Origin: Candidatus Krumholzibacteriia bacterium
GTDB lineage: Bacteria > Krumholzibacteriota > Krumholzibacteriia > LZORAL124-64-63
Assembly (NCBI GenBank): GCA_024762975.1
Contig: JANTGJ010000006.1
Coordinates: forward strand, 1 to 55,326
DNA: 55,326 nt
Reading direction: 5' to 3'
Positions 1 to 55,326 of the stretch are shown here, piece after piece; position 1 is the stretch's first letter; the number at the start of each line of letters is the position of its first letter. The notes under the pieces were generated by a model. That model was not told where the DNA came from, did no database searches, and saw only the letters and a program-made list of their open reading frames with translations. Both the position numbers and the translations under genes were made by a program.

Positions 1-269
1 AGGTCAACGGGATTGAATCGAATCCGGCGGCCGCCGCTCGCGCATGCGGGGAGTTCCTGGGGGGGCCGAGCCGACCGGTCGAGTTTCGCACCCGGCTCGT
101 CCATCATGTCACGCGCTATCGTGTGGAGTTGCAACTGTGGCATGCCCAAGTGAACGGCCGGCGGGTAGCCGCCGGCTTGCACTGGATCTCCCGGACGGAA
201 CTGGAAGAGCTCGCCCTGCCGGCTCCCTATCGCAAGCTCGTGCGGCGACGGGAGCTCGATTCCGGTTGA
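1..269 (+). CDS. mutY: A/G-specific adenine glycosylase MutY, C-terminal end (partial)
   Basis: The gene enters from the left edge in the frame whose codons begin at position 3 and stops with TGA at 267-269, so about 88 C-terminal residues are visible. The visible part reads like the MutY C-terminal NUDIX-like domain, which recognises 8-oxoG opposite adenine in base-excision repair. It has a strand with HHVTRYRVELQLW, then GLHWISRTELEELALPAPYR and a basic tail. The pairing of a W-x-x-x-x-E-L segment with a LALPAPYRK-type ending is typical of MutY. The catalytic and iron-sulfur parts lie outside the window. A stand-alone NUDIX hydrolase is less likely because no Nudix box is seen. Confidence 0.75.
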   Translation, partial: VNGIESNPAAAARACGEFLGGPSRPVEFRTRLVHHVTRYRVELQLWHAQVNGRRVAAGLHWISRTELEELALPAPYRKLVRRRELDSG

Positions 270-300
270 GCCGGCATCGAACCGGCAATGTCGGAACACA

Positions 301-326
301 AAGGCCCCGGGTTACCCCGGGGCCTT
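301..326. terminator. Convergent terminator hairpin
   Basis: A perfect 10-bp stem (AAGGCCCCGG with CCGGGGCCTT), extended by one G-C pair, closes a TTAC loop. It sits between the 3' end of mutY on the plus strand and the 3' end of the minus-strand gene at 386. It begins with AA and ends with TT, so it could serve both strands. Confidence 0.75.
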
Positions 327-385
327 CGATATGTTCGGGATCTGACGATTCAGACCGCTGATCTAATCATGATCGGACCGATCCT

Positions 386-1408
386 CTAGCGATACAGAGC
401 CTTGACCGCGTCGATCGAGACTTCGTCGGTCGCCACAGCGCCGCCGGCTCCCTCGAAGACCAGGTCATAGGTGCCGCAGGAGCCGGTGCCCCAGGAATCG
501 ACGACCAGGTAGACGTACACGGTCTCGCTGCCGCCGTTGGTGTAGGAAATGACCTCGGGGTCGCCGGTCAACGTGTCATCGGCATACGCCAGGCAGGTGA
601 AGTCGCCAGCCGGGGCCATGCACTCACCCAAGACCCACAGGGCGCCATCAGCGGTATTGGTCACCGTAGCGGTGAACGTGCCACCAGCAGGGACGCGAAC
701 CTCGTAGTAGTCTTCCAGTCCGGCCTCGCTGTAGGTCGCGCAGCCCAGCGCCTCGACCAGATTCTCGCCGTCACAGGTATCGCCGTAGAACGTACCCGTG
801 CCGGTAGCGTCGATCAGGAAGTCACAGAACGTGACGTCCGGCGGCGGAGGAGGCATCCAACCCTCGGTACCGAAGACCACGGCATCGACGTGTTGGTCAG
901 CGCCGTCCAGGCCCGCGTAGTTGAACTCGACCGTGACGGTCATGCCCTCGTAGGCGGCCAGGTCGACCTGCACCGGGTACCACGTGAAGGCACCAGGATA
1001 GGTCAGATCGTTCAGGAAGTCGTACTCCACGTTGCCGTTGACCAGAACGGTAAGGTTGGCATTCGTGGCCCAGTACTGGCTACCCATGGTCCAGAAGAAC
1101 AGGTCATCGCCCGGGTCGACCGTGTAGGTCACGGCCATGGTCTCGTCCTGCGGAGTCACGGCATCGTAGGCGATATGAGCCTCGGACACACCTTCGATTC
1201 CGCTGGTGCCCTGACCCCAGGTCGAGGCTCCCACCACGGTCATGGTCCAGCCCGCGGGCGGGAAAGCGCCCTCGAACCCCTCGAACAGATAACCTTTGTC
1301 GGGATAGTTGTAAGCCGTTGTGGTTGCCTTCTTGGCAGGCAGCTTCTCAGCCATGGCGCCGGTGGCGACCAGGCAAATCAGAGCGGTGAACAAAAGCACT
1401 TTGCGCAT
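386..1408 (-). CDS. Secreted protein with choice-of-anchor J and PPC-like domains and a VKALYR tail
   Basis: About 340 residues. The ATG chosen is followed by a clean signal peptide (MRKVLLFTALICLVATGAMA, cut before EK); in-frame starts further upstream would bury it. Residues about 35-190 have FEGFEGAFPPAGW and a beta-rich pattern typical of choice-of-anchor J modules. After a PPPPP linker, the C-terminal half (CATYSEAGLEDYYEVRVPAG onward) looks like a bacterial pre-peptidase C-terminal (PPC) domain. The protein ends in SIDAVKALYR, with no FlgD-like sorting domain. A second secreted protein in this window (30777-31376) ends in WDQVKTLYR, so the tail may be a sorting signal (inference). The gene is monocistronic, with an AT-rich promoter region upstream. 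No catalytic function is evident. Confidence 0.85.
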   Translation of the reverse strand: MRKVLLFTALICLVATGAMAEKLPAKKATTTAYNYPDKGYLFEGFEGAFPPAGWTMTVVGASTWGQGTSGIEGVSEAHIAYDAVTPQDETMAVTYTVDPGDDLFFWTMGSQYWATNANLTVLVNGNVEYDFLNDLTYPGAFTWYPVQVDLAAYEGMTVTVEFNYAGLDGADQHVDAVVFGTEGWMPPPPPDVTFCDFLIDATGTGTFYGDTCDGENLVEALGCATYSEAGLEDYYEVRVPAGGTFTATVTNTADGALWVLGECMAPAGDFTCLAYADDTLTGDPEVISYTNGGSETVYVYLVVDSWGTGSCGTYDLVFEGAGGAVATDEVSIDAVKALYR

Positions 1409-1565
1409 CGTGGTTCCCCTCTTTCCAATGTTGTGTTGCACACTCCCCACGGACAACGCTGACCGCGAGGAGTACGAAGTAGCGGTATTCGATTTCAACA
1501 TCAAAGTTGGCCAGCTCGTGGTCGAAACACCAAGCCCCGCTGAAACGAATCCCCCGAACCATTCA

Positions 1566-1595
1566 TTTATACCATAGATATTGACTCAAATTCAA
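1566..1595 (-). promoter_or_regulatory. Predicted sigma-70-type promoter of the secreted-protein gene at 386-1408
   Basis: On the minus strand, TTGAAT (1590-1595) and TATAAA (1566-1571) are separated by 18 bp. They lie in an AT-rich island that contrasts with the GC-rich surroundings. The start codon is about 150 nt downstream. Apart from this promoter and the proS terminator hairpin, nothing else is evident in the gene-free stretch 1409-1832. Confidence 0.4.
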
Positions 1596-1783
1596 CCAAA
1601 AAGTCTCTGGTTTGCGCATTAAATCAACGCCAACTATCCTAATACATCAAAAACGAAAATTGTGCGTCAGTAAGAATCCGGAAGCCGAGACACATTCACT
1701 ACGGGGGTTCCCCGATCCCTGTGCGTCTCTTTGAGGATGGTGTGCTGCATTCGGTTGCCGATGCACAGGTCCAATCATCAGAA

Positions 1784-1807
1784 GCGCCGTCCGATACCGG
1801 ACGGCGC
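1784..1807 (-). terminator. Hairpin downstream of proS
   Basis: A perfect 10-bp GC-rich stem (GCGCCGTCCG with CGGACGGCGC) with an ATAC loop lies 26 nt past the proS stop codon. There is no long T-run after it, so it is either a weak intrinsic terminator or an mRNA 3'-end protecting structure. Confidence 0.6.
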
Positions 1808-1832
1808 CCCATTCCGTCGTCACCACCGTGAA

Positions 1833-3311
1833 CTAGTAGGCCTGAGCGAACAGCACCCGCCCGATCGATCGGTTCCCGCAATGGATGCACACACCTTCGG
1901 TTTCGTCCCGCTCAAAGGGGACGTTCCGGATGGTGACCTTGGTCTTCTCCTGGATCGCCTGTTCGCAATCGCCGTCTCCGCACCAGTGGCAAAGAGAAAA
2001 GCCCCCCTCCCCCTGATACAGATTCGTGAATTCCTCCCAGGTCTCGAGCTTTACGGTGGCCTCTTGGCGGCGCTTCAGTGCCGTCTGATACAGATCATTC
2101 TGGATGCGCTCCATCTCTGCGGGCAGAGCTGTAGCCAGATCCGCGAAAGCGACCGGCTGTTTGGCACGATCGTGGCGCGCAACCATCATCACCTGCTTGC
2201 CGGCCAGGTCGCGCGGACCCAGCTCGAGTCGAACCGGCACCCCCTTGCGCTCCCACTCGGCATACTTCCAGCCGGGGCGCATTTTGTCCCGCTTGTCCAC
2301 GTGCACCGCCCCCACCAGAGGGCGCAGTCCGGTGGCCAGCTGGTCGGCAGCATCGCATACCTGCGCCATCTCTTCGTCGTTCTTCCAGATCGGAACAATG
2401 ACGGCTTTGGTGCCGGCGATCCTCGGCGGCAGGACCAGGCCGTTGTCGTCGCTGTGCGTCATGATCAGCGCGCCCATGATGCGTGTACTCATGCCCCAGC
2501 TGGTAGCCCATACGTGCTCGATCTTCCCCGTGGCATCCTGGAACTTCACATCGAAGGCCTTGGCGAAGTTCTGCCCCAGATCGTGGCTGGTGGCCGCCTG
2601 CAGGGCCTTGTTATCCTGCATCATGGCCTCGATCGAGAAAGTCTCCACCGCACCCGCAAAGCGTTCGTTCGCTGTCTTGGTGCCGCAAACGACCGGCATG
2701 GCCAGCACCTCTTCGGCGAACCAGCGGTAGACTTCGAGCATCTGCAGAGTTTCGTCGCGGCCTTCCTTCTCGGTGGCGTGAGCCGTGTGCCCTTCCTGCC
2801 ACAGGAACTCGGTCGTGCGCAGGAACATCCGCGTGCGCATCTCCCAGCGCATGACGTTCGCCCACTGGTTGATCAGGATCGGCAGGTCGCGATAACTCTG
2901 GATCCACTTGCGGTACTGGTCCCAGATGATCGTCTCGCTGGTGGGGCGGATGATGTACTCCTCCTCCAGCTTCGATTCGGGATCAGGGATCACGGTGACC
3001 TTGCCGTCGACGGTAGTCTGCTTCAGGCGATGGTGGGTGACGATCGCGCATTCCTTGGCAAATCCTTCGACGTGCTCGGCCTCCTTGGCCAGGAAGCTCT
3101 TCGGAATCAGCAGCGGGAAGTACGCATTGACATGACCGAGCTCCTTGAACTTGTCGTCCAGGGTGCGCTGGATGTTTTCCCAGATCGCGTAGCCGTTCGG
3201 CCGGATGACCATGCAGCCCCGCACCGGACTGTTTTCGGCCAGCTCTGCGGCGGCGATGACGTCCTGGTACCAGCGACTGTAGTCTTTCTCGCGTTTCGTG
3301 ATCTCGGCCAT
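1833..3311 (-). CDS. proS: Prolyl-tRNA synthetase, archaeal/eukaryotic type (ProS type 3)
   Basis: 492 residues. It charges tRNA-Pro with proline in the cytoplasm. The N-terminus has YSRWYQDVIAAAELAENSPV and RPNGYAIWENIQ, which belong to the short archaeal-like class II ProRS. It lacks the inserted editing domain of the long bacterial form. Class II motif regions follow (HHRL, RPTSETIIW, NQWANVMRWEMRTRMFLRT). The C-terminal zinc-binding domain shows CHWCGDGDC and CIHCG, and the protein ends with the Tyr conserved in this subfamily (FAQAY). The ATG at 3311 is preceded by AAGGAAGG nine nucleotides upstream, and the upstream in-frame extension looks non-coding. The length matches the family. Confidence 0.97.
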   Translation of the reverse strand: MAEITKREKDYSRWYQDVIAAAELAENSPVRGCMVIRPNGYAIWENIQRTLDDKFKELGHVNAYFPLLIPKSFLAKEAEHVEGFAKECAIVTHHRLKQTTVDGKVTVIPDPESKLEEEYIIRPTSETIIWDQYRKWIQSYRDLPILINQWANVMRWEMRTRMFLRTTEFLWQEGHTAHATEKEGRDETLQMLEVYRWFAEEVLAMPVVCGTKTANERFAGAVETFSIEAMMQDNKALQAATSHDLGQNFAKAFDVKFQDATGKIEHVWATSWGMSTRIMGALIMTHSDDNGLVLPPRIAGTKAVIVPIWKNDEEMAQVCDAADQLATGLRPLVGAVHVDKRDKMRPGWKYAEWERKGVPVRLELGPRDLAGKQVMMVARHDRAKQPVAFADLATALPAEMERIQNDLYQTALKRRQEATVKLETWEEFTNLYQGEGGFSLCHWCGDGDCEQAIQEKTKVTIRNVPFERDETEGVCIHCGNRSIGRVLFAQAY

Positions 3312-3371
3312 GCCTGAAATCCTTCCTTCCCGGTCGGTCCGGAAAATGTACAGAAAATTCGAGTGCTGAAG

Positions 3372-3401
3372 ATAATACGAGCGACGAGTTCCCGAAAGCA
3401 A
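3372..3401 (-). promoter_or_regulatory. Predicted proS promoter
   Basis: On the minus strand, TTGCTT (3396-3401), an 18-bp spacer and TATTAT (3372-3377) give a leader of about 55 nt before the proS ATG. The same TTGCTT-N18 arrangement appears before the C25 peptidase gene. Confidence 0.5.
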
Positions 3402-3417
3402 CGAACCTGCGCTTTGC

Positions 3418-3445
3418 TTCGTTATGACTACCATGTGCGTAGAAT
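3418..3445 (+). promoter_or_regulatory. Possible promoter for the DUF2237 gene
   Basis: On the plus strand, TTCGTT (3418-3423) and TAGAAT (3440-3445) are 16 bp apart, about 35 nt before the start codon. The gene must be transcribed away from proS, so a promoter is expected here, but the match is weak. Confidence 0.25.
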
Positions 3446-3480
3446 CGAGTCGCCTCACCCTGGACCGGGAATGAACCGCA

Positions 3481-3852
3481 ATGCAACAGATGCCGCTCAA
3501 CGTCCTAGGTACGGAAATGACCGGTTGCAGCCGTGACCCCCTGACCGGTTTCTACCGGACCGGTGCCTGCGAAACCGGCTCCGAAGACCACGGTTTCCAC
3601 CTGGTCTGCATCACTGCGACAGCCGAATTCCTGGTCTTTAGCCAGTCCCGCGGCAATGACCTGACGACCGCCCGCCCCGAATACGGCTTTCCCGGCCTGT
3701 TGCCCGGAGACCGCTGGTGTTTGTGTGCCGATCGCTGGCAGGAGGCCTTTGAAGCTGGTGTCGCCCCACCCGTCCATCTGGAATCGACACACATTCTGGC
3801 CCTGGAGTTCATCGACTTGGAGAACCTGAAACAGCACGCGGCGGTCACCTGA
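3481..3852 (+). CDS. DUF2237 family protein
   Basis: 123 residues, the usual size for this family of small uncharacterised soluble proteins. Recognised by the nearly invariant core: NVLGTEMTGCSRDPLTGFYR, a segment like ACETGSEDHGFH, then RPEYGFPGLLPGDRWCLCA and EAGVAPPVHLESTH. Several Cys residues (GC near the N-terminus, ACETG, WCLC) are placed as in the family and could bind metal or form disulfides; the biochemical role is unknown. The start is the ATG at 3481, with GGGA about ten nucleotides upstream; ATG 3490 is an alternative. It is divergent from proS, and its last 8 bp overlap the end of the convergent minus-strand membrane protein gene. Confidence 0.9.
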   Translation: MQQMPLNVLGTEMTGCSRDPLTGFYRTGACETGSEDHGFHLVCITATAEFLVFSQSRGNDLTTARPEYGFPGLLPGDRWCLCADRWQEAFEAGVAPPVHLESTHILALEFIDLENLKQHAAVT

Positions 3853-5539
3853 TCGGCCGCAGTACTTTCCGCCAGACGACGCCACTGCGCACCGGCACCT
3901 CTTCCGACAATTCGAAACGCTCCTCGATCCGGGGCAGCAGGTCGAGATATTCGGCTCGACGATTTTCGCCGAACGCCAACGGCTGCATTGCCAGATAGAC
4001 ATTCCGTTTTTCATTCCGAGCCACCCGCAGCACCACCGACACCGTCGCAAGCGCCCTCTCGACCGGATCGGTCAGTTCGGGAATCGGCAGTCGATCGGCC
4101 TCTTCGTACGTTCCCGGCAGGGGAGCTCCTTCGGCGGCGGGAGACATTCTGGAGGTCCGCCAGGGTGAGGGATGCAGCAGATTCACCTTGTCCAGGGTAT
4201 AGACATACCGTGTGGCCCGACCTCGCAAGGCGGTATCGCTGAGCACGAAATCACCGGTCCGGGCGACAGCATTCAGCGCGACCAGCGCCTGCAATTCGGG
4301 CTCGACATCCCGGCGCGACTGGGGCGCCAGACTGCCGACCAGATTCAACACCGCCAGCGCGGCGACAAAAACCACGGGCACTCCCCGACGCCATCCGGTC
4401 GGCCAACCACCGCGCAACAGGGCAGGCGCGACCAACAAAAGGGCAGGAAGAAATACGGCGATCCAGAATTCGGCGCGCACCGGTGCCCACCAGAGAATAA
4501 ACGGCGTGTAGATCGCCAACCAAAGCCCGAGAAATCCGAACATCCGCCCGTGCTCCCGCCAGGCGTCCCGCACTCCTCCGGCAACCCGGACCAGCCCGAC
4601 CAACAGAACGGAAAACCAGAGAGTCTGCAGAAACAGCAACAGATAGCAGACCCCACCGGGGACGGTGACCGCAAGCGCCGTTTCATCGGCCCACGAAGCG
4701 TTCGGCACGACCCGGAAGGCCAGCCGTTCGACCCAGTTTATTCCCAACAGATAGTGCGAACCGACCAGGCTGCGACCGGCGCCGATCAGCGCGGCCGGTC
4801 CGGTCGTATTTTCCCACTCGCCCCACAGTCCCCAGAGGCTCAGACCCAGGATCCAATCGCGAAACTCTCCATACGACCGAAAATCGCGCACCCACCAGCC
4901 GACGCCCAGATAGGGCACGATGACGCCCAGGAAATAAATCCCCAGAAACACGGAGAACAACCGCACACGTTCGCGGGCACCGGACACCGCGAACCAGGCC
5001 GGCACCAGAAAAACCGGGACCAGGAGAATCCCCGTCTGATGAAAGAGTGTGGACAGGGACAGGAACGCCGACGCCCAGGCGGTCGCGCGCAGGTTGCCGG
5101 CGCGCAACGCCTCCCGTGTCGAGGCGGCAAACAGGATGAGAAAAAGCGTCGCGACCAGGTGCGATTCGGCCTGCACCCCGAAATGCCAGTACGAATAGCT
5201 GAAGCCCAGCAGGCCGGTCGTGACGAAGGCCGCGGCGCCGGAGGCCCCCAGCCGGCGCCCGAGTCCGGCGAAGAACCACAATCCGACCCAGGCGGAACCG
5301 ACGGCCAGCCAACGCAGAAGATCAACGGGGTGAACCGGCGGAGAAAAAACCGAGCCCAGCGCAGCGGCGCCCATCTCGAAGAATCCCCAGGCGAGGTGCC
5401 CCGCATCCGTCGACTGCACCAGATCCCGGGCCAGTCCGGCGCAGGAATAGATCACCGCATCGCACTCGAGGACCGCGGCGGGGAAGAAGAGGTAGAGAAT
5501 AGCGGCAGTCAGCAGCAACCACCGAAGGGATCGATCCAT
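3845..5539 (-). CDS. Polytopic membrane protein, GT39-like glycosyltransferase candidate
   Basis: 564 residues with roughly ten hydrophobic segments through residue about 400 and a soluble C-terminal part of about 150 residues. The short hydrophobic N-terminus leads into an acidic luminal-type motif (ECDAVIYS, about residue 26), then an H-F-G-V-Q-A-E-S-H segment between membrane spans. This resembles the topology of lipid-linked-sugar-using transferases of the PMT/ArnT (GT-C) type, in which an acidic residue in the first external loop is catalytic. The sequence is divergent, so the substrate and even the transferase role are inferred. ATG 5539 has GGGAAG upstream. It is the last gene of the minus-strand run that begins near 10563. 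Confidence 0.65.
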   Translation of the reverse strand: MDRSLRWLLLTAAILYLFFPAAVLECDAVIYSCAGLARDLVQSTDAGHLAWGFFEMGAAALGSVFSPPVHPVDLLRWLAVGSAWVGLWFFAGLGRRLGASGAAAFVTTGLLGFSYSYWHFGVQAESHLVATLFLILFAASTREALRAGNLRATAWASAFLSLSTLFHQTGILLVPVFLVPAWFAVSGARERVRLFSVFLGIYFLGVIVPYLGVGWWVRDFRSYGEFRDWILGLSLWGLWGEWENTTGPAALIGAGRSLVGSHYLLGINWVERLAFRVVPNASWADETALAVTVPGGVCYLLLFLQTLWFSVLLVGLVRVAGGVRDAWREHGRMFGFLGLWLAIYTPFILWWAPVRAEFWIAVFLPALLLVAPALLRGGWPTGWRRGVPVVFVAALAVLNLVGSLAPQSRRDVEPELQALVALNAVARTGDFVLSDTALRGRATRYVYTLDKVNLLHPSPWRTSRMSPAAEGAPLPGTYEEADRLPIPELTDPVERALATVSVVLRVARNEKRNVYLAMQPLAFGENRRAEYLDLLPRIEERFELSEEVPVRSGVVWRKVLRPIR

Positions 5540-5626
5540 CGTTACTTCCCGGGACGGAGTGGTAGATTCGCCACGCAGGATAACGCACCGGCGGAGCGAT
5601 GCAAGCTCGCCGTGGCCCGGAACCGG

Positions 5627-7096
5627 TCAACCGGTGGGAAGCTCGGCCAGAAACGCCAGCACCAGGCCGGCCTGCACGGACAGTCCGCCCAACTCGGCAG
5701 CTTGTTCCGCCGTAACGTCCATGCCGTTCGGCCCGCCATCGGCATACAACACTGCGTCCAGGCCTCCACCGGTCCGCACCGGGGAAACCACGAACCCCGT
5801 ACACCCGGCCTCGCGCAGCCAATCGGAATCGACCAGTTCGCCATACGCGGGATTCGCAGCATTCGGCACATGAATCGCGCGATGCTCGAGCACGGCCAAC
5901 GTCAGGGCTCCGCCGTCGCGATGCAACGGCAGTTCCAGTTGCCGCCGCAACTTTTCCGCTTCCAGCCCGGCAGCCGAATGCCAAGCCAGCCGCCGGTGTG
6001 TACGATCGACATCCAGCAATACCACGCGTTCGAAGCCCAGAATCTCCACCGCGCCTTCGAGAATGCGCGAGAGCAATTCCTCGGGATTCTCGCCCCCGGC
6101 CAGCCCCGCTCCGATATCGCGATACAGCTCCAACTGCGCGGCGGTGCGCCGGGCCAGTTCTTCCGCCGTCATCCTGTGGGGCGCGACCGTGACGCTGCCG
6201 CGGACATTGACCAACTGCGAATACTCGTGCAGGTCTCCGATCTCCAGACCAAAACTGGCCGCCAGTTCCTCGGTTACCTGTTGGACCTGTTCGTAGATCT
6301 CGTCCAATCTTGCCGAAGGGATGTTCAGTTTGCGGCAAGCCCGGCGCAGCACCAGCAACTCATGGTCCCGGCTCTCCGGGTTGCCGTGGAAGCGACACAG
6401 CGCATTGGCATAAACGATGATTCCCAGGAGCGGATCGATCCGGCGCGGCGGTCGCATCGGATCGATGTCGTGGTGATCTCCGATCGCATTCTGGATCGGC
6501 AGGGGCAGATCCCAGCGCGCTGCCAGCCGCCGACCAGCCCGGTCATGAGTGATCCCGAAGTGGCGGCGCTCCGCCTCCAGCGAAGTCAGGCCGTTGCACA
6601 TATCCTCGCGGACCCGTTCCATCGCCTCCGGCGAGCACTCAATGAGGACGACCTTCCCGATATCATGTACCAGCCCGGCGACGAATGCCCCTTCGGGATC
6701 ATCCGCTCCCGAAGCCTCGGCCAGCAGGCGCGCAAACGTAGCGGTCAGCAAAGAGTGGTTGGCGATCTGCACCAATCCCGGCGACCGTGAGAGCTTGCTC
6801 ATCATATCGAAGACGGACAGCCCCAGGGCCAGCTTGCGGACCGTCTCGAATCCCATCACGATCACTGCCTTGCGCACGGTGCGCACGGGATCGGATTCGC
6901 GGCGCTGATACATGGCGCTGTTGACGACCTTCAGGATCCGCAGCGTCAGGGCCTGATCCTTCAGGATGCACCCGGCCAGATCCTCGGCGCTCGAGGTTTC
7001 GTCCGCGGCAACTGATTGAACATGCAATAGGGTTTGCGGCAGACTGGGCAGCTCGGCCATCTTCTCGATCTGTTCGAATACGTCGGCGGAATTCAT
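5627..7096 (-). CDS. HDOD domain plus GAF domain signalling protein
   Basis: 489 residues, cytoplasmic. Residues about 8-205 form an HDOD domain (MAELPSLPQTLLHVQSVAAD, ILKVVNSAMYQRR, VIVMGFETVRKLALGLSVFD, GLVHDIGKVVL). An HD motif and downstream H-D-H residues (FGITHDRAG, GDHHDID) are present. After a helical linker, residues about 325-480 look like a GAF domain (ILEGAVEILGFERVVLLDVD). HDOD-GAF proteins usually act as regulators tied to cyclic-nucleotide or two-component signalling, not as demonstrated phosphodiesterases. ATG 7096 has AGG five nucleotides upstream; an in-frame GTG six bases earlier is less likely. The ligand of the GAF domain cannot be read from sequence. Confidence 0.85.
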   Translation of the reverse strand: MNSADVFEQIEKMAELPSLPQTLLHVQSVAADETSSAEDLAGCILKDQALTLRILKVVNSAMYQRRESDPVRTVRKAVIVMGFETVRKLALGLSVFDMMSKLSRSPGLVQIANHSLLTATFARLLAEASGADDPEGAFVAGLVHDIGKVVLIECSPEAMERVREDMCNGLTSLEAERRHFGITHDRAGRRLAARWDLPLPIQNAIGDHHDIDPMRPPRRIDPLLGIIVYANALCRFHGNPESRDHELLVLRRACRKLNIPSARLDEIYEQVQQVTEELAASFGLEIGDLHEYSQLVNVRGSVTVAPHRMTAEELARRTAAQLELYRDIGAGLAGGENPEELLSRILEGAVEILGFERVVLLDVDRTHRRLAWHSAAGLEAEKLRRQLELPLHRDGGALTLAVLEHRAIHVPNAANPAYGELVDSDWLREAGCTGFVVSPVRTGGGLDAVLYADGGPNGMDVTAEQAAELGGLSVQAGLVLAFLAELPTG

Positions 7097-7170
7097 CGGC
7101 ACCTGCTTTCACGGCACGCCGCGACCTGCGGCGGAACCCGCTCTACACATCGGATGACCGAGGGATTTCT

Positions 7171-8103
7171 TTATTCGGAATCGTGTTTGCGGGCCAACCA
7201 GAAACGCTCGGCCGGATCGATACCGCATCGGCTCAACTCGGTAGGGCTCAAGGTCTCGCGAGCGATGAATTCACTGACCTCCCAGCCATCCCGCTCGATC
7301 AGGGTTCTGAAGTCCGGTGCGAATTGCCAGGCGTGGGCATGGGCTCGATGGGGATCAATCTCGATGCGGCGACTGTGGGCCAGGCCCAGTTCGAAGGGCA
7401 CCTGGATCCAGGCCAGCCCGCCCGGCTTGAGCATGCGCAGGATCTCGTTCACACACACATCCAACTCGCGAATGTGCTCCAGCACATGGCTGCAAAAAAC
7501 CCAATCGAACGTTCCGCTGCGAAATGGGCTGCGGCGGAGGTCGGAAACAAAATCGGGTGCGAAGCGGTCATCCGACGCAGCGACGTCGGTGCGAAAACAA
7601 CGCGCCAGCCCTTCGTGCTCCAGATGAAAACGAAGTGCCGTGGACAGCGAGTAGCCCAGAATCACGCGAGGTCCCGCCTGGGATCCGCGGCGTTCTTTCA
7701 ATTCGTCGCGCACCCCCAGCACCAGTTGCCGGTGCCGGTCGAAAGATCCGCAACCCGGGCAGATACAACCGGGAATCACCTCGTCGGCGGAAAGAAAGGT
7801 GCGAAAAGCACGCCCACGCCAACCGCAAACCGGACATTCGCGGGAGCCGCCGGGGGCGATCTTCTCCAGCGCCGGCAGCACCAGATTGCCCACCGCACCG
7901 ACGACTACGCGACCGGCCATCAGCGGATGTTTCCACAGACAGGCCGGCGAACGAGGCTCCAGCAGGGTATCGCGTACAAAACCGAGGGCAGACAAGATTC
8001 CTCCCGGGGCACCGAATACCCGGGCCCAGGTCGATTGAAATGGGTACTTGTTTTCCGGTCGATCCGGAGACTGCAAGAATAGCAAGATGGCGAACACCTG
8101 CAA
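7171..8103 (-). CDS. Zinc-ribbon class I SAM-dependent methyltransferase
   Basis: Up to 310 residues. A four-Cys zinc ribbon (CPVCGWRGRAFR followed about 20 residues later by CPGCGSFDRHR) precedes a methyltransferase fold. Recognisable elements are FRTDVAASDD, FDWVFCSHVLEHIREL (motif II region) and MLKPGGLAWIQVP. The combination is seen in methyltransferases of surface-polysaccharide and lipid loci; the substrate is unknown. The glycine-rich SAM loop is weak (VILGYSLSTALRFHLE). The start is uncertain. The longest frame begins at TTG 8103 without a good ribosome site. ATG 7920, which has GGAAA upstream, would give a 249-residue protein that keeps both domains. It lies between the barrel gene and the HDOD gene in one apparent transcript. 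Confidence 0.75.
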   Translation of the reverse strand: MQVFAILLFLQSPDRPENKYPFQSTWARVFGAPGGILSALGFVRDTLLEPRSPACLWKHPLMAGRVVVGAVGNLVLPALEKIAPGGSRECPVCGWRGRAFRTFLSADEVIPGCICPGCGSFDRHRQLVLGVRDELKERRGSQAGPRVILGYSLSTALRFHLEHEGLARCFRTDVAASDDRFAPDFVSDLRRSPFRSGTFDWVFCSHVLEHIRELDVCVNEILRMLKPGGLAWIQVPFELGLAHSRRIEIDPHRAHAHAWQFAPDFRTLIERDGWEVSEFIARETLSPTELSRCGIDPAERFWLARKHDSE

Positions 8104-8136
8104 GCAAAGCTTGGGCCGGAACGACGCGCGATGCGG

Positions 8137-9504
8137 CTAGGGCCGCCAGGTCAGGCGCAGGGTCGCATAGCCCAGCGCTGAGTCATCTTCCGGAATCGTA
8201 TGATTCTCAGGCTCGTAGTTGGCCATCGCATCGAGGGTGAAATGATCGCCCAGACGCCAGGTCGCGGTCAGCCAGATTTCCCAGTAGGTGAAATCGGTAT
8301 TGCTGTATTCGTCGAGGTAGTCGGTGGTTCCGGCAACGTCCAGGCTCGCAGTCGTTGCCGTCTCGGTCCCGGAGGAACTCTCGTCGTAGAGGCGCTGGCC
8401 CACCTCCAGGGTCAAGGAGCCACTGAGCTGATCGTCGTAGGCGTCGACTCCCCCGCGCAGCCCGAACTGAGTGTAGCTTTCGGGCACTTCGCCAGCGCCG
8501 AATCGTTCACCGGCCAGTCCCAGTTTCCAACGCGTGCTCAGCAGATCGCCCCGTCCGTAGCCGGCAAAAGCCGTCGTGCGCCACGAATCGAAATAGGCGC
8601 CCTCTTCCCGATCATACAACCACCCTTCGAGCTGCAGATCGCCCAGGATCCGGCCAACGCCGGTCGGAATCGCGAACTCCAGATCGGTCAGATGGATCCA
8701 GGCCGACGGGCGGGCCGTCTCATCGCGCACGAGACGGCGATCGGTGCGGTGGTAGACTCGAATGCGCCGATCGGCCTGGCCGCCCCGTTCGAATGTTGCC
8801 TGGGCTCCCCAGGTGTGGCGGTCGATACGGGCCGAGTCCGGGTAGGAGCGCGCCGATCCCAGCAACCCCGCACTCCAACTCCGTTCGCTCCAGCCGCGGG
8901 ATCGCAGCGTCATTGCCAGGCCGACCTGCCGATGATTGACCTCCAGCTCGGACGGCGAGCCATAGTGTTGCAGATACCCGCGCAATCGACTCTCGAACAT
9001 CGTCGATTCATTCTGCCAGGGTACCAGGCGCAGATCCGTTCGAGTCTCGAGATTGTCGCTTGAAGTGTACTCGTCCGAATGGCGATACTGCCGGCCTCGC
9101 AATGAAGCGGCCAGTCGCAGCCGGGTGCTTCGTCCCGAGTCCAAACGGCGAAAAACACCTTCGAGTCGCTGCCGGGTCAGTTCATCGCCGAGTGAGGCCG
9201 AGCCCTGCAGCTCCCACCGATTCGCCCCTCGGCGAGCCGAACGACCGCTAACGGCCACCGCAGCCAGGGCTTCGATGACGGTCTCGGTGGTATCGGAGAC
9301 AGCGAGCGGATAGGTGTGGACCAGCGCGTCGAGACCCGTCTCGAGCCGGAGGTTCCAGTGCGCCTTCGGCGCCGGCGGTGCGGTCCATTGCCCCAACGAA
9401 TCACGGCCGCTGGTCGGGATCTCCAGGGCATGCGCCGAGGCAGGACCCGAAACGGTTCCTGCCAGGGCAACTCCCAGGATCAGCAAAAAGCGCACGCCGG
9501 GCAT
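8137..9504 (-). CDS. Predicted outer-membrane beta-barrel protein
   Basis: 455 residues with an N-terminal signal peptide (MPGVRFLLILGVALAGTVSG, cut near ASAHA) and no cytoplasmic-type domain. The rest alternates polar and hydrophobic residues in many short strands (for example WNLRLETGLDALVHTYPL and FTYWEIWLTATWRLG). It ends in a strand, YATLRLTWRP, typical of barrels. No family could be named. The ATG at 9504 follows an AAGGCGG site and lies only 9 bp after the stop of the helical periplasmic protein gene, which indicates co-transcription. It may be a porin-like or structural partner of that helical protein (inference). Confidence 0.7.
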   Translation of the reverse strand: MPGVRFLLILGVALAGTVSGPASAHALEIPTSGRDSLGQWTAPPAPKAHWNLRLETGLDALVHTYPLAVSDTTETVIEALAAVAVSGRSARRGANRWELQGSASLGDELTRQRLEGVFRRLDSGRSTRLRLAASLRGRQYRHSDEYTSSDNLETRTDLRLVPWQNESTMFESRLRGYLQHYGSPSELEVNHRQVGLAMTLRSRGWSERSWSAGLLGSARSYPDSARIDRHTWGAQATFERGGQADRRIRVYHRTDRRLVRDETARPSAWIHLTDLEFAIPTGVGRILGDLQLEGWLYDREEGAYFDSWRTTAFAGYGRGDLLSTRWKLGLAGERFGAGEVPESYTQFGLRGGVDAYDDQLSGSLTLEVGQRLYDESSSGTETATTASLDVAGTTDYLDEYSNTDFTYWEIWLTATWRLGDHFTLDAMANYEPENHTIPEDDSALGYATLRLTWRP

Positions 9505-9513
9505 TCCGCCTTT

Positions 9514-10563
9514 CTACCGGAGCATCCGCTCGACCTGGTCGAGTTTCTCGTGGGCGGCGCGGATCTGCCGCAACGCCCGCAGCAGGCGGCCGGCCGCGAG
9601 ATGGGTCGCAGCGTCGCTGCGGTCTTCGCCGGCCCGGCGGAACGTCCTGTGGGCACGATCGGAATTCGAACCCTCCAGTAGAGGGTCGAGTCGGGTCGCA
9701 CGTGCATCCCAACGTTCGATCTGGCGCCGGATCGCTTCAGCATCCGGAGCGACTCCGCTGTCAACGGCCTCGCCAATCAACTGGCGGGATCGCTCGAGAG
9801 CATGCCGCGCGCGCTGGGGATGCCCCTGTGCAAGCTGACTCGCAGCACGGTTCAGGAAGTTCCGTGCATCGTCCAGCCGCTCGAGACTCTCGCGCCCGGC
9901 ATCGTCCCCGAGTCGCTCGCGGGCCCCTTCGATCAATTTTCGGGTGCGTTCGATCTCGTTCTCCATCCGACCCGGGCGAGGCGCATCCTGCAGCAGGCGG
10001 CGCGCGCGTTGCAATAATTGTTCGGCTTGCTCGAGCAACTCGACGCCCGCCTTCGCATCGCCCTGCAGGTAACGCTCGCGGGCCCGCTCGGCCTGGGTTT
10101 CGGATTGGCGCAAAATCGTCAGGGCGGTCTCGTGGTGAGCTTCCTGGGCTCTCTCCCGCACTTCGTCGAAGACCTCGCGGAACCGGTCGGCGCGGACCCG
10201 GAGTTGCTCTTCCTGGTTCATCGCTTCGCGAGCCAGGCGAACCGCCAACCAGATCGCCTCGCGCGCCCGGCGGGCCGTTTCGTAGGCGCGCAGCGGCCGA
10301 TTCTGCGTGGCCAACTCGATACTTCGAACCTGCAGACGCTGGGCCTCGGCAAGCACCGTCCGGGAACGCGCATTGTCCGTGTCCTGGACCAGTTCGCGCG
10401 CCCAGTCCATCAACTCGGACGTACGTTCGATATAGTCGCGCAACTGCTCCTGGTCCTGGGCGTAGCTCGTCCCGGCGCCGATCAGCAGGCCCAGCAGCAG
10501 GACGAACACGGCAGCAGCCCAGCTCGCCGTGCGAGGGATTCGTTGCTCGGTAGCGGAAATCAT
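9514..10563 (-). CDS. Periplasmic all-helical, coiled-coil protein
   Basis: 349 residues. A signal peptide or signal anchor (WAAAVFVLLLGLLIGAGTSY, then AQDQEQ) is followed by about 300 residues that are almost entirely charged amphipathic helix. They are rich in Arg, Glu, Ala, Leu and Gln with heptad-like spacing (LEQAEQLLQRARRLLQD, RKLIEGARERLGD). No enzyme motif is visible, and I do not recognise the family. It is the first gene of a minus-strand transcript, with the outer-membrane barrel gene next after 9 bp. A role as a periplasmic spacer or envelope tether is plausible but inferred. ATG 10563 has GGAAGG nine nucleotides upstream. Confidence 0.7.
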   Translation of the reverse strand: MISATEQRIPRTASWAAAVFVLLLGLLIGAGTSYAQDQEQLRDYIERTSELMDWARELVQDTDNARSRTVLAEAQRLQVRSIELATQNRPLRAYETARRAREAIWLAVRLAREAMNQEEQLRVRADRFREVFDEVRERAQEAHHETALTILRQSETQAERARERYLQGDAKAGVELLEQAEQLLQRARRLLQDAPRPGRMENEIERTRKLIEGARERLGDDAGRESLERLDDARNFLNRAASQLAQGHPQRARHALERSRQLIGEAVDSGVAPDAEAIRRQIERWDARATRLDPLLEGSNSDRAHRTFRRAGEDRSDAATHLAAGRLLRALRQIRAAHEKLDQVERMLR

Positions 10564-10667
10564 CAGGGACCTTCCGGTTTCAGGGGACAGCGGGCTTCGA
10601 TCGACACTCGCACGGGTGCAGGGGGCGTGCCACCGGGGCCGTTCCGCCTCGATCCATGTTGAGGACT

Positions 10668-10698
10668 GCTATACAACAGGTTAGGCACCTGTTCGCAA
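10668..10698 (-). promoter_or_regulatory. Promoter with 19-bp spacer and internal inverted repeat (MerR-like architecture)
   Basis: On the minus strand, TTGCGA (10693-10698) and TATAGC (10668-10673) are 19 bp apart. Nearly the whole spacer is an inverted repeat, AACAGGT-N5-ACCTGTT (10675-10693). Over-long spacers filled by a dyad are the hallmark of MerR-family-activated promoters. It lies about 100 nt upstream of the helical-protein/barrel operon. No merR gene is visible in the window. Confidence 0.45.
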
Positions 10699-10768
10699 TT
10701 CACACGGGGCCACCCGGCTCTCCATCGAGCACCCTGCGGGACCCGAGTGTACCTTCAGGTACAGGAAG

Positions 10769-12115
10769 CTACTCTTCCATACCCAACAATTTCAGGCGCG
10801 AATAGAGCGTCCGACGGGTAATGCCCAGCATCTGCGCGGCCAGGCTCTTGTTGCCGCTGGCCCGCTCCAACGCCGCCGCAATCAGGCGCCGCGCGTTGTT
10901 GTCCAAATTCAGATCTTCGGTGACCGGATGTGCCGCCGGGCCGCCCGGGGCACCGGCCATCAACTGGAAGTGTTCCGCCGTCAGGGGCGCTCCCTGCGCC
11001 AGGATGTGTCCGCGCTCGACCACATTCCGCAATTCGCGCACATTCCCGGGCCAACCGTGGGCGCGCAACGCCTGCACCGACGCCGAGTCCAACACCTCGC
11101 CCTGCCGACCGAGCCGGTCCAGGAAGTGTTCCACCAACCGGGGGATGTCCTCGGAACGTTCGCGCAGGGGGGGTACATCCAGCGGGAAGACCAGCAGGCG
11201 GTAGTACAGATCCTCGCGAAAAACCTGATCGACGATCGCCTGTTCCAGCGATCGATTGGTCGCCGCCACCACCCGCACATCCACTTCGCGCTCACGCGGG
11301 TCTCCGACGCGGTTGATTCGTTTCTCCTCCAGTACGCGCAGCAGCTTGGCCTGCACCGCCGGATCCGCCTCACCGATCTCGTCCAGAAAAACCGTACCGC
11401 CGCGGGCGGCCTCGAACAATCCCTCGCGATCCTCGTCCGCCCCCGTAAAAGCCCCTTTGCGGTAGCCGAAAAGCTCGGATTCCAGCAGCGTATCGGAAAT
11501 CGCCGCGCAATTGACGGCGATGAAGGGCCCCGCGGCACGCGAGCTGGCTCGATGGACCGCGCGGGCGGTGACCTCCTTGCCGGTACCGCTCTCACCGCGA
11601 ATCAATACCGTCGCCTCCGAGGGCGCGACCTTGGCCACGAGTTCGCGCAGGTTCCGCATCGGCGGTGAATCGCCGATCAGTTCCCGCTCCACACCCAGAC
11701 CGGACAACGTCGTATCCAGTTCGGTACGCAACGCGCGGTTGCGGCGCTGTAGTTCCTCCTGCGCGGCCGCCTGTTCGACGACGTGCAACACCTCGTTCAG
11801 GTTGAAGGGCTTGGTCAGATACTGGAAGGCGCCGGCCTGCAGGGCGTCGACCGCGGTCTTGACCTCGCCGTAGGCCGTCAAAACCACGATCCGGGTGTGT
11901 GGGCTCTGTTCCCGCACGCCGGCAATGACGGCCATTCCGTCGACGGGCTCCATGCGCAGATCGGTCAACACGACATCGAAGGCTTCCGCGGCGACCGCGG
12001 CGAGCGCTTCCTGGCCGCCATATTCCCCACGCACCTCGTGTCCGGCATGCTCCAGTGCGCTCTTGAGCAATACGACCATCTTTTTCTCGTCGTCCACGAC
12101 CAGGATTCGACTCAC
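10769..12115 (-). CDS. NtrC-family sigma-54-dependent response regulator
   Basis: 448 residues. The N-terminal receiver domain has DD at residues 8-9, phospho-acceptor Asp52 (VVLTDLRM) and Lys102 (LTKPF). The central AAA+ domain has Walker A GESGTGKE near 174-181 and an intact GAFTGA loop at 221-226, which contacts sigma-54. It also has a Walker B-like [10 protein letters not shown] and the FREDLYYRL and RERSEDIP signatures. The C-terminus is a Fis-type helix-turn-helix ([19 protein letters not shown]). It should therefore activate sigma-54 promoters on phosphorylation. GTG 12115 overlaps the stop of the upstream kinase gene (GTGA), so the pair is translationally coupled and the kinase is the likely partner. 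Targets are unknown. Confidence 0.95.
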
Positions 12116-13479
12116 GTGAGGCTCCTCGGCTTTCGGTTTCCGTTCGTACCCGACAGCGGGAGCCGCAGCTCGGCCTCCGCTCCGCCGGACGATCCGTCGC
12201 GCAATACCAGCGTTCCGCCCATCTCCACGGCGATGCGCCGCGAGAGGGCCAGTCCCAGGCCGCTGCCCTTCTCCTTGCTGGTGTGGAAGGGTTCGAAAAG
12301 GCTTTCCGGATCGGCCCCGGCCAGACCGTCCCCCTCGTCGGCCACGATCAGGACGCCCTGGTTCCCGTCGATGCGCAGATCCACATCGATCGCCCCGCCG
12401 GTGGGCATCGCATCCCGCGCATTCAGCAACAGATTCAGGATAACCTGCTGCAGGCGCCGCGGATCGCCATACACCAGCGCCGGAACCGCCGGGTCACGAT
12501 AGGCCACGGTCACTCCGTATTCGCGCAATTCGTCCTCGAGCAGACGGATCCCGCGCCGCGCCGTTTGCATCAAATCAAAGAGCTCGCCGTCCGCGGGCCG
12601 GTCGGTTCCGAAGGCCAGATAGCCGGTCAGAATCTGATCGAGACGGTCCACCTCTTCGGGAATGAACTCCGCCATCTCGTCCTCGATGCCGGCGTCAGCC
12701 AGGACGCGTTGCAGATGCTGGCCGGTACCCCGAATGATCCCCAGCGGATTTCGGATCTCGTGCGCGATGCCCGCGGTCATCCGCCCCATCGCCGCCAGAT
12801 TCTCCTGGCGCAGCATCGAGGCCCGGTATCGCTCGAGCGAGAGATTGATGCGGTGCAGGAAGACTCCCAGGACGATCAGGATCAGCAGCACGGCAACACC
12901 GGTGATCAAGGCCCCCCGGCGCAACGTCGCCAGCGACTGGAAAAAATCCGGGCGTCCGCTGACGGTCACAACCGCCACTACCAGCGGCTTACCGTCATCC
13001 CGGCTGTTTCCCCAGACCGGTGCATGGGCCGATTTCCTGAACGAATCGTCGAGACGGTAGAGCCGCGTAGCCTTACCGATTCCCCCGAGGGCCATTTCCA
13101 CCGCCGCGGGGCTCTCCTGCCAGTAGTCATTGGGCGCCCCGCGCTGCAGGCTGCCCGCGGTGCTGATCAGAACCACCCCCTCCGGCGTGCACACCGTGAC
13201 TTCCGCCAAGTCATTCCGGGCTTCGAGTTCTTCCAGTCGAACCTGCAGGGAATTCAGTTCGGCCAATGCCTGGGGATCGCCCAGAGTCGCGTCGGCAACC
13301 AGCGAGCCATCCAGCAGGAGGGCCACCGAGCGGGCGACAGCCAGCAGCCGATCGCCCATTGCCTGATCCAGCCGCTCTTTCGAAGCGTGGTAGAACGAGC
13401 CGAGACCGACCGTGACCGCGACCAGGATCACCGCGTAGATGATTCCCGCCCACAGCGACCATCCGCCCCTTCGCCTCAT
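12112..13479 (-). CDS. Membrane sensor histidine kinase, partner of the NtrC-type regulator
   Basis: 455 residues. A first membrane span lies at about residues 10-28, a periplasmic sensor region at about 30-185 and a second span at about 190-209 (LITGVAVLLILIVLGVFLH). The HisKA domain follows with phospho-acceptor His240 (MTAGIAHEIRNPLG). The ATPase domain has N-box LNLLLNARDA, G1 ADEGDGL and G2 GSGLGLALSRRI. There is no clear HAMP domain. The periplasmic part resembles single Cache/PAS-like sensors, but no ligand can be inferred. ATG 13479 overlaps the lipA stop (ATGA), so lipA, kinase and regulator form one operon. Confidence 0.93.
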   Translation of the reverse strand: MRRRGGWSLWAGIIYAVILVAVTVGLGSFYHASKERLDQAMGDRLLAVARSVALLLDGSLVADATLGDPQALAELNSLQVRLEELEARNDLAEVTVCTPEGVVLISTAGSLQRGAPNDYWQESPAAVEMALGGIGKATRLYRLDDSFRKSAHAPVWGNSRDDGKPLVVAVVTVSGRPDFFQSLATLRRGALITGVAVLLILIVLGVFLHRINLSLERYRASMLRQENLAAMGRMTAGIAHEIRNPLGIIRGTGQHLQRVLADAGIEDEMAEFIPEEVDRLDQILTGYLAFGTDRPADGELFDLMQTARRGIRLLEDELREYGVTVAYRDPAVPALVYGDPRRLQQVILNLLLNARDAMPTGGAIDVDLRIDGNQGVLIVADEGDGLAGADPESLFEPFHTSKEKGSGLGLALSRRIAVEMGGTLVLRDGSSGGAEAELRLPLSGTNGNRKPRSLT

Positions 13480-14411
13480 CCGTCTCCCGTTCCCGTTGCG
13501 GGTTCCGGGCCCAACGATTCGGATTGCTCCCGCGCGTGGTAGCTGGAACGCACCAGCGGGCCGGACTCGACCCATTCCAATCCGAGATCACGGCCTGCGG
13601 CGGCAAGTTCTTCGAATTCGGACGGCTCGACGAACCGGCGCACCGGGTGGTGTTTACGCGTCGGCTGCAAGTACTGGCCGATGGTCAGGATCTGCACGCC
13701 CGAATCGACAGCTTCGCGCATCAACTCGATGACCTCGTCGTGCTCCTCGCCCACGCCCAGCATGATGCCCGTCTTGATCTTCATCGGCACCGCGTGCGAA
13801 TCGGCCCAGCGACGCGCGCGCGCCAACAGTTCGTGCGAACGGCAATAGTCGGCGCCGCCGGTCCGCAAGACCGGATACAGTCGCGGGACCGTCTCCAGAT
13901 TGTGGTTCAGCACCTCCGGGGCGGCGCGCAGCACGGTCTCGAGATCGGCCTCGACGCCCTCGAAGTCCGGAATCAGCACCTCGACCCCACAACCGGGGTT
14001 CAGCTGCCGGATCCATTCGATGCTCCGGGCAAAATGCCGGGCCCCGCCATCGGGCAGATCGTCGCGATTGACCGAGGTCATGACGGCGAACTTCAGACCC
14101 AGGGTGCGCACGGTCTCGGCCACCCGGCGCGGCTCGTCCTCATCCAGCGGTGTGGGACAGCCGGCGGCAATGTTGCAGAAAGTGCAATGGCGGGTGCAGG
14201 TATTTCCCATCAGCAGGAAAGTCGCCGTACGCGAGCCGAAACATTCCGCGCGATTGGGACAGTTGGCGCTCTCACAGACGGTGTTCAACTCCGCAGTGCG
14301 CAACAGGCGCTTGACTTCATTGTAGTCCTCGCCCCCGTGACGCTTCATGCGCAGCCAGGCCGGTTTCCCGGTAACTGACGCGCGCGGCTTCCTACCGCTG
14401 CCGCAGCTCAC
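13476..14411 (-). CDS. lipA: Lipoyl synthase
   Basis: 311 residues. This radical-SAM enzyme inserts sulfur at C6 and C8 of protein-bound octanoyl groups to make lipoyl cofactors. Both cluster motifs are intact. The auxiliary 4Fe-4S cluster ligands are Cys46, Cys51 and Cys57 (CESANCPNRAEC). The radical-SAM cluster ligands are Cys72, Cys76 and Cys79 (CTRHCTFC). VMTSVNRDDLPDGGA, KTGIMLGVGE and RSSYHA near the C-terminus (third-ligand serine of the auxiliary cluster) are also family-typical. The GTG start at 14411 overlaps the stop of the upstream hydrolase gene (GTGA), which fixes the start. Neither lipB nor a 2-oxoacid dehydrogenase complex lies nearby. Confidence 0.97.
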   Translation of the reverse strand: MSCGSGRKPRASVTGKPAWLRMKRHGGEDYNEVKRLLRTAELNTVCESANCPNRAECFGSRTATFLLMGNTCTRHCTFCNIAAGCPTPLDEDEPRRVAETVRTLGLKFAVMTSVNRDDLPDGGARHFARSIEWIRQLNPGCGVEVLIPDFEGVEADLETVLRAAPEVLNHNLETVPRLYPVLRTGGADYCRSHELLARARRWADSHAVPMKIKTGIMLGVGEEHDEVIELMREAVDSGVQILTIGQYLQPTRKHHPVRRFVEPSEFEELAAAGRDLGLEWVESGPLVRSSYHAREQSESLGPEPATGTGDG

Positions 14412-15265
14412 TCGGGTCCCTCAGCCAGGGTGAATACCTGGTCCGGCTTGAACTTGCCATCCTGGAAGACGACCGTCGCCGCCTCGTTTTCCAGATCATG
14501 CTCGAAAACCAAAATGTATCGATCCTCCACGGCGCGGGTCAGGAACTGTTTCTTCTCGGTCACGGTCAACAGCGGGTTCAGATCGAAGCCCATGATCCAG
14601 GGGACGTGTACCTGGCTGAGGAAGGGCAGCAAATCGCCGCAATAGACGACCGTACGCTCGCCCGTGTGGAATTCGACCATCTGCTGGCCGGGGGTATGCC
14701 CGTTGATCGGATGGACCCGCACGCCAGGCAGGATCTCGCTGGGGCCCTCGACCAGTTCGAGACGACCGCTGTCGGCCAGCTGCTGGAAATCTTCGGTGCG
14801 GAAACTGGCGCGGTCGCGTTCCGAGGGTTTCAGGGCCCACTCCCAGTGCCGTTTCTGGACCCAATGCGTGGCCTCCGGAAATACCGGTTCCAACGAGCCA
14901 CCCTCTTCCCGGAACGTGCCTCCCGAGTGATCAAAATGCAGGTGAGTCAGGATTACGTCGGTGATGGATTCGCGGGTGATCCCCGCCTCCGCCAATTCGG
15001 CCACCAGTTGATTCCTGCGTCGCTCCAGCCCGAAGACCCCCACCTTTTTCTCGTCCCAGCGATCGCCCATCCCGGTATCGACCAGGATACGTTTCGTTCC
15101 GTGGTCGACCAGCAGACAGCGCAGCGCCAGCCCGATACGATTCATTTCATCGGCAGGATGCTTCTTCTCCCACATCACCTTCGGGACGACCCCGAACATG
15201 GCACCGCCGTCCAACTTGAAGCGCCCGTCATGGAACGCCCGAAAGGTCCATTCTCCCAGATTCAT
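14408..15265 (-). CDS. Metallo-beta-lactamase-fold hydrolase
   Basis: 285 residues. The zinc-binding motif THLHFDHSGG supplies His108, His110, Asp112 and His113. Further ligand positions are INGHTPGQ and YCGDLLPF. The overall layout (GDGRF-like start, LVDTGMG, then the H-x-H-x-D-H loop) resembles the lactonase/glyoxalase-II branch of MBL-fold hydrolases; the substrate is not determinable. The ATG at 15265 has GAGGTAA six nucleotides upstream and is preferred to in-frame starts further upstream. It is the first gene of the lipA-kinase-regulator operon, overlapping lipA by 4 bp. Confidence 0.9.
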   Translation of the reverse strand: MNLGEWTFRAFHDGRFKLDGGAMFGVVPKVMWEKKHPADEMNRIGLALRCLLVDHGTKRILVDTGMGDRWDEKKVGVFGLERRRNQLVAELAEAGITRESITDVILTHLHFDHSGGTFREEGGSLEPVFPEATHWVQKRHWEWALKPSERDRASFRTEDFQQLADSGRLELVEGPSEILPGVRVHPINGHTPGQQMVEFHTGERTVVYCGDLLPFLSQVHVPWIMGFDLNPLLTVTEKKQFLTRAVEDRYILVFEHDLENEAATVVFQDGKFKPDQVFTLAEGPE

Positions 15266-15377
15266 CGTTACCTCGGTTCCATCAGTAGCCATGCCCCGCA
15301 TTCAGTTCTCGAAAGCATAACTCCGGGCCCAGGGCCGGGCAACTACACGATGGGTCGCGATACCGAAGTTTTTGCCG

Positions 15378-15402
15378 GGTCGGGTCAGTGATGGGGTATA
15401 CT
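15378..15402 (+). promoter_or_regulatory. Possible promoter of the large secreted-protein gene at 15520
   Basis: A good -10-like TATACT lies at 15397-15402, with only a loose upstream match (TTGCCG, spacing about 19 bp). It is in the divergent intergenic region between the hydrolase operon and the secreted-protein gene, about 110 nt before the latter's ATG. TATACT is near-palindromic, so the minus-strand operon might use the same site. Confidence 0.25.
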
Positions 15403-15519
15403 GCATTCGAGGCGAACTCCTGGGAGGAGGCAAGGTAATTTTCCTCCAGGCGCCGTCCGCTGAGCCCCGGAGCCCATTCGCGGGCCGTGAACCCAACGGA
15501 CCCGGACAGGGGGAGTCGC

Positions 15520-18500
15520 ATGAAGTACAGCCAACGCATCCGCAATCGTTCTTTTTTACTTCCGTGTTTTCTATGGATCCTGTGTACGGTCGCTCTGATC
15601 GCCGGACCGGCGGCACATGCCCAGGGGACCGATCGGGTCGGCGTCTATTTCGACCCGGCCTACACCAGCAACGAAATCCATCCCGACAACATTCCCGGCA
15701 TCGTGCCCGCTCATATCGTGCTGAAGAATCCGACCGCGGCAGGCGGCGTCGGCGGTTGGGAATGTTGGCTGCGCATCGACGGTCCGGCCCTGTTGGCCGG
15801 CACCGACTATGCGGGCAATGCCTTGAACGTGGAGACGCCGCCGGTCTTTCTGGTCGGCATCGCTGATCCGCCGCTGCCCGGGGGCAACGAGGTGCTACTG
15901 GCGACCGTCAACCTCTTCGTGACCGAACCCGAACCCGTGGTGCTCTCGCTGCAGCCCCTCTACCGGTCCTCGCTGCCCGGCGAGATGGCCTACCTGGATG
16001 CTGCCAATACGACGGACATCCTTCCGATGTACTCGGCAACGGGCGAGGAGATCGTGGCCGGCATCAACGTGGGCTGGGATCCGATCTGTGATCTGGCGCC
16101 CTCGGTGATCGGATTTACCGAGGCCCCGGTGGGAGACGCCGCAGTCCGCAGCTTCACGATCTCCAATCTGGGATTGGCGCCGCTGGAACTGGACCTGCAA
16201 TTCCTCTCGGCTCCGGGGCCCTTTTCCCTGAACGGCCGGCCGGAGGGGCCGCTGACGATCGGGCCGAGGGACGAGGAGACGATCACGATTCGCTTCTCTC
16301 CGACGCAACTGGGTTACTTCGAGGTACTCCTGCGACTGGGTGGCACCTGCGACGACGTCCTGATCTACGGTAGCGCGCGCGAACCGCACATCGCCTGGCA
16401 GGCTCCGGCCGAACTGGACTTCGGCGAGGCCATCGTGGGCCAAACCACCACGATGAGCTTCCAGGTGCGCAACGTCGGTGAAGTCAGCTTCGCGATCGTC
16501 CCCTACCTGCCGCCCGATTGCGGGAGTTTCTCTGTCGTTTCCGACTATGTATCCACCGTGTACCCGGACAATTCGCGTACGATCACCGTTCGCTTCACCC
16601 CCACGTCGGTCGGAGCCTTTACCTGTGAACTGGACCTCGGGGAAACCGTACCCGCGGTTACTCTGACCGGTACGGCGCGCCTGCCTGACACCACTTGGGA
16701 GGCCCCCGAGTCGGTCGATTTCGGTGACGTGGATTTCGGCGACACCAGGACGCTGCCCGTCACCGTAACCAATACCGGTGAGGAATCGCTCTCCCTGTAC
16801 ATCGTTCTCCAGTCGGATTGCCAGGCATTCACCTACCCCGGTGTTGCCAATGTGACGCTCCCACCCGGAGCCTCGCACACGACCCAGATCACCTTTCAGC
16901 CGTTCGAGATGGGGCGGGCGACCTGTGAACTGAGCATGGGCGCGGTCGTGCCGCCGGTGACTCTGCTGGGTAGCAGCAGCGTCGAGGTGATCGATTTCGC
17001 GGTCCTGCCCACGGCGGTGCTCTTTTCACCGACGCTGGTCAGCGAAACCGACCTGCGTCCGATCACTTTCTTCAACCGGGGCAACGTCCCCATCGCGATC
17101 GCGCCCGAACTCGCGCCGCCGGTCGCCGGGTTGAACATCGCCTCGGGCAGCGCGCCGATCGACGTTCCGCCCGGCTCGCAACGGGTGATCGGGCTCGAGT
17201 TCGCGCCCCCCGCCCCGGGTGCCTATTCCTCGACCCTGGTGTTCGGCGAAGGCCTGCCGGAGGTCCCTGTCTCCGGGACCGGACTGGATGCTTCCGTCGA
17301 ATGCGTCCTGACTCCGCTCTCGATCGACTTCGGTTCGGTGTGGGTCGGAAGTTCCGTGCAGCGAATTTTCAATGTCACCAACGTGGGCAATGTGGCACTG
17401 GTTGTGAATCCGAATTCGTACAGTTCGGCTTTCACCGTCAGCCCAACGGGATACATTTCGATCCTGCCCGATCAGACCCAGACCTTCCAGGTCACCTTCC
17501 GGCCGATCGCCGACGGCGTCTACGACTCGGCGATCGACCTCGGGTCCGAGGCCTGCGGCTACCTGCCGGTCTCGGGCAACGGCGTGTTGCCACCGAGCCA
17601 GGACCAGGACCTCGTCGGCTTCACTTTCGAAGCCGCTTCGCTGCAGTACGGCTACTTCGAGAACGCCACCTACACCTCGGCCGGCTCGACCGTCGAGGCC
17701 TACCTGGCGCTCGTCAACCCCTCAACGATGGATCCGCTGGCCGGATTCGAATGCTGTGCCGCAATCGAAGGCCCAGGCATCTATACCGGTTGGCAGATCG
17801 AAGGCCAGCCGATCAACATCCTGAGCGAACCGTGCTTCCTGGTCGGGCTCGGTTCGCCCTTTCCGCCGGCGCCCTATTACATCCTGGCCACGACACAGAT
17901 CCTGGTCACTAATTCGGACGAGGACGTCGTGCTCAGCCTGGGTCCGATCTACCACGCGTCCATCGCCGGCGAAATGGCATGGTTGACCGGGCCGGACGGA
18001 CAGGAAATCCGCATCATGCGTAGCGTAACCGGCATGCCGGAATCCGCAGTGATCAACACCGGCGGCCTGGTGGGTATTTCGGCGCCGCTGCCGTCGGCCC
18101 AGGTGACGGCCTCGGCCGTGGCCTTGAGTTGGACCGTGCCTGCCGGGACCTACGATGGCTGCCGGATCTACCGGCGCGCCGCCGGAGCGATCGCCGAGGT
18201 TCTGGCCGACCGGATCCTGCCCATCAGCGGCCAGGAGTTCCGGTTCAGCGACGAGGCCTCCGGCTTCGAGCCGGGAACGGTGCTCTACTACAGCTATGCG
18301 CTGCTGGAGAACGGACAGGAGACGGCGCGCAGTTCCGAGGTCGAAGTCCAGTTGAAGAATTTTGCGCCCGCGGCTTCGCGTCTGTTGCCGAACGTGCCGA
18401 ATCCCTTCAATCCGCAGACGGAGATCCGCTTCGAGCTGGCCAAGGCCGGGCGCGCGCGAGTTACGATTTTCGACGTCACGGGCCGCAAGGTGCGGACGCT

Positions 18501-18648
18501 GATCGACCAGTCGATGTCCGCCGGACCCCAGGCCCGGATGTGGTTCGGTAAGGACGATCGCGGCCAACAGGCGCCGAGCGGCACCTACTATGTGCGGTTG
18601 GAAACGGACGGGAAGATCGACACGCGCAAGTTGCTGTTGTTGAAATAG
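15520..18648 (+). CDS. Large secreted protein: YFDP domains, choice-of-anchor D repeats, FlgD-like sorting domain
   Basis: 1042 residues. A signal peptide is cut near AHAQ. Residues about 35-185 form a beta domain opening with RVGVYFDPAYTS. About five choice-of-anchor D (HYDIN/ASPM-like) Ig repeats of about 100 residues follow, each with a D-F-G-x-V-x-x-G start and T-N-x-G core (VDFGDVDFGDTRTLPVTVTN, IDFGSVWVGSSVQRIFNVTN). A second copy of the first domain follows (both share P-L/I-Y-x-x-S-x-x-G-E-M-A), then an FN3-like segment. The C-terminal sorting domain starts at NVPNPFNPQTEIRFELA and ends KLLLLK. ATG 15520 has GGGGGAG four nucleotides upstream. Probably a surface or extracellular structural protein; no catalytic motif seen. 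Confidence 0.88.
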   Translation: MKYSQRIRNRSFLLPCFLWILCTVALIAGPAAHAQGTDRVGVYFDPAYTSNEIHPDNIPGIVPAHIVLKNPTAAGGVGGWECWLRIDGPALLAGTDYAGNALNVETPPVFLVGIADPPLPGGNEVLLATVNLFVTEPEPVVLSLQPLYRSSLPGEMAYLDAANTTDILPMYSATGEEIVAGINVGWDPICDLAPSVIGFTEAPVGDAAVRSFTISNLGLAPLELDLQFLSAPGPFSLNGRPEGPLTIGPRDEETITIRFSPTQLGYFEVLLRLGGTCDDVLIYGSAREPHIAWQAPAELDFGEAIVGQTTTMSFQVRNVGEVSFAIVPYLPPDCGSFSVVSDYVSTVYPDNSRTITVRFTPTSVGAFTCELDLGETVPAVTLTGTARLPDTTWEAPESVDFGDVDFGDTRTLPVTVTNTGEESLSLYIVLQSDCQAFTYPGVANVTLPPGASHTTQITFQPFEMGRATCELSMGAVVPPVTLLGSSSVEVIDFAVLPTAVLFSPTLVSETDLRPITFFNRGNVPIAIAPELAPPVAGLNIASGSAPIDVPPGSQRVIGLEFAPPAPGAYSSTLVFGEGLPEVPVSGTGLDASVECVLTPLSIDFGSVWVGSSVQRIFNVTNVGNVALVVNPNSYSSAFTVSPTGYISILPDQTQTFQVTFRPIADGVYDSAIDLGSEACGYLPVSGNGVLPPSQDQDLVGFTFEAASLQYGYFENATYTSAGSTVEAYLALVNPSTMDPLAGFECCAAIEGPGIYTGWQIEGQPINILSEPCFLVGLGSPFPPAPYYILATTQILVTNSDEDVVLSLGPIYHASIAGEMAWLTGPDGQEIRIMRSVTGMPESAVINTGGLVGISAPLPSAQVTASAVALSWTVPAGTYDGCRIYRRAAGAIAEVLADRILPISGQEFRFSDEASGFEPGTVLYYSYALLENGQETARSSEVEVQLKNFAPAASRLLPNVPNPFNPQTEIRFELAKAGRARVTIFDVTGRKVRTLIDQSMSAGPQARMWFGKDDRGQQAPSGTYYVRLETDGKIDTRKLLLLK

Positions 18649-18665
18649 ATCGCAACACCACGAGC

Positions 18666-18693
18666 AAGGCCCCGGCATTCGCCGGGGCCTTTC
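18666..18693 (+). terminator. Intrinsic terminator after the large secreted-protein gene
   Basis: An 11-bp perfect stem (AAGGCCCCGGC with GCCGGGGCCTT), ATTC loop and TTT tail lies about 17 nt after the stop codon. It shares its 10-bp stem sequence with the terminator at 301-326. It also lies downstream of the convergent korB gene and may serve both. Confidence 0.85.
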
Positions 18694-18741
18694 AGTCGCT
18701 GTCGGGCGCCGCGGCCCGGTAGCTGCAGGATCAACGAACGG

Positions 18742-19740
18742 CTACTCGACCGTCCAGCAATCCGGCGTATAGATCAGATCCTTCAGATCACCGACACCCT
18801 TGGCATCGGTCACTTCCTTGATCTGGTCATGAACCATGTCGTCCAGCGTCGGAGCCGAAACCTGACGGAACACACCGAACGGCCTCGGCATTTCGGGGTG
18901 CCGGTCGAGTTGGGACATGGCAAATGCCGCGCCCGGGCTTTCGGCCCTCGAGTTCCAGACCGTGGCCTCGTCCGCCCGCACGATCTTGATTTCGGAACCT
19001 TCGATCTTCAGACCCTTGTCGCGATCGGCCCCGAAAATCATCGGTTCGCCGTCGACAATCTGAATCGTCTGCTCGTCGCGAACCCGCTTGTCGGTCCACT
19101 CCTTGTAGGCGCCGTCGTTGAAGATCACGCAATTCTGCCAGATCTCGACAAAGGCCGCACCCTTGTGCTTCGCCGCCTCTTCCAGGACCATCTTCATGTG
19201 CTTCGGCTGCGTATCGAGCGTCCGGGCTGTAAAGGTCGCGCCCGCTCCCAACGCCAGCTGAATCGGAATGAAGGGATTGTCCACCGATCCGAACGGCGAG
19301 GTCTTCGTATGCAGGCCGCGCGGTGAGGTCGGAGAGTACTGTCCCTTGGTCAGTCCGTAGATCTCGTTGTTGAACAGGACAATCTTCATATCCACGTTGC
19401 GCCGGAGCGAGTGGATCATGTGGTTGCCGCCGATGGCCAGGCCATCACCGTCACCCGTGATCACCCAGACCTGCAGGTCCGGATTCGCAACCTTGATACC
19501 CGTGGCCAGCGCATTGGCCCGACCATGGATCCCGTGAACTCCGTAGGTGTCCATGTAGTACGGAAATCGACTCGAGCAGCCGATGCCCGATACCATGACC
19601 AGATTTTCTTTCGGGATCTGCAGCTTGGCCAAAGTGGCCTGGATGCCCGCGATGATGGAGTAGTCACCACAGCCGGGGCACCAGCGCACTTCCTGGTCGG
19701 ACTTGTAGTCCTTTGCCTTCAGTTGTTGCATCTCACTCAT
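18742..19740 (-). CDS. korB: 2-oxoacid:ferredoxin oxidoreductase, beta subunit
   Basis: 332 residues. This thiamine-diphosphate subunit, with the alpha subunit, catalyses CoA-dependent oxidative decarboxylation of a 2-oxoacid with ferredoxin (or the reverse carboxylation). The N-terminal CPGCGDYSI holds cluster ligands. The TPP-binding motif runs GDGDGLAIGGNH to NNEIYGLTKGQ, and SPFGSVDNPF is also typical. The size and two-subunit layout match the KorAB type acting on 2-oxoglutarate, though other 2-oxoacids are possible. ATG 19740 overlaps the korA stop (ATGA), so the subunits are translationally coupled. Suggests anaerobic or micro-oxic metabolism, or a reductive TCA step (inference). Confidence 0.95.
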   Translation of the reverse strand: MSEMQQLKAKDYKSDQEVRWCPGCGDYSIIAGIQATLAKLQIPKENLVMVSGIGCSSRFPYYMDTYGVHGIHGRANALATGIKVANPDLQVWVITGDGDGLAIGGNHMIHSLRRNVDMKIVLFNNEIYGLTKGQYSPTSPRGLHTKTSPFGSVDNPFIPIQLALGAGATFTARTLDTQPKHMKMVLEEAAKHKGAAFVEIWQNCVIFNDGAYKEWTDKRVRDEQTIQIVDGEPMIFGADRDKGLKIEGSEIKIVRADEATVWNSRAESPGAAFAMSQLDRHPEMPRPFGVFRQVSAPTLDDMVHDQIKEVTDAKGVGDLKDLIYTPDCWTVE

Positions 19741-21581
19741 GACTTCTCCTCCAGAATCTTTTCGAAGTGGGCAGCCAACTCGAATGCCTGGAAAGGCTTG
19801 CCCTTGACCTTGGCGTAGGACTCGAACGGGTACTTCGGATACTCGCTGGTCAGCACACGCGCCAACTGGCCGAGATTCAACTCGGGGCAGATGATGTGCT
19901 TGAAGCCGGCGAAGATCTCTTCCAGTCCGTACGGCAGCGGCCAAAGGTGACGCAGGTGGATGTGGGAGATCTTGTGTCCCTTTTTCTGCAGACGCTCGGT
20001 AGCGGCCCGGGCCTGACCGAAGGTCGACCCCCAGGCTACGACCAGCAGATCGCCCTCGGTATCCCCGGCGAGCTCGGGCGTGGGAATCGTTTCCCGAATG
20101 CCCATGATCTTGTTCTGCCGGGTCAGGACCATCTCATGATGGTTGTCCGGATCGTGGCTGACCGCACCGGTGACGTGGTCCTTTTCCAGACCGCCGACCC
20201 GATGCTGCAGACCCGGCGTGCCGGGGATGGCCCAGCCACGGACCAGTCGTTCGTCCCGATTGTAGGGCTGGAAGCCCTCCGGGTCGGTCACGAACTCCAC
20301 CTTCATATCCGGCAGCGAGTCCATCTCGGGTAGCTTCCAGGGCTCGGTGCCGTTGGCGATGTAGTTGTCGCTCAGCAGGATCACCGGCGTCATGAACTCG
20401 GTTGCGATTCGCACGGCCTCGACCGCGGTTTCGAATGCGTCCGACGGGCTGCTGCAGGCGATCACCGGAATCGGAGCTTCACCGTTGCGGCCGAAGATCG
20501 ATTGCAGAAGATCAGACTGCTCCACCTTGGTCGGCAATCCGGTCGACGGTCCCGCACGCTGAACATCCACAACGACCAGCGGCAACTCGGTGATGACCGC
20601 CAGCCCCAGGGCCTCGGTCTTCAGCGCCAGCCCCGGACCGGAGGTGCTCGTAATACCCAACCGGCCGGCGTAGGAAGCACCGATCGCGGTACAGACACCT
20701 GCAATCTCGTCTTCCATCTGGCAGGTGACCACATCGTAGTTCTTCATACGCGCCAACTGCTGCAGGATCTCGGTTGCCGGCGTGATCGGATAGGATCCCA
20801 GGAACGGCTTCAGACCCGCCAAACGGGAACCTACGGCCAGGCCGATCGAGAGGGATTCGTTGCCCATGATGTTCCGGTAGGTACCCGGTGCGGTACCTTC
20901 CACCTTCGGCACCTCATAGCGGCCCTGGAACAGGCGCAACAATTGTCCGTGGTTGTAGCCGGCCTTCAACGCCCGCGTGTTCGCATCGACCAGTTCGGGC
21001 TTCTTGGCGAACTTTTTCTCCAGCCAGGTCAGCGTGGGCTCGACCGGTCGGCTGAACAACCAGTACATCATGCCGAGCGTGTAGAAGTTCTTGCAACGCA
21101 AGACGTCCTTCTTGCCCAACTCGGTACCTTCGAGCGCCTCGATGGTGCGCTGATTGATGTCTTCCTCGATTACACGGTACCCCGCCAGCGTACCGTCCTC
21201 AAGCGGGTTGCTGTCCAGGTCGGCGCGCTTCAGGTCGCCTTCGGTGAAGGCACCCGTGTTGACCAGAATGATTCCGCCCGGTTTCAGATCCTTGTAGTTC
21301 ACGATCAGGGCGGCCGGGTTCATGGCCACCAGCACGCTCGGAGCATCGCCCGCCGTGTAGATGTCGTGCGAACTGAAGTGGATCTGGAATCCCGAAACGC
21401 CGGCACGAGTGCCGGCAGGGGCTCGGATCTCGGATGGATAATCGGGGAAGGTGGCCAGGTCGTTTCCGACCTTGGCGGTGGTGTCGGTAAATTGCGAGCC
21501 GGTCAACTGCATTCCGTCACCGGAGTCTCCGGCGAACCGGATGGTAACGTCATCTTGCCTGATGAGTTCTTCGGAAGACAT
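19737..21581 (-). CDS. korA: 2-oxoacid:ferredoxin oxidoreductase, fused gamma-alpha subunit
   Basis: 614 residues. Residues about 10-190 are the gamma-type domain (IRFAGDSGDGMQLTGSQF, AGTRAGVSGFQIHFSS). The alpha/pyrimidine-binding part follows (GNESLSIGLAVGSRLAGLKP, SYPITPATEILQQLA, TSTSGPGLALKTEALGLA, VQRAGPSTGLPTK). The C-terminal domain has LVVAWGSTFGQA. This gamma-alpha fusion is standard for KorA. ATG 21581 is preceded by AAGGAGG, but 13 nt away, longer than usual. A hairpin lies in the leader immediately upstream. It forms an operon with korB. Confidence 0.95.
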   Translation of the reverse strand: MSSEELIRQDDVTIRFAGDSGDGMQLTGSQFTDTTAKVGNDLATFPDYPSEIRAPAGTRAGVSGFQIHFSSHDIYTAGDAPSVLVAMNPAALIVNYKDLKPGGIILVNTGAFTEGDLKRADLDSNPLEDGTLAGYRVIEEDINQRTIEALEGTELGKKDVLRCKNFYTLGMMYWLFSRPVEPTLTWLEKKFAKKPELVDANTRALKAGYNHGQLLRLFQGRYEVPKVEGTAPGTYRNIMGNESLSIGLAVGSRLAGLKPFLGSYPITPATEILQQLARMKNYDVVTCQMEDEIAGVCTAIGASYAGRLGITSTSGPGLALKTEALGLAVITELPLVVVDVQRAGPSTGLPTKVEQSDLLQSIFGRNGEAPIPVIACSSPSDAFETAVEAVRIATEFMTPVILLSDNYIANGTEPWKLPEMDSLPDMKVEFVTDPEGFQPYNRDERLVRGWAIPGTPGLQHRVGGLEKDHVTGAVSHDPDNHHEMVLTRQNKIMGIRETIPTPELAGDTEGDLLVVAWGSTFGQARAATERLQKKGHKISHIHLRHLWPLPYGLEEIFAGFKHIICPELNLGQLARVLTSEYPKYPFESYAKVKGKPFQAFELAAHFEKILEEKS

Positions 21582-21602
21582 GACGAATACGTCGCCTCCT
21601 TA

Positions 21603-21639
21603 CCCTCACCTCCCGCCAAGGATCCGTGGCGGGCGAGGG
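21603..21639 (-). promoter_or_regulatory. Leader hairpin upstream of korAB
   Basis: CCCGCCA (21612-21618) pairs with TGGCGGG (21627-21633), and outer CCCTC pairs with GAGGG (21635-21639). This gives a strong imperfect hairpin that ends just before the AAGGAGG site of korA. It may affect translation or mRNA stability. The gene-free stretch 21582-21916 otherwise holds only the terminator of the peptidase-like gene. Confidence 0.35.
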
Positions 21640-21830
21640 AGTCGGGGTATTTCCGGGTTGATTCGCCGGCTCGATCCTCACCATCGGTTCCACGAACCGA
21701 CAACTTCGAATCCACCCGCAAACCGGGGTCGATCCGCCGCCGGGATCCATCACGGGGTCCCACCGACGGAATCAGGGAATATCAATGGCGAAAGTTAACC
21801 GACCACGTGCGCCGACACCAGAATAAAAGA

Positions 21831-21862
21831 GGGGTTGGAGCCCGGTTTTCGGGCCCAACCCC
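21831..21862 (-). terminator. Intrinsic terminator of the secreted papain-like protein gene
   Basis: On the minus strand the hairpin GGGGTTGG...CCAACCCC, with an inner GCCCG/CGGGC stem and a short A/T-rich loop, is followed by CTCTTTTATT, a proper U-tract. It lies 55 nt after the stop of the gene at 21917. Confidence 0.85.
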
Positions 21863-21916
21863 TGTTATTTCAATCACAAAGCGTCGGCACGTCACCGCCG
21901 CCTGCTGCGGATCCCG

Positions 21917-24277
21917 TCAGCGGACCAGAGTCATCTTTTTCGAGATTTCCCCCCGGTCTGTTTCTAGGCGGTAGAGATACACCCCGGCGGCCACCTCGCG
22001 GTCACGGTCGTCTCGTCCGTCCCAGCTCTGCCGGTGAGGTCCAGCCGGTAAATCCCCCTCGTACAACAGCGTGATCCTGCGGCCCTGCAGATCGTAGACG
22101 GCGAGCCGTGCCCATCCCCTCTCAGCCAATCCGAACTCGATGTTCGTCAACGGGTTGAATGGATTAGGCTGGTTGGTCGCCAGGAACTGATCGGCGTTCG
22201 GAGTTTCGTCCCCGATCGACGACCAGGGAGCGACCAGCGTTGGCACGCCCATCGAATCGAAGGTCAGCTCCAAGCCTCCGACCGCCTGCAGATGCAGAGA
22301 GAAGTCCGTGATTCCCTCGGGCATGGTACCCAACTGCACCTGGTATCGCCCCGGCCCCGAGATCGACAGGGCGGTGGTGAATCCGTTGGTCGGGCAATCG
22401 ACGAACAGGTCCCCCGGAGACGCGACCTCCAGGACGTCCACGATAAAGCCGAGCTCTCTCCAGTATTTGTTCCAGGCGGGAATCTGGCAATGGAGGAAAA
22501 GCTCTGATGTCCCGCCCGCGACTCCCAACGAACCCGGCACCTGATCCAGATCCATTCCCATCATGTAGTCGACGACAACGGTCGGGTCGATCGCCGGACC
22601 AAATTCGCAGGTACTGTCCCGGCCGCCGAGCGAGAAGCCACCCGTTTCCTCGAAATTGCTCGGATCGGGTGAGACCACGGTCTTGGTCTGACTGATCTGG
22701 ACCGTATAGTCGTCATATCCCCACCAATGATCGCCTTCCATGTCGTCGTTGTGGAACCGGACCGTGATGCAACGATCCGTGGGGTTGCTCACGCCTCGGG
22801 ACTTCCCACTGTTCTTTGTCCAGCGAAAGAGCAGTTTCTGCGTGGGAGGCTCCTGCCAACGATCGACCTGGTACACCGTAACGTCGAAGCTGCGATCCTT
22901 GTTCGTGGGAAAATCCATATCGAGCGAGCCGCCCGGCTTGATGGTACGGGTGATGTAGTCACAATAGTTGTCGAAATCTTCTTCGGCCGGCGGCTGTTGA
23001 TGATCCGGATCGTAACTCTCGCTCAGGACTCCGTCGAGATAGGCCTCGTACTTGTGCGTCACCCCATCCTCCGTGTATTCCCCTCCCATTCCGATCACGA
23101 TGAGGCCGTCCCCGGTATCGTGCAGAATTCCTGATTCCTGCACGGTCCCGGAAGGGGAGTCCTGATCCTCATCGTGCTTCCATGCGACCCAGACCCAGTC
23201 GTCACGCATCGTTCCCAGGCCGCTGAGCACGACCGCATGGCCTCCGACGCTGTGCCATCCGGTCGCATCCTTGTACATATAGCTGACCAGCATTTCGACA
23301 TCTTCGCCGTGTTGGGCCTCGGACTTCAACCAGCTCTCGGTCGGCCACGTGCTCCAGAAACTGTTCTCATCCGTCGCTACGGTGTGGCCGCTGCTGCTCT
23401 TGATGTCGTCATGATTGCTCGCGCTCTGCAACTTGACGTGGATCGGTAGATTGTGGGCCTCGATGAAGTCCAGCTTCGCCCGCGCCATGGTCTCATTGCT
23501 GGCGCCTTTCTTACGAGCCCGGTTCATCAGGTTCGAAAGCTGCTTGAGGAGCGCTCGCTGATCGTCCGGCACGTCGATCTCGGGGTGTTGCTGGTCGAGC
23601 CAAGCCAGGCTGTTGGCGCAACTGGCCGGAGCGCAAGCACTGTCATCCATCGGATCGGAGCCACTGTCCAGCGGAACATTCGGCATGTTGCAGCCGATCC
23701 AGGAAGTCACCGAATGATTCGGGGTTCCGGCGTAAGGAACACGCTCCGAAGCGTACATCTCGCCCAGCTTCTCCTCGGCGGGCATCGCGGTCACGCCGTT
23801 CTTGACATTGTACACCACCGATTCGACCGGTGTGGGAACCAATGGATCGGTCGTTTCGGCGAAGATCCATCCTTCCTCATCGCTCAGTGGTTCGGGTGTC
23901 ACGACATAGCTGTACACCAGATCCTGCAACGGCATGCCACTCTCGAGCCCCATTTCGTCCAGGGGAATACGGCAACCGACCTGCTCTTCCGGAGGGCCGT
24001 AGGTGATATCCATCAGCGGAACATTTCGTACCGCCCAGGCTCGAACCTCCCAACCCGGGATCATGGCCACGACGTTCAGGAATCCCGGTTGCGGGTCCTT
24101 GCCGTAGTCGATCAGGCAACGGCCGTACGAAGAGAACACGGCATCGTGGACCGGGTCCTCGTAGAGAAACGAAAGTTGCTGGAACTGGAGATTTACCCAG
24201 GCAACCGCACGAGCGGTTGTCGGTACGGTCAGCGACACCAGCACGAACAACACAGCGATCGATCGTAGAGTTCTCAT
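21917..24277 (-). CDS. Secreted papain-like (C39-like) peptidase candidate with FlgD-like sorting domain
   Basis: 786 residues. Signal peptide (MRTLRSIAVLFVLVSLTVPT, cut near ARA). The middle contains ACAPASCANSLAWL, placing Cys215 where C39/papain-like folds carry their nucleophile, then GGHAVVLSGLG (His347) and WVAWKHDED (Asp369). That order, C then GGH-x-V then a W/D segment, is the C39-like pattern. A beta-rich region follows. The last about 85 residues are a FlgD-like/type IX-style domain (NQPNPFNPLTNIEFGLA to KKMTLVR). I do not know a named family for the N-terminal 200 residues. Transcribed alone, with a promoter at 24320-24349 and a terminator at 21831-21862. Confidence 0.8.
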   Translation of the reverse strand: MRTLRSIAVLFVLVSLTVPTTARAVAWVNLQFQQLSFLYEDPVHDAVFSSYGRCLIDYGKDPQPGFLNVVAMIPGWEVRAWAVRNVPLMDITYGPPEEQVGCRIPLDEMGLESGMPLQDLVYSYVVTPEPLSDEEGWIFAETTDPLVPTPVESVVYNVKNGVTAMPAEEKLGEMYASERVPYAGTPNHSVTSWIGCNMPNVPLDSGSDPMDDSACAPASCANSLAWLDQQHPEIDVPDDQRALLKQLSNLMNRARKKGASNETMARAKLDFIEAHNLPIHVKLQSASNHDDIKSSSGHTVATDENSFWSTWPTESWLKSEAQHGEDVEMLVSYMYKDATGWHSVGGHAVVLSGLGTMRDDWVWVAWKHDEDQDSPSGTVQESGILHDTGDGLIVIGMGGEYTEDGVTHKYEAYLDGVLSESYDPDHQQPPAEEDFDNYCDYITRTIKPGGSLDMDFPTNKDRSFDVTVYQVDRWQEPPTQKLLFRWTKNSGKSRGVSNPTDRCITVRFHNDDMEGDHWWGYDDYTVQISQTKTVVSPDPSNFEETGGFSLGGRDSTCEFGPAIDPTVVVDYMMGMDLDQVPGSLGVAGGTSELFLHCQIPAWNKYWRELGFIVDVLEVASPGDLFVDCPTNGFTTALSISGPGRYQVQLGTMPEGITDFSLHLQAVGGLELTFDSMGVPTLVAPWSSIGDETPNADQFLATNQPNPFNPLTNIEFGLAERGWARLAVYDLQGRRITLLYEGDLPAGPHRQSWDGRDDRDREVAAGVYLYRLETDRGEISKKMTLVR

Positions 24278-24319
24278 GTTTTCCCCCCTGATGAGCGTGG
24301 TACCAACAGCTCACCGGGG

Positions 24320-24349
24320 ACCCTACCATATTTGACGGGCAATATTCAA
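24320..24349 (-). promoter_or_regulatory. Predicted promoter of the papain-like secreted protein gene
   Basis: On the minus strand, TTGAAT (24344-24349), 18 bp and TAGGGT (24320-24325) lie in a short AT-rich island, about 40 nt before the start codon. The -35 is identical to that of the gene at 386-1408. Confidence 0.3.
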
Positions 24350-24382
24350 GATCAACGCGTCCTGGTCCCTGCGCGACTCGAC

Positions 24383-26251
24383 TTACGAGTCGGTTCCGGA
24401 GCCCTCGTTCTCCTCGCGCCACCCCTGCGCCGTCAACCAGGCTCGCGCGTCCTGCAAACGATCGGAGAGGATCAGCCAGAGAACGGCCGTGTCCTCGACA
24501 AACTCCGTGTGGTTGTCGACCGGTCGCAGGCGATGATCCTTCTCCAGCGTAAACAACGGCAACAACAATGAACGTTGCGCACGCTCAAGTCGGGGCTCGA
24601 CACCGCGGGCGTCGATGTCGCGTCGCCAGATCTGGACAACGACCCGGCCGCGCCGGGCCCGCACGGACCACAACTCGGTATCGATTTCGTTTCCGAACAG
24701 CAGCCGGACATCTGCGGCCTGCAGATGTTCGGGCGAGATCCCGCTCTGATTGTGATCACCTGCCGAAAAGAGATACGGTACCTTCGCGTCCTCACGTACC
24801 TTCTGGACAAAGAGCAGATTCACGGCCTCGTTGTGGGTCAATCCGATGGCCGCCCGCCGCGTGTCCATCTGCGCGCGCAACATGATTCCTTCATTCATGG
24901 CATTTCCGTAGATGACCTTCAGCCCTTCCGCCTCGGCCTCGGAGCACAGGGCTGCGTTGGCATCCAGCAGGACGACCTCCTGGTCCCGCTCGGCCAGCAG
25001 ACGAGCCAACAGGCGGCCCAACGGGTTGGCTCCCAGGATGGCAAAGCCCTTGGCCCCGGGACGGCGCACACGCAACAGGCGAGCCACGCCATCGGCGGTG
25101 GCGCCCTGGACCACCACCGTTGCGGCGATCACCAGAAATACCAGCGCGCGCAATTGGCCGCCGAGGTGGTCACCGGAATGATCCAGCCGCTCGGCGAAGA
25201 GCGAGGCCACGGCCGCAGCCACGATACCGCGGGGTGCAACCCAGGAAAGGAACGCCTTCTCACGCCAGTTCAGCCCCGATCTCACCGTGCAGGCCAGAAT
25301 GTTGACCGGACGCACGACGAACATCAGCGACAGGACCACGGCCAAGCCCGGCCAGCCCAACGCCCGGACCTCCGCTACCCGCACGTCGGCGGCCAACAGC
25401 ACGAAGAGCATGCCGATCAGCAACGTGGTCAATTGTTCCTTGAATTCACGGATTTCGCGATCTCTGCGTGCACGGGCATTGCCCACCACGGCACCGGCGA
25501 TGATCGCGGCCATGATGCCCGACTCCGGAGTCAGGGCGTTGCTCAACTGGTAGATGGCCAGCGTCATGGCCAAGGTGAAAATGGTTTCGAATCCCGACGG
25601 TACGGCGGCCCGCCAGCGCAGCATCAGCCCCATTCCCAGCCCTCCGGCGCCGCCGATGATCAGCCCGGCCAACAGGCGAGCTGGTGCGCTCAGGGCTCCG
25701 GCCGCCAGAGACGTGCCGAGTGCGATCTCGAGGGCCACGACCGCGACCACCGCACCGACGGCGTCGATCAAAACCCCCTCGGTTTCGAGGATCGTCTCGA
25801 CCGATCGGCGCACGCGGATGCGGCGCAGCAACGGCGTAACGACCGTCGGCCCCGTCACGATCACCAGCGTCCCGAACAGCAGAGAGGGCGTCCACCCCCA
25901 CCCCAGCCACCAATGGGCCGCCGCGGCGCCACCCGCAGTGGTGACGAGGACACCGATGGACAGTAGGCGCTGGATCGCCGGCGCCTGCTTGCGCATCCGC
26001 CCCAAATGCAGATTCAGCCCCCCGTCGAAAAGGATGACTGCCACGGCAAAGCCGATCAGGACCTCCAGCGCGGACCCGAGGGTCTCGGGCTGGACGATAT
26101 TCGCCACATCCGGCCCCAGCACCACGCCCGCGGCCAGCAACAGCACGATACCCGGAATGCGCAGATGTCGGGCGACCGCCTGGGCGATGACCCCGGCGGC
26201 CAGGGCCAAGGCTACGGTCAGGGCGGGATTGTCGTGGAATCCGTGATCCAT
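24383..26251 (-). CDS. CPA-type cation:proton antiporter with C-terminal TrkA-N/RCK domain
   Basis: 622 residues. Residues about 8-400 are a 12-13-span membrane domain with monovalent cation:proton antiporter features (ILFDGGLNLHLGRM, TGPTVVTPLLRRIR, ETEGVLIDAVGAVVAVVALE, WVAPRGIVAAAVASLFAERL). From about residue 408 a Rossmann nucleotide-binding domain follows (GFAILGANPLGRLLARLLAE, then EVVLLDANAALCSEAEAEGL), like TrkA-N/RCK modules that gate transporters. A soluble tail completes the protein. The length fits CPA1-like proteins fused to RCK domains. ATG 26251 has GGGAG five nucleotides upstream; the upstream extension is discarded. It is divergent from marC. Likely role: Na+/H+ or K+/H+ exchange across the inner membrane; ion specificity not readable. 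Confidence 0.9.
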   Translation of the reverse strand: MDHGFHDNPALTVALALAAGVIAQAVARHLRIPGIVLLLAAGVVLGPDVANIVQPETLGSALEVLIGFAVAVILFDGGLNLHLGRMRKQAPAIQRLLSIGVLVTTAGGAAAAHWWLGWGWTPSLLFGTLVIVTGPTVVTPLLRRIRVRRSVETILETEGVLIDAVGAVVAVVALEIALGTSLAAGALSAPARLLAGLIIGGAGGLGMGLMLRWRAAVPSGFETIFTLAMTLAIYQLSNALTPESGIMAAIIAGAVVGNARARRDREIREFKEQLTTLLIGMLFVLLAADVRVAEVRALGWPGLAVVLSLMFVVRPVNILACTVRSGLNWREKAFLSWVAPRGIVAAAVASLFAERLDHSGDHLGGQLRALVFLVIAATVVVQGATADGVARLLRVRRPGAKGFAILGANPLGRLLARLLAERDQEVVLLDANAALCSEAEAEGLKVIYGNAMNEGIMLRAQMDTRRAAIGLTHNEAVNLLFVQKVREDAKVPYLFSAGDHNQSGISPEHLQAADVRLLFGNEIDTELWSVRARRGRVVVQIWRRDIDARGVEPRLERAQRSLLLPLFTLEKDHRLRPVDNHTEFVEDTAVLWLILSDRLQDARAWLTAQGWREENEGSGTDS

Positions 26252-26459
26252 GGAGCTCCCGGTGGGTCGTTCAATACGAGGTATTCCCCTCCGTCTCCCG
26301 GAAGGATGGGAAACGACTGGAAACGAACCGCAACAGGGTAGCACAGGCATGGAAAAGGAGCTTCGAACAAATGTGGAAATTGTTTGCGGGAATGGAAGCG
26401 GGAGGCCACCTTCCCGGCGAATTTATCCCCGCAGTCGAGAGCTGACGAAGGAGAACGAG

Positions 26460-27125
26460 GTGAACACGACAGCATTCCTGATCCTGACCTTCTCATCCCT
26501 GTTCGCGGTCATCGACCCACTGGGTTGTATCCCGTTCTACAGCGGCCTGACGGCAGGTCGAACGAAGCGACAGAAGCGCCGAATTCTGGTCAAGGCACTG
26601 CTCGTCAGCTTCGGCGTTCTGGCGCTGTTCACCTTTTTCGGAGCCCAGGTGTTGCATGTCTTCGGCATCACCGTGCCTGCATTCCAGATCGCCGGTGGCG
26701 TGATCTTCTTCGGTATCGGCCTGGACATGCTCCAGTCGCGGCCTCGCCGCTGGCGGACGGGGATCTCGACCGCCTACGCGAACGACCAACAGATCGCCGC
26801 CGACGATCCGGAAATCGACGAGGACGACGACCCGAGCGTTGCGCCCCTGGGTGTACCGATGCTCGCCGGTCCGGGTTCGATCACGACGGTGATGGTACTG
26901 ACGCCCCAGGCACAATCCCTGGGCAAGCCGTTGGTCCTGATCGCCGTGTTCGGCATTCTGCTGTTGACGGGAGGAATCCTCGCCGGTGCCGACGTCGTGC
27001 TGGCACGGTTGGGACGCACCGGAATGAAAATCGTCGAGAAACTGATGGGGCTACTCGTTACAGTGATCGCCGTACAACTGGTGATCGACGGCCTCGGTCC
27101 CGTGGTTCGGGGACTGAGCGACTGA
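26460..27125 (+). CDS. MarC/SNARE-associated-type inner-membrane protein (MarC family)
   Basis: 221 residues with six predicted membrane spans. The first is LILTFSSLFAVIDPLGCIPF, whose D-P-x-G-x-x-P core is the MarC family signature. GVPMLAGPGSITTVMVL is the second family hallmark. An acidic, low-conservation loop (DDPEIDEDDDPS) joins the halves, longer than in many relatives. MarC proteins have no confirmed function despite the historical antibiotic-resistance name. The GTG at 26460 is chosen because AAGGAG sits six nucleotides before it; the open frame upstream is unlikely to be translated. Its 3' end overlaps the convergent glycosyltransferase gene by 68 bp. Confidence 0.9.
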   Translation: MNTTAFLILTFSSLFAVIDPLGCIPFYSGLTAGRTKRQKRRILVKALLVSFGVLALFTFFGAQVLHVFGITVPAFQIAGGVIFFGIGLDMLQSRPRRWRTGISTAYANDQQIAADDPEIDEDDDPSVAPLGVPMLAGPGSITTVMVLTPQAQSLGKPLVLIAVFGILLLTGGILAGADVVLARLGRTGMKIVEKLMGLLVTVIAVQLVIDGLGPVVRGLSD

Positions 27126-28248
27126 TCCACGGCGCCACGGGCACCCCGCGCAGAGCACTCTCGTAGAGAGATTCGGTCCTGTCGATCATACGTCGCCGGG
27201 AAAAGACTTCGGTCACCCGGCGGCATCCGTTTTCTCCCAATCCGGCGCGCAACGCAGGCGAGCCCAGCAATCGGCCCAACGCTTCGGCCAGGGATTCGAT
27301 GTCCGAGGCCGGCACAAGCAGGCCTTCCTTTCCGTCGCGAACAATCTCGGCACTGCCGCCGGTCCGGGTCGCGATGACCGCCCGCCCTCGTGCGAGAGCT
27401 TCCAGCGTGACCAGTCCGAAAGGCTCCGCGAGCGAAGGAACGACCTGGACGTCGAAGGCGCGGCTCAAACGATCCGCGCCCGGGCGGTAGCCGCAGAAAA
27501 TCACGCGCGAAGCGACGCCCTCACGCGCCGCCAGAGAAGCCAGCCGGTTCGCGTACCGTCCCGTCCCATCGTCATCGCCCACCAACACCAAGCGGGCTTT
27601 CCGGTGACTTCCGGCCACACGCGCAAAGGCAGGAATCAACGTTTCGAGTCCCTTGGCCGGCGACAGCTTTCCTACGTAGCCGACCAGCAGCGCGTCTCCC
27701 ACCAGGGCCAGCTCGCGCCGCAGATCGGCCGCCGCAATGGACTCGGATTTCTCGTCAACGACCGGATCCACACCATTGTGAATCGTCACGATCCGTCCCG
27801 GGTCGACCACACGCGACCGCAGCAGGGACTGGTGGACCGCCTCGCTGACGGCCACCCATCGCTCGAATCGGGAAAGGAAGGGTCGCTTGAGCGGCGCAAC
27901 GGAAATCGGGGCCAGGTGGTGCCGCGTACCCACCAGATGGACGGGGCAACCTGTAGCCAGCGCGGCGGCGATATAGTAGTCTCGCGGCAGATGCGTGTGC
28001 AGCAGATCGAATTTACCGGCGCGCAACCATTTGCCCAGGCGCCACAGCGTTCCGGGGTCGAACCAGTCCACCATCGGCAGTTCCCGGATCTCGGCGCCCG
28101 TCGGGATCAGTTGCCGGGCCAACATCGAGTCGGGCCTCACTGCGCACGAGACGGAATGTCCACGCTCGACCATGCCCGCCGCCAGGCTGCGCAGGCAGAC
28201 TTCCCCGCCATAGAATTCGCGCATGGTACTCAAGTAGGCAATCCGCAT
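27058..28248 (-). CDS. GT4-family glycosyltransferase
   Basis: 396 residues with two Rossmann-like halves (GT-B fold). The N-terminal half begins MRIAYLSTMREFYGGEVCLR, with the usual G-G-x-E loop and LLHTHLPRDYY. The C-terminal half has VGYVGKLSPAKGLETLIPAF, LVLVGDDDG and the E-x7-E donor-binding motif around PSLAEPFGLVTLEA, then TRTGGSAEIV. These are typical of retaining GT4 enzymes that use nucleotide-sugars for surface-glycan or glycolipid synthesis. The sugar and acceptor are unknown. ATG 28248 has GGGA upstream. The Arg-rich C-terminal tail is encoded by the 68 bp that also code for the end of marC on the other strand. Confidence 0.92.
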   Translation of the reverse strand: MRIAYLSTMREFYGGEVCLRSLAAGMVERGHSVSCAVRPDSMLARQLIPTGAEIRELPMVDWFDPGTLWRLGKWLRAGKFDLLHTHLPRDYYIAAALATGCPVHLVGTRHHLAPISVAPLKRPFLSRFERWVAVSEAVHQSLLRSRVVDPGRIVTIHNGVDPVVDEKSESIAAADLRRELALVGDALLVGYVGKLSPAKGLETLIPAFARVAGSHRKARLVLVGDDDGTGRYANRLASLAAREGVASRVIFCGYRPGADRLSRAFDVQVVPSLAEPFGLVTLEALARGRAVIATRTGGSAEIVRDGKEGLLVPASDIESLAEALGRLLGSPALRAGLGENGCRRVTEVFSRRRMIDRTESLYESALRGVPVAPWISRSVPEPRDRGRRSPVVRRSL

Positions 28249-28289
28249 GGCCGATCCCGTCCCAGGTGGAGGATCCGACGAACCCCCCG

Positions 28290-28318
28290 TTGACAGGGGT
28301 TCCCGTGTCCTCTACCGT
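28290..28318 (+). promoter_or_regulatory. Possible promoter of the NhaD-like antiporter operon
   Basis: Perfect TTGACA (28290-28295) with a 17-bp spacer to a poor -10 (TACCGT). It lies in the divergent region between the glycosyltransferase and antiporter genes, about 125 nt before the antiporter ATG. Confidence 0.3.
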
Positions 28319-28448
28319 TCGTGTGCACACTCAGTTGGAGCGTCGGCAGCCCCCTGCCGGTCGCTCCTGTCCAGGTAGAGTAGCAGGGATTGCCACCATG
28401 GGGAACGGCATTCCCGGAGGCGACTCCCCGCCGCACGGAGGCAACGGA

Positions 28449-30071
28449 ATGACCTTTCGAAATAGTGCGTTCGCTCGCTGCAATTCCCGCTCGCTGCTTG
28501 CCGCGAGCCTTGTTTTGGGATGGATGATCTTCTTCGGATCGCTGGCCGGACAGGCGGCTCCGGACCAGGAACACGGGCACGATGCCGCTGTGACGGCGGA
28601 ACATGCTGCCGCCCCTGCGGACGAACATGCGGCCGGCCACGGCGACGAACATGCTGTCGCCCATGACGACGGCCACGGGGAGCACCATGGCCCCAGCCCG
28701 GTGGGCTTGCTGCCATTGTGGACCGTGATTCCGTTCGTCGGCATCCTGCTTTCGATTGCGCTCGGTCCGCTGGTTGCACCGCACTTCTGGCACCATCATT
28801 TCCCGAAGGTCTCGGCTTTCTGGGCACTGGTTTTTTGTATTCCGTTCCTGATCTGGAATGTGAGTCTGGCAGTCCAGGAGATCCTGCACATCTATCTGAT
28901 CGACTACATACCCTTCATCATTCTGCTGTGGGGCCTGTTCACGATCAGTGGCGGCATCTACATCGGCGGCTCCCTGAAGGGATCGCCGCGGCTCAATACG
29001 ACCATGCTCATCATCGGCACCTTCCTGGCTTCGCTCATCGGTACGACCGGAGCGGCGATGGTCATGATTCGTCCGTTGCTGCGGGCCAACGAGCATCGCC
29101 GCAACAAGGTACATTTGATCATCTTTTTCATCTTCCTGGTCGCCAATATCGGTGGCTCGCTGACGCCGCTGGGTGATCCACCGTTGTTCCTCGGCTTCCT
29201 GCACAACGTGCCCTTTTTCTGGGTGACCACCGGCCTGCTGACCGAGATGTTGCTGACCGCCGGCATCGTCCTGGTCATCTTCTTTGTCATGGATACGATC
29301 CTGTTCCGTCGCGAAGAGAAACAGCCCGAGTCCGATGGCGCCGAGGGCGGCCTGCACATCGAAGGCTGGCACAACTTCTTTTTCCTGCTCGGCGTGATCG
29401 CCGCCGTCGTCATGTCCGGTTCCCTGAAGTTGACCGAGATTACGGTCTATTCGGGCGGTAACCATCCGGTCGCCGTGCCACTGCAGAACTGGATCAAGGA
29501 CGCGATCATCATCCTGATGGGAATCCTGTCGATGGTCACCACGCGCAAGGCCCTGCGCGAGAAGAATGGCTTCACCTGGTTCCCGATCCAGGAAGTGGCC
29601 TACCTCTTTGCCGGAATCTTCATGACGATCATTCCGGCCCTGGCGATCCTGAAGGCTGGCGGCGCCGGAGCATTGTCCGGGCTGACCAACGCGGTCCATG
29701 GCCCGGTGCGCTACTTCTGGGCCACCGGCAGTTTGAGCTCCTTCCTGGACAACGCACCCACCTATCTGACGTTTTTCAACGCCGCCCTGGGCGACCTGGG
29801 CAAGGTCGAAGCCGACATTCCCGGCATGCTGGGGTATCTCGGCACCGAACTGCGGAATCCGGTTTTCATTGCGGACCTGAAAGCCATCTCCTCCGGTGCG
29901 GTATTCATGGGCGCAATGACCTACATCGGCAACGCCCCGAACTTCATGGTGAAGTCCATCGCCGAGGAGTTGGGTATCCCGATGCCCAGCTTCTTTGGTT
30001 ATCTTTTCAAATGGTCGATCCCGATCCTGCTGCCGGTATTCGTGATCATCACCTTTGTGTTCTTTGTCTAG
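28449..30071 (+). CDS. NhaD/ArsB-like sodium:proton antiporter with His-rich N-terminal region
   Basis: 540 residues. A signal-peptide-like start (SLLAASLVLGWMIFFGSLAG) is followed by about 40 residues packed with His, Asp and Glu (repeated D-E-H-A-A-G-H and H-D-D-G-H-G-E-H-H). About 12 membrane spans of the ion-transporter superfamily follow. Recognisable elements are NIGGSLTPLGDPPLF and SSFLDNAPTYLTF; the latter is the D-N-A-P-T motif of NhaD-like Na+/H+ antiporters. The His-rich segment would sit in the periplasm and could bind zinc, nickel or copper, or sense pH (inference). ATG 28449 has GGAGG seven nucleotides upstream. The gene is followed after 13 bp by an unknown gene, so the two are probably co-expressed. 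Confidence 0.88.
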   Translation: MTFRNSAFARCNSRSLLAASLVLGWMIFFGSLAGQAAPDQEHGHDAAVTAEHAAAPADEHAAGHGDEHAVAHDDGHGEHHGPSPVGLLPLWTVIPFVGILLSIALGPLVAPHFWHHHFPKVSAFWALVFCIPFLIWNVSLAVQEILHIYLIDYIPFIILLWGLFTISGGIYIGGSLKGSPRLNTTMLIIGTFLASLIGTTGAAMVMIRPLLRANEHRRNKVHLIIFFIFLVANIGGSLTPLGDPPLFLGFLHNVPFFWVTTGLLTEMLLTAGIVLVIFFVMDTILFRREEKQPESDGAEGGLHIEGWHNFFFLLGVIAAVVMSGSLKLTEITVYSGGNHPVAVPLQNWIKDAIIILMGILSMVTTRKALREKNGFTWFPIQEVAYLFAGIFMTIIPALAILKAGGAGALSGLTNAVHGPVRYFWATGSLSSFLDNAPTYLTFFNAALGDLGKVEADIPGMLGYLGTELRNPVFIADLKAISSGAVFMGAMTYIGNAPNFMVKSIAEELGIPMPSFFGYLFKWSIPILLPVFVIITFVFFV

Positions 30072-30084
30072 AGGAGTGAGTGAA

Positions 30085-30678
30085 ATGCCGAACCAGAAGA
30101 ACAGCACTTCGACGTTTTTCGAAGTCGTCTTTCAAGGCAAGCCGAAGGTTGTCCGTGCGTTCATTTCCGGCCTGACCCTGGGTGCCTGCAATGATGCGGC
30201 CGTCTACTACAGCTACCTCGACGGCGTCCATCACGAAGGCAAAGCCGAGAAGCTGGCCGAGATGGTCGGGATCCGGGGTACCGACTGCCACGTGATCGTG
30301 GACCAATGCGTCAGCGCGCTCCTCAAGAAGCTGGGAAAGAAGATCGAGGCGCAGACGGGATTGACGATCAGCAGCCATCGCAAGATTCGCGGTGCCAGCC
30401 TCGCGTTCGAGTACCAGGCCTACGCCCGCAAGTACGACGATGAAATTCTCGACATGATCAACGCCCTTCCATCCGGCGCGCGGACCCGTGGCTTCCATCA
30501 CGAGATCCGAACTGATCCCACGGCAGAAGGTGTCGAAGCCTACTCCCCGGCTCACCACTTCGAAGCCGCCGGCGCGGGAGCCATCACCGGGCCGATCGAC
30601 ACCATCATCGAGGTGAAACGCAAGTTCGCAAGCCTCCCGCTGATCAAGTCAGAGGACATCGTATTGAAGTTGGCCTAG
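30085..30678 (+). CDS. Unknown soluble protein co-transcribed with the NhaD-like antiporter
   Basis: 197 residues, no signal peptide or membrane span. I do not recognise a family. The sequence looks globular alpha/beta: a start strand (FFEVVFQGKPKVVRAFISGL), a segment with two Cys residues (GACNDA, TDCHV) and a basic helix (LLKKLGKKIE). A second half opens with ASLAFEYQAYARKYDDEI and carries GFHHEI and AHHFEAAGAGA. The two strands-plus-helix halves hint at a duplicated ferredoxin/ACT-like fold, which would suit a regulatory domain, but this is speculation. ATG 30085 has AGGAG eight nucleotides upstream and lies 13 bp after the antiporter stop. Its TAG stop touches the long inverted repeat that follows. 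Confidence 0.8.
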   Translation: MPNQKNSTSTFFEVVFQGKPKVVRAFISGLTLGACNDAAVYYSYLDGVHHEGKAEKLAEMVGIRGTDCHVIVDQCVSALLKKLGKKIEAQTGLTISSHRKIRGASLAFEYQAYARKYDDEILDMINALPSGARTRGFHHEIRTDPTAEGVEAYSPAHHFEAAGAGAITGPIDTIIEVKRKFASLPLIKSEDIVLKLA

Positions 30679-30771
30679 TCTGATATCGAAGTACGTGCGC
30701 AAAGATCCGGTAATCCGCAGGGCGAAGCCCGAGGACATCCGGATCTTTGCGCACGTACTTCGATATCAGAC
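30678..30771. repeat. Perfect 33-bp inverted repeat forming a 94-nt hairpin
   Basis: Positions 30678-30710 are perfectly complementary to 30739-30771 (33 bp, no mismatch). The 28-nt centre contains its own GGGC-GAA-GCCC stem at 30720-30730. The element fills almost the whole space between two convergent genes, starting at the last base of one stop codon and ending 6 bp before the other stop. The arms are GC-moderate and contain small palindromes (GATATC, TGCGCA). There is no T-tract. It could act as a two-way terminator, but it is far longer than needed; a mobile palindromic unit or a structured RNA is possible. Confidence 0.9.
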
Positions 30772-30776
30772 GAGAC

Positions 30777-31376
30777 CTATCGGTACAATGTCTTTACCTG
30801 ATCCCAGGTGGTGTGGTCGACGGGAACCGGGGCGCAGCCGTTGACGTCGCCGGCAATGACGCAGCACAGGCCGGTTTCAGGGCTGATTTCGTAGACGGGG
30901 GTCTCGTAGTACTCGTCGCCGCCGAGCAGGAGACGCGGACGGTCGAAGGCTCCCTTGGCGGAACCGGCGCTGTGGAGGAAGAAGCGGCAGGGTTGCCAGC
31001 CGTCGGACGTGTTCATGAAGTCCAGGCTGAGCAGGACGGTGAACTCGGAAAGCTGCCGGGGCGACTCGCACTCGATGCGGATATTCGCCAGATTCAACGG
31101 CCCGGTGTTGATTCCGAAAAGATTGTCACTGGAAACCAGTTCGAGTCCCCCGCCCTCGACCGTGATCCCCGCCTCGAAACCGTAGATTTCCTCGACGATC
31201 GGAAAAGCGTAGACCAGGTACAACGTCACGACGGAATCGGCGGGCAGGAAATCGAGGCAAAACGTCTCGGCACCCGGATCGAAATACAATCCCATGGACG
31301 AGCAATCACACTGAGCGGATGCCGTGACAGGAACGGCGACTACCGCCGTCAGCAGAATCAGAGCGAGGGTTTTCAT
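30777..31376 (-). CDS. Small secreted YFDP-domain protein with a VKTLYR tail
   Basis: 199 residues. Signal peptide (MKTLALILLTAVVAVPVTAS, then AQCDC). The mature part is one beta domain opening with SMGLYFDPGAETFC, then VVTLYLVYAFP, IYGFEAGITVEGGG and a VLLSLDFM strand. It resembles the domain found twice in the 15520-18648 protein, which opens RVGVYFDPAYTS and has GGWECWLRIDGP and VVLSLQPLYRSS. Six Cys residues may form disulfides outside the cell. The last residues (TTWDQVKTLYR) resemble the SIDAVKALYR end of the protein at 386-1408. ATG 31376 has GGGGAG upstream. Function unknown; extracellular location is inferred from the signal peptide. Confidence 0.82.
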   Translation of the reverse strand: MKTLALILLTAVVAVPVTASAQCDCSSMGLYFDPGAETFCLDFLPADSVVTLYLVYAFPIVEEIYGFEAGITVEGGGLELVSSDNLFGINTGPLNLANIRIECESPRQLSEFTVLLSLDFMNTSDGWQPCRFFLHSAGSAKGAFDRPRLLLGGDEYYETPVYEISPETGLCCVIAGDVNGCAPVPVDHTTWDQVKTLYR

Positions 31377-31463
31377 GAGTCTCCCCGGAACGTGAAGTGT
31401 TTCGGAGACAGTATAGGCAAGAATCGGGAGCCCGAAAGGTTCGCGGCCCGCCGTTCGGCCAGG

Positions 31464-34400
31464 CTACTTGATCAACAACATCTTGCCCGTCGACCGGGTA
31501 TCGCTCGTCGTCAGCCGATAAAAGTAGGTACCGCTGGCCACCGGCCGATCTGCACCGTCACGCCCGTTCCAACGCGCGGTATGGATCCCAGCCTCGAGGT
31601 CGGCGGCAATCAACGACACGAGTCGCCGTCCCATCAGATCGAATACCTCCAGGCGGACCGGTCCCGGCTCGGCCAGGGCAAAGCGGATCTCCGTGGCGGG
31701 ATTGAATGGATTCGGCCGGTTTCCCAGCAGGGCGGTTCGTGCCGGCAGATCTTCCTGGCCCGTCCCCGAAATCGAGGGCGTCAGCGACGCGGCGTAGGAC
31801 AACCGCAGCCCCCAGGTCCGAATCGTTCCGGTATCCCACGGGCCGTGATCCGCCACGTGCAGGGTCCATTCTCCCTGCATGTTCTCGCCGACAAAGGAGT
31901 CCAGCACACCGTAGGGCGTCAGTTCGGTCGGAAACCATCCCGACAGATCGTCACCATCGGCCCCGTTGTAACGGTGCAGCGCGACCGTGGTGCCCGCGGG
32001 GCTCGTGACCTCGACCGTCAGGTCCGCCAGGTAGGGGTGCTCCAGGTCCAGGAAGACCTCAATCGAAGAGAGGGACTCGTAGAGAGGAACCGTCAGGGAG
32101 CAGGATACACCGGCGGGTGTATTGTCCGGTATCGGCAGATTCGGATCGTCCGAGTATTCCACGATTTGCACATCACTCAACTCGAAGTCCAGGCCACCCA
32201 GCTGTTGTTCCTGCGTCAACGGGAACGACGCCGAAGCCGAAGACCATCCCGGCTTGGTCACTGCCAGAGAATAGTTGCCGGCGTAGAGCCCTTCGAAGAG
32301 ATAGTTCCCATCCGATCCCGTGGTCATCACGCGCCCGCCGGGATCCAGACGCACGGTCACCCCCGAAGCATCCGTTGCGTGCAGCACCGAAATCGTACCC
32401 GAGACCGATGCCCGCCCCGCGTCCGGGGCCACCAGCCAATGGATCGCGTTGTGCAACAGATCACGGCGGTGCTCCGGATCCAGGACCGTGTAGTCGAAAG
32501 CCAGGAAGACCGTCTGTCCCGCGCCCAGCAGCGACTCCGGACCAAAGCAGACGACGCTGGCATCAGCCCAGGAATTGGTCCACGAGCCGGCAATCACCGC
32601 GTCGGCCGTAGGTACCACGGCATCGGCCGAGCCCGCACCGGTACTCTCGAAATCCATGCTCGGTGGCAGCGCGTGGGGATAACTCATCACCGGATGCACC
32701 GCTTCGTAGACTCCCACGTCTCCCGGTTCGTCCGTCTCCCAGGATTGAATATGCAAGACCTCGCGGGCGAACGTAGGGTCCGAGACCTCGTCGCGCGCCA
32801 CATCACCGCCCTCGATCAGCAGTTTGCCGCCCGCGGCCACATGGGCCAGCAGATCGGACTTCAGGGTCGGCGTCAGAGAGCCGGTCTCGTCACCACAGGA
32901 GACCAGCACCAGATCGTATTGCGGCCACAGGGCGCCGACGGCCGCGGCAGCCGGCAGGTAGGTCACATCGTACCCGAGCTGACTGGCCTCGGACAGAAGG
33001 TCCAGGGCGGAGCGCTGTGCCGTGGCCAATCCCCCCGCGTCCACGACCAGGACACTTCCGGCGGTCGGATCGAGCGGGAAAAACACCTCGACGCTCGGAC
33101 GATCGACTTCGATTCGAATCTTTCGCGGTGTATAGCCCAGCGGCGCGGCCACGATGTCGTACTCGAAATAGGCAAGCGCCGGCAGCGTGAACTCTCCGCC
33201 GGGGCCGGTGGCCCAGACGTGAGCCACCTTGGCTCCGGTGTCAGCCCGGAAAGCCTCGACGAGTGTGTACACGCCTTCGCCGGTCGCCGCGCTCGTTACC
33301 GTTCCGGAAACGAGGCCGCGCGGCGCGGCCGCCATGCGGATCTCCACGTCGCCTCCGCCGGGCAATACCTGGACCGTTTCCATCCAATCGATGTACCCCA
33401 GCTTGGAAGCATAGAGATCATAGGCGCCGATCGGGATCTCGACCGGTACGACCCAGCTCCCGTCCAGTTCGGACTCCAGATCGAACACGGGAGCGCCGCC
33501 GGGGCCCCCCCCCGCCAGGTAGCCCCTGATGCGCACCTGGTGCAACGGAAGGTTGCCGGACTCGTCGGCAATCACCGTACCCGAAAGCGCTCGCAGCGGC
33601 TGGATCACTTCGAACGAGCGCGCGTAAATATCGTGTCCCTCCTGCAGTAGCCAGGCGTCGATGCGTCCAGGCCAGGCGGGCAACAGGGTGGCGGATACTT
33701 CGGAGCCGGCCGCCACGACCCGGTCGCGCAGGTCATAGTACGAAAGGGCCAACTCGACGCCTGAAGAGGTGGCGCCTCCACGCACGACGGCTTCCAGATT
33801 CGCCGCCAGGGTATCGGCCAGCCCCACGCTCGGGGCCTCGGCATTCAACCAGGCCCCGCCGGGAGACAACGCACCGGTGACGGGAAGCTCCCGCCGGAAC
33901 TGTTCGAACCCACCTTCGGCACCCAGCACCGACAAGGTCTCACCGAATCGGGGCCGGACCTCGAAAACGACCTGACCGCCGGCATCGGTTACCGCGACCA
34001 GATCCGTGACGCCGAATCCTTCGACTGCGACCGTGCGGCCAGCCCTGGGAGCGCCGGAATCCGGATCCGTCAGGGTCACGGCAACCGAGGTCGCAACGCC
34101 CACCGGAATCGTGGCCGGTTCGATGGTCACGCCGTCGGGCGAGAGCACGGGCAAGGTCACCACATAGGGAATGCGATTCGGCCCGGTCAGGGTCAGTGTC
34201 AGGTCCACGCCCGGCGGCACATCCGTACCGGGCTGCAGAATGACGGTGCCGGTAGGATCGGTTCGACCGACAGCATACAGAATTTCCTGGCCCGATAGTG
34301 CCGCTGTCAGCCCCGGTACCTGAGCCTCGATACGAAACGGGACCCTCCCGGCCACGGCAGTAGCGGCATGGGATGTATGGATCACCTCCGGAGGCGCGGT

Positions 34401-36122
34401 GCGCACGACCAGGGAGCAATCGCCGAACAGATTGTACTGCTCGACCAGTTGCAGCCCTTCCTGTCCGGGATAGGTATCGAGCACTTCCATGATTCCGTGG
34501 GTGCAGAGGGCGCCCAGTTCACGATCCTCACCCGTCACGAGCAGGTGGATCGCCTCGGCCTGCATCACCGTCGGCGGCACCCAGGGCGTAGTCGTCGAGG
34601 CGCTGTACATACCGACCGCGCCCTGCGGCTGCTCGGGCGTGCCGGCGCGCAGCCACGCTTCGGCGAAGCAGCTGGCGCGCCCGAAAGCGCCGTTGTTGCA
34701 ACTGACATCCAGGATCCACGGCATGCGTTCACCGTTCGTCAACTGCGGGATATGTTCGGTGTGGAAGTACGGATTCGACCAGGAGGCTCCCGAGCCGTGG
34801 CCCAGGTAGTTGATCAGGCTTCGCCCGGCATTCAGCGCATCGAAAATGTCCTCCGTCGTTCCCGTCGGAGCGTAGATTTCGTCGACGGAAGTGAAGTCCC
34901 AGGCCAACAGATCATCGCGCAACCAGCCGGCACGCACCGCATCGGTCGGAATCCCCTGGCTACTGGCCAACCCCGAGGCGCGCGCATACCACAGTCCGTC
35001 GGGCTGGGGATCACGTTCGTAGACCACGAACTTGTTCAGCTGCGTCCGCGCTTCGGTATCGTTGCGGGCCGAAACGCGAGAGACCAGGATATCGGGATAG
35101 AAATCGTCGCCGGCGACGCGGCCATAGCGGGTGTCGTCGAGCGCACCCTCGTACTCCCCCAGGTGGGTCGGCACCTGTTCGAGGTCTCCGACCAGCACGA
35201 TGTAGGTCAAACTTTGCGATTCGGCGTAGAGTTGATCGATGAATGCCTGGATGCCCATCGCCGTGCCGCCGGCATCCTCGACCTGCAGGACCTCGACCTG
35301 CAGTCCGCGTTGGCGCTTCCATGCGACGAAATCGGTGATCGAGGGGACGAGCGCCGCCGGGCACACAACGAGCATGCGCCCGCCGCTGGCCAGGCGCTCA
35401 TATTTTTCCGGTGACCGCGGGTTGTCGAAGCCCTGCTCGTAGAGCGGCGCGAAAGCGTTATCCCCGGTGCCGCCACTCTTGCTTGTGGTCTCGTTGGGGG
35501 ATGGCCCCGCGGTCGTGACGACCTCGAGTTCGAGATGCTCCAGCGCCAGCAGCAGTTCGCGTTGCGGATCCCAGCGCACCAGCTGAACGCGCAGCGCGAC
35601 ACCACGGGCTTCCCGGATCAGGAACGGACGCTCGAGCCTCGTGATCCGGGCGGGCCAGATACCCTGGTTCCCGGACGCATCGTAGGCCGGCCCGAAGACC
35701 CAGGGCTGGGACTGCGGGTCGACTTCCCGCGACAGGTTCCCCTTGGAGGGTATCGGTGGCACGCTCGGAATTTCTCGCCAGCTCTGGGCCAGGATCTTCA
35801 CCTGCGGCGCACCCTGCCCGGGAATCTGCAGGCGCAGAGTGCGGTACGGGAGTTCCGGCTCACCGGCATCCAGCGGAAACCAGGCTCCCGGTGCGCGCAA
35901 CTGGACATACTCGCGGCCGTCGATCAAAACGGATTCGGAAATGAAACCGGCCGGCGTCAACTCGACGTGGATGGAGGAGGTGGAACCGGGCGAAACCTCG
36001 AGACGACCCGGGGACGGGACGGGCTCCGAAAGTGCCACCCAACGGTCCGGCCCCGCCGCAGTCGCGATGGATGCCAGACTATAGAGGCACAGGAACCAAG
36101 CCAGTCGAGCCCAGCGCGTCAT
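31464..36122 (-). CDS. Secreted gingipain-like (peptidase C25) multidomain protein
   Basis: 1552 residues. Signal peptide residues 1-23. A beta-rich propeptide runs to about 240. The C25 caspase-like catalytic domain spans about 245-640, with His442 (NYLGHGSGASW) and Cys475 (DVSCNNGAFG) as the predicted dyad and GDLEQVPTH before them. Ig-like and carboxypeptidase-regulatory-like domains follow (YLFEGLYAGNYSLAVTKPGW). A P/proprotein-convertase-like domain comes next (VPLYESLSSIEVFLDLEHPY, WTLHVADHGPWDTGTI). The FlgD-like sorting domain starts at NRPNPFNPATEIRFALA and ends KMLLIK. ATG 36122 is chosen for GGAGG five nucleotides upstream and the clean signal peptide. This is a plausible major extracellular protease exported by a type IX-like route (inference). 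Confidence 0.92.
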   Translation of the reverse strand: MTRWARLAWFLCLYSLASIATAAGPDRWVALSEPVPSPGRLEVSPGSTSSIHVELTPAGFISESVLIDGREYVQLRAPGAWFPLDAGEPELPYRTLRLQIPGQGAPQVKILAQSWREIPSVPPIPSKGNLSREVDPQSQPWVFGPAYDASGNQGIWPARITRLERPFLIREARGVALRVQLVRWDPQRELLLALEHLELEVVTTAGPSPNETTSKSGGTGDNAFAPLYEQGFDNPRSPEKYERLASGGRMLVVCPAALVPSITDFVAWKRQRGLQVEVLQVEDAGGTAMGIQAFIDQLYAESQSLTYIVLVGDLEQVPTHLGEYEGALDDTRYGRVAGDDFYPDILVSRVSARNDTEARTQLNKFVVYERDPQPDGLWYARASGLASSQGIPTDAVRAGWLRDDLLAWDFTSVDEIYAPTGTTEDIFDALNAGRSLINYLGHGSGASWSNPYFHTEHIPQLTNGERMPWILDVSCNNGAFGRASCFAEAWLRAGTPEQPQGAVGMYSASTTTPWVPPTVMQAEAIHLLVTGEDRELGALCTHGIMEVLDTYPGQEGLQLVEQYNLFGDCSLVVRTAPPEVIHTSHAATAVAGRVPFRIEAQVPGLTAALSGQEILYAVGRTDPTGTVILQPGTDVPPGVDLTLTLTGPNRIPYVVTLPVLSPDGVTIEPATIPVGVATSVAVTLTDPDSGAPRAGRTVAVEGFGVTDLVAVTDAGGQVVFEVRPRFGETLSVLGAEGGFEQFRRELPVTGALSPGGAWLNAEAPSVGLADTLAANLEAVVRGGATSSGVELALSYYDLRDRVVAAGSEVSATLLPAWPGRIDAWLLQEGHDIYARSFEVIQPLRALSGTVIADESGNLPLHQVRIRGYLAGGGPGGAPVFDLESELDGSWVVPVEIPIGAYDLYASKLGYIDWMETVQVLPGGGDVEIRMAAAPRGLVSGTVTSAATGEGVYTLVEAFRADTGAKVAHVWATGPGGEFTLPALAYFEYDIVAAPLGYTPRKIRIEVDRPSVEVFFPLDPTAGSVLVVDAGGLATAQRSALDLLSEASQLGYDVTYLPAAAAVGALWPQYDLVLVSCGDETGSLTPTLKSDLLAHVAAGGKLLIEGGDVARDEVSDPTFAREVLHIQSWETDEPGDVGVYEAVHPVMSYPHALPPSMDFESTGAGSADAVVPTADAVIAGSWTNSWADASVVCFGPESLLGAGQTVFLAFDYTVLDPEHRRDLLHNAIHWLVAPDAGRASVSGTISVLHATDASGVTVRLDPGGRVMTTGSDGNYLFEGLYAGNYSLAVTKPGWSSASASFPLTQEQQLGGLDFELSDVQIVEYSDDPNLPIPDNTPAGVSCSLTVPLYESLSSIEVFLDLEHPYLADLTVEVTSPAGTTVALHRYNGADGDDLSGWFPTELTPYGVLDSFVGENMQGEWTLHVADHGPWDTGTIRTWGLRLSYAASLTPSISGTGQEDLPARTALLGNRPNPFNPATEIRFALAEPGPVRLEVFDLMGRRLVSLIAADLEAGIHTARWNGRDGADRPVASGTYFYRLTTSDTRSTGKMLLIK

Positions 36123-36171
36123 GGGTCCTCCAGGGAGCAGGGAGAGTTCTCGATTCATGGGTAGCGTATGA

Positions 36172-36201
36172 ATTTTACCATTTTTCGCCGGTCGCAAGCA
36201 A
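36172..36201 (-). promoter_or_regulatory. Predicted promoter of the C25 peptidase gene
   Basis: On the minus strand, TTGCTT (36196-36201), 18 bp and TAAAAT (36172-36177) give a leader of about 45 nt before the ATG at 36122. This supports that start. A more AT-rich patch at 36280-36320 lies further upstream and may add a second, weaker promoter. Confidence 0.5.
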
Positions 36202-36356
36202 ATCGAGCCAACGCCGAGCGCAAATCCGAGTTGCCACCCTCCATCCCGAGCGGGCATCCCGACGACCGCAGACATGCTATCCTGTTATATGTAAATGAGT
36301 TAAAAAATATATCGATCAGATCCGGTTTCCCGTTCCCAGACTCCGGTTCTCAACAC

Positions 36357-36390
36357 CCGGAAAGGGCGCCTGCGTTGGGCGCCCTTCCGG
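36357..36390 (-). terminator. Terminator-like hairpin after the repeat lipoprotein gene
   Basis: GC-rich stem CCGGA(A)AGGGCGCC...GGCGCCCTTCCGG with a short loop, 31 nt past the lipoprotein stop codon. One bulged A, no T-tract. Confidence 0.6.
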
Positions 36391-36420
36391 GGGAGTGATC
36401 AATGATCAAATTCTCGCGGA

Positions 36421-37605
36421 TTACTTGATCTTGGCCACGGCCTCATCGTCGCAAAGCGTCGCCCAGCGGCCGGCGAAAAAGCCACCTCGAACACCCTCGA
36501 CGGGATAGGCATTGCCGCCCAGGCGCCCCTCGACGGTCTCGGCCGCATTGACCCAGACTCCACTGAACGAGGCCAGATCGCTTTCTTCATCGGCCGGCTC
36601 CCAGGTGCCGCGCAGGAAACCGCGGAAGTGGCCACGACGGTCGATGTACTTGCCGACAAAGAGCCGGTTGCCGTCGGCGTCGATGCCATAGCCACCGCGC
36701 AGAAAACCACCGATGCGACCGGTCTGACTCATCCAGCGGCCGGCAAAGTTGCCCAGATGACGTGCGTCGTTCTCGTCACCCGCGACCGTCGTATCGTTCG
36801 TCGCCGGGATCATCCGATAGCGCCCGCTCAGGAATCCCTTCGGGCAGACTTCCGTGTCCGTCATCGAGAATCCCGTAACCTGGAACTGGTTGCCCAGGTC
36901 ATCCACATCATAGACCTCGTCCAGCTCACCGAGAGCGGCGACTTCGAAATCGGCCTCGTAGGAACCCAGATCGATGTGAATCATGTTCGGCGCCACGTCC
37001 TGCCCCTCGACGACCGGGCGCTCCAGGATCTGCAACACGACACCGTCAAAATGACAGCCGGTGTGCGACACCAGGCCCACGGTCTGGCGATCCAGGCGCG
37101 GCAGGATGAGGTGGTCGGCGGGGCGTTCGAACTTGATCAGGCGCCGAGCGACCAGCGCACCGCGGTCGACACGGATCGAGCCGGTCCAATCGGCCACGCC
37201 GCAGCCCGAGTCGACGGTACTGAGCGAGTCGTCGGGACCATGCAACATGCCCCACCGCAGCGCGACGTAGGTAAATACGGGGCGGTTCGGGCGACCATCC
37301 GCCGGGCCTTCACCCTCTTCTTCCATGGCCAACACTTCGGGATCGTCAGCCATCGGATCAGCCACCACTTCGGCGTCCTCGGTCAACAATTCCATCTTCA
37401 GGGCCGCATCGCCGAAGGCCTCTTCCTCGTCACTGACCGTCAGACCGGCGTTCGGTTGGCTGAAATCCATCGCTTCGTAGTTGTCGGTGGCGGCGGTGTC
37501 GAGCGGTACCGCAGTCTCATCGCTGCATCCGGCGGCCAACAGCGCGCCGATCGCCAGCAGGCTCAGTACGAGGGCGAGCCTCAGGAAATGGTTTCGTCTT
37601 GGCAT
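36421..37605 (-). CDS. Lipoprotein with C-terminal G-x-F/W repeats
   Basis: 394 residues. A lipoprotein signal peptide ends with the lipobox LLAAGC (Cys27), so it is probably anchored in the outer membrane. An acidic, low-complexity stretch follows (MADDPEVLAMEEEGEGPADG), then a beta-rich domain with Cys residues. The C-terminal 130 residues are built of short repeats of the type G-x-F/W-x-G-x-Y/W (GFLSGRYR, GNFAGRW, GGFLRGGYG, RGFLRGTW, ASFSGVW, GGFFAGRW), about one every 20-30 residues. This would fit a small beta-solenoid or barrel-like sheet. I do not recognise a family. ATG 37605 has AGGAGG six nucleotides upstream. Monocistronic by position. Confidence 0.8.
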   Translation of the reverse strand: MPRRNHFLRLALVLSLLAIGALLAAGCSDETAVPLDTAATDNYEAMDFSQPNAGLTVSDEEEAFGDAALKMELLTEDAEVVADPMADDPEVLAMEEEGEGPADGRPNRPVFTYVALRWGMLHGPDDSLSTVDSGCGVADWTGSIRVDRGALVARRLIKFERPADHLILPRLDRQTVGLVSHTGCHFDGVVLQILERPVVEGQDVAPNMIHIDLGSYEADFEVAALGELDEVYDVDDLGNQFQVTGFSMTDTEVCPKGFLSGRYRMIPATNDTTVAGDENDARHLGNFAGRWMSQTGRIGGFLRGGYGIDADGNRLFVGKYIDRRGHFRGFLRGTWEPADEESDLASFSGVWVNAAETVEGRLGGNAYPVEGVRGGFFAGRWATLCDDEAVAKIK

Positions 37606-37815
37606 GGTGTTCCTCCTGTCAGGGCGTTGATCGTGGGCTTCAGGGGTCGCCCTGCCTCTGCAGAGGAGATGCCAACCCGAGGGAGCGGAACGCAACCTAC
37701 GGCATCACTGCGTGTTGGAACTCTTTCAGCCCCACCGGGGCCGAGCGCGCAAGCCGCCGGCCTGTACCTGACGGGACATTTCCGGGGTGTGCGGTACACC
37801 CGGCCGGGAAAGCGG

Positions 37816-38274
37816 TCAGCTCTCGTGCGAACGTTTGACCTGCACCTTCAGGGCCATCAGCTGTTCATGACGAATGCCGAGCAGGCGGCCAATCTTGTGC
37901 ATCAGTGCGTCCTCGTGGGCCTCGAGGATCCCATCCGAGTAGACGACCTCCCACATCAGTTGCACGATGGCCAACTTGCGCTCAGTGGGAAAACGGTCGT
38001 TGATCAGCTGGGCGAACTCGAACAGATCGTCGCTGCGATGGAGCTCCTGCTCGGCGAGCGCGATCAGCTCGCCGACGGCCGCTTCATCCAGATCGAATCG
38101 GCGGCCGAGCAGGGCCTCGATCGATCGCGCCTCTTCGGCCGAGAAATCGGAATCGGCGTGCGCGGCCTCGAGCAGCAGGACCGCCGTGGCGACGCGCAGC
38201 CGCCGGGCATCCTCATCGACGTCCTGGGCGGGCGCTACACGATCACGAAAGAAGGATTGCAACGAGTCGAACAT
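37816..38274 (-). CDS. TerB-like helical protein
   Basis: 152 residues, cytoplasmic, all helical. The pattern RVATAVLLLEAAHADSDFSA, EEARSIEALL and IVQLMWEVVYSDGILEAHED matches the TerB-like (COG4103) fold, in which two acidic A-D-x-D/S-D-G segments bind metal. TerB homologues are often called tellurite-resistance proteins, but most have no tested role. ATG 38274 has AGAGG seven nucleotides upstream and lies 9 bp after the alr stop, so it probably belongs to the fur-alr transcript. Confidence 0.85.
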   Translation of the reverse strand: MFDSLQSFFRDRVAPAQDVDEDARRLRVATAVLLLEAAHADSDFSAEEARSIEALLGRRFDLDEAAVGELIALAEQELHRSDDLFEFAQLINDRFPTERKLAIVQLMWEVVYSDGILEAHEDALMHKIGRLLGIRHEQLMALKVQVKRSHES

Positions 38275-38283
38275 GAGATACCT

Positions 38284-39480
38284 CTATTTCGGTACCCGGG
38301 ACCAGGTCGCTCCCGGCAGGGTCAGGATTTCGTAGGGAATGGAGCCCAGATGTGCCGCCAGATCTTCGGCCCGGATCGTTTCGTCGCCCTGGCTGCCGAG
38401 CAACACCGCGACGTCTCCCGCCGCGGCGGTCGGAATGTGGGTCACATCCACCATGCACAGATTCATGCAGATGCGCCCGACCAGGGGCGCCCGTTTGCCG
38501 TCGATCAGCACGTACGCCCGGCCGGACAATGCGCGCGGCCAACCATCGGCATAACCCACCGGCAGGACCGCAATCCGGCTGTCGACCGGAGCCCGCCAGG
38601 TGCGACCGTAGCCCACACTCTCGCCAGCCGGGACCTCCCTGACCTGCGAAAGGCGCACTTTCCAGGTCATCGCCGGCCTCAACTCGACTTCCTGGCGACC
38701 GCGTTCACGCAGAGCGACCAGGGTCTCGCGCGACGGCCAGATGCCGTAGGCGCTGATGCCGACGCGCGTCAGGTCCCGGTGCGAGCGATTCCACAGCAGC
38801 GCCGACGCGCTGCAGCTCATGTGCCGCGACAAATCCCGGTAACCGGCCCCGGCCAGCAAACGCTCGAACGCCTCGAAGCGTTCCATCTGTCGCAGCGCAA
38901 AGGAATGATCGGTGGTGTCTTCCACATCGGCGAAATGGGAAGAAAGGCCGACCAGCTGCAGCTGCGGATTCGAAACCAGCAGCTCGAATGCCGCGGCCAA
39001 TTCGCTTTCGACAACTCCCTGCCGATTCACGCCGGTCTCGACCTTCAGGTGCAACCGCAACGGAGATCCGCAATCCGCCGCAGCATTCAACGCCGCCAAC
39101 GAGGCCACCGTGACCTCGGCCTCGAGCTCGGCCGCAACGAACATCTCGTGGGCCGTCAAGGGTCCCAATACCAGGACCGGAGCTCCGATGCCCTCCTCGC
39201 GCAACCGATGCAACTCGTCCAGCGAATGGACGCCGAGCACATCGGCTCCGCCGGCCAGAAAAGCAGTGGCGGCAAGCGAAAGGCCGTGGCCATAGGCATT
39301 CGCCTTGACCACGGCCATCAGTTTTGTTTCGGGATCGACCCGCTCGCGGAAGACCCGTAGATTTTCCGTCAGCGCCTCGGTATCGATTTCCAGCTCCAGC
39401 CAGGCGGAATCATCCGCCCAGGGCTGTGGCAGCCTTCTTTCGCTGACGGATCTCGCAGCTTTTCCTGTCCTTGCAGACAC
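38284..39480 (-). CDS. alr: Alanine racemase
   Basis: 398 residues. A pyridoxal-phosphate enzyme converting L- to D-alanine for peptidoglycan. The cofactor lysine is Lys59 in MAVVKANAYGHG. The substrate-binding segment VETGVNRQG, the catalytic Tyr region (VGYGRTW) and VGRICMNLCMVDVTHI are all intact. Two-domain layout and length fit the family. The start is GTG 39480: GGAG lies seven nucleotides before it and no later in-frame start keeps the conserved N-terminus. Its first 71 bp therefore overlap the end of fur, an unusually long same-strand overlap that implies coupled translation. Confidence 0.95.
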   Translation of the reverse strand: MSARTGKAARSVSERRLPQPWADDSAWLELEIDTEALTENLRVFRERVDPETKLMAVVKANAYGHGLSLAATAFLAGGADVLGVHSLDELHRLREEGIGAPVLVLGPLTAHEMFVAAELEAEVTVASLAALNAAADCGSPLRLHLKVETGVNRQGVVESELAAAFELLVSNPQLQLVGLSSHFADVEDTTDHSFALRQMERFEAFERLLAGAGYRDLSRHMSCSASALLWNRSHRDLTRVGISAYGIWPSRETLVALRERGRQEVELRPAMTWKVRLSQVREVPAGESVGYGRTWRAPVDSRIAVLPVGYADGWPRALSGRAYVLIDGKRAPLVGRICMNLCMVDVTHIPTAAAGDVAVLLGSQGDETIRAEDLAAHLGSIPYEILTLPGATWSRVPK

Positions 39481-39931
39481 CGTACAGCTCCAGCCGGTGG
39501 CGGTAGATCTGGAAATTGTTCTCTTCGGCCAGCTTCTCCTGGAGTTCCTCCAGGCGCGGATTGTAGAACTCGGAAATCTGACCGCATTCGAGACAGATCA
39601 TGTGATCGTGATGCTCGACTTCGGAGTGACCTTCGTAGCGCGCCAGTCCGTCCCCGAAGCGGCGTTCCTGAACCAGGGAACTCTCGACGAGCAGATGCAG
39701 GGTCCGGTAGACCGTCGCATATCCGATTTTGGGATTGGCCTTCTTGACCTCGACGAGGAGTTCCTCGACCGAGATGTGGCCACGCATGCGGAAGAAGACC
39801 GAGACGATCGTATTCCGCTGCTTCGTGGTTTTCAAGCCGCTTTCCTGAATGAATTGTGCGAAAGCGGCCTCTTTTTCCTTCACCAGATTCGCATCGACGG
39901 CCTGCTTGCCGCTGGTATCCATCATCATCAA
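39410..39931 (-). CDS. fur: Fur-family metal-dependent repressor
   Basis: 173 residues. The winged-helix DNA-binding part is ESGLKTTKQRNTIVSVFF and GYATVYRTLHLLVE. The dimerisation/metal domain has the HHDHMICLECG motif (His107, His108, His110, Cys113, Cys116). A second Cys pair, Cys153 and Cys159 (VCKDRKSC), completes a four-Cys structural zinc site. This arrangement fits Fur or its PerR/Zur relatives; the metal sensed cannot be read with certainty. The protein starts with four Met codons; AGAGG lies just upstream of them. A good promoter and a small dyad at the transcription start are consistent with autoregulation. First gene of the fur-alr-terB unit. Confidence 0.93.
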   Translation of the reverse strand: MMMMDTSGKQAVDANLVKEKEAAFAQFIQESGLKTTKQRNTIVSVFFRMRGHISVEELLVEVKKANPKIGYATVYRTLHLLVESSLVQERRFGDGLARYEGHSEVEHHDHMICLECGQISEFYNPRLEELQEKLAEENNFQIYRHRLELYGVCKDRKSCEIRQRKKAATALGG

Positions 39932-39955
39932 CCTCTTCGATCGGGTGGGCTGCGC

Positions 39956-39973
39956 GAATTGAAAACGAAATTC
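39956..39973 (-). promoter_or_regulatory. Possible operator (dyad) at the fur transcription start
   Basis: GAATT-N8-AATTC inverted repeat, AT-rich, placed immediately downstream of the -10 and covering the predicted transcription start. Position and composition suit a Fur-type autoregulatory site, though it is not a full 19-bp Fur box. Confidence 0.35.
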
Positions 39974-39979
39974 GACGGC

Positions 39980-40008
39980 AAATTAAGAACGATTGTCGAA
40001 AACGTCAA
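39980..40008 (-). promoter_or_regulatory. Predicted fur promoter
   Basis: On the minus strand, TTGACG (40003-40008), 17 bp and TAATTT (39980-39985), with a leader of about 40 nt before fur. It lies just after the stop of the upstream propeller gene. Confidence 0.55.
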
Positions 40009-40023
40009 GCAACCCTGATCGAA

Positions 40024-40836
40024 TCAGTCCAGGCGAATCCGGATCGCGTAGTTCGCCCCGTCCGGCACCATCCAGAACGACTCTCCATCGTGGAGCAGCA
40101 GCACGTCGACGCCACGATACATGAACGACTCCGAATCGACGGTCGCATTCCAACGCCGCCGGGAACCGGCCAACCGATACAGACGCCCCGTGCCACTGTC
40201 GGTCAGCCACATGTGCAGACCATCCCAAGCGACGCCAAAAGGTGAGAAGCCGGGGGTGACGGCCGAGCGAGTGATCTCTTCCACTTTCGGATCGAAGCGA
40301 TCGATACGACCCGAGTCGCGGTCGGAGATCCACAGGAACCGGCCATCCCAGCAGATCGCGCTGGGCCGGTGCCCGGGGGTATTGTACGCCTCCTCGACCT
40401 GCACCGTATCCGCCCTGATCTTGTACAGGATCGACGATCCGTCATCGGCGTCACCGCAACTCCAGAGATACTCTCCATCCCAGGCCAGCCCACGATCCAG
40501 CACGCCCGAGAAATCCTCTTCCTGGAATACCGTGCCGGTCGAATCCTGGAAAACGAGCTTCACCTCGCGGTCACCCGACTCGGTCAGGCTATCCGCGTAG
40601 TCGGCCAGGACGACCAGGGTGTCGGATCCCGCCCAGGTCAACCCCCTCACCCGGCCCGTCGTCGGCAGGGGCAGGGTATCGAGAATCGTGAAGGAAAGCT
40701 CCGTCTCGGGAAAAGTCAGAGCCGACTCGTCCTGGGCCGTCACCACCGTGGTCACTGCTCCCAACGCGAGGGCCAGCACTCCGGCCAGCGCGAGCATCGC
40801 CGTCCGCGAGTTTTCCCTGATCGATCGAATCTTCAT
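40024..40836 (-). CDS. Secreted beta-propeller-like protein
   Basis: 270 residues. An N-terminal signal peptide (AMLALAGVLALALGAVTTVV, then TAQDES) precedes about five blade-like repeats of roughly 45 residues, each with a D-G-x-x-L/M-W core: RGLAWDGEYLWSCGDAD, SAICWDGRFLWISDRD, FGVAWDGLHMWLTD. This is the pattern of NHL/SMP-30-type propellers that bind small ligands or proteins; five visible blades is short, so it may assemble as a dimer or lack a blade (inference). No catalytic residues are evident. ATG 40836 has GGAAGGG eight nucleotides upstream. It lies 40 bp after the hybrid kinase gene and may share its transcript. Confidence 0.75.
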   Translation of the reverse strand: MKIRSIRENSRTAMLALAGVLALALGAVTTVVTAQDESALTFPETELSFTILDTLPLPTTGRVRGLTWAGSDTLVVLADYADSLTESGDREVKLVFQDSTGTVFQEEDFSGVLDRGLAWDGEYLWSCGDADDGSSILYKIRADTVQVEEAYNTPGHRPSAICWDGRFLWISDRDSGRIDRFDPKVEEITRSAVTPGFSPFGVAWDGLHMWLTDSGTGRLYRLAGSRRRWNATVDSESFMYRGVDVLLLHDGESFWMVPDGANYAIRIRLD

Positions 40837-40876
40837 GGCAATCCCTTCCGGGGGCTTTCTGCATTTTCCCGGGTAT

Positions 40877-41980
40877 TCAATTCCCGCGGCGCGACCTGGA
40901 CAAGGCCGATCCGAATCTCATAATTTCCTGTAACCTTTTCCAGCCCAACGGCTTGCTCTCGTACCGATCAATGCAGGCAGGATCGATTTTCTCCGCCTCG
41001 GAGGTAGATTCCCACCCGCTGATCAGAACGATCGCGACGGACTGGTCCCGGTCTCGCAATTCGCGCGCCAGCTCGTCGCCACCGATCCCCGGCAGGTTAC
41101 GATCCACGAGCACGATATCGGCACCGCCTTCGTCGAAAGCGGCCCGGGCCTGTTCGGCATTGCGAACCGAGACGACCTCGGCGCCCTGTTCGGCCAGAAC
41201 TTCGGCCAACATCTCGCGCACGGTTGCTTCGTCGTCGACGACCAGCACCCGCACCGCATCGCCGGGACTTGTCTCGGTTGCGGCATCGTCCGACGAGTCC
41301 GGCGCCGCCGGCAATCGAATCTCGAAGGTCGAACCGGCATCCGAGGTATCGACCAGCCGCAGGTCCGCCCCCATCTCCCGCAACCGGGCACGGCAGGCAT
41401 GCAACCCGACTCCACGCCCCTCGCCCTTGCCGGAAACCGGTTCATTCAGCAGCCGGTCCACCAGATCCGCAGCGACTCCTGGCCCATTGTCGAGGATGCG
41501 CAGCAGATGGGTGTCCGTGCCACCGATCGCGGTTACGCGCAGGGCGATCCCCTCCGGCGCGGCTTCGATCGCGTTTCTGATCAGGTTGATCAGTGTCTCG
41601 CGCAGTTCCAGGCCGGGCACGGTCGTACAGAGAGACTCGGACGCCTCAATGACCAGACTCCATGGCTCCTGCGGATCAGCGGACCACCGCTGCCGGCCGG
41701 GAGGCAGAATCAGCCTGGACACGACTTGCACCGCCTCCAGCAATGAGGTCCTGTCTTCGAAGAGGGGATGGGCCCGGCCGGCTGCCCGCAACAGCAATGC
41801 ACCCGCGTCCTGGGCCGCGCTTTCGATGGACTTCAGATGGCCGCGCCAATCCTCGATCTGGGGATCATGCAGCAAGAGCCCCGCGCGTGCGACGATCGCC
41901 GCCAGCAACTGGTTGGCATCGTGGATAGCACCCCGGAGGTCGCCGTCCGGCTCAAACGCCCGCGGGTTCCTGTCGTCCAT
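40877..41980 (-). CDS. Cytoplasmic hybrid histidine kinase (HisKA-HATPase-REC)
   Basis: 367 residues, no membrane span or sensor domain. The HisKA-like helix has His20 in the H-D-x-N form (IHDANQLLAAI). The ATPase domain is complete: N-box LINLIRNAIEA, G1 LRILDNGPGVA, G2 GRGVGLHACRARL. A C-terminal receiver domain starts near residue 243 (VRVLVVDDEATVREML), with acceptor Asp293 (VLVDRNLPG) and Lys343 (YESKPL). With no input domain it may take its signal from a partner. The neighbouring kinase-like protein at 42096-43232, encoded just upstream on the same strand, is the obvious candidate. ATG 41980 has GGGAAGGG upstream. Confidence 0.88.
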   Translation of the reverse strand: MDDRNPRAFEPDGDLRGAIHDANQLLAAIVARAGLLLHDPQIEDWRGHLKSIESAAQDAGALLLRAAGRAHPLFEDRTSLLEAVQVVSRLILPPGRQRWSADPQEPWSLVIEASESLCTTVPGLELRETLINLIRNAIEAAPEGIALRVTAIGGTDTHLLRILDNGPGVAADLVDRLLNEPVSGKGEGRGVGLHACRARLREMGADLRLVDTSDAGSTFEIRLPAAPDSSDDAATETSPGDAVRVLVVDDEATVREMLAEVLAEQGAEVVSVRNAEQARAAFDEGGADIVLVDRNLPGIGGDELARELRDRDQSVAIVLISGWESTSEAEKIDPACIDRYESKPLGWKRLQEIMRFGSALSRSRRGN

Positions 41981-42095
41981 AGATTCCCTTCCCGGCTTTA
42001 CGCCAACGCCGGACCGTGCAGGCCGGCCGAAGGGAATGATACAACGGGAGTGCGGACCAAAGAAGAAGGAAGTCGGCCCCGGTTCGCTCCGGGAA

Positions 42096-43232
42096 TCAGC
42101 CGACGCTGCTCAGCGCAGGTTCACCGTGCGGAATCACGTCCATCGCACAGACCAGTTCGAGCCTTCCCACACCAGGAGCCTCGACACGGACTTCCACCCC
42201 CGCCCGGCGGAGCGTCGTGCAGGGGTTCAGGAAATCGGCGAACCGCTGAAGATGCACGCGCAATTCCTCGACAGCGCTGCTCTCGCTTCGATCCACGACT
42301 CTCCCGAGGCGCAGGATCAGCCGCGGCAATCCCTCGTGTTCGATCTCGAGGCTCAGATCGGCACGGGTTTCCGGATCATCGACCAGCGCCGCCTGCGCCG
42401 CCTGCTCGCCCAGATGCAGCAACAGATCCGTATCGCACTCGATGCGATGGTCGTCGCCGCGCATCTCGGTCGGCAAGCCGGTCAGCTGCCTCAATCCCTC
42501 ACAGAGTCCGCTCAGGTTGGCGGTACGGCTTTCGTCCGATCGGCGACCACTTTCGAATTGCAACAGGTCCTGGCTCCACTCCACGGCACGGTGCATCCGC
42601 CGCACATTACGAAGAGCGATCTCAAGCATCCGCAACCGCGACTCGGCTACCGGTACCCGGCCACTCTGCTGATCCTGCCAGAGTTCACCCTCGATGACCT
42701 CCAACGCGGTCTTGATCGCCGTCAGCGGGCTCCGCAACTCGTGCCCCAGGAAATGCAGCTGTTCATCCTGACCGAACTCGAAAGCAGACGACAAGGCATT
42801 CAGCGGTTGGGCAAGGCACTCCTCCAGTGCGACACGCAACCACTGCCCCTGTGGACCCGGTTCGGGAATGGTGCGCAACGCTTCTCGCCCCAGGACCTCG
42901 GCCCGGGGACCGGTCCCGACAACCAGCAGGGGAGCCGGCGAATCGTCGGCCGCTCCGCATCCGGTACCGGTATCGACCGGCGCCGGATCACAGGGTTGCG
43001 AGTCACTCGGCTCGCCGGATTCATCACAAAGATAGAGCACGGCGTCGCACTCGGAACGCGAGACCTGCCCACGAAGCTGCGCATCCTCCGGCAATACGCC
43101 CAACGTCAGGCCCCAGGTGCGCAACCAACCGCGAACTTCGGTCAGATATCGAGTGTCTCCATGGATCAATACGTGCGGCAAGAAGTTTCTCCCGATCGCG
43201 GAGCGACATTGCACACGGAACGGATTTCCCAT
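42096..43232 (-). CDS. Histidine-kinase-like protein with degenerate ATPase domain
   Basis: 378 residues, no membrane span. An N-terminal region of about 150 residues, with LPHVLIHGDTRYLTEVRGWL and a Cys-containing loop, resembles a receiver-like or PAS-like fold but lacks clear motifs. HisKA is good: His164 in LHFLGHELRSPLTAIKTALE. The expected ATPase domain has the right length, but the N-box Asn (HLGEQAAQAAL) and the G1 D-x-G-x-G are absent, so it may not bind ATP. It could act as a phospho-acceptor or scaffold for the complete hybrid kinase encoded 115 bp downstream (inference). ATG 43232 has GGGA nine nucleotides upstream. Confidence 0.75.
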   Translation of the reverse strand: MGNPFRVQCRSAIGRNFLPHVLIHGDTRYLTEVRGWLRTWGLTLGVLPEDAQLRGQVSRSECDAVLYLCDESGEPSDSQPCDPAPVDTGTGCGAADDSPAPLLVVGTGPRAEVLGREALRTIPEPGPQGQWLRVALEECLAQPLNALSSAFEFGQDEQLHFLGHELRSPLTAIKTALEVIEGELWQDQQSGRVPVAESRLRMLEIALRNVRRMHRAVEWSQDLLQFESGRRSDESRTANLSGLCEGLRQLTGLPTEMRGDDHRIECDTDLLLHLGEQAAQAALVDDPETRADLSLEIEHEGLPRLILRLGRVVDRSESSAVEELRVHLQRFADFLNPCTTLRRAGVEVRVEAPGVGRLELVCAMDVIPHGEPALSSVG

Positions 43233-43348
43233 GCGTCTTGTCCCAATTTCGCAATCGACATGCCAGGTCGGAATCGACTGGAATGGGGCGATTCAAGCCG
43301 GTTCATGGCAATTGACTCGAGGGATCACGAACCTCGTCGAGGCGGCTC

Positions 43349-43375
43349 GGGGAACGCCGGGGAACCATGGGGAAC
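43349..43375. repeat. Three GGGGAAC direct repeats at exact 10-bp period
   Basis: GGGGAAC occurs at 43349, 43359 and 43369, each one helical turn from the next, in the intergenic region upstream of the degenerate kinase gene. The equal phasing suggests a protein-binding array. The rest of the gap 43233-43509 shows no gene. Confidence 0.5.
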
Positions 43376-43509
43376 CGTCTAAAAACGAGGGGAGATCTGT
43401 CGACCCGGCAGATGTGATCAGGACATCGAAGGCAAAACGCAATGTCGTCCGGCAAGACGGCACGAAAGTACCGTCGCGCCCGTGGAACCGACTGCGCGGT
43501 GCTCCCGGC

Positions 43510-44493
43510 TCACCGCGAGTCCTGCGGGCCCGTCAATTCGTCAGGTTGCGCACCGGTTTCGAGCGGTCCACTGCCGGCTTCCCCGTCGGGGGCCAGAATC
43601 TCGAGCGCACGGTGATTGAAGCGCCACGCGATGGACAACCGCCAGGCGGCGAAACGGTCCAGTGTTCCCGCCAACTCGCGATCGACGCGAGCGGTGAAGG
43701 AGCCGCGAGCGGTCCACGGCATGACCAGCGCCGCACCCAACCGCTGGGAGATCCGATCATCTCGATCCTGGTAGTCGAAATCCAACAGCAGGCGTCGTCC
43801 CTGTTCCGTCCCCAGGCGCACCGCCAAACCGGCGTGCCAACCACTGGGAAATGCCACTTCTCCGTCCAGCCGATCGGCTCCCGAAGCGATGTGGTAAAGC
43901 CACCCCAAATCCAGATCCAGGCCCTGCCTGCGGGCCCGGCGGAGGTGCTTGCGGGCCTCGGCGCGCACCGGGAAACTGACCGAGGACAGCGGATACAGCC
44001 GGTCGGTTCCGACCGGCAAGCCGATCGCTCCACCGAGGGCGAACGGTCCGATCCACGGCCAGTCCGCTCTCCGGTCGCCTCCCACTTCGAGCTGACCGAA
44101 ACTGGAGACCCGGCGCTCGGTCCAGAACTCGCTCGGCTCTTCCGCGCCCTGCAGCCAGGGCCAACGAGCGAAAAGCGGTACCTCCGCAAAATCAAACGTA
44201 GCGTGCGGCATTCTGACGAAGAAACCGGAGCCCGGACTGACCGGCAACCGCAAAGTGAGCAGGACCCGGTCGGCGGACCAACCGAATTTCGGTTCCTCGA
44301 AGTGGCTCAACTCGATTTCCAGTGCGGGGCCGGAGAGGCTATCGGTCGGGGCCGTCCAGGGTACCGGGTCCAGGTGCAGAAGCTGTGCCGATGCCGATTC
44401 GCCCCACACCCCGGCTGCAACCAGGAGGCACAATGCGATTCGGGCCGGCCACGGCCGGACGCCTCGGTTTCGCGGGGAAGACGGGGAGACTAT
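43510..44493 (-). CDS. Predicted outer-membrane/secreted beta-rich protein (start uncertain)
   Basis: About 325 residues. A signal peptide is clear (RIALCLLVAAGVWGESASA, then QLLHL) with basic residues before it. The mature part is strand-rich with aromatic turns (FGWSADRVLLTLRLPV, LDLGWLYHIASGADRLDGEV, LLLDFDYQDRDD), like a small outer-membrane barrel that may be an OmpL/transporter-like protein. I do not recognise the family. No ATG/GTG/TTG lies at a sensible place: TTG 44433 would cut off the basic part of the signal peptide, and ATG 44607/44625 lie deep in the upstream gene. The coordinates assume the ATA codon that overlaps the upstream TAG stop (ATAG) with AGG seven nucleotides before it. 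Confidence 0.65.
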   Translation of the reverse strand: MVSPSSPRNRGVRPWPARIALCLLVAAGVWGESASAQLLHLDPVPWTAPTDSLSGPALEIELSHFEEPKFGWSADRVLLTLRLPVSPGSGFFVRMPHATFDFAEVPLFARWPWLQGAEEPSEFWTERRVSSFGQLEVGGDRRADWPWIGPFALGGAIGLPVGTDRLYPLSSVSFPVRAEARKHLRRARRQGLDLDLGWLYHIASGADRLDGEVAFPSGWHAGLAVRLGTEQGRRLLLDFDYQDRDDRISQRLGAALVMPWTARGSFTARVDRELAGTLDRFAAWRLSIAWRFNHRALEILAPDGEAGSGPLETGAQPDELTGPQDSR

Positions 44494-45218
44494 TGCGGAG
44501 CCTGTTCGATCAACCGGATGACGCCGGCTTCCTGGAAGAACACCTTGACGACACGTCGCCCCCCCGGCAGGGACTCCTTGCCGACGACGATTCCGCAATC
44601 CTCCCATGCCAGGTGCTGTATACATTGTCCTATTTCGTAGGTTTCCCAGGGACGATAGGGACGGCCGCCGGGGGCATCGGCCGGCAGTGCTTGGAGCGCC
44701 TCGGCCAGTTTCGCGGCGTACTCTGCGACGGGCTCGGCCGGTACTTCGTCCTCGCCCGCATCCTTCGACTCGTTCTCGTCAGGATCATCCACCGATCCGG
44801 GGTCGACCAACGGGGCCACCGAGGCCGGAGCGTCCGGATCTGATACCAACAAATCGGCTTCCGGTTCCTCCCCGGACGGCTCGGCGGCATCGGCGGTCGC
44901 GCGCTGCGCCGCCATCATTTCCGCCGGACTGTCGTACGGGAGATCGTCATCCATCGCGCCGTCCGCACCACCGGACGCCACCGGGATCTCGGATGCCGGA
45001 CCGGACGCCTCTTTTGCCGGTGCCTCCTCGGCCGATTTCAACTTCGGCAAAAAGCCCTGGCACTGGGGACAGCGATACCAGACGACGCCATCGTCGTCAC
45101 CATCTCCGGTGGGAACGACCTCCATGGCCAGCCACTCCTTGCACACGGAGCAGAACTGCTTGGACTCAGGCCCCGGATTCCTCCCGGAATTCGGGTCGGA
45201 CCTCTGATCGGACGTCAC
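44490..45218 (-). CDS. Zinc-ribbon protein with acidic linker and CarD/DUF3553-like C-terminus
   Basis: 242 residues, soluble. A four-Cys ribbon near the N-terminus (FCSVCKEW, then YRCPQCQGF) is followed by a 110-residue acidic, Ala/Pro-rich linker with no expected fold. The last about 60 residues have IGQCIQHLAWEDCGIVVGKE and RRVVKVFFQEAGVIRLI, matching the short SH3-like strand pattern (H-x-x-W/F-G-x-G-x-V...V-x-F...G-x-x-x-L) seen in DUF3553/CarD-type domains. A nucleic-acid or RNA-polymerase contact is possible but unproven. GTG 45218 is chosen because GGAGGG sits just upstream; the longer frame adds low-complexity sequence. Confidence 0.75.
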   Translation of the reverse strand: MTSDQRSDPNSGRNPGPESKQFCSVCKEWLAMEVVPTGDGDDDGVVWYRCPQCQGFLPKLKSAEEAPAKEASGPASEIPVASGGADGAMDDDLPYDSPAEMMAAQRATADAAEPSGEEPEADLLVSDPDAPASVAPLVDPGSVDDPDENESKDAGEDEVPAEPVAEYAAKLAEALQALPADAPGGRPYRPWETYEIGQCIQHLAWEDCGIVVGKESLPGGRRVVKVFFQEAGVIRLIEQAPQ

Positions 45219-45255
45219 TGTCCCTCCAGATTGCGTTGCTGGTGATGCGGGAAAC

Positions 45256-45435
45256 TCAGGGGACGATCTTGCAGCAGCTGTCGGCATCTTCCTTCGACAT
45301 ATAACGCATACCGCAAACCAGGCACTTGTTGGGACCGTCGATCCGGCCTTCGTCTTCGGCCTTGGTCAGCAGCCTTTCGTATTTGACGAAGCTCTCATCG
45401 CGAACCAGAATCTCTTCTTCCTTGACGCTGGACAT
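45256..45435 (-). CDS. Small CxxC / CC protein of 59 residues
   Basis: 59 residues. A charged N-terminal helix (VKEEEILVRDESFVKYERLL) leads to KCLVCGMRYMSKEDADSCC and ends KIVP. Cys-x-x-Cys plus a Cys-Cys pair could hold one zinc or a small cluster. The ATG at 45435 is preceded by AAGGAGG, one of the best ribosome sites in the window, so this short gene is very likely real. It sits 37 bp before the zinc-ribbon gene and is probably in the same transcript. I do not recognise a family; a rubrerythrin-like or redox partner role would be a guess. Confidence 0.8.
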   Translation of the reverse strand: MSSVKEEEILVRDESFVKYERLLTKAEDEGRIDGPNKCLVCGMRYMSKEDADSCCKIVP

Positions 45436-45645
45436 TGGGTCCTCCTTGGCTCCGAACGGCGTCACTTCGGCTGGACAGCCTTCCTGCAAAGAGCTGTCCT
45501 TTCCTCGCCAAAGCTTTGTTGGCACGCATCCTAGTATATCCGCGCGCGCACGTCAACCCACGCGGAGCGTTTTTCGCGCGCAGAATCCGATTCTCGCCGT
45601 TTGTGGATATCGAGTCGCAGCATCGGTTGGAATTCTAGGGAAGGA

Positions 45646-46491
45646 TCAGGATTCGGCAGCGCGCTTGGCCGGCGCGGATCCGGCCAACCGGGCCGGATCG
45701 ATCAGCTCTTCGGCGCGATACAAATCGCCCAGGTCACGCAGCCCCAGCCGCATGGCATCGTCCAGCGCGTACTGCAGGATACCCGCCGTCGCGCGGGCAT
45801 CCTCGGCCGCACGGTGGGGGTTGTCGTGAGAAATCTCGAAGTGCCGCGAAAGATCGGGTAACGACCGGCTGGTCAGATCCGGCCAGAGCATTCGCGACAG
45901 TTGCAGCGTGCAAACACCGGTCACCGCCGGGCGAGCCAGGCCGCGCCGGGCAAATTCCCAACGCAGGAAGGGCAGATCGAAGCGGATGTCGTGGGCAACA
46001 AAGACCCGGCCATCAATCATCGCATGCAGACGTTCAGCCACGTCCGAAAACGTCGGTGCCCCCTCCAGATCCTCGTTGCTGATCCCCGTCAGACGGGCGA
46101 CCCACGGTGGAATCTTCCGATCACTCCAGACCAGACTGTCCAATTCGTCCAGGACCTGTCCGTCGCACATGACCACCGCGCCGATCTCGATAATCTCATC
46201 AACACCGATCACGCTGCCCGTCGTCTCGAGATCCACGACGACGTACGTCGCGTCATTCAGCGGTTGCTGCAGAATCGGTGAGCCCAGAACGGTCCAGCAG
46301 TGATCGTGCGTGCGGACGAAGCGGGGATCGGCCCCTAGTAGTGCTTTGACCACCACCTGGGTTTCAGGCATTTCATGGCGTCGGGCGCCGAAGAGGCGCC
46401 GAGCGATGTCCGGGGTGGGCAAAGGTTTTTTTTGGCCCAACAGATAGTCATGGGCCTTCGCCCTGAATTCCTTCAGGTCTTGTGTCAACAT
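45646..46491 (-). CDS. DnaQ-like DEDDh 3'-5' exonuclease with N-terminal winged-helix-like domain
   Basis: 281 residues. The exonuclease domain (residues about 80-240) has all DEDDh residues: Asp87 and Glu89 (VVVDLETTG), Asp168 (FVAHDIRFD), His226 and Asp231 (HRAAEDARAT). The first about 70 residues (AKAHDYLLGQKKPLPTPDIA, then HDHCWTVLG) look like a HARE-HTH/winged-helix module, unusual for a free epsilon-type subunit. It may therefore act in repair or RNA processing and not as replicative proofreading (inference). The promoter at 46498-46526 ends 6 nt before the ATG with no ribosome site, which indicates a leaderless mRNA. The start is well defined by this. Confidence 0.9.
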   Translation of the reverse strand: MLTQDLKEFRAKAHDYLLGQKKPLPTPDIARRLFGARRHEMPETQVVVKALLGADPRFVRTHDHCWTVLGSPILQQPLNDATYVVVDLETTGSVIGVDEIIEIGAVVMCDGQVLDELDSLVWSDRKIPPWVARLTGISNEDLEGAPTFSDVAERLHAMIDGRVFVAHDIRFDLPFLRWEFARRGLARPAVTGVCTLQLSRMLWPDLTSRSLPDLSRHFEISHDNPHRAAEDARATAGILQYALDDAMRLGLRDLGDLYRAEELIDPARLAGSAPAKRAAES

Positions 46492-46497
46492 GGGATG

Positions 46498-46526
46498 AGT
46501 ATATCACAAGCGGGAAGAAGGGTCAA
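46498..46526 (-). promoter_or_regulatory. Strong promoter producing a leaderless exonuclease mRNA
   Basis: On the minus strand, TTGACC (46521-46526), 17 bp and TATACT (46498-46503). The ATG begins 7 nt after the -10, so transcription should start at or next to it. The -35 overlaps the stop codon of the upstream gene at 46523. Confidence 0.7.
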
Positions 46527-47395
46527 TTGGTCCGGTTCATGGGTCCGGTTCCTCGCTGCAGGAGAACCGGTTGTGCTCCCGAGCCGTACGCCACCAACTC
46601 CATCTTTTCGACACGGATCCTCGGCGGTGGCAGCTTCATTCGGCGCTGCGGAGGATCGAGGCGCGACTCGGCATGCTGGCGCTCCGAAACAAAAGCCAGG
46701 CCCAGGAAGGGGATCTCGGAATTGACGGCGGCGACGACCTCCCAGGTCGAAGTCTGGATCACCTCACCCGCCGGTAGGCGCGCAACCTGCGTGTCGGCGG
46801 CCGCGAGGGTGAACTGATCGCACAACAACTGGTGCCCCTGAACGACCCGCGTCGTCGGGGTACCGATATCGACACGGTCCGGAACGAATTCGTCCGATAG
46901 CGAAGCGGCGATCAGCGGATCCTCCTGCAATTGTTCAGGTGAGATCTTCTCGGGAACCCCGTCCCGCCACTGCTCGATTTCCAGAACATAGTCCAACAGG
47001 GCGCCTTCGCGCTTGAGTAGGTCACGCGAGATCCGCAGGCGCGTACCCTGTCCCGCCTGGGGAACCATCGTACCGTCCTGCATTTCGTCCAGATACAGCA
47101 ATTCGATCATCCAGGCCTGGTCGTCCGTCCCGCCGTTGCGGTCCAGGCATACGACCCGTACGATCCCGGATTCCCGCCGCCCCCCGCTCATGACCTGCGT
47201 GCTGTAGTCGGCCCAGGCTCCCTCGATCATCTGCAGGGGGATCTGCGGCTGGCGCCACAGCGTAAAGAGGTCCAGCGCTCCGGCGGTCGATGCCGGCAAC
47301 AGCAGACAGAGAATCGCCAGGAACCGGAAGATGCCCCGGATAGCGACCGGGCCCGAACTGGTCGGGCCCGTGGAGAATCTGGATCGCTTGCCCAT
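46523..47395 (-). CDS. Secreted protein encoded after the metallophosphatase-cytochrome gene
   Basis: 290 residues. A signal peptide begins after a basic N-terminus (FRFLAILCLLLPASTAGALD). The mature part is beta-rich with no recognised motif: GAWADYSTQVMSGG, TRLRISRDLLKREGALLDYV and ADTQVARLPAGEVIQTSTWE. The strand order is slightly LolA-like (a sheet meant to carry a hydrophobic partner), but that is weak. ATG 47395 lies two bases after the cytochrome stop (TGATATG), which points to translational coupling and a role with the cytochrome in the periplasm. No heme or metal motif of its own. Function unknown. Confidence 0.8.
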   Translation of the reverse strand: MGKRSRFSTGPTSSGPVAIRGIFRFLAILCLLLPASTAGALDLFTLWRQPQIPLQMIEGAWADYSTQVMSGGRRESGIVRVVCLDRNGGTDDQAWMIELLYLDEMQDGTMVPQAGQGTRLRISRDLLKREGALLDYVLEIEQWRDGVPEKISPEQLQEDPLIAASLSDEFVPDRVDIGTPTTRVVQGHQLLCDQFTLAAADTQVARLPAGEVIQTSTWEVVAAVNSEIPFLGLAFVSERQHAESRLDPPQRRMKLPPPRIRVEKMELVAYGSGAQPVLLQRGTGPMNRTN

Positions 47396-47396
47396 A

Positions 47397-48767
47397 TCAG
47401 TGTTTGATCTTCTCCCAATACGTCGCGTAGTCGAAGTCCGGACTGTTTTCCTTGTCGTGACAGATCACGCAGGAGTCCTTGGCCTGCTGCGCCCACTTTC
47501 CGTCGCGGTTGTGCTCGGTACCGTACCCGTGGCACGCCTCGCACTGCACGTTGATCAGATAGTTGAAGGGGCGTTCGTCGGCATACCCATTCTTGTACCG
47601 ATAGCCCGTTGTATGACAGGACAAGCACTCGGGCTCGTTCTGCTGGCCCTTGTTGCGCAGGGTCGCGAAGGCTTTGCGATGTGCGGACTGCGCGTAGACC
47701 TGCCAGGCATCCTCGTGGCACCCCATGCAGGACCGGTCGACCAGGAAGCTCTCCTTGTCCGAGCCCAGATCGCGCGGGAAAGCTGCCCGCTTGGCCTGCT
47801 GGAACTCCTGAAGATCCTTCTTGAACTTCGCCACGCGGGCCAGGACTTCCTCGGACTCGTCCTTGCTGCCGTCCATGTCGACGATCTCGATATCGAAAGC
47901 CATCAACTGGCCGTCACCGTCGTCCACGAACAGGTCGGCCTTGCCGATGAACTGGCCCTCGCGGGTCGCACACATCAGTGCGGAGTCCTCGATGATCCGC
48001 TCGGTGTTCAGGCTGCGGAAGGAATGCCCGATCACGCACATGTCGATACCCTTGACCTCTTTTACCAGCTCCTCGGCGTTGCGGTCGCCGACGTGGGCCA
48101 GCAGTAGGATGGTGTCGGCCTCCTCGCGTACCCTCGGTACGAGCTCACGCAGGACCGTGACCGGATCGTTGACCTCGAGTTCGGGGTCCTTGGCCGCCAT
48201 CGTCACGATCTTGTACAGCGGATCCAGCACGCTGATGATTCCGAAGCGAATGCCGTTCTTTTCGACGATGAGGTATTCGGGCAGGATCAACTCACCGGTC
48301 GCCAGATCACGTACGTTCGCATTGGTGAACGGCAGCCCGTTTTCATCGATCATTTTGCGCAGGAAGTCCAAACCGTAGTTCAGGTCCATCTCGCCCAACC
48401 CGATCGCATCGACACCGAAATCTCCGCACACATCGCACAGGAATTCTGCCTGGAAGCGGTCGTTCTTGTTGCGACGGCCGAACATGTCGCCCGCATCGAC
48501 CTGAAGTACCGGCTTGTCCTCGTTCCACAGACTATCCAATAAGGCGGCCCTCCGGGCCAACCCGCCACGCTGCTTGGACTTTCAGCCACAGGGCTCGATC
48601 TTACCCTTGACGTCGGTGGTATAGATGAGCGTGATGTTTTTCCAATTGCCACCTTTGGCCCAGGTCGAACGCAGGTTCGTTCCCAGCGCCACGGCAACGA
48701 CCAGAACGCACAGACACGCCAACAGCAGGCTGCGCTTCCAGGTCGCCTCGTTCTTGATTCGAGTCAT
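47397..48767 (-). CDS. Metallophosphatase-tetraheme cytochrome c, probable selenoprotein with in-frame TGA
   Basis: 456 residues if TGA 48582-48584 is read as selenocysteine (residue 62). A membrane anchor or signal peptide (LLLACLCVLVVAVALGTNL) leads to ITLIYTTDVKGKIEPCG, then the TGA, then KSKQRGGLARRAALLDSL in the same frame. From memory, related metallophosphatase-like proteins have E-P-C-G-C-x(4-6)-GGLARRA here, so the TGA replaces the second Cys. Calcineurin-like elements follow (VDAGDMF, GLGEMDLNYG, LLLAHVGDRNAEEL, VIGHS). The C-terminus has four heme motifs: CMGCH (347), CLSCH (381), CEACH (409) and CVICH (433), with extra His residues as in c554-type cytochromes. Periplasmic, membrane-tethered. 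Without recoding it would end at 61 residues. Promoter at 48898-48926. Confidence 0.88.
48543..48566 (-). promoter_or_regulatory. SECIS-like hairpin downstream of the in-frame TGA
   Basis: On the minus strand, GGC-[GGGTT]-GGCCC-GGA-GGGCC-GCC folds as a short stem with a bulge that includes two U residues and a 3-nt apical loop starting with G. The loop begins 28 nt after the TGA. A bulged U, an early loop G and a spacing of about 16-37 nt are expected of bacterial SECIS elements read by SelB. Confidence 0.6.
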
Positions 48768-48897
48768 TCTCCAACCCTTCCCTCACGGGTGATCATCTCG
48801 GGTCGTCTGGTTACGGATCGACGAAAATCGGCGCACACATTGCAGCGTCGCCTCCGGCGAATTCGTACCGGGCACATCTCGGAAAGTTCCGGGCTTA

Positions 48898-48926
48898 ATT
48901 ATATAGGCCACACGGTGCCCAGGCAA
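48898..48926 (-). promoter_or_regulatory. Predicted promoter of the metallophosphatase-cytochrome operon
   Basis: On the minus strand, TTGCCT (48921-48926), 17 bp and a perfect TATAAT (48898-48903). It sits directly after the HU terminator, with a leader of about 120 nt. Confidence 0.6.
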
Positions 48927-48932
48927 CCAGAA

Positions 48933-48952
48933 GGGCGGCCTGCAAGCCGCCC
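48933..48952 (-). terminator. Terminator of the HU gene
   Basis: GGGCGGC (48933-48939) pairs with GCCGCCC (48946-48952) around a 6-nt loop, 49 nt past the HU stop. On the minus strand a short TTCTGGTT follows. Confidence 0.6.
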
Positions 48953-49000
48953 CTCATTTTCAGCTGCCCGGTGGGCGCTGCGGTTCTTGGAGTTTCCCGA

Positions 49001-49294
49001 TTACTTGGTAACTCGTTCCTTCAGGCTCTTGCCCGCGACGAAGGCCGGGTACTTGGCAGCGGGAATGATCAGGCTCTGGCCCGTCTGCGGATTGCGGCCC
49101 GTCCTCTTCTTGCGATTCCGGCGTTCGAACGTGCCGAAGCCGGTGATCTGAACACGGTCGCCCTTGGCTACGGCCGTGGCGATGATTCCTTCCCGAGGAG
49201 CAGTCGAAAAAAGAGCGTCCACCGCGCGCTTCGCAGCAGCCTTGCTCAACCCGGTCTTCGAGGCCAGTTTTTCGGTGAGTTCGGTTTTGTTCAT
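49001..49294 (-). CDS. hup: HU-family DNA-binding protein
   Basis: 97 residues. A nucleoid protein that bends DNA as a dimer. MNKTELTEKLASKTGLSKAA forms the helical base. The strand-arm region shows ITGFGTFERRNRKKRTGRNP, with the conserved G-F-G-x-F and the R-N-P intercalating proline, then AAKYPAFVAGKSLKERV. Length and motif order are standard for HU rather than IHF. The ATG at 49294 has AAAGGAGGTG upstream, the best ribosome site here, and the 17-codon upstream extension is discarded. Own promoter and terminator. Confidence 0.97.
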   Translation of the reverse strand: MNKTELTEKLASKTGLSKAAAKRAVDALFSTAPREGIIATAVAKGDRVQITGFGTFERRNRKKRTGRNPQTGQSLIIPAAKYPAFVAGKSLKERVTK

Positions 49295-49315
49295 GACCCA
49301 CCTCCTTTCGGGGAC

Positions 49316-49345
49316 ATCAAACCTTCCCCCTGACAAACCTGTCAA
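49316..49345 (-). promoter_or_regulatory. Predicted HU promoter
   Basis: On the minus strand, consensus TTGACA (49340-49345), 18 bp and TTTGAT (49316-49321), with a leader of about 15 nt that holds the ribosome site. Confidence 0.5.
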
Positions 49346-49397
49346 CAGAAAGTTTGATGATTTTCCAGGCGGGGCGCGGCTTTTCGGCGGATGCCCA

Positions 49398-52300
49398 TCA
49401 GAAGCCCTGCATGCTACCGGCCAGCGAGCCCATCGAATCCTCCCGGCCGCGCGTGAACTTCAGAGCCGGAATCGACTTCAGATAGACGCGGAAACCGAAA
49501 TCGGATTGGACCGAGCTGATCGTCCGGTTGAACTCCAGCCGCCAGCAGTGCAGGTCCCGATTGAGACTGAACTGCTGACGGGTGGCGGTGCTCGCGACCA
49601 GGTCGAATTGAGTCGTGTATCGGAACTCCCACTTCTGGGTCAGATTGGCCTGCACCGTAAGGCCACCGGTTGCCCGGTGCCGATTCTCCTGGGTACTCGA
49701 GTAGCCATAGTTCAACGAAGGCCGAATCTCGAAGGGCAGGAAACGCCCGCCCTCGGTCTTGTCGCCGCCGCCGCCCGAATGATCACGTAGTCGATCCTGG
49801 AGGCCCGCACCGTTGGCCTGCTCATCGCCATAGAAATCGTCCTGAGAATCATCGAAGAACGGGTCCGGGGCAACCCCGTCGGCGCCCAGATCCGCCACCG
49901 CCGCATTCAACGTGTCGGCATCCGTTTCGCCCGGTAGCGGGCCCAACCGTTCGATCGCCGTATTTCGTTTTACCTCTTGAAGTTCCGCAACCTCGCCGAC
50001 GTCCAGCCGCCCGCGCAGATTGAAATTCAGATTGTAGGTGAATCGAGTGGAAATCAGGCTCAGCGTTTTGGGATCGATGACATTGCGAACCGTCAGTTTC
50101 AGATACCGGTTCTGACCGGGCTTGAGAGTCAGACTGCTGTTGATGTCCGACCAGCGCTCACCTTCATCGGCCCGCGGGTTATAACTCGTACCCAGGGACC
50201 AGTCCAGGAATCCGTCCAACTTCTTCGTGGTCTCGGTGGTGTCGTTCTCCATCGTGACATACTTCGCATCGAAGCGGTTGCCGAGATCGAAGCTGAATCG
50301 GGACGAGGGCGCCCGCCCGTTCAGTCCGACGGTCTGACTCCAACCGGTCTTGAAATTCAAGGTATGCCGAATCGCGCGCAGTCTACCCACCGGTGTCGGA
50401 AAGAGACCGTACAAAGTGGTGTTCACGCTGCCACCGAAACCGGCCGCCGGAGTCGTGTCCTCGGTCCACTCGTCGAGGTCCTCGAAGTAGCCGTCGGTCG
50501 TGTCGGTGCCCGCTACCCACGACTGGCCGGTCAACTCGTTTCGCTCCCAGGCCTGGCTCGCGTTGGCGTTGAACGAAAAGTTGAAAATGCCCACTCTCGG
50601 CGGCCGCAGGGTCAGCCCCCAGCGCCCCGATGCCCGTGTATCGGTCGCCGTGGTCAGTTCACGGGATTCCTTGTCCTGCTGGAAAGTGTAATCGTGCTTG
50701 AAATAGGTATTGCGCAACAGATCGCCGACGAAGCTGCCCTGCTGTCCCGGCCGCAGGGCCGGCGCCAGCGTGAACTGGCGGAAATTCAACGACAGACTCG
50801 GCAGGGTCATGTCGCTCAGCATCTCGTTGGTGGCCGGATCGTCATCCTCGGCGTTGGCGCGTTCCTCGCGTTTGAAATTGAGGTTGGCAGTGACCCGGTC
50901 GAAGTTGCGGCTGATGTAGAACGTCGACGTGCGCTGACCGGAAATGATGTCACGTCTCGATGACTGCGCCAGATCGTCGCTGGTCAGTTTGGCGCTGGCC
51001 AGTTTGACGTTCGCCTTGAAGCTGTAGTCGTCCATGAGATGTGGCTGACTGTGTCGCCACTGCAACTGCCACTGACGCACGTCGTCGCCGCCCAGCCCGT
51101 TGCGCCACGAGTAGTCCAGACCGCCGTTCATCGTATATCGCTTCACATAGCGATTCTGCACCCGAAACGAAATATCCCGGTGCTCATTGTAGTCGCCCTC
51201 GACCAGGAAATCGGTGTAGTCGTTCGTGGCCCAGTAGTATCCGAAATCCCGGATGTAGCGCCCCTCGCGCGAACTGAAACCGAAGTCGAAACTCGGAAAG
51301 AGAATGCCGGAGCGGCGCCCCTCCTTCAGGTTCCGGAAGAAGAAAGGCAACGCGAAGATCGGCACCTCGCCCACCCGCAGGACGATCGGCGCGGCTACGA
51401 TCTTGTCCTGCATGCGGATCTTCATCTTCTCCGACCAGAAGTGGTAGTGCGGTTTCTCCAGGTCGCACGAGGTCATCCGGCCGCTGCAGATCTTCATTGT
51501 CGTATCGGGGAAGCGGCGGATCTCGTCCCCGCTGTAGTAGTAGTCGTCGAAAGCGGTGACTCCGCCCTCGACCGCACCGGTTTTGGCTCCGAAGTTGTAG
51601 CCCATCGTCTCGCCCGCGATCAGATCGCTGTCCTCGACCAGCGGATCGCCCTCGGCGTAGAGTTCCCGCCGGTCGGTATCCATCTTGATGTGCTCGGCCG
51701 TCAACGTCATGGTGCCGTATACGAGCTTGCCCTGTTGATCGATGTCGATGGCGCGGTCCTGCATCTCGAAGATCAGCTTACCGCCCGCGTAGTCCACGTC
51801 CTGTGCCGAACCCGAAAAATCCAGGCCGCCCGAAACGGCCGAATCCGGAACAGCCGCGAACCAGGTGTCGTCCACAGACTCCGCCAGCGAGTCGGGTAGC
51901 AACACGGCCAGGGTATCGTTCGGGGAGGCCAACGAGTCCGGCCGGGCATCTGCTCGCCGACGATGCCGCCCGGCCCGCATCTCCATGTCGAGAACTTTCG
52001 CGAAACGGTAGGTACCGACGACCTGTCCATGGACCGTGACCCGGTCCACTCTTCCCCGCCGGAAATCGATGACGATCGTATCGCCGGTCACATCGTTCGT
52101 CGCAACCTCGCCTTCGAGGTCCAGGGGTGTGTAGATGCTGTGCGCATTACCGACCACGACGCTGCGGCGGACGACGTTGTCGTCGAAATCGACGGTGATC
52201 GAGTCACCTTCGAGTACATCCATCGAGGGCAGGCCACGATAGACGGCGGCAAGCGAATCCGGCGACATGTCCTCCATGCGGGCCGCGCCGACCAGGACCA

Positions 52301-53207
52301 TCTGCCGCAGCTTCCCGTCCGAATACCGGAAATCGATGTTGTCGCCGTACAGCAGGCTGGCGCCTCCCATACTGACCCTTGGTGAGCCGCTCAGGACCAG
52401 TCGTTCCCTACCGTAGGCAACCGCCGTATCGGCCCAGGCTCGGGTCTGATCGTGATGGATGCGAACGGAGTCCACCATCACCACGCGGTCTTCCTGCCGG
52501 TAGAAACGCATCAACAGGGAACGCGCCGTCAGCGGCCCGCCACCTTGTTGCCGACTGGTCAAATAGGGATCTCGATCGATGATGGCGACTTCGCCCTGCG
52601 CCTGGAATTTCGCGTGTTCGCCCGTGACCAGGCTGTTGGTTCCCGGTTGCATGATCCGTACGTGGCCGAACGCCTCGCCCTCTCCCGTCAGACGATCGCG
52701 AAACACGGTGTCCGCCAGTACGGAATACTCCGGCGAGACCAGCAGGGCATCTTCCATGATGCGGAGCCAGCGCCCATCACCCCGGGACTCGCCTCGCTCT
52801 CCGGTTGCCGTTACCTGGCCATCGACGACACGCACATCACCGAAGAAATCGCCCGCCCCTTCGGCCATGTGGTAGACCGCTCGCCGGCAGTTCAGCACAC
52901 CGGTCTGCTGCTGCACCTCGACTTTGCCGAGCAATTCGTAGACGCCGCGGGTGCGGTAATAGATCGCCGTATCGCAGGTGGCCACCAGACTGTCACGATC
53001 GATGACGACATTACCGTAGCCGTAGGCTACGCGCTCACCTTCGACCACGCGCTCGACGAAGCGGTCGGATTCGATCAGCGAGGCGCGGCGGCCCTGGGCC
53101 ATCGCATCGCTGCCCGGCCAAGCCAGGACACACACCCCGACCCACGGCACGATCACGACACCGAGAAATGCCAGCAGACGATGGAAGCTGCGCGCAGGAG
53201 GTCTCAA
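49398..53207 (-). CDS. lptD: LPS-assembly outer-membrane protein LptD/OstA
   Basis: 1269 residues, well above the usual 750-900. A signal peptide (LLAFLGVVIVPWVGVCVLAW) precedes repeated OstA-type beta-jellyroll units of the D-x-x-x-x-x-G-x-V/A form (YGYGNVVIDRDSLVATCDTA, LLGKVEVQQQ, EAFGHVRIMQPGT), an expanded N-terminal array running to about residue 590. The LptD core follows: KICSGRMTSCDLEKPHYHFW, with Cys residues that typically form inter-domain disulfides, then PIVLRVGEVPIFALPFFFRN and a barrel ending in Phe (SMQGF), the usual assembly signal. TTG 53207 overlaps the ROK stop (TTGA) and has AGAGG five nucleotides upstream, which fixes the start. It forms an operon with ROK and folC. Confidence 0.92.
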   Translation of the reverse strand: MRPPARSFHRLLAFLGVVIVPWVGVCVLAWPGSDAMAQGRRASLIESDRFVERVVEGERVAYGYGNVVIDRDSLVATCDTAIYYRTRGVYELLGKVEVQQQTGVLNCRRAVYHMAEGAGDFFGDVRVVDGQVTATGERGESRGDGRWLRIMEDALLVSPEYSVLADTVFRDRLTGEGEAFGHVRIMQPGTNSLVTGEHAKFQAQGEVAIIDRDPYLTSRQQGGGPLTARSLLMRFYRQEDRVVMVDSVRIHHDQTRAWADTAVAYGRERLVLSGSPRVSMGGASLLYGDNIDFRYSDGKLRQMVLVGAARMEDMSPDSLAAVYRGLPSMDVLEGDSITVDFDDNVVRRSVVVGNAHSIYTPLDLEGEVATNDVTGDTIVIDFRRGRVDRVTVHGQVVGTYRFAKVLDMEMRAGRHRRRADARPDSLASPNDTLAVLLPDSLAESVDDTWFAAVPDSAVSGGLDFSGSAQDVDYAGGKLIFEMQDRAIDIDQQGKLVYGTMTLTAEHIKMDTDRRELYAEGDPLVEDSDLIAGETMGYNFGAKTGAVEGGVTAFDDYYYSGDEIRRFPDTTMKICSGRMTSCDLEKPHYHFWSEKMKIRMQDKIVAAPIVLRVGEVPIFALPFFFRNLKEGRRSGILFPSFDFGFSSREGRYIRDFGYYWATNDYTDFLVEGDYNEHRDISFRVQNRYVKRYTMNGGLDYSWRNGLGGDDVRQWQLQWRHSQPHLMDDYSFKANVKLASAKLTSDDLAQSSRRDIISGQRTSTFYISRNFDRVTANLNFKREERANAEDDDPATNEMLSDMTLPSLSLNFRQFTLAPALRPGQQGSFVGDLLRNTYFKHDYTFQQDKESRELTTATDTRASGRWGLTLRPPRVGIFNFSFNANASQAWERNELTGQSWVAGTDTTDGYFEDLDEWTEDTTPAAGFGGSVNTTLYGLFPTPVGRLRAIRHTLNFKTGWSQTVGLNGRAPSSRFSFDLGNRFDAKYVTMENDTTETTKKLDGFLDWSLGTSYNPRADEGERWSDINSSLTLKPGQNRYLKLTVRNVIDPKTLSLISTRFTYNLNFNLRGRLDVGEVAELQEVKRNTAIERLGPLPGETDADTLNAAVADLGADGVAPDPFFDDSQDDFYGDEQANGAGLQDRLRDHSGGGGDKTEGGRFLPFEIRPSLNYGYSSTQENRHRATGGLTVQANLTQKWEFRYTTQFDLVASTATRQQFSLNRDLHCWRLEFNRTISSVQSDFGFRVYLKSIPALKFTRGREDSMGSLAGSMQGF

Positions 53208-54160
53208 TCGATCCTCTCCACTTCGCGCGCCAACCAGGCGGCACCGACGGCTGCCGCGTGGGGACCCAGTTCCGCCAAAACGATGGGGACCTGCCGGGCG
53301 GCGCGAGCCAGGATCTGACCGACTGCCTGTTCGCGGCAGACTTCCAGGAACAGACCCGCCGCGGCGGCCAGTCCTCCGCCGATGATCACACGATCGGGAT
53401 TCAACACGTTGACGAGGTTGCCGACGGCTTGTCCGAGGCGCCGCCCGACTTCGTGATACAGCGCCACGGCGGTCGGATCGCCCTGTGCAGCGAGCTCCGA
53501 CAGATGCCGGGGAGTCAGTGCTTCGGCCTGCTCGGTGACGAGGCGCCGAAAGGCGTCGGTCGCCGCTTCCCCAGCGGCCCGCTCCCGGGCGGCCCGCACC
53601 ACGCCGCGCGCACCGGCCCAGGCCTCGAGACAGCCCAGATTGCCGCAGGGACAAGGCGGCCCCTCCAGATCCAGAACCATGTGGCCGATTTCTCCCGCAC
53701 CGCAGTCGGCACCGATGACCAGGTGTCCATCCTGCAGGATGCCGCCACCGACTCCCGTACCCAACGCCAGCATGACCAGACTGTCGGCACCGCGGCCGGC
53801 CCCGGATCGATACTCGCCGTACAGCGCACCGTTGACATCGTTGGCCACCGCGACGGGCAGTCCGTCAAACACGGCGCCAATGGCCCCGGTCAGATCCGAA
53901 TCCTCCCAGCCCGGCAGGTTCGGAGCCCTTCCGAGGGTACCGGCCTGGGGATCGACGATCCCGGCACAGGCCAGCCCGACGCCCTGCAGGGCCGAACGCC
54001 ACGGGGCGACAGCGTGTCCCAGACGTTCGATGGTTTCGGCCGTGCTCTGGGGATCGGTCGCCACCTCGCCCTGTCGCTGGATCTCGCCGCGCGAATCCGT
54101 CAGAACATACTTCAGCGCGGTTCCCCCCACATCGGCACCGAGATAGAGCTGGCTGCTCAC
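53204..54160 (-). CDS. ROK-family sugar kinase (glucokinase-like)
   Basis: 318 residues. The ATP-binding start YLGADVGGTALKYVLTD, substrate region LACAGIVDPQAGTLGRAPNL and VANDVNGALYGEYRSGAGRG, and LALGTGVGGGIL are typical of ROK kinases. The zinc motif is intact: GEIGHM then PCPCGNLGCLEAWAG, followed by RVIIGGGLA. There is no N-terminal helix-turn-helix, so it is an enzyme and not a repressor. Glucose is the likeliest substrate, but N-acetylmannosamine or other hexoses are possible. GTG 54160 is chosen because AAGGAG lies five nucleotides before it; an overlapping GTG at 54166 is poorly placed. Confidence 0.9.
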   Translation of the reverse strand: MSSQLYLGADVGGTALKYVLTDSRGEIQRQGEVATDPQSTAETIERLGHAVAPWRSALQGVGLACAGIVDPQAGTLGRAPNLPGWEDSDLTGAIGAVFDGLPVAVANDVNGALYGEYRSGAGRGADSLVMLALGTGVGGGILQDGHLVIGADCGAGEIGHMVLDLEGPPCPCGNLGCLEAWAGARGVVRAARERAAGEAATDAFRRLVTEQAEALTPRHLSELAAQGDPTAVALYHEVGRRLGQAVGNLVNVLNPDRVIIGGGLAAAAGLFLEVCREQAVGQILARAARQVPIVLAELGPHAAAVGAAWLAREVERID

Positions 54161-54162
54161 GA

Positions 54163-55326
54163 TCACTCCTTCGGTCGACTCGGCCGATCGCTCCAGCGGG
54201 CCGGTCGTCGGGTCATTTCCAGATCGTCGATGCCGAGGCGGTAGAGCATCTCGGCCACCGTGAAACAGCTGCCGGTGACCAGAACCCGATCGTCCGGCAG
54301 CAACTCGTTCTCGAGCCAATCGATCAATTCCGTCGGTCCGGGAGCGACCCGGCAACGCGCTCCGGCAGCGCTCCAGTCGGCCGGCTCGAGCCCCCAGCCG
54401 GCAAAGACCTCTTTCAGTTCATCCCGGGTGCGCGACCGGGGCAAACTGACGGGAACACCCAGGACGCGATCACATGCCTGTACCGATTCGACCAGCTCCG
54501 AGGGCGCCTCCTTGTCGTACATCGCACCGAAGACCAGGATCCGTCGACCGGCGCAGGGCGCCTCGGCAAAAGTGCGCAGCGTCGCGGCCAGCGCCTGCCG
54601 GTTGTGTGCGGTATCGAAGATCCAATCCGGTGAGCGCAGCACCGTCTGGTACCGACCGGGCAGGAAAAGATTCCCCAGCGCCGCCCCGGGATCCTCCGGC
54701 AGCATCGATTCACCGCGGATCTCGCCCAGGCGGGTCAGGGTCAGCAGGGCGAGCGCGATATTGCGACGCATGACCGCCGAGCCGGGATCCGGCAGGTTCC
54801 CGACCACTCGATCGGTCAGTTTCAACTGCCAGCGTTCCGTGCCCGTATCCTCCCACTCGGCCAGTTCGTCCAGGTAGTGGACCGGGCTGCCGGCCCGGAC
54901 GGCTGCCCGGAACACCTGCGTTCGCAGGTCCTCGTCCACGCCACAGAACAGCGGTACGCCCCGCTTGAGCAGCCCCAGCTTTTCGGAGGCGATCTCCTCG
55001 CGAGTTTCACCCAGGATGCGCTGGTGGTCCAGGTCGATGGTGGTCAGCAGTGTGGCGATCGCCGGCAGGGCGTTGCTCGCGTCCAGACGTCCACCGAGAC
55101 CGGTCTCGCAGCAGAAGTAGTCCACCCCCGCGTCCCGTGCCATCCATACGGCCAGGGCCGTGAGCGTCTCGAACCAGCTGGCTTCGTGTTTCTCGGTCAG
55201 GGGACGGATCTCGCGGACCCGGCGACGGAGCTCACCGGGTTCGACGGGGCGGTCGTCGATCTGAATGCGTTCATGGACCTGGAGCAGGTGGGGACTGGTG
55301 TAGGTCGCCACCAGATGCCCCGCTTC
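54163..55326 (-). CDS. folC: Folylpolyglutamate/dihydrofolate synthase FolC, C-terminal part (partial)
   Basis: The frame runs to the right edge without a start, so about 387 residues are visible. The Mur-ligase-like pattern includes HLVATYTSPHLLQVHERIQI, FETLTALAVWMARDAGVDYF, ETGLGGRLDASNALP, ITTIDLDHQRILGETREEIA-type text and IFDTAHNRQALAATLRTFAE, all typical of FolC, which adds glutamates to folates and, in many bacteria, makes dihydrofolate. The P-loop N-terminus lies outside the window. The stop at 54163 is 2 bp before the ROK GTG start; lptD follows, so folate, sugar kinase and LPS-assembly genes share one transcript. Confidence 0.93.
   Translation of the reverse strand, partial: EAGHLVATYTSPHLLQVHERIQIDDRPVEPGELRRRVREIRPLTEKHEASWFETLTALAVWMARDAGVDYFCCETGLGGRLDASNALPAIATLLTTIDLDHQRILGETREEIASEKLGLLKRGVPLFCGVDEDLRTQVFRAAVRAGSPVHYLDELAEWEDTGTERWQLKLTDRVVGNLPDPGSAVMRRNIALALLTLTRLGEIRGESMLPEDPGAALGNLFLPGRYQTVLRSPDWIFDTAHNRQALAATLRTFAEAPCAGRRILVFGAMYDKEAPSELVESVQACDRVLGVPVSLPRSRTRDELKEVFAGWGLEPADWSAAGARCRVAPGPTELIDWLENELLPDDRVLVTGSCFTVAEMLYRLGIDDLEMTRRPARWSDRPSRPKE

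Follow-up and report, generated by a model that had tools for sequence, protein, structure and literature searches.

A gene in a 55,326-nucleotide stretch of DNA from a Candidatus Krumholzibacteriia bacterium (the whole stretch analysed, hereafter the window) carries an in-frame TGA upstream of four haem-binding motifs, which raises the questions of whether this codon is read as selenocysteine (Sec) and of what a protein combining Sec, a phosphatase fold and a tetrahaem domain might do. On the minus strand, the frame starts at an ATG (48767-48765) and stops at a TGA (47399-47397), encoding a product of 456 residues (47397..48767) which, on the basis of the NCBIfam model NF041198, Pfam and AlphaFold2, was classified as a UshA-like (seleno)protein with a C-terminal tetrahaem domain. 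When TGA is translated as U, the sequence reads MTRIKNEATWKRSLLLACLCVLVVAVALG... IEPCG-TGA-KSKQRGGLARRA..., codon 62 being the TGA at 48584-48582. The read-through product comprises, in this order, a hydrophobic N-terminal helix, a metallophosphatase-related domain and, at the C-terminus, a domain containing four CxxCH motifs. The helix (residues 6-37; 48657..48752, minus strand), recognized in the sequence and in the AlphaFold2 model, would be a signal anchor or a signal peptide. A preliminary description of this locus had reported an in-frame TGA at 48582-48584 in a tetraheme-cytochrome gene, and our reading of the frame and of the four motifs agrees with it; its "387-residue continuation" is right for the open reading frame counted from the first TTG past the TGA, while 394 residues follow the TGA itself.

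We explored the conservation of this codon (48582..48584, minus strand, within P-C-G-U) in related genomes. When the 80 genomes of the phylum were searched, a TGA-containing match to the UshA-like family was listed for 36 of the 38 genomes from the same taxonomic family, and TGA was found at codon 62 in all the copies read at sequence level; the closest relative (JAHOYV010000037.1, L035) showed 74% identity. In more distant relatives, from Nitrospirae, TA06, Armatimonadetes, Planctomycetes and anammox bacteria, this position is TGC or TGT, and the corresponding column of our alignment holds Sec or Cys in 36 out of 36 proteins, with no exception. In line with the earlier statement that related proteins have Cys here, Cys is the residue found in other phyla. 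Conservation of TGA at the same codon in relatives ruled out a sequencing error, and a genome-wide reassignment of UGA was ruled out by the TGA that terminates the same gene. Moreover, the four components of the Sec machinery for which a genome check had been proposed were all found above their cut-offs in the same genome, which is 96% complete: selA (454.7 bits), selB (318.1 bits), selD (358.7 bits) and tRNA-Sec (selC; 68.4 bits, anticodon TCA). An in-frame TGA also occurs close to the start of selD itself (L021, G000:C59:13950-14870), where Sec is usually found (SAG-TGA-AAKLSPGDL), which gives the organism at least one candidate selenoprotein besides the UshA-like one.

Downstream of codon 62, a bacterial SECIS-like hairpin core with an eight-pair stem (48543..48561, minus strand) lies 21-39 nt past the TGA. 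Positions 48561-48554 pair with 48550-48543 around a GGA loop (48551-48553), which is found 29-31 nt past the TGA, within the usual range of bacterial SECIS elements. The core is kept in 25 Sec homologues and in 17 further Sec genes, and the loop of the conserved core is 3 nt long, GG[A/C/T]. In the 25 distinct Sec genes, 92% of the cells of the stem were paired (82% in shuffles) and covariation reached 0.358 (0.183 in shuffles), with none of 500 shuffles scoring as high; sliding the partner strand by 1-3 columns reduced pairing to 29-55%. The compensatory substitutions, which involve column pairs 21-39, 24-36 and 27-33, couple a third codon position with another third codon position, and therefore protein constraint alone is insufficient to explain the covariation. 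Single-sequence folding energy past the UGA was uninformative, most z-scores being between 0.5 and -2.8, and the minimum-energy fold of this gene's sequence taken alone does not contain the conserved hairpin, which only the covariation test brought out; a Rfam scan of the window at gathering cut-offs gave no match. The hairpin that had been described at 48543-48566 is consequently real, conserved and provided with a GG loop, its core spanning 48561-48543, while the bulged U residues attributed to it are not conserved.

These comparisons bear directly on the possibility that UGA 62 is a true stop, or an artefact of a frameshift or a pseudogene, leaving only a 61-residue peptide or a product restarted downstream. 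UGA does terminate this very gene, but the recurrence of TGA at this codon throughout the phylum, the conservation of the protein on both sides of it, the covarying hairpin and the complete Sec machinery make this reading extremely improbable, and from the sequence data we regard it as close to certain that TGA 62 encodes Sec.

The protein had been presented as a new selenoprotein, none of this type having been described, a view that our data contradict, since it belongs to NF041198, "UshA-like (seleno)protein" (UshA_like_PCGU), a family in the literature since 2008. Its score against this model is 276.3 bits, barely above the curated cut-off of 275 (a margin of only 1.3 bits), and the family is divergent in the phylum Krumholzibacteriota. 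The match falls into two stretches, model positions 11-265 and 346-519, the latter corresponding to the haem region (G000:C6:47424-47909); the model therefore already includes the fused architecture as part of the described family. The P-C-G-[UC] motif of the family is present (IEPCGU, residues 57-62), each of the 36 homologues in the alignment hits the model at 1e-10 or better, and with P-C-G-U, the 5'-nucleotidase fold and the C-terminal haem region shared, nothing excludes membership. In contrast, the protein does not belong to NF049981, "UshA-like (seleno)protein family 2", which has a related fold and also comprises selenoproteins: it scored 33.7 bits against a cut-off of 140, and the motif listed for NF049981 is CxxU, whereas that found here is CxU. 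A tblastn search against plasmids returned ordinary nucleotidases only. The UshA-like family was listed in a 2008 GOS study as COG0737, a CxU selenoprotein, and was counted among the few major selenoprotein families that lack a Cys-based redox motif (PMC2398784), and as a CxU selenoprotein in tables published in 2022 (PMC9312934) and 2026 (PMC13188914); in the literature on phosphatase-cytochrome selenoproteins, we found no report naming a function for it. Overall, we consider it very probable that the product of this gene is a genuine selenoprotein and a member of the already known NF041198 family.

Haem-less relatives were also observed. Shorter Sec-containing UshA-like proteins (about 340-370 aa, E-P-C-S-U or E-P-C-G-U) are encoded by genes separate from the tetrahaem form (L080, ~7788-8000, and L081, ~7286-7500, both on the minus strand; L083, ~6781), and those in L080 and L081 adjoin a conserved gene carrying a GLQVEG motif. 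Cys paralogues of about 330 aa (S-C-G-C), likewise haem-less, are found in several genomes of the phylum (L054-L077, for instance L054 and L067).

To what extent the phosphatase-related domain retains phosphatase features was assessed by structure and motif comparison. The AlphaFold2 model (mean pLDDT 88, pTM 0.80) had 5'-nucleotidases as its best PDB matches in Foldseek (E 4.8e-22), and Pfam Metallophos (PF00149) scored just below its cut-off. The protein shares the fold and the order of motifs with UshA and other metallophosphatases (PF00149), but the UshA model itself scored 48.5 bits against a cut-off of 600 and, unlike UshA, the protein has lost the catalytic His and the site-1 ligands and gained Sec and four haem motifs. 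Compared with UshA-type enzymes, D-x-H has become D-V-K, GNHE has become GEMD and GHSH has become GHSF. The catalytic His of GNH(E/D), here M127, is missing in all 36 homologues, only four of which retain the site-1 His. The UshA dimetal ligands, D41, H43, D84, N116, H217, H252 and Q254, form an incomplete set in this protein, where D52, D94, H225 and H248 are kept while K54, E126 and F250 replace H43, N116 and Q254, respectively. The site-2-like residues are present in most of the 25 Sec forms (D94 in 21, E126 in 23, H225 in 22, H248 in 23), some of which have different residues at these positions; the Cys forms have often lost them but retain C62 and the haem motifs. An ordinary 527-residue 5'-nucleotidase paralogue from the same genome (L002) keeps TNDSH, AGD, GNHEFD, TH and GHSH, and the loss of motifs is therefore specific to the UshA-like (seleno)protein family. 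Thus, the term metallophosphatase used in the preliminary description is valid for the fold only, the catalytic His being lost in 36/36 homologues and the site-1 ligands replaced; similarly, the proposed metal site next to Sec may persist as a single-metal site formed by site-2-like ligands, but it is not a conserved theme. Taken together, the domain appears to be a decayed hydrolase that could retain no more than one metal site.

The haem domain, in contrast to the phosphatase ligands, which are not invariant across the 36 homologues, is strictly conserved at its key positions. Its four motifs on the minus strand, CMGCH (residues 347-351, 47715..47729), CLSCH (residues 381-385, 47613..47627), CEACH (residues 409-413, 47529..47543) and CVICH (residues 433-437, 47457..47471), are invariant, together with C60, G61, U/C62, G68, G69, R72, H363, H419 and the C-terminal H456 (47400..47402, minus strand), which from the alignment is a likely distal haem ligand. 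The domain matched Pfam Cytochrome_C554 (PF13435) at 52.7 bits (cut-off 20.8) and, in a phmmer search, cytochrome c554 (PDB 1bvb, 1.3e-6). It contains exactly seven His, the four proximal ones and three others (H363, H419 and H456). If these three act as distal ligands, as in cytochrome c554, they would make three of the haems bis-His and leave the fourth without a second His, its axial site being open or occupied by something other than His. Some of the distant homologues were retrieved with the peptides TYWEKIKH and MGCHEDAW, which biases C-terminal identity, but the alignment members obtained from the phylum-wide search, free of this bias, keep H363, H419 and H456. In the AlphaFold2 model this domain, modelled without haems, had lower confidence (block means 64-90). 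Cytochrome c assembly proteins are encoded in the same genome. The protein thus shares with cytochrome c554 the C-terminal tetrahaem domain and probably a set of three bis-His haems with one haem of another kind; unlike that of cytochrome c554, its haem domain is fused to a phosphatase-fold Sec domain.

In 15 genomes (14 from a sister family and one from another family), the orthologue has P-A-G-U, P-S-G-U or P-Y-G-U (L087-L097 and L099-L102; e.g. L087:5574 and L088:829), the first Cys of C-G-U being gone while Sec and the four haem motifs are kept. The L087 gene, the single one of these loci whose surroundings were read, occupies the same HU-flanked position. Since C60 is lost and Sec kept, the family cannot depend on a selenenylsulfide formed by residues 60 and 62, and these 15 genomes, in which Sec lacks its partner Cys, are the clearest sign against an ordinary C-x-U thiol/selenol pair. 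Judging from these sequences, the fixed feature is Sec (or Cys) at position 62.

Because the phosphatase machinery is lost while Sec and the four haem sites are kept across the phylum, a redox role of the UshA-like tetrahaem protein is the leading hypothesis, and we regard it as fairly probable. The preliminary description had suggested a redox reaction instead of phosphate-ester hydrolysis, and loss of the catalytic His with conservation of the Sec and haem motifs makes this a well-supported prediction. Sec62 might otherwise ligate a metal in the old site 2 (D94, E126, H225 and H248), hydrolysis or lyase chemistry being preserved and the haems serving another purpose. Most Sec forms do keep site-2-like residues, and Sec stands without an adjacent Cys in the 15 genomes, as a lone metal ligand could; however, the equivalent of the catalytic His117 is absent in 36/36 homologues, the site-2 positions hold different residues in some Sec forms, and Cys homologues often lose the site-2 residues yet keep C62 and the haem motifs, which makes a metal-bound Sec62 unlikely.

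Somewhat less likely still is a selenium-dependent relative of SoxB, a thiosulfohydrolase which handles protein-bound persulfide or sulfonate groups; here, such groups would be released by redox chemistry and the electrons passed to the haems. The SoxB model TIGR04486 was among the best sub-threshold matches of our protein (66 bits) and is matched by 28 of the 36 homologues at 1e-10, in keeping with distant sequence similarity within the same superfamily. Nevertheless, 66 bits falls well short of the 550 set as cut-off for SoxB and nucleotidase models score about equally, no sulfur-oxidation genes were identified beside the selenoprotein gene and, unlike SoxB, the protein does not keep the dimetal site. 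We put forward tentatively a more specific form of the redox hypothesis: electron transfer by a selenium-dependent enzyme whose decayed phosphatase fold would hold a single catalytic Sec connected to a tetrahaem module with one reactive haem, a chemistry not known from other selenoenzymes.

The gene neighbourhood suggests a partner for the protein. A gene for a 290-aa secreted protein (46523..47395, minus strand) starts 1 nt past the selenoprotein stop and is probably co-transcribed with it; clustering identified it as a conserved neighbour in eight loci, including one from a Latescibacterota MAG, and a similar-sized gene occupies the same downstream place in more distant families (L082, L085 and L087). 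Its product, which had no Pfam match, is the likeliest partner of the selenoprotein. On the other side, a HU gene (49001-49345) lies between the selenoprotein gene and that of a large LptD/OstA-like outer-membrane protein (49398-53654, minus strand), an order that recurs in several related families, conserved synteny comprising a ROK kinase, the LptD-like protein, HU, the selenoprotein and the secreted protein. The surrounding genes (LptD-like, HU and an exonuclease) do not indicate a redox pathway.

For the redox hypothesis, we propose the following sequence of events. On the evidence of comparative genomics, SelB and tRNA-Sec read UGA 62 as Sec, helped by the hairpin 21-39 nt downstream; the protein would be exported and held by its N-terminal helix at the periplasmic face of the inner membrane. 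Sec62, predicted from the family fold to lie in the loop after strand 1, would face the old active site, so that a substrate would meet it in the former phosphatase pocket. There, a periplasmic compound, which might be a thiol or contain sulfur or another chalcogen, would most likely undergo redox chemistry, with electrons exchanged, in either direction, between the Sec62 domain and the C-terminal cytochrome-c554-like tetrahaem module.

As a selenoprotein discovery this locus adds little, the UshA-like family being already catalogued, but it makes a redox role of the family the leading and a testable hypothesis. It sharpens the neglected question of what phosphatase-fold Sec-tetrahaem proteins do and points to an unstudied redox enzyme. 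The family occurs in almost all of these uncultured bacteria and hence probably takes part in a core process of the periplasm.
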